From Deltaproteobacteria bacterium (GTDB taxonomy: Bacteria > Desulfobacterota > GWC2-55-46), in NCBI GenBank assembly GCA_016182655.1, contig JACPGB010000038.1, forward strand, positions 1 to 36,717: 36,717 nt of DNA. The letters are read 5' to 3'. The translations under genes and the position numbers were made by a program. The notes below the pieces were generated by a model. It saw only the letters and a program-made list of their open reading frames with translations, was not told where the DNA came from and searched no databases. Positions within the stretch are counted from its first letter, which is position 1. Every line of letters begins with the position of its first letter. Shown here in pieces: positions 1-36,717 of the stretch.

Positions 1-1
1 G

Positions 2-160
2 GTCGACCGCCAGCTGACCAAGACGCTCGACCGGGCCGCGCTCGCGGTCGATATCATCGTCCACGACCACATCATCATCGGCAAATCAAACCACTTCAGC
101 GCCCGCGAGAACGGCTGGATAATCGGCGGGCCGAACCCTCTGCATCTCGCCGGGAAATAA
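2..160 (+). CDS. radC: RadC-like JAB/MPN domain protein, C-terminal fragment
   Basis: This is the 3' end of a gene that begins before the window; 52 codons and a TAA stop are visible. The reading DIIVHDHIIIGKSNHFSARE matches the last strand and loop of the RadC (UPF0758) JAB domain, where family members typically read DHIIIG followed by a Phe-Ser-x-x-Glu segment. The metal-binding His-x-His and Asp of the domain lie upstream and are not visible. RadC proteins were named for DNA repair, but their biochemical role is unsettled. The tail IIGGPNPLHLAGK is specific to this protein. The family call is good; the gene symbol is the conventional family label. Confidence 0.8.
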   Translation, partial: VDRQLTKTLDRAALAVDIIVHDHIIIGKSNHFSARENGWIIGGPNPLHLAGK

Positions 161-540
161 CGGACCTCTTTTCACCTGCGCTTTCAATCCTCTTTAGCCC
201 TTTTGTCGAATTACGCTTACTAACTCAATCAACACTGTTATTTCCTTTATGTTTTGTCTTTACAAACACGCGGGCGCATGGCGGAGAGCGCATAAGGGAG
301 GGAGAGGCGAGCACGCCGAGGTAGATTAGACGCGGAGCGCTCTAAGGGGCGTGCGAGCGGGTGGGGGAGGAAGGAAGCGCTCGGAGCCATCGCCGAAAGC
401 GCGCGGAGCGCGCAAAAAGGCTTTAGGCAAAAAGTTCGAGGGTAGCCGATACAGGCGTATGATCGGTTACGAATTATTGGGTTCAGGTTACAAACCTGAA
501 CCCGCACAAGTTTTCAAAAAGCCTGCGTAGCTCCCCCATC
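161..540. other. Intergenic stretch with one strong hairpin
   Basis: No convincing gene is visible. A purine-rich GC-rich stretch runs through about 290-420. A perfect inverted repeat at 479-503 (11-bp arms GGGTTCAGGTT and AACCTGAACCC, 3-base loop) has no U-tract on either strand, so it is not a clear intrinsic terminator. Both neighbouring genes point into this gap, so termination by this hairpin is possible but unproven. I looked for SRP RNA, 6S RNA and c-di-GMP riboswitch cores and could not support any of them. Confidence 0.4.
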
Positions 541-2715
<2,175 letters not shown>

Positions 2716-2875
2716 TGGGTCCCCTTCCGTCCGTCCGGCGTTTCAAATCCCTCTCATTAATTATACCGTAAAAGGATTTTTGCAGGCGTTCACGGTGTAA
2801 TTTGACGGCTGGTCGGCTTGACACCGTGGAAATCCTTGATAGTCTCAAAAGATATGACCCTGCACGGAGGACTTC

Positions 2876-3643
2876 ATGAAAAAAACGGCCCTGCTCATCG
2901 CAGGTCTTTCGCTCGCCTTGCCCGTTGCGGCGCTCGCGTACCCGAACGGGACGCTCCAATATGTGACCGACGCCGCGCCGTTTTGCGCCTCCTGCCACTC
3001 ATCCGTAAAGGCCGAGTACATGCCGGAGTTGCCGCCTGATCTGGCGGAAAAAGAGATCCCCGAGGCGAAGCATTATGGGATGGTGCGCATGGCGGCCCCT
3101 CCGTCGCCTTACATCGAGCTTACGAAGGACGAAAAGGAGAGGCTCATAAAGGCCGCAAAGGAAATTGACGCGAACTCGAGGGTCACGGTATCGGCGCCGG
3201 GCAAGACGAGCCCCGGGTCTGAGATAAAGGTGACCGTCTCGGCCAGCGGCGGCAACGGCCCGGTAATAGGGGTCATGCTTGTAGACAGCGCCCTCCGGTA
3301 CCAGGCAAGGCCCATAGCCTCCGAGGGCTGGCTTGTTACAGCCGAACCCGAGGTAAAGGGGCAGGACGGAAAAAAGCAGACGGACTGGCTCGACAGGCGC
3401 AAAAAGGGCGCGCCGAGGAACCTGAGTTTCGTTCTCATCGAAAGGCAGAGGTCCGACCCCGCTAACGGAGTCTACCCCGAGGGGACGATCGTCTTTACCT
3501 TGAAGGCGCCAGAAAGACCCGGGGCTTACACGGTCACTGCCGCGCTCCTCTACGGGACCGAGAACACCGACAAGGCGGGTTTTTTCCAGAGGCCGTCGGG
3601 CAGGATACTCTTTTCAGAAGAAAAGACAGTTATGGTGGAATGA
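2876..3643 (+). CDS. Secreted monohaem c-type cytochrome-like protein
   Basis: A 255-residue protein with a clear Sec signal peptide (MKKTALLIAGLSLALPVAAL, cleavage near residue 21). A single haem c motif, CASCH, occupies residues 37-41, followed by Met residues at 49, 69 and 72 that could supply the distal ligand. The rest (about 100-255) is beta-rich and looks like an Ig-type sandwich ending in PGAYTVTAALLYG; I do not recognise a named family. It is expected to be periplasmic and to carry electrons or bind a partner. GGAGG lies 7 bases before the ATG. An 8-bp inverted repeat (CACGGTGT at 2791-2798, ACACCGTG at 2821-2828) sits just upstream and could be an operator or hairpin. The gene appears monocistronic. 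Confidence 0.85.
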   Translation: MKKTALLIAGLSLALPVAALAYPNGTLQYVTDAAPFCASCHSSVKAEYMPELPPDLAEKEIPEAKHYGMVRMAAPPSPYIELTKDEKERLIKAAKEIDANSRVTVSAPGKTSPGSEIKVTVSASGGNGPVIGVMLVDSALRYQARPIASEGWLVTAEPEVKGQDGKKQTDWLDRRKKGAPRNLSFVLIERQRSDPANGVYPEGTIVFTLKAPERPGAYTVTAALLYGTENTDKAGFFQRPSGRILFSEEKTVMVE

Positions 3644-3645
3644 AC

Positions 3646-3671
3646 GGAGGGTGAAGTCTTTTTCACCCTCC
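3646..3671 (+). terminator. Hairpin just after the cytochrome gene
   Basis: A perfect 10-bp stem (GGAGGGTGAA with TTCACCCTCC, 6-base loop) begins two bases after the stop codon. The bases that follow are C-rich rather than U-rich, so it may protect the 3' end or terminate weakly. Confidence 0.45.
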
Positions 3672-3761
3672 CCCGTCAAGCAACCCCCTTTTTAATGCAC
3701 GGAAGCAAGTCGCAAGCATCAAAACCACACCCCTTTTAACATCCACCAAACCTCGAATTAT

Positions 3762-3808
3762 GGGGCCATATGCCCCTGCAAAAGATAAAATGCCCCATTA
3801 ACGGGGTG
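3762..3808 (+). promoter_or_regulatory. Pair of palindromes, candidate enhancer-binding-protein sites
   Basis: Two GC-rich palindromes lie in an otherwise AT-rich gap: GGGGCcatatGCCCC at 3762-3776 and GCCCCattaaCGGGG at 3792-3805. They sit about 100-145 bases upstream of the predicted start of the sigma-54 promoter at 3881-3898, which is where NtrC-type activators usually bind. The cognate activator is not in the window. The sites are seen directly; the function is inferred. Confidence 0.5.
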
Positions 3809-3880
3809 TTTTGTCCCATTCCCGTTCTACGCCGCTTAGAGAATCTCCTTTAAATCCAATGCATTGAAAATTTGTAACTT

Positions 3881-3898
3881 TTGGCACCATTTTTGCTC
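3881..3898 (+). promoter_or_regulatory. Sigma-54 (RpoN) -24/-12 promoter
   Basis: TTGGCAC, then CATTT, then TTGCT: the GG and GC doublets are at the exact spacing of the RpoN consensus (TGGCAC, five bases, TTGC). Transcription would start near 3907, giving a leader of about 85 bases before the GTG at 3992. Transcription from such promoters requires an ATP-dependent activator. Confidence 0.85.
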
Positions 3899-3991
3899 TT
3901 ATAAAATCCATCCGTAAAAAACCAATGCGCTTGCAGGCCGGGGCCCCTACGCCTCCGGACCGGCTTTTCCTGAATCACAAAGGAGCATAAC

Positions 3992-4420
3992 GTGCAAAAA
4001 TTTTATCTCGTCTCCCCCGGAGGCTCTGCCTCCCAGAAGCCGCGCCCGTTCTACTGGTCGCTCGACATAGGAGAGAAGTGGATAGGTATCGCGCGTAACG
4101 TCTACAGGGAGAAGCACGGCGACGATATAGTGAAGGAATATGTCGAGGCGGCGCACATGACGAACCTCGACTGGACAAAAACGCCGTTCCACAACGACAG
4201 CCTCTCCTCCGGGTGGCTCTCGCGCGACGGCAGATTTTACGGTTGCCCGCAGGTGAACCACGACGTCCTCGCCTACTGCGTACTCGGCCAAAAGGTCGGC
4301 GACCTCGAAAAGCTCGGGTGGGTAAGGGTATTCGACTCCAGGCGGTACACCTGCGAGAGGAGAATAAGCGAGGAGCAGGCTAACTGGCTCTCCGGGAACG
4401 GGTATACGATATACGATTAG
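3992..4420 (+). CDS. Hypothetical protein under sigma-54 control
   Basis: A 142-residue soluble protein starting at GTG, with AAAGGAG seven bases upstream. I do not recognise the family. There is no signal peptide or membrane segment. It is rich in Trp and Tyr (PFYWSLDIGEKW, LGWVRVFDSRRY) and has three Cys residues without a CxxC pair. The sequence ends in GYTIYD after an NWLSGNGY segment. The second half, running LEKLGWVRVFDSRRYTCERRISEEQANWL, resembles small phage- or plasmid-borne proteins that pair a query residue number with a response, but this is only an impression. It stands alone between a sigma-54 promoter and its own terminator, so it is a single-gene unit induced under a specific condition (nitrogen, motility or stress) that cannot be read from sequence. 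Confidence 0.75.
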   Translation: MQKFYLVSPGGSASQKPRPFYWSLDIGEKWIGIARNVYREKHGDDIVKEYVEAAHMTNLDWTKTPFHNDSLSSGWLSRDGRFYGCPQVNHDVLAYCVLGQKVGDLEKLGWVRVFDSRRYTCERRISEEQANWLSGNGYTIYD

Positions 4421-4449
4421 GCGAGGCCTCCGCGATAAAGCTTCCGCGA

Positions 4450-4487
4450 GCCCGGGCCGATTGATGCCACCCGGGTGTTTTTTTATT
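4450..4487 (+). terminator. Intrinsic terminator of the sigma-54-driven gene
   Basis: A 7-bp GC stem (GCCCGGG with CCCGGGT, one wobble, 13-base loop) is followed by GTTTTTTTATTT. It ends the 3992-4420 transcript and also argues against starting the next gene at 4475, inside this structure. Confidence 0.8.
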
Positions 4488-4603
4488 TGGAACCGTTAGA
4501 TTTCAAGCCGGTCGATCTCTCGAAAAAGGCCCCGCCCCGTCTTCTTCATTCCTTTTCCGCCCGAATCCTGCTACTATGCAGAAAAAAAATCGGGTCTCTC
4601 TTG

Positions 4604-5575
4604 ATGTCCTCCTTTTTTTCAAGGCTCATCATAATACTGTCGACAACATTCTTCGCCTTTTCGACTGTTGCGCGCGCCGACCCCGGGCACCCATCCGCTG
4701 AGAAGGCCGAAGAGGCCGCGCCTCCGCCTCCTTCAAAAAGGACCGTAAGCTTCGAGCACGAGGTCGACGCGTACTATACGAACGTCGGCCTCTACCTGAG
4801 CCTGACCGACGAGCCGATACCTGACGTCGGCGAGAGGGACGAGCTCCTCGTCTATAAAGACCTCCTTTTCAGCTCCTATATACCGCGCTTCCTCGTCCTC
4901 GAGGCCGCGGTATTCCCCATGCCGGACCTCGGCGCATTCATAAACAGCAACGCGGAGGACATATACAAGAGCGGCGAGATATCCGACAGCCTGAACCTCG
5001 TCAAGGCCGTCACCGCCGGTTTCGAGGAGCCCTACGCGGTATCCCTATTCCTCGGCAACGTCGTATCCTTCACGCGACAGAATGAACCGTGGAGGAGCGG
5101 CAACTTCGGGTACATGGGATACCTCGTAAGCTACGGCGATTATCACATAAAGGACAACAGGCTCATCGAGGACGACTGGCTCGAGTTCGAGTGGAAGATA
5201 AAGGGGGACAGGAAGTTCTCGACCCACGACCTCCACTGGTCGTTCAGGGTCGGCGGCAAGGTCCACTCGAACCCTGACATAAAAGACGTCGTCTATGTCT
5301 CGGTCAGGAGGGGCAGGCTCGACTTCAAGGAGTCGGGATCCATACTCAAGAACAGCGGCTTCGAGTACACATTCGACATGGACAGCGAGACCTTGAAACC
5401 CGTCCGTCATATCCTCACGGTGGACAGGCGCTGGGCATTGAAGGACCGCCACGTCGGCTTCACGCTGGCCGCCGGTTTCATCTGGGAGAGCGAAGAAAGG
5501 TACACCGGGGAGCTCCGGTACCCGCCGGAGCGCGATAACTTCCAGTTCATCATCCGGCCCAATATCATATTCTGA
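4604..5575 (+). CDS. Probable outer-membrane or periplasmic beta-rich protein
   Basis: The frame is open from 4475, but that start lies inside the terminator. ATG 4604 gives a 323-residue protein beginning MSSFFSRLIIILSTTFFAF, a good Sec signal peptide ending near VARA, followed by a Pro/Glu-rich linker. The mature part has many alternating-hydrophobicity strands rich in Tyr, Trp and Phe (DAYYTNVGLYLSL, WRSGNFGYMGYLVSY, HVGFTLAAGFIW) and ends with IIRPNIIF, a terminal Phe typical of outer-membrane barrels. I do not recognise a named family. The ribosome-binding site is weak. It converges on the next gene, and a small palindrome at 5572-5586 (CTGACG, loop, CGTCAG) spans both stop codons. Confidence 0.72.
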   Translation: MSSFFSRLIIILSTTFFAFSTVARADPGHPSAEKAEEAAPPPPSKRTVSFEHEVDAYYTNVGLYLSLTDEPIPDVGERDELLVYKDLLFSSYIPRFLVLEAAVFPMPDLGAFINSNAEDIYKSGEISDSLNLVKAVTAGFEEPYAVSLFLGNVVSFTRQNEPWRSGNFGYMGYLVSYGDYHIKDNRLIEDDWLEFEWKIKGDRKFSTHDLHWSFRVGGKVHSNPDIKDVVYVSVRRGRLDFKESGSILKNSGFEYTFDMDSETLKPVRHILTVDRRWALKDRHVGFTLAAGFIWESEERYTGELRYPPERDNFQFIIRPNIIF

Positions 5576-5582
5576 CGTCGCG

Positions 5583-6890
5583 TCAGTCGCCGAGCGCCTT
5601 GAGGTTCCTCTCAGCCTTCCCGTATCCCGGGTCGAGGCGAAGGGCCGCTGAATAAGCGGCTCGGGCCTCTTCCTTTCTCCCTTCAGCCGAGTACGCGAAC
5701 CCGAGGTTGTTCCACGCCCTGGGCTTTGCCGGGGACAGCTTCACGGTCGCTTCCCATAAGGAGGTCTCGCTCCTGTAATCCCTGTTCCTCGCTACGGTGA
5801 ACGCGCCGAGTATCAAGAGAAAGACCGCGCCCACAGCGGCCACGGCCCTCTTATCCAGCTTACCCGCGACCCTCGATACCCCTACGGAGAAGGAGAGGAA
5901 GACCCCGAACGCACCTATATATAAATGGCGCTCGTTCGCTATATCAAGCCTTGGCACGATAGAGTTCGTCGGCAAAAGAAAAAGGAACAGCCAGAGGACC
6001 CCGAAACCAGCCCAAGGCCGCCTTACGAGGAGCAAAATCCCTCCGATTACAAGTACCGCGAGCGCGGCCGCCTCTATGGGGACGAGCGGCGAAGAGGCCG
6101 TCAAGACAGGCAGGTCCGGGTCTATATTGAGTCCTTTCACGGATACGAACCTCGACAACAGGTAGGCGACGCCGTTTATATTGCTCAAGACCGTCGAGGA
6201 CAACTCCCTCGCGTCTATCCCGGTAAAAAAGCGGTTATAGCCTCTGCTACCGAGTATCGCAAGCACCGCAAAAAGGAAGAGCCCCCAGTGCGCCGCCTGC
6301 CTCTTGAAAGAATCGCGTAGCCCCCTGCCCATGGCCTTGTCCCACAGGATGAGCGCGAATGGAAAGATAACGGCCGTCTCCTTTACGCCCACGGCGAGCA
6401 GGAAAAAGAAGGAGGAGGCGATATATGCAAGGGCGGGTCTTTTGTCGCGCCCTTTCTCGTACAGGAAGAGCGAGGCAAAAAGAAAAAACGCCATGAGAGA
6501 GGACGACCTCCCCGAGACGTAGGTCACGGCCTCTGTTTGTATCGGGTGGAGCGCGAAGAGGAGAGCGGAAAAGAGCGCGAAGCCTTTGCCGACGCCGTTC
6601 TTTTCCATGAAGGTCTCGGAGAGCCTGAGGACGAGGAGCGCGGAGGCCGCGTGGACCGCGATGTTAAAGAAGTGAAAGCCGAAGGGTGAGCCCGACAACG
6701 ACCAGTTCGCGGCGTATGTGAGTTTCAAGAGCGGCCTTATGCCGCTGAAGAGCCCTGCCCGCCACGCATCAAGGGAGTGGACTGCGGGGTTGTTCACAAT
6801 AACGTTGAAGTCGTCGAACTGGAAGGAGCCGTAGAGGAGCGCGTTAAGATAGACTGCGAATACCGCAAGGATGACAAGCGCCGCTCTCAT
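5583..6890 (-). CDS. TMTC-like multi-pass membrane protein with C-terminal TPRs (GT-C fold candidate)
   Basis: 435 residues from ATG 6890, which overlaps the stop of the upstream gene as ATGA; the frame is open further upstream, but that extension lies inside the carboxypeptidase gene. About ten hydrophobic helices carry hallmarks of bacterial relatives of TMTC/GT-C proteins: FQFDDFNVIVNNPAV near the N-terminus (acidic DD in the first periplasmic loop), NIAVHAASALL, FALHPIQTEAVTYVSGRSS and NERHLYIGAFG. Two TPR motifs follow (RAWNNLGFAYSAEGRKEEAR, then AYSAALRLDPGYGKAE). Eukaryotic TMTCs transfer mannose to proteins; for bacterial members the donor and acceptor are mostly unknown, so the glycosyltransferase role is inferred from the fold. 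It is coupled to a D,D-carboxypeptidase, consistent with envelope work. Confidence 0.85.
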   Translation of the reverse strand: MRAALVILAVFAVYLNALLYGSFQFDDFNVIVNNPAVHSLDAWRAGLFSGIRPLLKLTYAANWSLSGSPFGFHFFNIAVHAASALLVLRLSETFMEKNGVGKGFALFSALLFALHPIQTEAVTYVSGRSSSLMAFFLFASLFLYEKGRDKRPALAYIASSFFFLLAVGVKETAVIFPFALILWDKAMGRGLRDSFKRQAAHWGLFLFAVLAILGSRGYNRFFTGIDARELSSTVLSNINGVAYLLSRFVSVKGLNIDPDLPVLTASSPLVPIEAAALAVLVIGGILLLVRRPWAGFGVLWLFLFLLPTNSIVPRLDIANERHLYIGAFGVFLSFSVGVSRVAGKLDKRAVAAVGAVFLLILGAFTVARNRDYRSETSLWEATVKLSPAKPRAWNNLGFAYSAEGRKEEARAAYSAALRLDPGYGKAERNLKALGD

Positions 6891-7711
6891 CTCGACGCCT
6901 TCTTTACGGTCGAGAAGCCCGCATCCAGCGCCTCTACCGCGCTCCACCACCTGTTCGGCGCGTTCAGCATGACGAGCATGAGCCTTTTTCCGTCCCGCTC
7001 GGCAAGGGCTACTACGCATTTACCCGCCTTCGAGGTGAAGCCGGATTTTACGCCTATGGCGCCGGGGTATCTGCCCATGAGCTCGTTCGTGTTCTCGACC
7101 CTGAACTTCCGCTTGCCTCCGGCGGTCGTGATGTCGAGCGCGACGAGCGAGACGATATCGGCGAAGGCCCTGTCCTTAAGCGCCGCCTCGGCGAGCACGG
7201 ATAGATCTCGCGCCGTCGAGTAATGGCCAGCCTCGTCGTGTCCGCATGCGTTCCTGAATCGAGTGTCTTTAAGCCCGAGAGAGGCCGCCTCCCGGTTCAT
7301 CATGGCGACGAAAGCGGCCTCGGACCCCCCGACGTGGTCGGCTATCGCGTGGCAGGCGTCGTTAGCGGACTTAAGGAGCGCGGCCGAGACGAGGAACCCG
7401 AGATACATCTGTTCGCCAGCATTGAGCCCTAAGCGGGAGCCGGTCTCCCGTGACGCCGCTTTTGAAACCGTCACAAGCTCTTCGAGCGCGCCTTTTTTAA
7501 GCGCGAGACGGGCGGTCATTATCTTGGTGAGGGACGCCGGGGGGAGCCTTCTGTCCGGGTTACGCGCCCAGACGACCTCTCCGTTGGATCTTACGAGATA
7601 GGAGGCCGCCTTGAACGCGAACGGATCGTTGGGCGGGGAAGCAAAAGCGCCGCCCGGGAGGGCGGCGCAGATGAAAACAAGAAGGATTATGACGGCGCTT
7701 AAGGTACGCAT
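6887..7711 (-). CDS. D-alanyl-D-alanine carboxypeptidase (PBP5/DacF family, S11)
   Basis: 274 residues with an N-terminal signal peptide (ends near GGAFAS). The three penicillin-binding motifs of the S11 family are present: SxxK as Ser60-Leu-Thr-Lys63, SxN as Ser115-Ala-Asn117, and KTG as Lys222-Ser-Gly, a conservative KSG variant seen in working members. The enzyme removes the terminal D-Ala from peptidoglycan stem peptides in the periplasm. The protein stops soon after the KSG region, so it lacks the usual C-terminal beta-domain and amphipathic anchor of PBP5; about 270 residues fits the short S11 subfamily. It overlaps the following TMTC-like gene by four bases. Confidence 0.92.
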   Translation of the reverse strand: MRTLSAVIILLVFICAALPGGAFASPPNDPFAFKAASYLVRSNGEVVWARNPDRRLPPASLTKIMTARLALKKGALEELVTVSKAASRETGSRLGLNAGEQMYLGFLVSAALLKSANDACHAIADHVGGSEAAFVAMMNREAASLGLKDTRFRNACGHDEAGHYSTARDLSVLAEAALKDRAFADIVSLVALDITTAGGKRKFRVENTNELMGRYPGAIGVKSGFTSKAGKCVVALAERDGKRLMLVMLNAPNRWWSAVEALDAGFSTVKKASR

Positions 7712-7722
7712 CGCATGGCGGC

Positions 7723-8592
7723 TTATTTGCCGAAGAGCTTCCAGAGCTTCTTAGCCGTGTCCTTGGCGGTATCAGAGGCGCTCGGGGCGGCCCCGGTGGA
7801 GGTCGATGTGGAGGTGGTCTTCTTTCTCGGGGACGAGGTGTAGTCGCGCTCGCCTGAAGTATAATCGCGCTCCGAGGCGGTGTAGTCCCTTTCCTCCTCC
7901 GCCTTCTTCCTCGCCGCTTCCTCCTTGGCCTTCTTCGCTTCTGCTTCCTTTGCCTTCCTCGCCGCTTCTTCCTGGGCTTTCTGCGATTCTTCCTGCGCGC
8001 CCTTGAACATGTCCATGACGGAGCCCATGGACGTATACCCGGCCGGTATCTCGAAGAGCTTCGGGTCCTGCCTGGCTATTTTTATGTTCCGGAGGTAGTT
8101 CTTCATCTTCGCCTTCCGGCCCTTGTGCTCGCCTTCGGCATCGAGCTTAACCATGATGCCGTCCTTCGTCGACCACATGAGGCCCGTGTATCTGTCGCCG
8201 GATTTATCCGTCATGACGACCTTGTACTTCGTGGTATTCATCCCCTCGACGACGTCTGGGCCGACGATCGTCTGCTCTATCTTGTAGTCCGAGATGTCCG
8301 ATTTTTTGTCGTCCTTCCCTATCGGGTTCTCCATGTACTTTTTCATCTCGGGCATCAACTGCCAGACGACCTTCTTGTCCCGCCTGACGATCATTACCAT
8401 GCCCTCCATCTCCCGCCGTTCCTTCCCCGGCGCATGGCTCACCTTTGACTTCATCGACGCGCCTTCGGACTCGAAATAGGAGTCTGCCGAGTACTCGACC
8501 TTGGGCTCCTCGAACCCGGCCGCTGAAGAGGCGTTCGGGAGAAACGAGAGAGCGAGCAGGATGAAAAACGCCAATGCCTTTCTTAAAGTCAT
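7723..8592 (-). CDS. Secreted DUF4412-like protein with a charged repeat tail
   Basis: The start is ATG 8592 (289 residues), preceded by GGAGGGG and followed by a signal peptide ending near ASSAAG; the long upstream extension of the frame is not protein-like. Residues 25-190 resemble DUF4412/LolA-like beta domains: it measures out a threat of strands such as VMIVRRDKKVVWQLMPEMKKYME and TTKYKVVMTDKSGDRYTGLMW. A helical Ala/Lys/Glu segment follows (residues about 200-240), then three copies of an ERDYT(A/S)-type heptad and a Thr/Ser-rich tail. The function is unknown; the fold suggests binding of a lipid or hydrophobic ligand in the periplasm. It lies 11 bases upstream of the carboxypeptidase gene in the same direction. 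Confidence 0.82.
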   Translation of the reverse strand: MTLRKALAFFILLALSFLPNASSAAGFEEPKVEYSADSYFESEGASMKSKVSHAPGKERREMEGMVMIVRRDKKVVWQLMPEMKKYMENPIGKDDKKSDISDYKIEQTIVGPDVVEGMNTTKYKVVMTDKSGDRYTGLMWSTKDGIMVKLDAEGEHKGRKAKMKNYLRNIKIARQDPKLFEIPAGYTSMGSVMDMFKGAQEESQKAQEEAARKAKEAEAKKAKEEAARKKAEEERDYTASERDYTSGERDYTSSPRKKTTSTSTSTGAAPSASDTAKDTAKKLWKLFGK

Positions 8593-8657
8593 CTTCCCCT
8601 CCGGAATTTCGGATGATGAAACAGGTTTGAGACGCGGTTCAAGGCCCGGAAGCCGCC

Positions 8658-9110
8658 CTATTCCCTCGGATGCGAGTAGACCCAGAGGACCGGGCAGGGC
8701 GACTTGTTGGTGACGTTGTACGATACGGAGTCCCCGAAGAGCTTTTCGGCGAGAGAGGCCCGCTCGGTGGCCATGACGATGAGGTTCGCGTGCTGTTCGA
8801 AGGCTATCTGGATGATCTCGTAGGCGGTCTCTCCGTCCCGGAGCTCGGTCTTGATGTTCCGCATCCCGCGTGCCCGGAGCCTGTCCGCCTCCCTGTCGAG
8901 GAGCTCCCTGCCGTCGTCGAGCCACCGCTGGTGGATCTTCTCCCATTCCTCGGAGTCGGTCACGAGTATTTCGGAGTCGTGCCACTTATGCATGACATAT
9001 ACGAGTATGAGGCGCGCGCCGGTCAAGCCGCTTAAATACGCGGCCGTCTCCTCGGCCTTGTCGGACAGGCCTGATTCGTCTATGGGACAGACTATGCACC
9101 TGTATTCCAT
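8658..9110 (-). CDS. Universal stress protein (UspA family)
   Basis: A single Usp domain of 150 residues from ATG 9110 (AAGGTGG upstream). An alternative ATG at 9125 would add MKRWR and has its own weaker site. The fold is clear: YRCIVCPIDESGLSDKAEETA at the start, ARLILVYVMHKW, then NLIVMATERASLAEKLFGDSVSYNVTNKSPCPVLWV. The usual ATP-binding signature (G-x2-G-x9-G-S/T) is degraded: the first glycines are replaced by Glu-Arg-Ala, leaving only GDS. It may therefore not bind ATP in the normal way. A TATAAT -10 at 9152-9157 lies just upstream. Soluble and cytoplasmic; target unknown. Confidence 0.9.
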   Translation of the reverse strand: MEYRCIVCPIDESGLSDKAEETAAYLSGLTGARLILVYVMHKWHDSEILVTDSEEWEKIHQRWLDDGRELLDREADRLRARGMRNIKTELRDGETAYEIIQIAFEQHANLIVMATERASLAEKLFGDSVSYNVTNKSPCPVLWVYSHPRE

Positions 9111-9422
9111 CCGCCACCTTTTCATGCGTCCTGAAAAGATTTTCCTTGTTGATTATACTCCAAGGGATTTTTTTTTCCATCCAAATCGACGCCCCGGCCT
9201 CCGAACCGCCTCGCCCCCCTTCGAGAAGGGGGCCGTGGGTACGCAATTATTTCAAAGAACGCGCCCCTACCTCGAAAAAACCTTGCAAATCAATGAATTA
9301 AAAAAAGAGGCCCGCCTCGCCCTAAGGCTTCAAGCCGTCGAACATCTAATAATCCTCTAATCTCTCCTCATTATAATGGTAGTCAAGAGACGGATAAAAA
9401 GCATAACCAAGGAGGTGGCGAG
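9111..9422. other. Divergent intergenic region with a short palindrome
   Basis: The gap holds back-to-back promoters: a minus-strand TATAAT (9152-9157) for the stress protein gene and a plus-strand TATAAT (9372-9377) for the small gene at 9423, neither with a convincing -35. Between them lies a CCCCCTT-cgag-AAGGGGG palindrome (9215-9232), the same kind of hairpin found in the repeat element near 18743. No other gene is visible. Confidence 0.5.
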
Positions 9423-9521
9423 ATGAGAAGGAGACAGATGAACCCATTAAGCACCGTGTACGACATAGTGACCATTTCCCTGACAGTCGTGATCGTAGCC
9501 GGGATGTCCATACTCAGCTAA
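9423..9521 (+). CDS. Small 32-residue single-pass membrane protein
   Basis: The peptide begins MRRRQMNPLSTVYDIV and continues ISLTVVIVAGMSILS to a TAA stop. It has a positively charged N-terminus and one hydrophobic helix (about residues 13-30), predicting N-in insertion in the inner membrane. Gene signals are unusually complete for such a short frame: a perfect Shine-Dalgarno (AAGGAGGTGG) eight bases before the ATG, a TATAAT about 45 bases upstream, and a strong terminator 20 bases after the stop. This supports a real, independently transcribed small protein. I do not recognise a family. It could be a type I toxin-like peptide, a subunit of a membrane complex or a stress peptide; nothing decides between these. 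Confidence 0.7.
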   Translation: MRRRQMNPLSTVYDIVTISLTVVIVAGMSILS

Positions 9522-9541
9522 GGACGCCGGAACAGAAAACC

Positions 9542-9580
9542 AAAAGGCCGCCGGGATTAAAGCCCGGCGGCCTTTTTTTT
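9542..9580 (+). terminator. Strong intrinsic terminator of the small membrane-protein gene
   Basis: A perfect 12-bp stem (AAGGCCGCCGGG with CCCGGCGGCCTT, 7-base loop) is followed by eight T residues. Confidence 0.9.
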
Positions 9581-9683
9581 AGCGAAGGGCCCTTACCGGA
9601 CAAGGCCCTTTCACGCCGTATTGCCTCTCGCGCCGGTTTATGGTAAAAAGGTCATTATACTATCACTCAAGGAGATATTTACG

Positions 9684-9857
9684 ATGGCTGAGCTCGTAAT
9701 CGACATAACCTGCCCCTCGTGTCAGACGACCTTCAAGAAAAAGGCGAAAGACCTCAAAAAAGGCGCGGTCGTCAAGTGCCCGAAGTGCGCGGATTCCACC
9801 ACCATACAGGACGACTACTTCACGGAGATGGTGAAGAACCTGGATAAGGGCAAATAG
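9684..9857 (+). CDS. Zinc-ribbon (MJ0042-type) small protein
   Basis: 57 residues from ATG 9684, chosen because AAGGAGAT lies 10 bases upstream; the frame is open further but without a usable start signal. It has two CxxC pairs (Cys10/Cys13 and Cys32/Cys35) spaced as in MJ0042-like zinc ribbons, with a basic stretch between them and an acidic C-terminus. It probably binds one zinc ion. Such ribbons usually sit at the front of larger regulators; here the protein is only the ribbon. Partner and role are unknown. A TATACT -10 lies at 9656-9661. Confidence 0.8.
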   Translation: MAELVIDITCPSCQTTFKKKAKDLKKGAVVKCPKCADSTTIQDDYFTEMVKNLDKGK

Positions 9858-10025
9858 CAGGGGGCCAAAAGCCGACTGCTCTGTTGATATTCAAGCCCCG
9901 GGACTCCGGCGTATATGCTAAAGTACGCCTCGCCTGATTCCCCGCTCTTGTATCCTTATGGCCCGCCATGGAGCTTATTTGAAGCCTTAATAAGTACCGT
10001 TTTTTCAGCAACCGTCGGCTCATGT

Positions 10026-10058
10026 AAAACGGCCCGCGGCGAAGCCGCGGGCCGTTTT
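10026..10058 (+). terminator. Bidirectional intrinsic terminator
   Basis: A near-perfect stem (GGCCCGCGGC with GCCGCGGGCC, 3-base loop) is flanked by AAAAC on the left and GTTTTA on the right. It lies 170 bases after the zinc-ribbon gene; the intervening 9858-10025 holds no gene I can support. It can serve the minus-strand cupin gene as well. Confidence 0.75.
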
Positions 10059-10169
10059 ATTCTCCTCTTAGGATCAAATACCCCTTGATGAGGACAGTGC
10101 TTCACACTCCATCAAATCCCATCCCGTCGAAGGGGGGCGGCATGATGGGAACCACGGAGCCGGCGCATC

Positions 10170-10674
10170 TCATTTGCCTGCCTTCCTTGGATCGTCCGCC
10201 GGGTTCGCGTAATTTATCTGCCATGGACCCCGCGTATGTATCTGGATGACGGTCTCTTCATCCGCCCACGCGAAGTGGTTGGTGTTCGGGGCCAAGATAA
10301 AGAAGCTCCCTGCCGGCAGAACCTTGCCCTTCGATTTGTCCGGTCTTTCTCCCTTCGCCAGATTGAGCGCCCCTGAGAGCACCGTAACGCGTTCTATCCC
10401 TGGGTGCGAATGTGGGGGAATGGCGTACCCCGCCGGGAATCTGAGGCGCATGGTGAACGGGGCTTTCTTCGCGGGGTCCCCTTCGAGCACCGCCATCTGA
10501 GCGCCGCCGGGTAACGCCGGGGGGCCTTCTTTCCATTCAAGCTCCGAGGGCGTAAGTATCGTCTCCTGTACGGCGCCCCCGCGCATAAGCCTTCATGTCG
10601 CGGGCGGCGCAGACGGCGCTTAAACAGAGCACGAGGGCAACGGATAGGCCGAGTCTTCCGATCAGGTATTTCAT
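10170..10674 (-). pseudogene. Secreted cupin-domain protein, frame disrupted by one base
   Basis: The 3' part (from ATG 10586, 138 residues) is a single cupin barrel: PPHSHPGIERVTVLSGALNL gives the His-x-His...Glu metal motif, and FFILAPNTNHFAWADEE supplies the second motif. Upstream, a different frame opens at ATG 10674 behind AAGGAG and encodes a perfect signal peptide (MKYLIGRLGLSVALVLCLSA) ending in CAARD; that frame would stop after 43 codons. Removing one base, most simply one C of the C5 run at 10576-10580 (five G on the coding strand), joins the two into a 167-residue exported cupin. The gene is therefore frameshifted, phase-variable, or carries a base-call error. The short cupin alone lacks a ribosome-binding site. 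Substrate unknown. Confidence 0.75.
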
Positions 10675-10769
10675 GCGGTCTCCTTGTGTGAGGACTGCGG
10701 ATATGTGAGAGACACCACCCTATAATGCAATTATGCTTTTGATTCCTTTCTTGTCAATCCTTATAAGGC

Positions 10770-10800
10770 AAAAAAACACCCGCCGTCGGCGGGTGTTTTC
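10770..10800 (-). terminator. Intrinsic terminator of the adenylate cyclase gene
   Basis: The stem ACACCCGC with GCGGGTGT reads into a run of six T on the minus strand, 22 bases past the cyclase stop codon. On the plus strand it also ends in TTTT. Confidence 0.85.
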
Positions 10801-10821
10801 AGCTTCCAAATCGCGGGCAGG

Positions 10822-11787
10822 TCAAGCCCCGTGGTAAAGCGGCTCGATGCCGTATACCACGACTGGCTTCTCCCTCCCCCTTACCCTTACCGGATCCATC
10901 TCCTCGACCAGGAGGTGGCCGAACCTTTTGCCCATCTCGCCGAGTTTCCTCCGGGTGAACTCGGTCACGATTATCTCGGCGTCGAATTCGCGCGTCAGCC
11001 CCTCGGCTCTTGCCCCGAGGTTCACATGGTCGCCGATGACCGTGTACTCCATCTTCTTGCCCTCGACCCCCATATTCCCGACTACCGCCTCGCCTGTGTT
11101 TATGCCTATGCCGATGGAAAAGGGCTCCTTGCCCTCGATGACCCATCTTCTCTGGAGCTTTTTTAGCTTTCCGAGCATGTCGAGGGCGCACCTTAAGGCG
11201 AGCTCGGCGTGGTTTTCCTGTACCGTGGGAGCGCCCCAGAAGACCATGATGGAGTCGCCCACGAACTTGTCGAGCGTGCCGTTCCACCTGAAGACTATCT
11301 CGGTCATGGTCTTGAGGTAATCGTTAAGGAGCGCGACGACCTCCTCGGGCTCGTGCCTCTCCGAGAAGGCCGTAAACCCCTTGATGTCGGCGAAGAGGAC
11401 CGTGACCTCTTTCCTCTCGCCGCCGAGTCTGGCGAGCCCCGGGTTTTTTACGAGCTCGTCCACGACCTTCTCGGTCACGTAGGAACTGAATATGCCCTTT
11501 ATCTCCCGAGCCCTTTTCTTTTCGGACAGGTACCTGTAGCCCGAGACCGACGCATAGACGAAGAACACGGCAAAGGAGGGGATGACGAAATCGGCCCAGA
11601 GCCCCTTGACCGAAAATAAATACCAGAAGGAGAGGAGAGCGGCGGCAAAGGCGGCGCTCGCGGCCGCGGCGCCGAAGAGCGCCTTCAAAGGAAACCTGAG
11701 AGGTTTGAAGCAGAGGGTAAGGAGGCGCGAAACGCGCGCTTTTACTTCCGGCACGGATACGGCGGTGACTCGTGTTGATGCGGACAT
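10822..11787 (-). CDS. Class III adenylate cyclase with two membrane helices
   Basis: 321 residues. Two helices (about 38-60 and 63-84) anchor the protein; a short linker (IFSSYVTEKVVDELV, typical of CHASE2-type cyclases) leads to the catalytic domain. Metal-binding Asp134 (LFADIKGFT) and Asp178 (FVGDSIMVFWGAP), adenine-selecting Lys174 and Asp253, and transition-state Asn256 and Arg260 (NLGAR) are all present. It should therefore make cAMP from ATP as a homodimer at the membrane. The family's usual N-terminal CHASE2 sensor is missing: only the last two of three helices remain, and nothing similar lies upstream. It may be a natural short form or a truncation. There is a weak start signal; a TATAAT at 11885-11890 could be its promoter. 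Confidence 0.9.
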   Translation of the reverse strand: MSASTRVTAVSVPEVKARVSRLLTLCFKPLRFPLKALFGAAAASAAFAAALLSFWYLFSVKGLWADFVIPSFAVFFVYASVSGYRYLSEKKRAREIKGIFSSYVTEKVVDELVKNPGLARLGGERKEVTVLFADIKGFTAFSERHEPEEVVALLNDYLKTMTEIVFRWNGTLDKFVGDSIMVFWGAPTVQENHAELALRCALDMLGKLKKLQRRWVIEGKEPFSIGIGINTGEAVVGNMGVEGKKMEYTVIGDHVNLGARAEGLTREFDAEIIVTEFTRRKLGEMGKRFGHLLVEEMDPVRVRGREKPVVVYGIEPLYHGA

Positions 11788-11916
11788 CTTTATACTTTGA
11801 GCCTTTTGCTGACTCGCGCGAGCGAGACTGACGCCAAAAAAAACCGATCCGCGGCAAGCGGCCTTTGTACCTGAAAACCTGGTGATTATAACATTTCCGC
11901 TCCGCGATGTGTAGCG

Positions 11917-12669
11917 CTATCGGCTGTATTTCCCTGACCCGAGGATCTCGTTCAATCTCATGGCGTTCAGGGCCGCGTAGCCGGCCTCGTCGTTGTCGAA
12001 GTAGCAGAAGACCTCCGCCACACCCTGTCTGAGCCATGCCTTGAAGGTCGCCGCCCAATCGCGGAGCGCATCATCATCGTAGCTCCCCTGGTACTTGCCT
12101 CCGGGGCCGTGGAGCCTCACATAGGCGAAGTCCGCGGTGACCTCTTTCGGGGAGATAAGCCGGTCGAGCTCGTAGACGCAGAACGCGGCGTTCCTGTCCC
12201 TCAAGAGTTCGAAGACGCCTTCGTCGAACCAGCTCGGGTCCCTGAACTCGAAGGCATAACGTAAACCGGGATCCAAGGCGTCAAGAAATGCCTTAAGCCT
12301 GTCCTTGTTGAGCCTCCACGCGGGCGGGAGCTGAAAGAGTATCGGGCCCAACTCGTCCCCGAGCGCGGTTATCCTCTCGAAGAACCTGGGGAGCGTCGTC
12401 TCCGGGTCTTTAAGCTTCTTGTTGTGTGTGATGAGCCTCGATGCCTTGACCGAAAAGAGGAAGCCGGGCGGGACCGCCTCCCTCCACGTCTTCAAGGTCT
12501 TCTCCTCGGGGAGCCTGTAGAAGGAGTTGTTTATCTCGACGGTGGAGAATCGCTCGGAATAGAACTTTAGAAATGCGGACTTTGGGAGGCCATGAGGGTA
12601 GAACGGCCCCCTCCAGTGGTCGTAGTACCACCCTGATGTGGCGATGTGCAGACTGCTCCTCTCCCTCAT
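11917..12669 (-). CDS. DUF72 (YecE-like) protein
   Basis: 250 residues from ATG 12669 (GGAG six bases upstream). The frame is open to 12720, but that extension lies across a terminator hairpin. The family is clear: IATSGWYYDHWRGPFYP, TVEINNSFYRLP, FLFSVKASRLITHNKKL, LGPILFQLPP, YAFEFRDPSWF, YVRLHGPGGKYQGSY and CYFDNDEAGYAA are the conserved blocks of DUF72 TIM-barrel proteins. Their function is unknown; a sugar- or nucleic-acid-related role has been suggested from the fold. The C-terminus (NAMRLNEILG) is complete. The gene begins 13 bases after the T-run of the upstream terminator, so expression may depend on read-through. Confidence 0.9.
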   Translation of the reverse strand: MRERSSLHIATSGWYYDHWRGPFYPHGLPKSAFLKFYSERFSTVEINNSFYRLPEEKTLKTWREAVPPGFLFSVKASRLITHNKKLKDPETTLPRFFERITALGDELGPILFQLPPAWRLNKDRLKAFLDALDPGLRYAFEFRDPSWFDEGVFELLRDRNAAFCVYELDRLISPKEVTADFAYVRLHGPGGKYQGSYDDDALRDWAATFKAWLRQGVAEVFCYFDNDEAGYAALNAMRLNEILGSGKYSR

Positions 12670-12681
12670 GGAAGGGCTCCA

Positions 12682-12742
12682 TAAAAAGGAAAGGCCGCAG
12701 AGGGAAGGGGCGTACCCCAACTAAGACTTCTGCGGCCTTTCC
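12682..12742 (-). terminator. Intrinsic terminator of the small lipoprotein gene
   Basis: A perfect 14-bp stem (GGAAAGGCCGCAGA at 12688-12701 with its complement at 12729-12742, 27-base loop) runs into TTTTTAT on the minus strand, between the lipoprotein gene and the DUF72 gene. Confidence 0.85.
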
Positions 12743-12787
12743 TTTAACCGATCTACTAACTGCCGGTCTCTCCGGCCTCGTCAGCCG

Positions 12788-12970
12788 TTACTTCGCGGGC
12801 TGAGCGGGGGCGGGCGCCGCGGGAGCGGGCTCAGCCGGGGTCGTGGTCTCCATCGTGCCTTTCTGCTCGGTACCGCCAGGCGCCGGGGCCGGGGCTTCCT
12901 GCTTCTTGCAGGCGGTGAACGAGGCCAACACGAACATTGATACGAGCACGAGCATTGCGAATCTCTTCAT
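12788..12970 (-). CDS. Small Ala/Pro-rich lipoprotein
   Basis: 60 residues with a lipoprotein signal: MKRFAMLVLVSMFVLASFTAC, the Cys at position 21 being the likely lipidation site (lipobox F-T-A-C, slightly off the L-A-G-C ideal). The mature part is only about 40 residues of Ala, Pro, Glu and Thr with no fold expected. AGGAGG precedes the ATG, a strong sigma-70 promoter lies upstream and a strong terminator downstream, so this is a well-expressed single-gene unit. Such peptides are often envelope structural or stress lipoproteins; the role is unknown. Confidence 0.82.
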   Translation of the reverse strand: MKRFAMLVLVSMFVLASFTACKKQEAPAPAPGGTEQKGTMETTTPAEPAPAAPAPAQPAK

Positions 12971-13014
12971 TTCTCTCTCCTCCTATAAGGAAAAAATAAA
13001 ATTTTGAATGAATA

Positions 13015-13043
13015 ATAATAGTCAGCAAAGCCCCCCTTGTCAA
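13015..13043 (-). promoter_or_regulatory. Sigma-70 promoter of the small lipoprotein gene
   Basis: A consensus TTGACA (13038-13043), 17-base spacer and TATTAT (13015-13020) on the minus strand, about 45 bases before the ATG at 12970. Confidence 0.85.
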
Positions 13044-13197
13044 ACCAAATTTTTATTTTTCCGTCAAAAAAAACCTGAAAAAGGCCTTTTCAACCGGGGT
13101 GCCATGTTTTTCTTTCACAAGCCTTCTAAACAAAAAGCTAATACAAAACAATAGCTTACATCGGAAAATAGACTTTGGGCGCGCTCAGCCCGCGTCA

Positions 13198-13215
13198 CTG
13201 GCATAAAAATTGCTC
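13198..13215 (+). promoter_or_regulatory. Sigma-54 (RpoN) promoter of the chemoreceptor gene
   Basis: CTGGCAT, AAAAA, TTGCTC: GG and GC doublets at exact RpoN spacing. Start near 13225, leaving a leader of about 117 bases. An imperfect dyad (AGCTA...TAGCT, 13136-13156) about 80 bases upstream might bind the activator. A GGGGGC/GCCCCC hairpin plus a T-rich run in the leader (about 13275-13318) could act as an attenuator. Confidence 0.75.
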
Positions 13216-13342
13216 AATATTTTCTACAATACGCCGAATATTAGTTATATCCGGAAAATTTCTGTGGGGAAGGGTGGAGGGGGCTGTTTTTCGAGCGCCC
13301 CCGGTCTTTTTCTTGCAAGGTCTAAAAAAAGAGAGGTGGATA

Positions 13343-15406
13343 GTGAAGATCAAACACAAGTTCCTGGCTATCTTCGTGCTCCTCATCCTCCTCGCCTTGA
13401 GCGTAAATAGCTACATTAACTTCAAGACCACGGAAACAGCGGTGGTCCAGAACGCTATCAAGTCGATGGAGAACGAGCTCGAAGGGGTATCCCACCGTAT
13501 AAACGCCTTTCACGAGAAGGCCGGGGGGAACCTCATCTTCGCGCTAAACTACCCCGTATTCAAGGAGTACTTCTCGCTCCCGGAGACAAGGGCGGGGAAC
13601 AGGTACAACGCCGAAAAGGTCATACAGTTCAGCGCGGAGCAGAGGAGGCTTAAGAAAAAGATAGACGACTGGACGCTATTCGTCCAGTCCAAGTTCCCGG
13701 TCGCCGAGACCTGCGTGATAGACTCGACCGGCCAGGAGCACTCCAGGATAACCTTCGGCGAAATAGCGCCGGACGACGATTTTTCAAGCGAAGAGAACGC
13801 GGCGCCGTTCTTCGACCCGACGATGAGGCTCGCTAAAGGCGAATTCCACGTCGCGTACCCGTACATGTCGGCCGACGCGCACAAGTGGGTCTTCTCTTAC
13901 ACCTCCCCCATAGCCCTCGACGACGGCTCCAAGCCGGGGTTCTACCACTTCGAGATACCCATCTCCTACTTCCAGGAGACGGTCGCGGAGAACACCTCGG
14001 GCAGGACCTTCGTCATTGACCCCGCCGGCATGATAGTAGCCGACAGCAGGAACAAGATAAGCATAGACCTTAAGAGCGGAGCTGGCTCTCACAGCCACGG
14101 CGGAGGGGACGAGCACAGCCTCAAGGACTACCTGCCTTCGGTCAATACCATCTCGGGGGACGCCGCGTTTACAAGCCTCCTCGCCGCCATGAAGTCAGGC
14201 AAAAGCGGCCACGGCGACTTCGACCTTAACGGCGAGGCGCATTACCTCGTATACAGGGGACTCCCGACCTTCAACTGGTCTGTCGTGCAGTTGAAGTCGT
14301 ACTCCGAGCTCCTCGAGGGCAAGTCGTCTCTCGGCAAGATCAAAAAGACCATACTCTTTACGGTCATCGTGACGCTTGCGATAGCGATCGTCGTGATCTT
14401 CGTCGTATCCGACCGGATAACGAAGCCGCTCCTGCACCTTACGAACGCGGCAAAGGAGGTTGCGAAAGGCAACCTCAATATAGAGCTCCCGGAAATAAAG
14501 TCCAGGGACGAGATAGCGGATTTGAACGCCGCCATGAGCGAGATGGTCGGGAAACTCAAGGAGATAGTGAACGATGTCGAGTCGGCGGCCGAAAAGGTCA
14601 CCGAGGCGAGCGGCGATATAAAGGCCAATTCGGACTCGATGTCGGAGGGGATGGCCAAGCAGGCGGCGAAGGCTACGCAGATAGCGACTGCGTCGGAAGA
14701 GATGTCTCATACGATCATCGAAATAGCCAGCAACACCTCTTCCATCGCCTCCACGGCGTCGCAAGCGAGCTCTCTCGCCGAAGAGGGGGAAAAGATAGTG
14801 GAGCGGTCGATAAACGAAGTGAGGGCGATATCCGAAATGGTCGGGATCCTCGCGAGGAACATCGAGTCCCTCGGCGACCGCTCCCAGCAGATAGGCAAGA
14901 TAGTCGGCGTCATAAACGAGATAGCCGAGCAGACGAACCTGCTCGCCTTGAACGCGGCCATAGAGGCGGCGCGCGCGGGAGACCAGGGCAGAGGTTTCGC
15001 GGTCGTAGCCGACGAGGTCCGTAACCTCTCGGAGAGGACGGCTAAATCCACGACCCAGATAAATGCCATGATCAAGACGATACAGGTAGAGGTTCAGGCC
15101 GCGATAACCTCGATGGAAGACGGCGCCAAAAAGGTCGGCGACGGGGTCCAGTTCTCGGTGCAGGCCGGACGCGCCCTCGGGAACATCGTGGACAGCGTAA
15201 AGAACCTTAATTCCATGGTCGAGCAGATAGCCACGGCTACGACTCAGCTCACGAGCGTATCCGAGCAGATAAGCATGGACATCGGGTCGGTCGCGTCCCT
15301 CTCGCAGGACATAAACTCCGGAGCCGATCAGATAAGCGGCGCAACGGGCGCGCTTACCGGACTTTCCGGCTCGCTTCAGGAGGCGATAAGAAGGTTCAAG
15401 GTCTAA
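13343..15406 (+). CDS. Methyl-accepting chemotaxis protein
   Basis: 687 residues from GTG 13343 (AGGTGG five bases upstream); the frame extends to 13175, but across the sigma-54 promoter. Order: transmembrane helix 1 (residues 5-24), a periplasmic sensor of about 300 residues (Cache-like, with CVIDSTGQEHSRI and FVIDPAGMIVADSR blocks), helix 2 (about 335-355), HAMP (about 356-405), then the coiled-coil signalling domain with the conserved hairpin tip EIAEQTNLLALNAAIEAARA. The receptor controls CheA and hence motility. A His-rich loop SHSHGGGDEHS inside the sensor could bind metal. No che or flagellar genes are adjacent, so it is an orphan receptor, but its sigma-54 promoter fits a motility regulon. 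Confidence 0.93.
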   Translation: MKIKHKFLAIFVLLILLALSVNSYINFKTTETAVVQNAIKSMENELEGVSHRINAFHEKAGGNLIFALNYPVFKEYFSLPETRAGNRYNAEKVIQFSAEQRRLKKKIDDWTLFVQSKFPVAETCVIDSTGQEHSRITFGEIAPDDDFSSEENAAPFFDPTMRLAKGEFHVAYPYMSADAHKWVFSYTSPIALDDGSKPGFYHFEIPISYFQETVAENTSGRTFVIDPAGMIVADSRNKISIDLKSGAGSHSHGGGDEHSLKDYLPSVNTISGDAAFTSLLAAMKSGKSGHGDFDLNGEAHYLVYRGLPTFNWSVVQLKSYSELLEGKSSLGKIKKTILFTVIVTLAIAIVVIFVVSDRITKPLLHLTNAAKEVAKGNLNIELPEIKSRDEIADLNAAMSEMVGKLKEIVNDVESAAEKVTEASGDIKANSDSMSEGMAKQAAKATQIATASEEMSHTIIEIASNTSSIASTASQASSLAEEGEKIVERSINEVRAISEMVGILARNIESLGDRSQQIGKIVGVINEIAEQTNLLALNAAIEAARAGDQGRGFAVVADEVRNLSERTAKSTTQINAMIKTIQVEVQAAITSMEDGAKKVGDGVQFSVQAGRALGNIVDSVKNLNSMVEQIATATTQLTSVSEQISMDIGSVASLSQDINSGADQISGATGALTGLSGSLQEAIRRFKV

Positions 15407-15429
15407 TTTTTTATCAGGGACCATTCCGG

Positions 15430-15463
15430 GCGCGCCCCTCGAAAGAGGGGCGCGCTTTTTTTT
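15430..15463 (+). terminator. Intrinsic terminator of the chemoreceptor gene
   Basis: An 11-bp perfect stem (GCGCGCCCCTC with GAGGGGCGCGC, GAAA tetraloop) is followed by eight T residues, 23 bases after the stop. Confidence 0.9.
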
Positions 15464-15600
15464 GCTATACCGCCCGGTGTCTCGTAATCCTTAGCCAAGG
15501 CCTTTATGCGCTCTTGGGCGCACATTGTCAGTAGTATTCGCCCGCTCCCCGCCCCTCGCACTCGGCCTGGTATAAATTGTCTGCACGCCAAGGCCATCGA

Positions 15601-15633
15601 GTTTCAATCCACTCTCCCGCATGAGGGGGCGAC
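15601..15633 (-). repeat. Single CRISPR-type repeat, no array
   Basis: Read on the minus strand the 33 bases start GTCGCCCCC, contain CATGCGGGAG and end TGGATTGAAAC. This is the form of type I-C repeats (GTCGCCCCC...GTGGATTGAAAC). One arm of the stem is degraded, as expected of a terminal or relict repeat. No second copy lies at spacer distance on either side and no cas gene is in the window. Confidence 0.5.
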
Positions 15634-15651
15634 GAACAACCGACGAACGGG

Positions 15652-15688
15652 AAAGAAAAAGGGGTTACGCAATAAGCGTAACCCCTTG
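15652..15688 (-). terminator. Intrinsic terminator of tRNA-Phe
   Basis: A 10-bp perfect stem (GGGGTTACGC with GCGTAACCCC, 5-base loop) reads into TTTTTC on the minus strand, 11 bases beyond the tRNA 3' end. Confidence 0.8.
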
Positions 15689-15695
15689 ATTTTAA

Positions 15696-15771
15696 TGGTG
15701 GCCAGAGACGGAATCGAACCGCCGACACGGGGATTTTCAGTCCCCTGCTCTACCTGCTGAGCTATCTGGCC
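15696..15771 (-). tRNA. tRNA-Phe (GAA)
   Basis: A 76-base cloverleaf with CCA encoded. Acceptor GGCCAGA pairs with TCTGGCC, followed by discriminator A. The D arm reads GCTC...GAGC; the anticodon stem GGGGA/TCCCC encloses loop CTGAAAA, giving anticodon GAA. The T arm carries GTTCGATTC. All stems are paired. Confidence 0.97.
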
Positions 15772-15790
15772 GGAAAAAGTACAGACAGAT

Positions 15791-15819
15791 AAGTTAATTT
15801 AAAGAGGCCGTATTGTCAA
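15791..15819 (-). promoter_or_regulatory. Sigma-70 promoter of tRNA-Phe
   Basis: A consensus TTGACA (15814-15819) and 17-base spacer lead to TAACTT (15791-15796), 19 bases before the tRNA. The -10 is weak. Confidence 0.65.
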
Positions 15820-15835
15820 GTCTTTTGTCCGTATT

Positions 15836-15853
15836 GACGGGCAGATCCGTATC
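15836..15853 (-). repeat. Copy of a dispersed intergenic repeat
   Basis: On the minus strand GATACGGATCTGCCCGTC is identical over 18 bases to 23215-23232, and related to repeats at 23131 and 33190-33390. It lies in the 15772-15919 gap, which otherwise holds only the tRNA promoter. Confidence 0.65.
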
Positions 15854-15919
15854 GGACGGCCTTGCGTCCGGAAGCATGGGCGACCCGATTTAAGATTGGA
15901 ACCGAGTACCCGAACGGGG

Positions 15920-16651
15920 TCATCCCATATCCCCGGAGACGCATTGGGCTGCCGCGACTGCCGCTATGGCCGCCGTCTCTGCCCTGAGTATCCGCGGCCC
16001 GAGCGAGGCGGCGATAAAGCCCTGGGCTGTAGCAAGCCCTGCCTCTTCAACTGAGAGACCGCCCTCGGGGCCGACGAGCAACGCTATCTTCTTTACCCCG
16101 GCGTGTTCTTTCAAGACCTCCGAGAGGCCCTTCTTCGCCCCCTCCTCCATCATCATTATCTTAAGAGAGGACGGGGCTTCAAGCGCGCGCCTGAAGTCAG
16201 TTATAAGTATCTTCGGCAACACGGTCCGGCCGCATTGCTTCGCCGCTTCTATCGCCGTCTTTTCAAGGCGCGTCTGCCTGCCTCGGCCTTCCTTGATAAC
16301 CGGCACGGTCCTCGAGGTCTCGAAGAATATAATCGCCGTTGCCCCGAGTTCCGTCGCCTTCTGAACGACAAACTCGGGCTTGTCCCCCTTGAGTATCCCC
16401 TGCAGGAGCGTTATCTCAATGTGGCTTTCGGACTTTCTCTCCGAAAGGCCGGTTATAGAGGCCTCAGCGGAATCCCGCCCGACGGTCTCGATTTCCGCCG
16501 TCAGCTCTAATCCCTTTCCGTCAAAAAGAAGCACCTCGTCACCGGCCTTAAGTCTCAATACTTTTTTGAGGTGAGTGAACTCGTCACCCGTGATGACGGC
16601 CCTCTGAGACCCCACTGAGAGCCCCTCTATGTAGAAGCGCCTCAAATGCAT
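15920..16651 (-). CDS. rsmE: 16S rRNA (uracil-1498-N3)-methyltransferase
   Basis: 243 residues, the normal RsmE length. The N-terminal PUA-like domain includes GDEFTHLKKVLRLKAGDEVLLFDGKG. The C-terminal SPOUT domain has the trefoil-knot SAM site LLVGPEGGLSVEEAGLA and SLGPRILRAETAAIAAVAAAQ, which is diagnostic. It methylates N3 of U1498 of 16S rRNA using SAM and acts as a dimer. The start overlaps the end of prmA by 10 bases, indicating translational coupling; the prmA-rsmE pairing is common in bacteria. Confidence 0.96.
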   Translation of the reverse strand: MHLRRFYIEGLSVGSQRAVITGDEFTHLKKVLRLKAGDEVLLFDGKGLELTAEIETVGRDSAEASITGLSERKSESHIEITLLQGILKGDKPEFVVQKATELGATAIIFFETSRTVPVIKEGRGRQTRLEKTAIEAAKQCGRTVLPKILITDFRRALEAPSSLKIMMMEEGAKKGLSEVLKEHAGVKKIALLVGPEGGLSVEEAGLATAQGFIAASLGPRILRAETAAIAAVAAAQCVSGDMG

Positions 16652-17559
16652 TTCTTAAGCACCAGCGCGGCCCACTCATTGAGGGAATATCTTTTAAACG
16701 GCTTGAACCCTAACGGAAGATAGGTCGCTTGAACGGAATCGGCCTCTCCCGCAAGTATGCCTGAGAGTATGAGATACCCGCCCGCCTCGACCCGCGCGGA
16801 AATCTCACGGGAGAGCCTTTTAAGCTCACCAGCGAGTATATTCGCCGTGACTACCGAGAAAGCACCCTTGATATCCTGAACCGGCCTCTTGCTTATCTGG
16901 ACCGCGACCCTATTGAGGAGCGCGTTCTTTCTGGCGATTTTGAGCGCCACCGGGTCTATGTCAAGGGCGACGGCCTTTTTCACCTTGAGCTTTCTGGCCG
17001 CTATGGCGAGGACGCCCGAGCCTGTGCCGACGTCGAGGAAGGTAGAGATTTTATTGTTTTTTGAAAGATACAGAAAGGCGGCGAGGCACATCCTTGTCGT
17101 AGCGTGAGAGCCCGTGCCGAAGGCCATGCCGGGGTCTATCTTGACTATTATATCGCCGGGCCGCCTGGGGACTTCCTTCCAGGTGGGGCGGATTACCAGT
17201 GAATGTCCTTTATACGATACCCTGACAGGCTTGATGGAAGCGCGCCACTTTATCGACCAGTCCTGGTCCCTGTAAAGGGCCGTCTCGAACGACCAACCGA
17301 ACTTTTTTAGCTCGCTATCGAGTAAAGATAGGCGGCCTCTCTCGCCCTCGGGGATGAAGGCCTTGAGCTTGAGTTCCTTTGATCGCTCCCCCGCTATCTC
17401 ATCGGTCACGGTCCATGTCGTATGCGAAAGGAGAGTGTCCGGGAGGGGGCCGCCCTCGATCTCCTCAACGCCGGGACTGCCTGCGGCAACGAGCGCGTCT
17501 ATCGCCTCGTCTTCGCGCGCCCGGGGGCCGAGAGCTATTATCTCTATCCAGAGCTTCAA
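16642..17559 (-). CDS. prmA: Ribosomal protein L11 methyltransferase
   Basis: 305 residues from a TTG start seven bases after the stop of yajQ. The N-terminal substrate-recognition domain covers about 1-120; the Rossmann methyltransferase domain has SAM motif I FLDVGTGSGVLAIAARKL, preceded by DPGMAFGTGSHATTRMCL, the PrmA signature, and VVTANILAGEL as motif IV. The enzyme trimethylates amino groups of L11 with SAM. It sits in a five-gene run ftsK-lolA-yajQ-prmA-rsmE on the same strand, read through with short gaps. Confidence 0.95.
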   Translation of the reverse strand: MKLWIEIIALGPRAREDEAIDALVAAGSPGVEEIEGGPLPDTLLSHTTWTVTDEIAGERSKELKLKAFIPEGERGRLSLLDSELKKFGWSFETALYRDQDWSIKWRASIKPVRVSYKGHSLVIRPTWKEVPRRPGDIIVKIDPGMAFGTGSHATTRMCLAAFLYLSKNNKISTFLDVGTGSGVLAIAARKLKVKKAVALDIDPVALKIARKNALLNRVAVQISKRPVQDIKGAFSVVTANILAGELKRLSREISARVEAGGYLILSGILAGEADSVQATYLPLGFKPFKRYSLNEWAALVLKKCI

Positions 17560-17566
17560 AAGCGGC

Positions 17567-18055
17567 TTACGACCTCATGTTCACGAACTGGAGGCTTATA
17601 TCCAGGTCCTTGCCCTTGAGCGTCTGGATGCACTCCTGGAGGTCGTCTATCTTCTTTGCCGTGACCCTGATCTGGTCGTCCATTATCTGTGCCTGGACCT
17701 TGAGCTTCAATTCCTTTATGAGCTTCGTTATCTCCTTGGCCTTCTCGGAGGGTATGCCCTGCTTTATCTTTATGACCTGCCGCTTCATGGAGCCGGAGGC
17801 GTCCTCGACCTTTCCGTAGTCGAGGGACTTAAGCGACACGCCCCTCTTTACGAACTTGGTCTGGAGCATGTCGAGGATGGCGTGGAGCTTGCCGTCGTCG
17901 TCCGCAAGGACCGTTATATCCTCCTTCTTCTCCCACTTTATCTCGCTCTTCGAGCCCTTGAAGTCGTACCTCTGCTGCATTTCCTTTATAGCCTGGTTTA
18001 CCGCGTTGTCGACCTCCTGCACATCGGTCTTCGATACGATGTCAAATGACGGCAT
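17567..18055 (-). CDS. yajQ: YajQ family nucleotide (c-di-GMP)-binding protein
   Basis: 162 residues, full length for UPF0234/YajQ. Recognised by [21 protein letters not shown] at the start, [42 protein letters not shown] and the C-terminal [23 protein letters not shown]. The fold is two RRM-like domains; some members bind cyclic di-GMP and alter transcription factor activity. Soluble, cytoplasmic. It lies 21 bases after lolA and 7 before prmA. Confidence 0.95.
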
Positions 18056-18076
18056 CTGAAACCCTCCGGTTTTTTT

Positions 18077-18715
18077 TCAAGGCTTTACTATCGTGACCCC
18101 TTTCGGGGGCTTGAACTCGAAGAGGGAGTCCTTGAGTTCCGTGTTCGTCTTCATGTTCTTGAATGTAATGGAAGTCTCGTTGCCGTAGGCGTCGTCTATC
18201 GTAGTCTTCTTTACGAGGCCGCCCGCGTCGAGTGAGAGCGTTATCTTCTTGATGTTCTCGCCGGTGTCCTTCGGGACGAGCGTGATAGTATCGCTGTCCG
18301 ACACCTTTACCTTGAAGTTCTTTTTAAGGTCCCCGATGCCTGAGAGGAAGTCTGTCGCGAGCCCTGCCGCGCCCGCGTCAAAGGGCTTCTCTATCGCCTG
18401 CGAGAGGTCGGGCTGAAAGACCCAGACGGTCTTGCCGTTGCTTACTATCAGGTCCTGCAGGGGCTTTTTGTACTCCCAGCGCATCTTCCCCGGCTTCTTG
18501 AAATATACCTTGCCCTCCGAGGTGTCCGACCTCTTCATGGCCTTTGATGTCGCCTCCTGGACAAAGTCCGCCTCTATCGTTCCGATGGTCCCGTACTTCT
18601 GCTGGATCTTCGAGACGATGTCGTCCGGAGGCACAGCGGCAAATGACAGGGACGAGACCATCAGAAGCGCCGCGAGGACAACTAAAAGCCTGTATGATGG
18701 AAGTTTTAATTTCAT
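18077..18715 (-). CDS. lolA: Outer-membrane lipoprotein carrier protein LolA
   Basis: 212 residues with a signal peptide (ends near LSFAA). LolA features are plain: IQQKYGTIGTIEADFVQEA, EGKVYFKKPGKMRWEYKKP, VSNGKTVWVFQPDLSQAIEKPF and TSITFKNMKTNTELKDSLFEFKPPKGVTIV. The protein shuttles lipoproteins through the periplasm from the LolCDE transporter to the outer membrane. The ftsK-lolA adjacency is common in proteobacteria. Here a 120-bp palindromic repeat element lies between the two genes, so lolA may need its own promoter or read-through. Confidence 0.95.
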   Translation of the reverse strand: MKLKLPSYRLLVVLAALLMVSSLSFAAVPPDDIVSKIQQKYGTIGTIEADFVQEATSKAMKRSDTSEGKVYFKKPGKMRWEYKKPLQDLIVSNGKTVWVFQPDLSQAIEKPFDAGAAGLATDFLSGIGDLKKNFKVKVSDSDTITLVPKDTGENIKKITLSLDAGGLVKKTTIDDAYGNETSITFKNMKTNTELKDSLFEFKPPKGVTIVKP

Positions 18716-18726
18716 ATGGAGATATT

Positions 18727-18848
18727 TATAATCCCCCTCTATCCCCCTTTAGAAAGGGGGAAGGCGCCCCACCTGCTTCCATTCTGCTCAAGGATGACGG
18801 AAGAGGTTCACCCCTCTTTTCTAAAGAGGGGCCGGGGGAGATTATTAA
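18727..18848. repeat. Palindromic MITE-like element between ftsK and lolA
   Basis: The ends are imperfect inverted repeats: TAATCCCCCTC at the left and GGGGGAGATTATTA at the right. Each end contains its own hairpin: CCCCCTTT-AG-AAAGGGGG at 18743-18760 and CCCCTCTTT-TCT-AAAGAGGGG at 18811-18831. No frame is open across it. This nested structure suits a non-autonomous mobile or REP-type element. A hairpin of the same kind lies at 9215-9232 and related ones at 33097-33119 and 33415-33435. Confidence 0.65.
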
Positions 18849-18887
18849 ATGTGTATTCCTTCCTCTTTCTCAAATGCAGGAAACAAC

Positions 18888-21098
18888 CTACTCGTGCGGT
18901 TTCCTCAAGAGCACCTCTCTCGGCCTCGACCCCTGGGCCGGGCCGACGACACCCTCTTTTTCCATCTTCTCGATTATGCGGGCCGCGGTGTTGTAGCCTA
19001 TCCTGAACCTCCTCTGTATGTAGGAGGTAGATATCATCTCGAGCTGGGAGGCGAGCTCCACGGCCTCATCATACCTTCTCAGGAACTCTTCCCCCAGGTC
19101 CGCGTCCTCGTCTATGAGCGCCGCCTCCTCTTCCTCTTCCATTATAACATCGCCGTAGGCGGGCGTGCCCTGATTTTTCCAGAACTCGGTCACCTTTTTT
19201 ATCTCGGCCTCGGAGACATAGGCCCCATGTATCCTCTGCAGGCGCGAGGTGCCCGGAGGCAGGAAGAGCATGTCGCCCTGCCCGAGGAGTGTCTCGGCCC
19301 CTCCGGCGTCGAGTATGGTCCTCGAATCGGTCTTCGACGGGAGCTGGAAGGCGATCCTTGCAGGGAAGTTCGTCTTTATGAGGCCGGTGACGACATCGAC
19401 CGAAGGCCTCTGGGTCGCTATCATCAGGTGTATGCCCGAGGCGCGCGCCATCTGCGAGAGCCGGACAAGGCACTCCTCGACGTCTTTACCGGAGGTCATC
19501 ATCAAATCCGCGAGCTCGTCGATTATGACCACTATATACGGGAGCCTCTTGGCCTCCCCTTCGCCGTCATCGTCCATCTGCTGGTTGTACTTCTCGATGT
19601 TCTTCGAGCCCTTCTCGGCCATGAGCTTATAACGCTTCCCCATCTCGGAGACTATCGCTCTCAGCGCCCCGGCGGCCTTCTTCGGGTCGGTTATGACCGG
19701 GGTCATTAGGTGCGGGATGCCCTCGTAGGCGGACAACTCCAGCATCTTCGGGTCTACCATGAGGAAACGGACGTCCTCGGGTGTCGCCTTAAAGAGGATG
19801 GAGAGTATCATGGCGTTTACCGAAACACTCTTTCCCGTGCCTGTCGCGCCTGCGACGAGCAAGTGCGGCATCTTCGCGAGGTCCGCCACATATGGCGACC
19901 CGGAGATGTCCTTTCCGAGCGCAAGCGACAGGCGAGACCTGGACTTCGAGAAGGCCGGGCCTTCGAGCATCTCTTTAAGCGTTATCATCTCCTTCGACCG
20001 GTTCGGGACCTCTATGCCGACGACCGATTTGCCCGGTATCGGCGCGATTATCCTTATCGACATCGCCTTCATAGCAAGCGCAAGGTCGTCGGAGAGGTTC
20101 GTTATGCGCCCCACCTTTATGCCAGGCGCGGGCTCGAACTCGTACATGGTGACGACCGGGCCGGGCCTCACCTCGAGTACCCTCCCCTCGACCCCGAAGT
20201 CCATGAGCTTCTTTTCGAGCACCTTGGAGTTCTCAAGGAGAGAGTCGGAATCTATGGAGCCGGTCTTTTCAGGCGCGGGGTCCAGAAGAGAGAGCGGCGG
20301 GAGCTTGAAGTTCCCCTTGGGAGACGAGAACTCGAGCCGCTCTTTCTCGTCCTCATCCGCCGCCTTTTTGCTGACCTTCGGCGTTATTATCGCAGGGCCC
20401 TGGTTCCTTGATTTTACGACGGGCGCGGGCTTTATCTCTTCGGCCTCTTCCTCCTCGAAAATGCTAAGGTCCTCGAACTCCTCATCCGTCGGAAGGGCCT
20501 CTTCCGTTTCTTCCTCCTGGGCGGCCTCTCCGGCCTGCATCGCTTTCGTTGCCAGCGACTTCAACAACCCCGCGGCAGGCGGAAAGAGCTTCATGCCTAT
20601 CTGTATGAACGAGATGCCCGTGGCAAAGAGAATGGTTATAAGGAGCACGGCGGAAAGTATTATCATCGCGCCGGTCGCCCCTATCCAGCTCATGAAAAAG
20701 GAGCTCAAGACGCCGCCGAGCGCCCCCCCGGCTGTGTCGGACAGGAAGACGATGTTCAATAACGGGGCTGACGAGAGGATGAATACCGCGAAGCTTACAG
20801 GGAGCGCGACGCGGAAGGCGAAGACGCGCCTTAATAAAAACTCCAAAGAGACCGCGAGCATGAGGAGCGGGAACACATAGGAGATATAGCCTATGGCCCA
20901 TAGGATCGCCCGCGATAAATAGACGCCGAGCGTCCCGCCCCAATTGGCTACGGCGCCGGCGCCGTAGGAGAAGAGCGAGACCGCGGTGTATAGCGAGAGC
21001 GCGAGGAGGACGATGCCGGCGACCTCGGCCTTAAACGTAAGGCCTTCGCCGCCCTTCCCCCCCTTGCCTTCGTTTTTTTCTCTACGGGCCTTTGCCAT
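18888..21098 (-). CDS. ftsK: DNA translocase FtsK
   Basis: 736 residues. After a Lys/Gly-rich start come four transmembrane helices (about residues 25-190), a short acidic linker, and the motor: alpha/beta domains with Walker A GATGTGKSVSVN (near residue 420), Walker B IVVIIDELADLMM, and ATQRPSVDVVTGLIKTNFPARIAFQ. The C-terminal gamma domain (EAVELASQLEMISTSYIQRRFRIGYNTAARII) recognises KOPS sites and activates XerCD. The protein pumps chromosome dimers at the division septum. The linker is short compared with enterobacterial FtsK, as in many other phyla. It starts 33 bases after the dcd-like gene. Confidence 0.97.
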   Translation of the reverse strand: MAKARREKNEGKGGKGGEGLTFKAEVAGIVLLALSLYTAVSLFSYGAGAVANWGGTLGVYLSRAILWAIGYISYVFPLLMLAVSLEFLLRRVFAFRVALPVSFAVFILSSAPLLNIVFLSDTAGGALGGVLSSFFMSWIGATGAMIILSAVLLITILFATGISFIQIGMKLFPPAAGLLKSLATKAMQAGEAAQEEETEEALPTDEEFEDLSIFEEEEAEEIKPAPVVKSRNQGPAIITPKVSKKAADEDEKERLEFSSPKGNFKLPPLSLLDPAPEKTGSIDSDSLLENSKVLEKKLMDFGVEGRVLEVRPGPVVTMYEFEPAPGIKVGRITNLSDDLALAMKAMSIRIIAPIPGKSVVGIEVPNRSKEMITLKEMLEGPAFSKSRSRLSLALGKDISGSPYVADLAKMPHLLVAGATGTGKSVSVNAMILSILFKATPEDVRFLMVDPKMLELSAYEGIPHLMTPVITDPKKAAGALRAIVSEMGKRYKLMAEKGSKNIEKYNQQMDDDGEGEAKRLPYIVVIIDELADLMMTSGKDVEECLVRLSQMARASGIHLMIATQRPSVDVVTGLIKTNFPARIAFQLPSKTDSRTILDAGGAETLLGQGDMLFLPPGTSRLQRIHGAYVSEAEIKKVTEFWKNQGTPAYGDVIMEEEEEAALIDEDADLGEEFLRRYDEAVELASQLEMISTSYIQRRFRIGYNTAARIIEKMEKEGVVGPAQGSRPREVLLRKPHE

Positions 21099-21131
21099 CT
21101 ATCCTTTATATTTTTTGTTCGGGCGGAGAAC

Positions 21132-22277
21132 CTAGATGTTCTTGAACTGCTTGCTCAAGGTTATGGACTGGTACTGGTAAGAAGACCCGATCCTGGGGCC
21201 GTAGATCTTCTCCGGGACTTCCAGCATCTTCTCGAAATACAACTTGCAGAAGGTCTGGCCGTCGGCGATCATGAACGGCACATCGTGGGCGCGCACTTCC
21301 AGCACCGCCTTCGTCCCCTTGACCTCTCCTTTCGCGCCGAAGCCGAAGCCCGGGTCGAAGAACCCGGCGTAATGAGTGCGCAGTTCCCCGGAACCGGCTT
21401 CATAGGCAACCATCTCGGCCGCGTACCTGGGAGGGACGCGTATCCTCTCCTTTGACGAGAGTATGTAGAAGTCCTCTGGCTCGAGTATGAGAGTCCCCTT
21501 GCTGTTCCTCCTCAAGGGCTCCCAGAAGTCCGGGATATTATAGTGGTTCTTTTTCGTGAGGTCAACGACATGGCTGTTCCTCTTCGACTTGTATCCTATG
21601 ATGCCGTCGGGGCCGTCGCCGCTCAAATCAACTGACATGAAGAGCCCCTTCGAGACCTTGAGCTCTTCTGCCGTAAGGTGCGCGTCCCCGTTGAATAGGA
21701 GCTTGGAGTCCTTGTGGAGGGACTTCAATTTCGAATCCGCCAGCGCGCACTCTCCGCTTATGAGGCGGAGCTGGACGAGCGAGAGCCCCTCCTTTATCCT
21801 GATGGTAAACGACCTCGGCATGACTTCGAGATATAGCCTCCCCTTGTAACCTGGGGCGATGTCGTCGAACCTGGAGTTACGGTCGGTAAGCACACGGGCG
21901 AATATGTCGAGCCTGCCTGTAGTGGACTTCGGGTTCGCCCTTCCGCGGACGCCGGGCAAGAGCGCGACTTCCTCGGCAAGCGGGATAAGGTAGACGTGCC
22001 CCTTCTCCAGGATGCCGCCCTCGGAGATGTCCGTCTCGTACATGACGAGGTCCGAGCCGTAGACGTCCGGGGTGTAGAGCTTGTCCATGACGTCACTGCT
22101 TTCCGGCAAAAAGCTCGATACGAGCCTGTATGCCTTGGACCCGAGGCGGAGGTCCAGGGACGCGGGCTGTATCTGGTCGTCATCGATCGGTAGCGTCTTC
22201 GAGAAGACCTGCTTCTTCTGTACGGCCTTTTTTATCATCTGACAGCTTAAGACGCCGCACTCGTTGACCTTTTTCAT
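21132..22277 (-). CDS. dCTP deaminase family protein, two-domain type
   Basis: 381 residues from ATG 22277 (GAGG just upstream); a TTG further out would add a tail of no recognisable content. Two trimeric-dUTPase-like beta domains are joined in tandem: the first has IQPASLDLRLGSKAYRL and RGRANPKSTTGRLDIFARVLTD, the second YAAEMVAYEAGSGELRTHYAGFFDPGFGF. This is the double-length group annotated as 2'-deoxycytidine 5'-triphosphate deaminase, about twice the size of E. coli Dcd. Expected reaction: dCTP to dUTP (possibly on to dUMP). A plausible promoter (TTCAAT, 17 bases, TATCAT; 22323-22351) lies 45 bases upstream. Confidence 0.85.
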   Translation of the reverse strand: MKKVNECGVLSCQMIKKAVQKKQVFSKTLPIDDDQIQPASLDLRLGSKAYRLVSSFLPESSDVMDKLYTPDVYGSDLVMYETDISEGGILEKGHVYLIPLAEEVALLPGVRGRANPKSTTGRLDIFARVLTDRNSRFDDIAPGYKGRLYLEVMPRSFTIRIKEGLSLVQLRLISGECALADSKLKSLHKDSKLLFNGDAHLTAEELKVSKGLFMSVDLSGDGPDGIIGYKSKRNSHVVDLTKKNHYNIPDFWEPLRRNSKGTLILEPEDFYILSSKERIRVPPRYAAEMVAYEAGSGELRTHYAGFFDPGFGFGAKGEVKGTKAVLEVRAHDVPFMIADGQTFCKLYFEKMLEVPEKIYGPRIGSSYQYQSITLSKQFKNI

Positions 22278-22407
22278 CTCATCCTCGTTCAGTATTGGAA
22301 AGGGGTCTGAAAAACCATGGGTATGATACAAAAAAAGACGGAAGAATTGAAGGTTTTTTTGGGGAGGTGCTAAAAAGGGACGGGTAGCGCGCCCATTGAA
22401 GGCCTCG

Positions 22408-22439
22408 AAAAAAACAAGGCCCTCTATTGGAGGGCCTTG
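22408..22439 (-). terminator. Intrinsic terminator of the PilZ gene
   Basis: A 10-bp stem (CAAGGCCCTC with GAGGGCCTTG, 5-base loop) reads into seven T on the minus strand, about 85 bases after the PilZ stop codon. Confidence 0.8.
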
Positions 22440-22522
22440 CCTGTGCTATCGAACGACAGCGTAACTTGCGGTTTGATTCTTGTGATCGAGGGGAAATATT
22501 TCCTGAAGGTGCTCCCTCCCGG

Positions 22523-22897
22523 TCAGCAGGTGTGCTCCGGGATGAACCGGAGGCCCGCACGGGAGATGCCGTAGAACTTCCTGGTCCAGACGACCTGCGC
22601 CTTTTTTTCGATCTCGAGCTCCTCTATGAATATGTCGACCGTCTCGTTCTGGTCGAAAGGGAGATAGCCGAGCATCTTGATGCCCATGCCTGTATCGGAG
22701 ATGTCTACGGTCTTCGCGGGCACACGGACCTCTCCTTTCAGTATGTCGCAGGTCTTTTGCGAGACCACCCTGCCGCCGGTCCTTCTCTCCGGGTCGTTCA
22801 ACTTCACCAGGTAACCGCAGTACGGGCAGGGCAGGTGAGAATCCCTCGCGGCCGAGTAAAAGTCGTTTTCGCACCTTACGCAACTGATCTTGTTCAT
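22523..22897 (-). CDS. Zinc-ribbon plus PilZ domain protein
   Basis: 124 residues. Residues 1-30 form a zinc ribbon (Cys6, Cys9, Cys24, Cys27). Residues 35-120 form a PilZ domain with the c-di-GMP signature: an arginine-rich ERRTGGR in place of RxxxR, then DISDTGMG for (D/N)xSxxG, and WTRKFYGISRAGLRF at the end. It is probably a cytoplasmic c-di-GMP effector acting by protein contact; the ribbon may provide the interface. Monocistronic, between its own promoter and terminator. Confidence 0.88.
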   Translation of the reverse strand: MNKISCVRCENDFYSAARDSHLPCPYCGYLVKLNDPERRTGGRVVSQKTCDILKGEVRVPAKTVDISDTGMGIKMLGYLPFDQNETVDIFIEELEIEKKAQVVWTRKFYGISRAGLRFIPEHTC

Positions 22898-22936
22898 ACG
22901 AGGGCCTTTTTAAAGTACGGGCGTTTTTTTAGTTTA

Positions 22937-22966
22937 ATATAATAGCAACAAACGATTTATTGTCAA
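22937..22966 (-). promoter_or_regulatory. Sigma-70 promoter of the PilZ gene
   Basis: TTGACA (22961-22966), then either TATTAT at 16-base spacing (22939-22944) or TTATAT at 18 (22937-22942), on the minus strand about 40 bases before the ATG. Confidence 0.75.
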
Positions 22967-23124
22967 CTCCTTTGGGCCTGATAAAACCGTTTTTTATTGC
23001 ACTGTTAATCTATTTTTAATTTCGGCTGAGCCGTGAGAAACTTGAGCCTCTTTTACGCGGAAAGGTAATCGGAGCATGGACGATTTTGAATCGGGTTGCT
23101 CCAAGCTCCCCGGACACAAAGCCG

Positions 23125-23240
23125 CCCGTACGGATTTGCCCGTCCGGCAAGGGTACTCGGCGTACGGCCAATCTCAAATCCGGCGACTTCGGCATTATTG
23201 GCGTAAGGGAATCGGATACGGATCTGCCCGTCCGGCGAGG
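23125..23240 (+). repeat. Two tandem copies of a dispersed intergenic repeat
   Basis: GGATTTGCCCGTCCGGC (23132-23148) and GGATCTGCCCGTCCGGC (23220-23236) are 88 bases apart, each followed by similar purine-rich sequence. The same motif recurs at 15836 and, in three units, at 33138-33390. The array ends about 40 bases before ftsB and fills most of the 22967-23280 gap. Confidence 0.7.
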
Positions 23241-23280
23241 ACCTTGACTTTTGGGTATTACTCTGATAATCCTTATTCTC

Positions 23281-23586
23281 GTGAAAGCTCAAAACCGCGA
23301 GGGTTTCAGGAAAAAGGCCGTTCTTGCCGCGCTTGCCCTGCTCGTCATAGGCGGCGTCGCCTTATTCGGCAAGGGCCTCCTTGACATCAGGAGGCTGAAA
23401 TCCGAGCGCGACGGCATACTCGCCTATAACAAGACGCTCGAAAAGGAAAACAGGGAACTCGAGACCTCGATAGAGATCCTTAAGACCGACAAGCGGTACA
23501 TAGGACGCATCGCGCGGAGCGAGCTCGGCATGATAGGCAAGAACGAGGTAGTCTACAGGATAGAGAACGGGACGCCCCGCCACTAA
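23281..23586 (+). CDS. ftsB: Septum formation initiator FtsB/DivIC family protein
   Basis: 101 residues from GTG 23281; an upstream TTG at 23251 is possible but abuts the repeat array, and neither start has a clear ribosome-binding site. One transmembrane helix (about residues 12-30) is followed by a leucine-zipper coiled coil (IRRLKSERDGILAYNKTLEKENRELETSIEIL) and the conserved C-terminal motif DKRYIGRIARSELGMIGKNEVVYRI. FtsB joins FtsL and FtsQ in the divisome and passes the constriction signal to FtsWI. It leads a plus-strand run with the nitrilase-family gene and argS. Confidence 0.9.
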   Translation: MKAQNREGFRKKAVLAALALLVIGGVALFGKGLLDIRRLKSERDGILAYNKTLEKENRELETSIEILKTDKRYIGRIARSELGMIGKNEVVYRIENGTPRH

Positions 23587-23623
23587 GCCCCGCCGCATCT
23601 CTTGATCTTCCGAAAGGCAATAG

Positions 23624-24457
23624 ATGGAAAGGATAGTAAAAACAGCAGGCATCCAGCTCGCCTCGACCCTCGACAGGGAAAAGAACCTCTCCAGGGCCGC
23701 CATGCTCATAGAGCTCGCGGCGGACGAAGGCGCGAAGATAATCGCGCTCCCCCAGCTATTTCACCTCCGCTGGTTCCCACACACCATAAACCAGAAGGGG
23801 TTCGCTTTGGCCGAGACCGCCGACGGCAGGACCGTGACATTCCTCCGCGAGCTCGCCCTGAAGAAAAAGGCGGTCATCGTAGCGCCTGTATTCGAGGCGG
23901 ATTCAGGAGACCACTTCAACACCGCCTTTGTCATAGGGCCGGACGGCGAGATAATCGGCAAATACAGGAAGATGCACATCCCGCAACTCCCGCTCTGGGA
24001 GGAAAAGGCGTATTTCAAGCCCGGCGACCTGGGCTTTCCGGTATTCAAGACGCCGTTTGCCACCATAGGCGTGCAGATCTGCTGGGACATATTCTTCCCC
24101 GAGGGGTTCAGGATACTGGCGTTGAAGGGCGCGGAGATAGTCTTTGCGCCGACGGCGTCGGCCTTTTATCACTCCCACAGCAAGTGGGAGAGGGCGATTG
24201 CGTCCGCGTCCCACGCGAACGGCATCTACATCTTCCGGGTGAACAGGACCGGCAGGGAGGAAAAGCAGGAGTTCTACGGCAGGAGCTTCTGCGCAGGGCC
24301 TGACGGCGAGTTCACGACAAAGCCATCAGGCGCGAGCGCGGGCATAATCCTTGCGGACGTCGACCTCTCCGAGATAGCCGTAAACCGCGATGAATGGGTC
24401 TTCATGAAGGACAGGCGGCCCGGGGAATACAAAGAGCTTATAGAGGAAAAACCATGA
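23624..24457 (+). CDS. Nitrilase-family carbon-nitrogen hydrolase, catalytic Glu position is Gln
   Basis: 277 residues of the nitrilase superfamily, closest by eye to the N-carbamoylputrescine amidase (AguB) branch. Catalytic Lys116 is in YRKMHIP and Cys153 in GVQICWDIFFPE, with the second Glu in the latter motif (PEGFR) and WERAIASASHANGIYIFRVNR also conserved. The first member of the catalytic triad, normally Glu in an LPE(L/M)F motif, is Gln44 (ALPQLFHLRWFP, codon CAG). This would weaken general-base catalysis unless another Glu replaces it. The substrate is therefore uncertain. The stop overlaps the start of argS as ATGA. Confidence 0.85.
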   Translation: MERIVKTAGIQLASTLDREKNLSRAAMLIELAADEGAKIIALPQLFHLRWFPHTINQKGFALAETADGRTVTFLRELALKKKAVIVAPVFEADSGDHFNTAFVIGPDGEIIGKYRKMHIPQLPLWEEKAYFKPGDLGFPVFKTPFATIGVQICWDIFFPEGFRILALKGAEIVFAPTASAFYHSHSKWERAIASASHANGIYIFRVNRTGREEKQEFYGRSFCAGPDGEFTTKPSGASAGIILADVDLSEIAVNRDEWVFMKDRRPGEYKELIEEKP

Positions 24458-26097
24458 GGCGCTCAGCGATAGACATGGTCCGCGCGGCCGTTGAGTCCGC
24501 CCGGAAAGACGGCGCCCTAAAGACCGAAACCCTCCCGGACGTCATAATAGAGAAGCCGAAGAAGGAGGAGTTCGGGGACTTCTCGACTAACATCGCCATG
24601 CTCCTTGCGCCGGTCGAGAAAAAAGCGCCGAGGGAGATCGCCTCTCTCATAGCCGAGAGGATAAAGGGCCTCCCCGAGGTGGAAAAATGCGAGGTAGCCG
24701 GCCCCGGCTTCATTAATATCTTCCTCAAAAGGTCTTACTGGACCGCCGTACTTGAGGACATCATAAGGAAGGGCGACGGGTTCGGAAGGAGCGAGACGGG
24801 GAAGGGCAAGACCGTCCAGATAGAGTTCGTCTCAGCCAACCCCACCGGCCCGCTTCACATAGGCCACGGCAGGGGCGCGGCGGTCGGGGATTCCCTTTCA
24901 AGGGTGCTCAAGGCCGCCGGGTTCGGGGTCGTCCGCGAGTATTACATCAATGACGCGGGCAGACAAGTGCGGACGCTCGGCGCGTCCGTAAAGCTCCGCA
25001 TGGAAGAGTTGCAGGGCAAGCAGATAACCATACCCGAGGACTTCTACAAGGGCGGGTATGTAAAGGACATAGCGCAGGAGTACCTCGACAAGTACGGGCC
25101 GTCAGAACAAGGGCCCGACATACAGGAGTACGCCTGCAACGCCATGCTCGAGTCGATAAGGAAGGACCTCGACGCATTCGGGGTGGCATTTGACGATTGG
25201 TTCAGCGAAAGGTCGCTTGATGACGAGGGGCTGGTAACGTCCACGATCGACGAGCTTAAAAAGCTCGGCCATATCTACGAATCCGATGGCGCGCTCTGGT
25301 TCAGGACGACCGCGTTCGGCGACGACAAGGACAGGGTCCTTATAAAGGCCGACGGCGAGAGGACCTACTTCGCCTCGGACATCGCCTATCACAGGGAGAA
25401 GATAAAGAAGGGATTTACGACTCTCGTCAACATCTGGGGCGCGGACCACCACGGGTACGAGGGGAGGATCAGGGCGCTTTTGAGGGCCTTCGGCCACGAC
25501 GACGCAGTCCTGAAAATAATATTTATCCAGCTCGTAGCGCTCCTCCGTAACGGCGTGCCTGTCGCCATGGGCAAGAGGGAGGGCGAGTTCGTTACCTTAA
25601 GGCAGGTGATGGACGAGGTCGGGCGCGACGCCTGCAGGTTCTTTTTCCTCATGAGGAAGGCGGATGCGCACCTGGACTTCGACCTCGAGCTTGCCAAGAG
25701 CCAGGCCCCGGAAAACCCGGTCTACTATGTCCAGTACTGTCACGCGAGGATATATTCGATAATAGGGTTTGCGAAGGAGAAGGGGATGGTCCTCAAGGAC
25801 CGCTTCGATCCAGACCTGCTTGACAGGATCGACCAGAAGGAAGAGATAGGGCTGATAAAACATTTAAGCGCCTTCGAGGAGACGATAGAAAAAAGCGCGC
25901 TCAACATGGAGCCGCACAGGATCACATTCTACCTCATGGAGCTCGCCGGGCTCTTCCACCCTTACTACAACAAGACGCGCGTCGTGACGGACGACCCGGT
26001 ACTGACGGACGCGCGCCTCCTCTTCTGCAAGGCCGTCGGAACTGTCGTGGCGAACGGCCTCGACCTCCTCGGCGTCTCCGCGCCGGTCAAGATGTAG
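24454..26097 (+). CDS. argS: Arginyl-tRNA synthetase
   Basis: 547 residues from ATG 24454, four bases overlapping the previous gene. The N-terminal Add-1 domain (DFSTNIAMLLA, GPGFINIFL) is followed by the class I catalytic core with the HIGH motif HIGH in NPTGPLHIGHGRG; the KMSKS loop is AMGKREGEFVTLRQV, a divergent form that is common in ArgS. The C-terminal DALR anticodon-binding domain (MEPHRITFYLMELAGLFHPYYNKTRVV) is intact. The enzyme charges tRNA-Arg with ATP and arginine. Length and motifs are normal. Confidence 0.97.
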   Translation: MRRSAIDMVRAAVESARKDGALKTETLPDVIIEKPKKEEFGDFSTNIAMLLAPVEKKAPREIASLIAERIKGLPEVEKCEVAGPGFINIFLKRSYWTAVLEDIIRKGDGFGRSETGKGKTVQIEFVSANPTGPLHIGHGRGAAVGDSLSRVLKAAGFGVVREYYINDAGRQVRTLGASVKLRMEELQGKQITIPEDFYKGGYVKDIAQEYLDKYGPSEQGPDIQEYACNAMLESIRKDLDAFGVAFDDWFSERSLDDEGLVTSTIDELKKLGHIYESDGALWFRTTAFGDDKDRVLIKADGERTYFASDIAYHREKIKKGFTTLVNIWGADHHGYEGRIRALLRAFGHDDAVLKIIFIQLVALLRNGVPVAMGKREGEFVTLRQVMDEVGRDACRFFFLMRKADAHLDFDLELAKSQAPENPVYYVQYCHARIYSIIGFAKEKGMVLKDRFDPDLLDRIDQKEEIGLIKHLSAFEETIEKSALNMEPHRITFYLMELAGLFHPYYNKTRVVTDDPVLTDARLLFCKAVGTVVANGLDLLGVSAPVKM

Positions 26098-26172
26098 CCG
26101 TAGTTTTCCCTTAGTAACTCATCGTAACAGGCGCTACGTCCTTCGCCATGCCGCCCCCGCCGCAGGCGTGTA

Positions 26173-26985
26173 TCAAGTGCCGCCGTGACCCTCAAGGTCG
26201 AACCTCGGCGAATGGGAGAAGAACTCGTAGGGGTTACGGAAGGCTATCTTCTCTATATCGGATTCGGGGAAGAGTCCGCTTTTTCTCATGAGCTCGCAGA
26301 CCTTCGGCACCGCGAGCGGGTCAGAATACCCCCAGTCAGCCGAGCCGTTCACTATCATCTTCCTCGTCCCGTAGCGGACAAGCATATCGACGGCGCGCCC
26401 GGCGGTGAGCTTCGTGACATAATAGACGGTCATCCCGGCCCAGCAATTTGTCGAAAGGGCGAGCTCTATCGTCTCTTCGGTGTTGTGGTCTATTACTATC
26501 CTCTCCTCATTGACGCCTTCCTCCTTGATGATGGCGATTATCCGCTCTATCCCCTTCTTCTTGTCGTGGTGGGGCGAATGGACGACCACAGGCATCGAGC
26601 GTTCCTCGGCCATGCGGAGTTGGAGCCTGAAGGCCTCCTCCTCTTCCTTCGTTATGAGGTCGAGGCCTATTTCCCCTACACCCACGACGCGCTCCCTTTC
26701 CAGATACCCCTCCATCGCGCCTATCACATGGCGCGCGATCGGCGAGCGCGCCTCCTTGGGGTTAAGGCCGATCATCACGTAGTGCCTTATGCCGTACTCG
26801 AGCGCGCGCCGCGTCTCGTGGGAGATCATCTGCTCCCAGTAGTCCTCGAAAGACGCTACAGCCCTCTTGTCGATCCCGGCCCAGAACGAGGGCTCCACGC
26901 ACGCGACGATGCCGGAGGCCGACATGTTGTGGTAATCGTCGGTCGTCCTCGATACCGTATGGATGTGAGGCTCTATTATGCGCAT
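26173..26985 (-). CDS. TatD-like metal hydrolase (EboB-like)
   Basis: 270 residues of the TatD/amidohydrolase superfamily. The metal ligands are all visible: HIH in EPHIHT (residues 7-9), Glu in GVGEIGLD, His in VVHSPH, His in VIDHNTEET and Asp in NGSADWG. The N-terminal segment (DDYHNMSASGIVACVEPSFWAG) and the NGSADWGYSDPLAVPK block set it apart from DNase-type TatD and resemble EboB of ebo clusters. It should hydrolyse a small phosphorylated or amide substrate in the cytoplasm; identity unknown. It is last in a five-gene minus-strand cluster, 42 bases after the EboE-like gene. Confidence 0.85.
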   Translation of the reverse strand: MRIIEPHIHTVSRTTDDYHNMSASGIVACVEPSFWAGIDKRAVASFEDYWEQMISHETRRALEYGIRHYVMIGLNPKEARSPIARHVIGAMEGYLERERVVGVGEIGLDLITKEEEEAFRLQLRMAEERSMPVVVHSPHHDKKKGIERIIAIIKEEGVNEERIVIDHNTEETIELALSTNCWAGMTVYYVTKLTAGRAVDMLVRYGTRKMIVNGSADWGYSDPLAVPKVCELMRKSGLFPESDIEKIAFRNPYEFFSHSPRFDLEGHGGT

Positions 26986-27027
26986 GTCGACCTCCGTGGC
27001 TTTGCGAGGCCTTTCGGGCTTCCTTGG

Positions 27028-27867
27028 CTACAACAGCCTCTCCAGGTACTCGTACGCCTTTCGGGCCGCGTCCTCCGGCTCCTCCGAGTACGTATAGAGC
27101 TCGACGGTTATGAATCCGTCGTAGTTGTATTTCCTGTGCAGACCGAAGAGCTTCGCAAAGTCCATGTCCCCGAGGCCGGGGATCAAGTGGTAATGGACTC
27201 TCCCCTTTATGTCTTCGAGGTGGACGTGAAAGACCCTGTCGCAGAGCCTTTCGAATACGGCCTCGGGGTCTTCCCCGACGCAGTGGCTGTGGCCGAGGTC
27301 GAGGTTCGCGCCTATGCAGGCCGAAGGGATGGTATCGATGAGGGCGCGTAGCTCGGAAGAGTATTCGATCAGAAGCCCCGGCTCATACTCGACACCTATG
27401 CGGACGCCGTTTTCTTCGGCGTAAAGGGCTATCTCCGAGAGCGACGCTTTCAGGCGCGCGGTCGCCTCTTCGGGTGTGGAGCCCGGATAGATGTGCCCCG
27501 AGGTGACCGAGACGTTCCGGCAGTCGAGCTCTCGCGCGAGATCCACGCACCGCTTCGTGTATTCTATCCGCCATGCCCTCGCCGGCTCGTCGGAGGATGA
27601 GAGCGAAGGCTCCAGCAACGGGTCCCAGAACGGGCCGTATCCGTAATATCCCCGGACGGTGTTGGCGTTTATGTTGGAGACCTCTATGCCGGTCTCCTCG
27701 ACCGCGCGCCTGACATCTTCGATCATCTTCAGATCGAGGTCGTCCATGAAGAGGTGCGGCACGTCGGCGAGGAGTTCGACCCCCGCGTACCCGATCCCGG
27801 CGATCTTCCTTACCGCCTCCGCGGCCGTGTATCCGGTGAATGCGTTGGTGCTGAAAGATAGCTTCAT
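27028..27867 (-). CDS. Sugar phosphate isomerase/epimerase-like TIM barrel (EboE-like)
   Basis: 279 residues of the AP-endonuclease-2/xylose-isomerase-like superfamily. The metal site is complete: Glu in GVEYEPG, Asp and His in ANLDLGHSHCVGEDP, His in FHVHLED and Glu in ITVELYTYSEEPE. The N-terminus (MKLSFSTNAFTGYTAAEAVRKIAGIGYAGVELL) and the DLGHSH motif match EboE-type proteins; IolE/IolI of inositol catabolism are the main alternative given the adjacent inositol-phosphate synthase. Probable substrate: a cyclitol or sugar phosphate. The start overlaps the end of the synthase gene by four bases. Confidence 0.85.
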   Translation of the reverse strand: MKLSFSTNAFTGYTAAEAVRKIAGIGYAGVELLADVPHLFMDDLDLKMIEDVRRAVEETGIEVSNINANTVRGYYGYGPFWDPLLEPSLSSSDEPARAWRIEYTKRCVDLARELDCRNVSVTSGHIYPGSTPEEATARLKASLSEIALYAEENGVRIGVEYEPGLLIEYSSELRALIDTIPSACIGANLDLGHSHCVGEDPEAVFERLCDRVFHVHLEDIKGRVHYHLIPGLGDMDFAKLFGLHRKYNYDGFITVELYTYSEEPEDAARKAYEYLERLL

Positions 27868-29069
27868 CCCGCCACCCTTTCATTGCTTGCTGCGTTAGCG
27901 TATTCGATGAGTAGCCTGTACTGGTCGTGGAGCGAGTGTACCTCGACCCCTAATGGCGCCTTGAAGAACGACGCGAGCTGAGTCATGAGCCCCGCCTCCC
28001 CTCTCCTTTTGGCAAGGACCGATAGCCTCGCGAGGTCGATGACGAGCGGCGCGGCGAGGATGGAGTCGAACCCCTGCCAGACGAACTGCATGGTCATCTT
28101 CGCGCCCATGAATCCTTTGAAGTGGATGAAGTTCCAGGCCGTCTTCTGGTCGTCGAGCGAAGGCACATAGTGGATATGCACGCGCGAGTGCGGCGCGTAG
28201 CCGAGCGCCTTAGGCAGGAGCGCGTCCTTGGATATTATCTTCGACTCCCTGTTCTCCGGTGTGTCGAGCACATGCCCGTCCATGTTGCCGAGCATGTTGA
28301 ACCCCTCCCAACTCAAGACCTCGAGGTTCCGGCAGGTGAACATCGGTATGAGCGCGGATTTCACCAGCGTCTCTCCGGTCTTGCCGTCGTTGCCCATGAC
28401 CGGGACCCCGGTTTCCTCCGCGAGCCTGACAAGGCCGGGTACGAGCGCGCCATTGGAAGGCGTGAAGTTGACATACGGGCACCCTTCGAGGACCGAGGCC
28501 AATGCGTAGAGGGTAGAGGCGCGCACCAGGTCCTTTCTGTCGTCATCCATGGCAAGGAAAAGCCCTTCCGGGGTCAAGAGGGGGCCGGATACCTCTATCG
28601 GCGGCTCGGTCGAGGCGAGGTTTACGACCACCGCCTCGTCTACCGAGTTCCGCTTTTTAAAATCCGCTATGTCGGAGCGGAGCTTCCTCAACTGGTCCTT
28701 AAGGTGCGGTTCGGGCGCGGCGTTTGAGGCGAGCGCTTCTATCGCCCTGCCGCAGTTGGTCGCGAACCCCTTGTAGAAGTCCGCCTCATTATCGGCGAGG
28801 CTCTCCTTTATCGCGGAGAGCACCTCTTCCCCGAGGTTTACGCTTTTTATGAACCTCTCCGCGCTCTGGATCGCGGTAGCTTCCCTTATGTCCCATCCGC
28901 CGAAGACCATATCCTCGGGCTCGGGGAGAGAGAGCGCGGAGAACTCCTTCGCCTCGGTCACCATCCCGGTCCTCTGGCAGAGGCCTTTTTTGAGGGAAGC
29001 GGCCCCGGCGAGGACCGCCGCGGATATATAACCGGAAGACCCTACGAACAATACGCCAGTTCTATTCAT
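27864..29069 (-). CDS. Myo-inositol-1-phosphate synthase family protein
   Basis: 401 residues. The N-terminal Rossmann motif is VGSSGYISAAVLAGAASL. The synthase core is clear: GNDGKTGETLVKSALIPMF, SWEGFNMLGNMDGHVLDTPENRESKIISKDALL and FKGFMGAKMTMQFVWQGFDSILAAPLVIDL correspond to the NAD-binding, catalytic Lys and tetramer blocks of Ino1. Expected reaction: D-glucose 6-phosphate to 1L-myo-inositol 1-phosphate with NAD recycled. The N-terminus is divergent, so the true substrate could be another sugar phosphate. It overlaps the upstream cytochrome gene by eight bases and the downstream TIM-barrel gene by four. Confidence 0.87.
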   Translation of the reverse strand: MNRTGVLFVGSSGYISAAVLAGAASLKKGLCQRTGMVTEAKEFSALSLPEPEDMVFGGWDIREATAIQSAERFIKSVNLGEEVLSAIKESLADNEADFYKGFATNCGRAIEALASNAAPEPHLKDQLRKLRSDIADFKKRNSVDEAVVVNLASTEPPIEVSGPLLTPEGLFLAMDDDRKDLVRASTLYALASVLEGCPYVNFTPSNGALVPGLVRLAEETGVPVMGNDGKTGETLVKSALIPMFTCRNLEVLSWEGFNMLGNMDGHVLDTPENRESKIISKDALLPKALGYAPHSRVHIHYVPSLDDQKTAWNFIHFKGFMGAKMTMQFVWQGFDSILAAPLVIDLARLSVLAKRRGEAGLMTQLASFFKAPLGVEVHSLHDQYRLLIEYANAASNERVAG

Positions 29070-29442
29070 TCATTGACCCCGCGTGTTGGTTGGACGGCTT
29101 GCGCAAGCCGTGTCTCCGAAGCGCCTTCAGATACGATACGAGGTCGTCGAGGTCGCTGTCGCTTATATGTTCCTTTGGGAACGACGGCATCGCGCCGAAG
29201 CCCTTTCTCACCTGAAATTTTATGAGGAGCCCGGGGAGCGGCTTGTTGTTTATCGCCGGGCCGAGCCCGGCCTCGCCTCCGGGGTGGCACTGGGTGCAAT
29301 TTTCCTCGAAGACCTTTTTGCCTCGCGCGATACGGGGCTCCGAGTCGTCGAAAGGGCCAATGAACAGCTCGCCCATCCTTGCCGAGCCGCATCCAAAGAC
29401 AAGGAGCGAGACGGTTATCGAGAGCAACAATACCCTCTTCAT
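29062..29442 (-). CDS. Lipoprotein monohaem cytochrome c
   Basis: 126 residues. A lipoprotein signal (MKRVLLLSITVSLLVFGC; lipobox VFGC, lipidation at Cys18) leads to a small class I cytochrome: CTQCH at residues 49-53 and axial Met85 in GAMPSFP, with IARGKKVFEENC before and LVSYLKALR after, the usual first and last helices. It should be membrane-anchored in the periplasm and accept electrons from the dehydrogenase encoded just upstream, whose stop overlaps its start (ATGA). Confidence 0.93.
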   Translation of the reverse strand: MKRVLLLSITVSLLVFGCGSARMGELFIGPFDDSEPRIARGKKVFEENCTQCHPGGEAGLGPAINNKPLPGLLIKFQVRKGFGAMPSFPKEHISDSDLDDLVSYLKALRRHGLRKPSNQHAGSMNE

Positions 29443-30908
29443 CTCCCCGGCTCTTTTTTAGTTATCCGCCAGACAACACCCGTTGCCGTCCTGGGCTTAG
29501 CGCCTTCCTCGTCATGCAAAAGGACACCGAAGTCGACTATGTAGAGGGCCGTGCCGTCGGGATTGAACCGCGCGGCTACGGGCCGCTCAAACCCGCCCTT
29601 CTTGAGCCATGACGCCGGGCCGTTCGTCTTGCCCTTGTTGACCGCGAACTCCTCGACATCCCCTGTCTTCACGTTCACGCGTACGACCTTAAAGCCGACC
29701 GGGGCGAGGACCTTCCCGGTTGTCGGGGCCTCGTCCCCGAACTGGGCGACAAAGGCATGGCCCTTGAGACCGAAGCCCCTGTCGCGTGAGAAATCGAATC
29801 CGCTGGAAGACGAATGGGCCGCGAATATGGCGGCGGGCCTGGGAGGTTTGCCCGGCGGCTCCGAGAAGATGAGCTCCGGTTTTTCCTTCCTGGCCGGCTT
29901 GTAGTGGTCGTGCTCATTTAACGGGTGCTCTCCGTGAAAATCCGGCCAGCCGTACCAGTTGCCTTCCTTTACCTCCCAGAGGAGGTCGCCCGCGCCGAAG
30001 ACCGCTCTGCTCCCGCGCTCGTCATAGGAGTTGTCTGTCGCGAAGAGCTTCCCCTCGGGCGAGAACGCGAGCCCGAACGGGTTCCTGAAGCCCCACGCGA
30101 CGAGCTCCGGCTCGCCGCCTTCCACGGGCACGCGCATCACGGCCCCGCTGCACGGGACAGAGCCTTTTATGACCTCGTCCGGCTCCGTCTTTTTGCCGAA
30201 GGGCGAGAACGCGCCGGTCCCGACCTTCTCTTTCGAGGCGGGATCGATAAAATCCTTCGTCTCGTAATTGATGCCCTTGAGTTTTACGTCCCTGCACGGG
30301 ATGTCGTGGAAGCCCGGATACCTCTTCGCCCAGCCGAGCCGGAAGTTGTCCTCGCCGACGACACCGGAGTTTGTCGCGGTCCCGACGCCGAAATAGAGCA
30401 TGCCGTCCGGGCCGATGGCCGGGCCGTTCGTGTGGTGGTCGCCCTTGGAGGGCAGGCCGTCCACAAGCGGCGAGATATCCCCGTCCGGGGTTATTTTAAG
30501 GACCCTGCCGCCGTCGAGCTCGCCGCCCTCCGCGACGTAGAAGTTTCCCTTGTAAAAAGTGACGCCGGTCCAAGGGCCGTTCTTGTTGCCTTCGGCGACT
30601 ATCGAGGTCGTCCCGTCGTTTTCTATTCGCAAGAGCCTCGGGGTCGTCCAGACCTCTCCGTGTGAGTACCCGGCCTCGACGACGTAGGCCCGGCCCCTCC
30701 CGTCAAAGGCGATGCCGGTCGGGAAGGTGAGCTCGCGCGCAACCGACTCTATCCTGTACCCGTCAGGCACGGCTATGTCGTTGCTGTTCACGATCCTCGG
30801 CCTGTTGAATTCCGTCTGGCCGCCTCCAGCGGAGGAGCGCATCTTGTAACAGCCCGGAAGGCCGCCGGCGAGCGTAAACGCGAGCAGAGCGCCTAAAAAC
30901 TTTCTCAA
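29439..30908 (-). CDS. Lipoprotein glucose/sorbosone dehydrogenase-like beta-propeller
   Basis: 489 residues from TTG 30908, preferred because GGGGAG lies six bases upstream and it gives an ideal lipoprotein signal, MRKFLGALLAFTLAGGLPGC (lipobox LPGC). The ATG at 30923 is the alternative, but has its purine stretch almost touching it. The mature part is a six-bladed propeller of the GSDH family: PTGIAFDGRGRAYVVEAG, GDHHTNGPAIGPDGMLYFGVG, AWGFRNPFGLAFSPEGKLFATDN and RPVAARFNPDGTALYIVDFG. Family members oxidise sugars or aldehydes in the periplasm with PQQ; a role in binding rather than catalysis cannot be excluded. Directly coupled to a cytochrome c gene, it probably oxidises a sugar or cyclitol and passes electrons to it. 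Confidence 0.88.
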   Translation of the reverse strand: MRKFLGALLAFTLAGGLPGCYKMRSSAGGGQTEFNRPRIVNSNDIAVPDGYRIESVARELTFPTGIAFDGRGRAYVVEAGYSHGEVWTTPRLLRIENDGTTSIVAEGNKNGPWTGVTFYKGNFYVAEGGELDGGRVLKITPDGDISPLVDGLPSKGDHHTNGPAIGPDGMLYFGVGTATNSGVVGEDNFRLGWAKRYPGFHDIPCRDVKLKGINYETKDFIDPASKEKVGTGAFSPFGKKTEPDEVIKGSVPCSGAVMRVPVEGGEPELVAWGFRNPFGLAFSPEGKLFATDNSYDERGSRAVFGAGDLLWEVKEGNWYGWPDFHGEHPLNEHDHYKPARKEKPELIFSEPPGKPPRPAAIFAAHSSSSGFDFSRDRGFGLKGHAFVAQFGDEAPTTGKVLAPVGFKVVRVNVKTGDVEEFAVNKGKTNGPASWLKKGGFERPVAARFNPDGTALYIVDFGVLLHDEEGAKPRTATGVVWRITKKEPGR

Positions 30909-30932
30909 TGCTTGCTCCCCCATCTCTCCGCT

Positions 30933-30938
30933 ATTATA
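30933..30938 (-). promoter_or_regulatory. -10 element close to the start of the five-gene cluster
   Basis: A consensus TATAAT on the minus strand, without a good -35. Transcription would begin near 30926, giving a leader of about 18 bases before the TTG start at 30908, which still includes the Shine-Dalgarno but would exclude any room before the ATG at 30923. This supports the TTG start. Confidence 0.5.
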
Positions 30939-31246
30939 GTGAAGCGGCCTTAAGGGCTCTCTCGCGCTTTGAGGGAATAACAAGCCTCACCGCCCCTCCC
31001 ATTAATGGATGCGTCCGACTGCTTCCGCTTGTCTCAACGCGTGCGGCGCAATATATGCTGTTTTCGGGTGGCAGGACGCGGTTTATGGGATCGGTTTTCT
31101 TAAGAAGGGTTACGGAGAAGTTCCTGGTCTTCGTTGCGCCCCTTTAGATGGAGTCTAAGTCAATAATGGGGTTTGTCAAGAAAAGTAGGCCGCCGCCATT
31201 TTTGAGAGGTTTTACCCGATATTTTTTCTAATTACGCCTTATTGTG
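30939..31246. other. Divergent gap without recognisable features
   Basis: About 310 bases between the five-gene cluster and the tRNA promoter. I see no gene with a start signal, no hairpin of note and no repeat of the families found elsewhere in the window. Confidence 0.4.
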
Positions 31247-31275
31247 TTGACAAGGCGGCGTGTATTTGTTATTTT
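31247..31275 (+). promoter_or_regulatory. Sigma-70 promoter of initiator tRNA
   Basis: TTGACA (31247-31252), 17-base spacer, TATTTT (31270-31275), 18 bases before the tRNA 5' end. Confidence 0.8.
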
Positions 31276-31292
31276 AATAAGATTGCAAACTA

Positions 31293-31370
<78 letters not shown>

Positions 31371-31376
31371 AATTAC

Positions 31377-31424
31377 AAGGGCCGTAATTCCTTTTGAAAA
31401 TAAAGGGGTTACGGCCTTTCTGTT
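31377..31424 (+). terminator. Probable terminator of initiator tRNA
   Basis: A stem of 11 bp with one wobble (AAGGGCCGTAA with TTACGGCCTTT, 21-base loop) is followed by TCTGTTT, starting 7 bases after the tRNA. Confidence 0.6.
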
Positions 31425-31765
31425 TATGGGATTGCGCGTAGTTCTTTACCCTCTTTTTCGCCCAGCGTAACCAAATCGTAACCGTTTTCAAGGACAGCCA
31501 CCGCCTTGACCATGTGCGACGGCGCAAGGTGAGAGTACCGAAGCGTCATCGTAAGGCTCTTGTGGCCAAGTAGCCTGCTCACGGTCGTAAGGTCTACCCC
31601 CGCCATCACAAGCCAGCTTGCGAAGGTATGCCTTAAGTCGTGAAAACGGAAGTCGTTGATCCCGGCTACCCGAAGTAGCTCTCTGCCGCATTGAGGACAA
31701 TTGCCAAGGCTTTCTTCCCCGGATTTTTGGCGCTCAAAGCTACAGGCCGAACACTTCTCCCATCC
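31424..31765 (-). pseudogene. Tyrosine recombinase (phage-type integrase) C-terminal remnant
   Basis: The minus-strand frame ending at 31424 reads INDFRFHDLRHTFASWLVMAG, then VDLTTVSRLLGHKSLTMTLR and YSHLAPSHMVKA: the HxxR box, GH box and catalytic Tyr of tyrosine recombinases. Only the last 90 or so residues match; the N-terminal arm and core domains and the first catalytic Arg are absent. Upstream the frame stays open and encodes two CxxC pairs (Cys codons at 31751, 31742, 31697 and 31688) resembling a zinc ribbon, then runs into livM on the same strand in another frame. The right boundary is approximate. A position 54 bases from tRNA-fMet is typical of an integrase at its tRNA attachment site, so this is probably what remains of an integrative element. 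Confidence 0.8.
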
Positions 31766-32138
31766 CGAAAAGCGCGGGCCTCGGCACGCCCGGGATGCCG
31801 AGCGGCCCGCGAGTAAGCCCGTGCCAGTTAAGGAACACGCTGTAGATTATGACATTGAAGCCTAATGAAACGAGGGCGTAGTAATCCCCGTCGAACCTCG
31901 ATAAGACCGCGCCTATGAGGAAGGCGGCCCCGGCGGAGGCGATTATGCCTACAGCCATCGATATGAAAAAATTTACGCCGAGGCTTGTAGTCAGTATCGC
32001 CGTTGCGTACGCGCCTATCCCATAGAATGCCGCGTGCCCGCTCGCCAGCAAGCCCGTGTACCCCACGACGAGGTTCAGGCTCAGTCCGAGTATCGCGTAT
32101 ATTATGACGAGGATGGCGAGGTGCAGTATATATTCCAT
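31740..32138 (-). CDS. livM: Branched-chain amino acid ABC transporter permease LivM, truncated
   Basis: 132 residues against about 300 in complete LivM proteins. The visible half is typical: YAILGLSLNLVVGYTGLLASGHAAFYGIGAYATAIL, then FLIGAVLSRFDGDYYALVSLGFNVIIYSVFLNW and GPLGIPGVPRP, with three to four membrane helices. It ends prematurely (MGEVFGL, TAG) where the integrase remnant begins. LivG and LivF, the ATPases that normally follow, are also missing, so a deletion between livM and the integrase is likely. The transporter encoded here is incomplete unless other copies exist elsewhere. It starts 19 bases after livH. Confidence 0.85.
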   Translation of the reverse strand: MEYILHLAILVIIYAILGLSLNLVVGYTGLLASGHAAFYGIGAYATAILTTSLGVNFFISMAVGIIASAGAAFLIGAVLSRFDGDYYALVSLGFNVIIYSVFLNWHGLTRGPLGIPGVPRPALFGMGEVFGL

Positions 32139-32157
32139 CTGTTCTTTCCCGAGGGCG

Positions 32158-33024
32158 CTATCTCTTAATTATCCCCTGTGGCCTGAATATGAGGAAGACT
32201 ATAAGGAGAAGGAACGAGACCGCGTCCTTCCATTCGCCCGGTATCTTCCATATCCCGAAGTTCTCGACGAGGCCGAGGAGGAACGCGCCGAGCACTCCGC
32301 CGTAGATGTTCCCGACCCCGCCTATGATGGAGGCGATGACGCCCTTAAGTAAAAGCCCCATGCCCATCGTCGGCTGTATGCCGGTATCGAACCCTGCGAG
32401 GATGCCCGCGAGCCCGGCGATCGCCGAGCCTATGAAGAAGACATAGCCCGTGACCCTGCCGGTATTTATGCCGACCATCCTGGCGACTTCCTCGTCGTCG
32501 CTTATCGCCCTTACGGCCTTTCCGAGCATCGTGCCCTTAAGGAGCGCGAGGAGGCCGAGGAGCGACGCAATGCTTGAAAATATTATCACGAGCTGGGTCA
32601 GCGTTACGACGCCGCCGAAGAGGCTCAATGCGCTCCCGCCGGCCTCTCCGCTTGATAGCGTCTGAAAGTTGCTGGTAAAGAGGATGGAAAGGGCGGCTTG
32701 CGTGGTCGTGAATACGCCGAGGGAGGCTACGAGCAAGACAAGGTTCGAGGCCTTCCTTTTCCGGAGCGTGGAGTAGACGAGCCTGTCAAAGCCGTAGCCC
32801 GCAAGGCCCGCAACAGCGACCCCAAGCGCCGCGCCTATGTAGATATTCAGCCCTAATATTTTTGAGAGCGTGAAGAAGGCGTACCCGCCGATAGCGGCAA
32901 GAAGGCCGTGCGAGAGGTTAAAAAACCTTGTAACTCCATAGATGAGATTGAAGCCGAGCGCCATGAGCGCGTAGAGCGCCCCGGCTATGATGCCGTTCAA
33001 GATGAGCTGTGAGAGGATTTCCAT
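32158..33024 (-). CDS. livH: Branched-chain amino acid ABC transporter permease LivH
   Basis: 288 residues, full length, with about eight hydrophobic helices. Diagnostic blocks: LILNGIIAGALYALMALGFNLIYGVTRFFNLSHG at the start, the cytoplasmic loop LGKAVRAISDDEEVARMVGINTGRV that contacts the ATPase, and IASIIGGVGNIYGGVLGAFLLGLVENFG near the end. It forms the inner-membrane channel with LivM. It follows livK after a repeat-filled gap of about 525 bases, so co-transcription with livK is less certain than with livM. Confidence 0.95.
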   Translation of the reverse strand: MEILSQLILNGIIAGALYALMALGFNLIYGVTRFFNLSHGLLAAIGGYAFFTLSKILGLNIYIGAALGVAVAGLAGYGFDRLVYSTLRKRKASNLVLLVASLGVFTTTQAALSILFTSNFQTLSSGEAGGSALSLFGGVVTLTQLVIIFSSIASLLGLLALLKGTMLGKAVRAISDDEEVARMVGINTGRVTGYVFFIGSAIAGLAGILAGFDTGIQPTMGMGLLLKGVIASIIGGVGNIYGGVLGAFLLGLVENFGIWKIPGEWKDAVSFLLLIVFLIFRPQGIIKR

Positions 33025-33089
33025 CAGATGATTTTACGGGACCCGTCTTTCCAATGAGCTACCCAGCCGCTCCTGCTACAGAGTATCTC

Positions 33090-33440
33090 CCATATACCTC
33101 CCCTCCCTCGACGGGGAGGACTGAGGGAAGGGTGAATGCTCGGCGCAGGGCCAAAGTATCCGGAGACGACTATAATCTAAACACCCCGCTATCGTTGGAT
33201 ATGAACTTTGCCCGTCCGGCCAGGACTGCTCGGCGCAGGGCCAAAGTCGGTACGGAGTCTCCGGGTAAATCGATTCTCCTGCCGTACGATACCGATTTGC
33301 CCGCCCGCGCTCGGCGCGCGGCCAAAGCCTTGAACGAAGTCACGAGCATTCGAATTCCCTGCCGGTCGTTATGGATTTGCCTGCCCGTGCGAGGGGGCTT
33401 CACCCCCACCCTGCCCTCCCCCGTGAAGGGGGAGGAGATT
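33090..33440. repeat. Repeat field between livK and livH
   Basis: Bounded by two GC-rich hairpins, CCTCCCC/GGGGAGG at 33097-33119 and CCTCCCCC/GGGGGAGG at 33415-33435, in a roughly inverted arrangement. Inside, GCTCGGCGCAGGGCCAAAGT occurs at 33138-33157 and again, identical, at 33228-33247; a diverged copy is at 33310-33328 (spacing 90 and 82). Each is preceded by a TTGCCCGTCCGG-like segment, as in the arrays at 23125-23240. No gene is visible in 33025-33549; this field and a non-coding remainder fill it. Confidence 0.7.
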
Positions 33441-33549
33441 TAAACATAACGCGGAAGAATGCAGGATTAGAATTTGAGATCGCCCGCTCAAAAAAAATAT
33501 CCCGCCCTTTTCTTTGCAGGATATCTGTCTCTTCACTTAAGCCGCGCGG

Positions 33550-34671
33550 CTACTTCGCCGCCGCCTTGCCGCCCCTTACTTCCCTTACGGAGTAGTCGGC
33601 GTTCATTATGTCGCCGTTGGCGTCAAAGGTATAGTTGTCCGCTATGCCCTTGTAATCGGCCACATTGTAGATGCCTTTTTTTATGAGGTCGGTGTCTGTC
33701 CCGGCGGTCTCCATGACCGAGGCGAGTATCTTTAGCGCGTCGTAGGCGCGCGGCGCGTAGACGTTTATCTCCTTGCCGCCTGTCTTTTTGTTCATCGCCT
33801 CCACGAACGCCTGCGGATAGGCCTTGTTCGCGGGCTCAAGGTACATGGCCCCTTCGCCGTCGGCCTTTGCGCTCTCCCAGATATTCGGGTCGCTCCAGGC
33901 GTCCGCCCCGAAGACCGGGGCCTTTATGCCAAGCTCCCTCATCTGCTTTAGACCCACGATAGTGCCTTCCGTGTAGCTGACGAAGTATACGAGCTCGGGG
34001 TTGGCGGCCTTTATCTTCACGAGCTGGCCGCGTAGGTCCCTGCTGTCCTGCGGAAAGGACTCTTCAGCGGCTATCTCGCCGCCGAGCTTCACGAACTCGG
34101 CCTTGAAAGAGTCGTTCACGCCGAGGCACCAGTCCGAGAGGCATTTGAGGAGCGCGACGCGGTTCTTATTGAGCTTCGTTTTAACGTACCTTGCGGCGTA
34201 GACGCCCTGAAAGGAGTCGGAGGGCACGTTCCTGAAGATGTAGTCGCCCGCGTTTGTTATGCCGGGGTTGGTCGAACCGGCTGATAATAGTATCACCTTC
34301 GACTTTTCGGCGAGCGGCGCCATGGCGAGCGTCTCCGAGGAGCAGAACCCGCCCATGATCGCCGTCACCCTGTCTATATTGATGAGCTTGTTGACGGCGT
34401 TGGCGGCCTCCTTGGGGTCGCATTTGCCGTCCTCGTAGACGACCTCTATCTTTTTGCCCTTTACGCCGCCGGAAGAGTTTATCTCGTCGCTCGCGAGCTC
34501 GACGGCCGCCTTCATGTTCTCGCCTATATAGGCGATGTCGCCCGTCAACGGCCCGACCGAGCCTATCCTTATTGTGTTCTCCTCCCCGGCTTCTTTGCCG
34601 GACTTCGAGCACCCGGCCGCGAACGTTAGAACAACGAGTACGCCGAAGACGGCCTTCAGGGTCTTTTTCAT
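33550..34671 (-). CDS. livK: Branched-chain amino acid ABC transporter substrate-binding lipoprotein
   Basis: 373 residues of the LivJ/LivK periplasmic-binding family (peripla_BP_6). The lipoprotein signal is MKKTLKAVFGVLVVLTFAAGC (lipidation at Cys21). The body is typical: IRIGSVGPLTGDIAYIGENMKAAVELASDEINSSGG, GKKIEVVYEDGKCDPKEAANAVNKLI, TAIMGGFCSSETLAMAPLAEKSKVILLSAGSTNPGI and the two-lobe hinge region. It delivers Leu, Ile, Val or a related ligand to LivHM. Promoter elements TTGATT, 17 bases, TAATTT (34702-34730) lie 31 bases upstream. Confidence 0.93.
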   Translation of the reverse strand: MKKTLKAVFGVLVVLTFAAGCSKSGKEAGEENTIRIGSVGPLTGDIAYIGENMKAAVELASDEINSSGGVKGKKIEVVYEDGKCDPKEAANAVNKLINIDRVTAIMGGFCSSETLAMAPLAEKSKVILLSAGSTNPGITNAGDYIFRNVPSDSFQGVYAARYVKTKLNKNRVALLKCLSDWCLGVNDSFKAEFVKLGGEIAAEESFPQDSRDLRGQLVKIKAANPELVYFVSYTEGTIVGLKQMRELGIKAPVFGADAWSDPNIWESAKADGEGAMYLEPANKAYPQAFVEAMNKKTGGKEINVYAPRAYDALKILASVMETAGTDTDLIKKGIYNVADYKGIADNYTFDANGDIMNADYSVREVRGGKAAAK

Positions 34672-34701
34672 GGTTCTTCCTTTGTCAGCGATAATCCTGA
34701 A

Positions 34702-34730
34702 AAATTATCATAACAACGGGGCGGAATCAA
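34702..34730 (-). promoter_or_regulatory. Probable promoter of livK
   Basis: TTGATT (34725-34730), 17-base spacer, TAATTT (34702-34707) on the minus strand. Confidence 0.5.
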
Positions 34731-34754
34731 TTCAGAAGTGCGCTCGGGGCTTGA

Positions 34755-34790
34755 AAAACAAAAGGGCCGCTCGCGCGGCCCTTTTTCATT
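34755..34790. terminator. Bidirectional intrinsic terminator
   Basis: A 10-bp perfect stem (AAAGGGCCGC with GCGGCCCTTT, TCGC loop) has TTTGTTTTT on the minus strand and TTTTTCATTTTTTTT on the plus strand. On the minus strand it ends the RHS-locus transcript and overlaps the end of the 34786-34950 remnant. Confidence 0.8.
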
Positions 34791-34950
34791 TTTTTTGGCG
34801 TCCCAACTTTAAAATCCTGCACTTCTCGGAAAGCTTCCTGTGAAGGGCGACGTAGGTGAAGTTGTCCTGCTTAAGGTCTACATAGGTTATGTTGGTAAGC
34901 CTGCCTGCGGCGTAGGTGATGAAGGGAAGGCGGTTGGAGCTATTCAGTTG
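34786..34950 (-). pseudogene. Decayed C-terminal gene fragment of unknown family
   Basis: A 54-codon open stretch with no start codon ends in TGA at 34786-34788. It reads LNSSNRLPFITYAAGRLTN, then ITYVDLKQDNFTYVALHRKL and SEKCRILKLGRQKK. The frame continues across a TGA at 34951-34953 into VAPFVAYVTHAL, which resembles the same motif, so the stop probably interrupts a once longer gene. Four loose copies of an (F/I)xxY-type unit are visible. I do not recognise the protein. It is GC-richer than the AT-rich gene upstream, so it belongs to older chromosomal sequence or an earlier cassette. Confidence 0.45.
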
Positions 34951-34993
34951 TCAAAGGGCGTGGGTGACATAGGCCACGAATGGTGCTACGCGA

Positions 34994-35365
34994 CTAATTA
35001 AAATAGTCTTTCTTTTTTATAAGATAAAAAATTATAAAAATATAAAAAAACATAAAAATTATTCTAAAAACGGATGTATATGGATATTGTTCTGGAACTA
35101 AAATTTGATTGGCAACATGATCGAAAAAATAAAAAATATGAATCCCTATGTAAGCTTTCCAGGCCAGCATTTTTAACTTTAGCAAACCAAAGCCAATAAG
35201 AATGGAAACCAAACTGCTTGCTAAAATAAATACTTCTACAAAGGTCCCGGAGAATTGCTTTCCAAATAAATACAAAAAATCAGGGTAATCATTAAAAAGT
35301 AAAATTATTGAGCCGTAGATGTCTAAAATTGCTAAAATTGTGACGCCAACAGGACGTTTTCTCAT
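34994..35365 (-). CDS. Four-helix membrane protein, candidate RHS immunity protein
   Basis: 123 residues with four hydrophobic helices (about 7-25, 40-62, 66-88, 98-115) and a basic C-terminus (IKKKDYFN). MRKRPVGVTILAILDIYGSI at the start is common in small bacterial membrane proteins of unknown function. It overlaps the stop of the RHS gene by four bases (ATGA), so it is translationally coupled to it. It is strikingly AT-rich compared with the rest of the window, a sign of recent transfer together with the RHS tip. In polymorphic toxin loci the gene directly after the toxin is normally the immunity gene, and membrane-acting toxins have membrane immunity proteins; the role here is inferred from that position. 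Confidence 0.75.
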   Translation of the reverse strand: MRKRPVGVTILAILDIYGSIILLFNDYPDFLYLFGKQFSGTFVEVFILASSLVSILIGFGLLKLKMLAWKAYIGIHIFYFFDHVANQILVPEQYPYTSVFRIIFMFFYIFIIFYLIKKKDYFN

Positions 35366-36717
35366 TTGTTATCCAAATGACACTCTGGCGCTGTACATTC
35401 TTTATAGCAGTTATAACTCGCAGGAATCAACGGTACGATGGCCATTGCTTTGCAGTACTTATTTACACTATCTGCAAAGGCAGCCACTTCCGGTACTCCA
35501 GCAAATTGCATGAGTGATAAATTTAAATTATCACAAAACATTGTTCTGCTTTTATAGTCTATGTAATCTTCCGTATTTTGAACGCAGTTTATAACGCAAG
35601 GCAGATTCTTGCCTACCTCTCTTGGGAATCTGACCGTCATATCTGTCACACCTTCTCCGAAATGAGCAAGATCGTCTTGTATCCGTTGTATCAAGTCATT
35701 TTTTTCTTTATCCGACAGTTCACCAAATCCCATGAAACCAGATAATCCTTTCGGATCTTTTCTATTAATTGAATTTTGAGAGGCATAACTATAAAGATTA
35801 TCATCCCCACCTGCAAACCCAATCGGGTCCTCCTGCGTATACCTTCCGGTATTCGGGTCATAATAGCGGTTCCAGTTATAATGGAAGCCGGTTTCTTCAT
35901 CAAGATACTGGCCGGGGAATCTGAGGTTGTTTGTGACGGTTGCGACTTGTACCTCGGCATTGCCAAATGCAGTATACGTCGCGCTCCAGACCGTGTTGCC
36001 GTTGATGTCGGTGAGTCTTTGAGGCGTGCCAAGGTGGTCGTTCTGGTAGAAGTAATAATTGCCCCCCTCCGCCATGAAGACGGGGTCTGTGCCCCAGGTT
36101 GATCCGGGCTTCCAGCCGTAGCCCTTGCTTAAATTGCCGTTCTGGTCGTACTCGCCTATGAGCCCTTCATCGCTGTAAAGGTAGTAGGTCTCCCCCTCCC
36201 CCGCGCCCCCTGTTATGGTCTTCTTTACCCTCCTGCCGAATGGGTCGTAGGTATAGGTCGCGATCCTTCCGTCAGGAAGCGTTACCCTCTCAAGCCTGTT
36301 TCTGGAATTATAATAGTATTCCGTCGTTCCGAATGTCAAGCCCGTTGGGGCTGAGTTGTCAAGGGTGCGGTTACCCGTGGGGTCATAGGTAAACGACTCA
36401 GATATAGCGGGGCTTACGGCGCTCGTCAGCTGGTAGGTCGTGTCGTAATTGTAGGAGTAATTGCCTTGCTCGGTGTTTTTAGATGTGATATTGCCGATGT
36501 TATCGAAGCCGTAATTGTAATCAGAAAGGGTCGTCGTCCCCTGCTTCGTCGTAATGTAAGTGAGCCACGAGTTTGCGTTGTACTGGTAGTCGGTCGTGAT
36601 GCCGTTCGGAAGCGTCGAACTTACGAGCCTGTCCAATTGATAATTCAGGGCTATCGTATTCCCATTGAAACTTATGCCCGTGGGCTGATTGTTAAGGCGG
36701 TATGTGTAAGAGTACAC
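35362..36717 (-). CDS. RHS repeat protein, C-terminal part with variable cysteine-rich tip
   Basis: 451 codons; the gene starts outside the window. YD-repeats fill the first half (for example NGITTDYQYNANSWLTYIT, ESFTYDPTGNRTLDNSAPTG, GRIATYTYDPFGRRVKK). The RHS core follows: YFYQNDHLGTPQRLTDINGN, RFPGQYLDEETGFHYNWNRY, YDPNTGRYTQEDPIGFAGGD and the hyperconserved end DNLYSYASQNSINRKDPKGL. Beyond it, about 125 residues form a variable C-terminal tip with seven Cys (CVINC, FC, YC, NCYKEC, PEC) and a hydrophobic AMAIVPLIPA segment. I do not recognise the tip. RHS shells encapsulate and release such tips as toxins in competition between bacteria. DNA composition drops to AT-rich exactly in the tip. 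Confidence 0.92.
   Translation of the reverse strand: MYSYTYRLNNQPTGISFNGNTIALNYQLDRLVSSTLPNGITTDYQYNANSWLTYITTKQGTTTLSDYNYGFDNIGNITSKNTEQGNYSYNYDTTYQLTSAVSPAISESFTYDPTGNRTLDNSAPTGLTFGTTEYYYNSRNRLERVTLPDGRIATYTYDPFGRRVKKTITGGAGEGETYYLYSDEGLIGEYDQNGNLSKGYGWKPGSTWGTDPVFMAEGGNYYFYQNDHLGTPQRLTDINGNTVWSATYTAFGNAEVQVATVTNNLRFPGQYLDEETGFHYNWNRYYDPNTGRYTQEDPIGFAGGDDNLYSYASQNSINRKDPKGLSGFMGFGELSDKEKNDLIQRIQDDLAHFGEGVTDMTVRFPREVGKNLPCVINCVQNTEDYIDYKSRTMFCDNLNLSLMQFAGVPEVAAFADSVNKYCKAMAIVPLIPASYNCYKECTAPECHLDNK

Follow-up and report, generated by a model that had tools for sequence, protein, structure and literature searches.

The five genes at positions 26173-30908 (minus strand) of the window, i. e. 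the whole stretch of 36,717 nucleotides analysed here, quite probably constitute a pared-down form of the ebo cluster in its Ino1-type variant, for which an inositol-derived chemistry is proposed. A conserved ebo-like cluster of the Ino1 type exists beyond the genome of the window. Judged from sequence comparison, Ino1 is best read as a replacement of EboD, the proposed cyclitol-forming enzyme, rather than as an unrelated addition.

All five reading frames were intact in the ORF check. The first gene (29439..30908, minus strand like the others) starts with TTG and encodes a GSDH-type lipoprotein with a six-bladed beta-propeller (PF07995/PF23500). It is followed by the genes for a monoheme cytochrome c lipoprotein (29062..29442; lipobox VFGC, heme site CTQCH, PF13442), for Ino1, a myo-inositol-1-phosphate synthase (27864..29069; PF07994 and PF01658), for the xylose-isomerase-like TIM barrel of the epimerase type called TIM1 here (27028..27867; PF01261), and for EboB, a TatD-related metallo-dependent hydrolase (26173..26985; PF01026, assigned by EboB model and tree). 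The overlaps among the first four genes are exactly 4, 8 and 4 bases long, and the fifth gene follows after exactly 42 bases, so that the five co-directional genes of the original prediction were reproduced to the base. A gap of 75 bases (26098..26172) lies between eboB and the convergent argS. A promoter scan returned 3 sites where 1.5 were expected, which is no evidence of a promoter.

The original prediction had proposed a survey of gene neighbourhoods. The order of the five genes is kept in two genomes of the same genus, with protein identities of about 90% and 61-81%, and a longer cluster in Nitrospira opens with these five families, likewise in this order. The dN/dS ratios are 0.10-0.19 across all five genes, with the lowest value for eboB. 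Thus the cluster is not a chance assembly: the five genes are genuine, undamaged and subject to purifying selection, and the relatives and Nitrospira show that an EboB relative, Ino1 and the periplasmic redox pair are conserved together as a unit.

Ino1 gave a full-length match to the mIPS of A.fulgidus (1u1i, 391 bits). Its residues K277, K281, K309 and K370 align with K274, K278, K306 and K367 of 1u1i, and these four catalytic lysines were invariant across 12 sequences. The two Pfam domains together with the catalytic lysines place the protein in the mIPS family, and its predicted activity is to make inositol phosphate rather than to degrade it.

By score and tree, the TatD-like protein is a genuine EboB. 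It scored 347 bits against a model made from the EboB proteins of annotated ebo clusters, whereas the canonical TatD of the same genome scored about 40 bits. In the tree it lies inside the EboB clade (support 100/100), and the canonical TatD proteins of this class form a separate clade (100/100). Score and tree together rule out that it is a TatD DNase. Hence the label "EboB-like" was confirmed, and of the two proteins whose placement in the Ebo branches had been named as a test, this one is found there and the TIM barrel is not.

TIM1 is a distinct family which accompanies this Ino1. It matched PF01261 with 152 bits, but scored only 15 bits against the EboE model NF035939, whose cut-off is 250, and in the tree it falls into a TIM1 clade from which the EboE clade is set apart (SH-aLRT 100). 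Its earlier designation as EboE-like was therefore dropped; a search of the genome of the window for EboE itself yielded nothing at E<=0.001. The predicted model of TIM1 (pLDDT 90) is most similar to the D-tagatose 3-epimerase-like protein 3wqo (Z 32), and the presumed metal ligands E160, D190, H216 and E256 are kept. This ketose-epimerase fold with its metal site, a distant similarity to IolE and IolO, and the resemblance of the GSDH lipoprotein to aldose dehydrogenases would also suit a catabolic operon for inositol or ketoses, in which a cyclitol or sugar is oxidised in the periplasm and then isomerised by the TIM barrel. Yet an Ino1 with all catalytic lysines is predicted to make inositol phosphate and not to degrade it, and a route of this kind has no use for EboB, UbiA and EboF, which makes catabolism very improbable.

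Several genes of the ebo cluster are missing here. In the nearest relatives (G017 and G018) the gene of a UbiA-family prenyltransferase occupies the place of the gap between eboB and argS (in G017 at L024:2413-3285). No ortholog of the G017 gene was found in the genome of the window by family searches and direct searches, and a copy elsewhere was therefore rejected, within the limits of a genome that is 97.6% complete; the prenyltransferases of this genome are of the UbiA, CtaB and MenA types only, none of the EboC type. The genome of the window has lost the UbiA of the cluster. The cluster UbiA proteins of the relatives scored best with EboC (125-196 bits) and next with SCO3242, in both cases below the cut-off, and form a sister clade to EboC and SCO3242, away from CtaB, UbiA and MenA. 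As for EboF, the two PF01663 proteins of the genome reached 35 and 24 bits with the EboF model and neither qualifies; the complete EboF proteins of the relatives reached 436-484 bits. EboD was detected neither in the window nor in any Ino1 locus examined, and the window contains no EboA. Score and ortholog searches thus bear out the predicted absence of an EboC-type UbiA, EboD and EboF at this site, but that account was incomplete, as the unit of the relatives includes UbiA and EboF. Without UbiA between eboB and argS, and with EboF not found, the window holds a reduced cluster.

The same two gaps, together with the lack of an Ino1 of this type in two of the four same-genus genomes searched, could mean that the ebo-like cluster is degenerating and that the genes left after the loss of UbiA are relics without a joint product. 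Five intact genes under the selection described above, strongest on EboB, speak against this, and we regard it as quite unlikely.

More complete clusters of the Ino1 type were found in other organisms. The Nitrospira locus (L046) reads GSDH-cytc-Ino1-TIM1-EboB-TIM2-UbiA-EboF, two Streptomyces loci (L140 and L141) read Ino1-UbiA(SCO3242)-TIM-EboA-EboB-EboE-EboF, and related gene sets occur in Gemmatirosa (L147) and a haloarchaeon (L149). In agreement with the original prediction, which knew of no described pathway with this set, no published account of it was found in the open-licence full-text literature, although absence there is no proof; the ebo papers in the same literature do not mention inositol.

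Among 48 plasmid records with eboE, Ino1 was nearby in 29 and eboD in 15, and none of the records listed had both; the EboE-anchored records with Ino1 are mostly from Streptomyces and hence not independent. From this mutual exclusion Ino1 appears to stand in for EboD. Possibly, Ino1 and TIM1 instead form an inositol pathway of their own, supplying a lipid head group, an osmolyte or a thiol precursor, with EboB, UbiA and the redox pair hitch-hiking. The two genes occur alone in G024, G034-G039 and many Desulfobacterota, and the many loci of Ino1 and TIM1 without any Ebo gene indicate that they may have their own role. In addition, G019 has the redox pair but no EboB, and G011 and G014 have EboB and UbiA but no redox pair. 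However, EboB, UbiA and EboF repeatedly join Ino1 across five bacterial phyla (Nitrospirota, Planctomycetota, Desulfobacterota, Gemmatimonadota, Actinomycetota) and Haloarchaea, and the listed eboE clusters carry either Ino1 or EboD. We therefore consider an independent pathway unlikely.

The cluster can occur with or without the GSDH-cytochrome pair. The GSDH lipoprotein (lipobox LPGC) matched PF07995 with 28 bits, just above the cut-off, and ScyE_fam with 63 bits, below the cut-off of 80; in a sequence search of the PDB, designed propellers and glucose dehydrogenase were the only matches, and weak ones. Its predicted model, of moderate quality (pLDDT 64), is nearest to the PQQ aldose dehydrogenases 2ism, 3a9g and 3das (Z 26.5-26.8) and less similar to lactonases and DFPase (Z 22-23). 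The protein is thus a probable periplasmic sugar or cyclitol dehydrogenase. In this class the family occurs in only four genomes, each time beside Ino1, and no role away from the Ino1 locus was seen. No PqqE match exceeded the cut-off in the genome of the window, so that PQQ is not assured as the cofactor, although the cell may take it up from outside. The cytochrome c lipoprotein (PF13442, 61 bits), which has both a CxxCH motif and a lipobox in its sequence, is the presumed electron acceptor, and its gene adjoins the GSDH gene in the relatives and in Nitrospira.

The chemical role that follows is what we infer. In the ebo literature, EboD has been suggested to produce a cyclitol, with an isoprenoid-cyclitol as the final ebo product (PMC5133447). 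Ino1 would convert glucose 6-phosphate to myo-inositol 1-phosphate, the counterpart of the cyclitol proposed for EboD, and TIM1 could then isomerise, epimerise or otherwise remodel this compound or the corresponding keto form. Where the cluster is complete, UbiA would add a prenyl chain to the head group, and EboB and EboF may hydrolyse phosphate- or ester-linked intermediates. On the periplasmic side the lipoprotein dehydrogenase and the cytochrome would oxidise a sugar or cyclitol and pass the electrons to the respiratory chain. The likely product is an inositol-derived, usually prenylated compound, combined with this periplasmic oxidation; the original idea, that a cyclitol phosphate is made and a related product oxidised in the periplasm, remains plausible. 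Without UbiA and EboF, the organism of the window probably makes a soluble inositol derivative, or another prenyltransferase substitutes. In vitro, quinolines were farnesylated by a UbiA from an ebo cluster of the EboD type (PMC9235831). This favours an aromatic acceptor and counts against the inositol reading. A further step would be to assume a second form of ebo, present in haloarchaea and in five or more bacterial phyla, with Ino1 in place of EboD and with a prenylated cyclitol, here inositol, as the product that carries or tags a metabolite toward the periplasm. We propose this tentatively and rate its chances as somewhat short of even; if true, it would be the first ebo form with a known starting reaction.

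The ebo cluster (eboA-F; PMC5133447, 2016; PMC6282210, 2018) is widespread; a scytonemin precursor depends on it for export, and in Pseudomonas it has been connected with the repelling of nematodes (PMC6282210). It has EboB in common with the window, shares an EboC-like UbiA and EboF with the relatives of the window, and also EboE in Streptomyces and Gemmatirosa; each cluster has a single sugar-phosphate cyclase. In contrast, the cyclase here is Ino1 instead of EboD, TIM1 is an extra family, and the locus in the window lacks EboA, C, D, E and F and has the GSDH-cytochrome pair added. The SCO3242-type cluster of Streptomyces, as annotated in plasmid records, comprises Ino1, the SCO3242 prenyltransferase, a TIM barrel, EboA, TatD, EboE and a phosphodiesterase. 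It is likewise a tight operon with Ino1 and EboB and without EboD, in some cases with a beta-propeller gene (ScyD/ScyE family or GSDH) upstream. However, its Ino1 is only 38-41% identical, its TIM barrel belongs to another clade, it has EboA, EboE, UbiA and EboF, and no related cytochrome c was seen. The cyanobacterial scy/ebo system for scytonemin also combines cytoplasmic ebo genes with periplasmic beta-propellers (ScyD/E-type), whereas the propeller of the window resembles aldose dehydrogenases more closely and is accompanied by a cytochrome c of its own, and the annotation of the window shows no scytonemin genes. Full-length similarity and catalytic lysines are shared with the A.fulgidus-type mIPS (1u1i), but the Ino1 of the window, whose activity is predicted, lies in an ebo-like operon. 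The Ino1 variant thus brings a cyclase of known reaction into the ebo cluster and lends independent support to the isoprenoid-cyclitol idea. It offers a concrete chemical entry point to the product of the ebo pathway, by which this idea becomes testable through isotope labelling.

The five genes at 26173-30908 are intact open reading frames on the minus strand, and their spacing is as originally predicted: the first four overlap their neighbours by 4, 8 and 4 bases, and 42 bases precede the last. Their products match the Pfam families GSDH, cytochrome c, both Ino1 domains, xylose-isomerase-like TIM barrel and TatD. The GSDH and cytochrome proteins carry lipoprotein signals in their sequences, and the cytochrome has one heme site (CxxCH). 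Compared with the nearest same-genus relative, G017, the five genes are 85-92% identical, with dN/dS of 0.10-0.19 for all of them. Between tRNA-Met(CAT) and a livM gene cut short to 132 aa, immediately upstream of the GSDH gene, there is the C-terminal part of a tyrosine recombinase (PF00589, 58 bits; 31294-31780), which was probably left behind by an integration event at this tRNA gene.

One of the two Ebo labels in the original prediction was right, the other wrong. With an EboB model built from proteins of annotated ebo clusters and two Streptomyces Ino1-eboE clusters, the TatD-like protein scored 347 bits versus about 40 bits for canonical TatD of the same genome, and in a tree it fell inside the EboB clade (support 100/100) and not among the TatD DNases. 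In contrast, the TIM barrel reached 15 bits with the EboE model (cut-off 250) and fell in a separate clade, named TIM1 here. Its predicted structure (pLDDT 90) is closest to ketose 3-epimerases, and the four residues at the positions of their metal ligands are kept. These presumed ligands are altered in a genus where Ino1-TIM1 stands alone (H216R and E256D in L028:10437-11300; E256D in L031:10691-11560), as though TIM1 had changed its activity, or given it up, in loci without the Ebo genes.

Ino1 of the window kind was found in 14 of the 62-63 genomes of the class searched, all from one family. TIM1 adjoins it in 13; in the fourteenth, G012, the contig stops inside Ino1. Two modules join this core: the GSDH-cytochrome pair (the window, G017, G018 and G019, with no other occurrence of this GSDH family in a class-wide search) and an EboB-UbiA pair (G017, G018, G011 and G014). 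The same-genus relatives G017 and G018 keep all five genes in the same order; elsewhere in the class the joining modules vary.

The window has EboB without UbiA: 75 bases separate eboB from argS, where G017 holds a UbiA gene, and a direct search of the window's genome (97.6% complete) found no ortholog of that gene. As UbiA occupies this site in the more distant species G018 too, we infer loss in the window's lineage as the simplest history. For the cluster UbiA proteins the top-scoring model is EboC (125-196 bits), followed by that of the Streptomyces prenyltransferase SCO3242, both below cut-off; in the tree they are the sister clade of EboC plus SCO3242, apart from UbiA, CtaB and MenA. UbiA is also the fastest-changing member (46% identity between G017 and G018, L024:2413-3285 versus L025:8632-9510; 61-81% for the other genes).

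The GSDH model is of only moderate quality (pLDDT 64); its best structural matches, PQQ aldose dehydrogenases, ranked over lactonases of the same propeller fold, pointing to a putative dehydrogenase. PqqE had no match above its cut-off in the same 97.6% complete genome, which leaves PQQ a candidate cofactor of the GSDH. Upstream of Ino1, the Streptomyces locus L141 has a ScyD/ScyE-family propeller, and large GSDH-PKD-CBM6 proteins precede other Streptomyces Ino1-eboE clusters (L110:5094-8888, L118:4929-7499), that of L110 being secreted and in the same frame as ThuA and 3-keto-disaccharide hydrolase domains. The L141 and L110 proteins are suggestive of a parallel to the window GSDH, and those of L110 and L118 connect a sugar dehydrogenase to an Ino1-ebo cluster for a second time.

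Scanning the Ino1 alignment against 84,980 species genomes returned 80 loci, many on short contigs, so that missing neighbours are often uninformative. One Nitrospira has GSDH-cytc-Ino1-TIM1-EboB-TIM2-UbiA-EboF in one direction. Loci from Desulfobacterota, Planctomycetota and others combine Ino1 with TIM, UbiA, EboB and EboF in variable order; Gemmatirosa has EboB-EboF-UbiA-Ino1-TIM with EboE divergent, and a haloarchaeon Ino1-EboF divergent from EboB-TIM-UbiA-TIM-TIM. Streptomyces clusters contain Ino1, SCO3242 UbiA, a TIM protein, EboA, EboB, a genuine EboE (426 bits) and EboF without EboD. Across the Ino1 tree Ebo genes appear and disappear several times, with some neighbours hidden by short contigs. 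Several Desulfobacterota clusters have YdjY-domain and squalene-cyclase-like proteins between Ino1 and TIM1 (L058:10211-12263; also L060, L064, L082 and L068). Aromatic polyketide-type or aromatic prenyltransferase genes lie beside Streptomyces Ino1-eboE clusters (L140:382-5721, L141:13645-17447), which fits an association of ebo genes with aromatic metabolites.

As an anchor neutral between Ino1 and EboD, eboE was used in 48 plasmid records, a sample dominated by Streptomyces. Ino1 of the window kind was present in 29 (about 3-5 kb from eboE in the records compared) and a strong EboD match (at least 333 bits) beside eboE in 15. Among the matches listed, which did not take in every weak hit to Ino1 or EboD, no record had both; a distant homolog may lie elsewhere on a plasmid. 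Three Streptomyces records and one fragment had neither. EboD is the cyclase in the canonical clusters of Azospirillum, Salipiger, Mycetohabitans, Ketogulonicigenium and Deinococcus, and the stretches shown contain no Ino1.

With the gene content, orthology and order observed, along with the exclusion of EboD among the listed records, a route may be proposed in which inositol 1-phosphate made by Ino1 would be the pathway cyclitol, remodelled by TIM1 and, in complete clusters, prenylated by UbiA; EboB and EboF would carry out hydrolysis steps and GSDH with its cytochrome an oxidation in the periplasm. The window's genome, from which the cluster UbiA is absent, would be capable of part of this route at most. 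Four lysines, which we take to be catalytic, align with K274, K278, K306 and K367 of the A. fulgidus enzyme; the window Ino1 has all four, and they are invariant in its relatives. The Ino1 motif K-x-x-x-K (PMC5614600) supports this assignment.

Inositol is not mentioned in the part of the ebo literature covered by our search. There, EboD has been proposed to form a cyclitol by ring closure of sedoheptulose 7-phosphate, and UbiA to attach a prenyl chain (PMC5133447); by established enzymology, Ino1 makes a cyclitol phosphate from glucose 6-phosphate in a cyclisation reaction (e.g. PMC5614600). The simplest reading is that in this ebo variant the cyclitol is supplied by Ino1.
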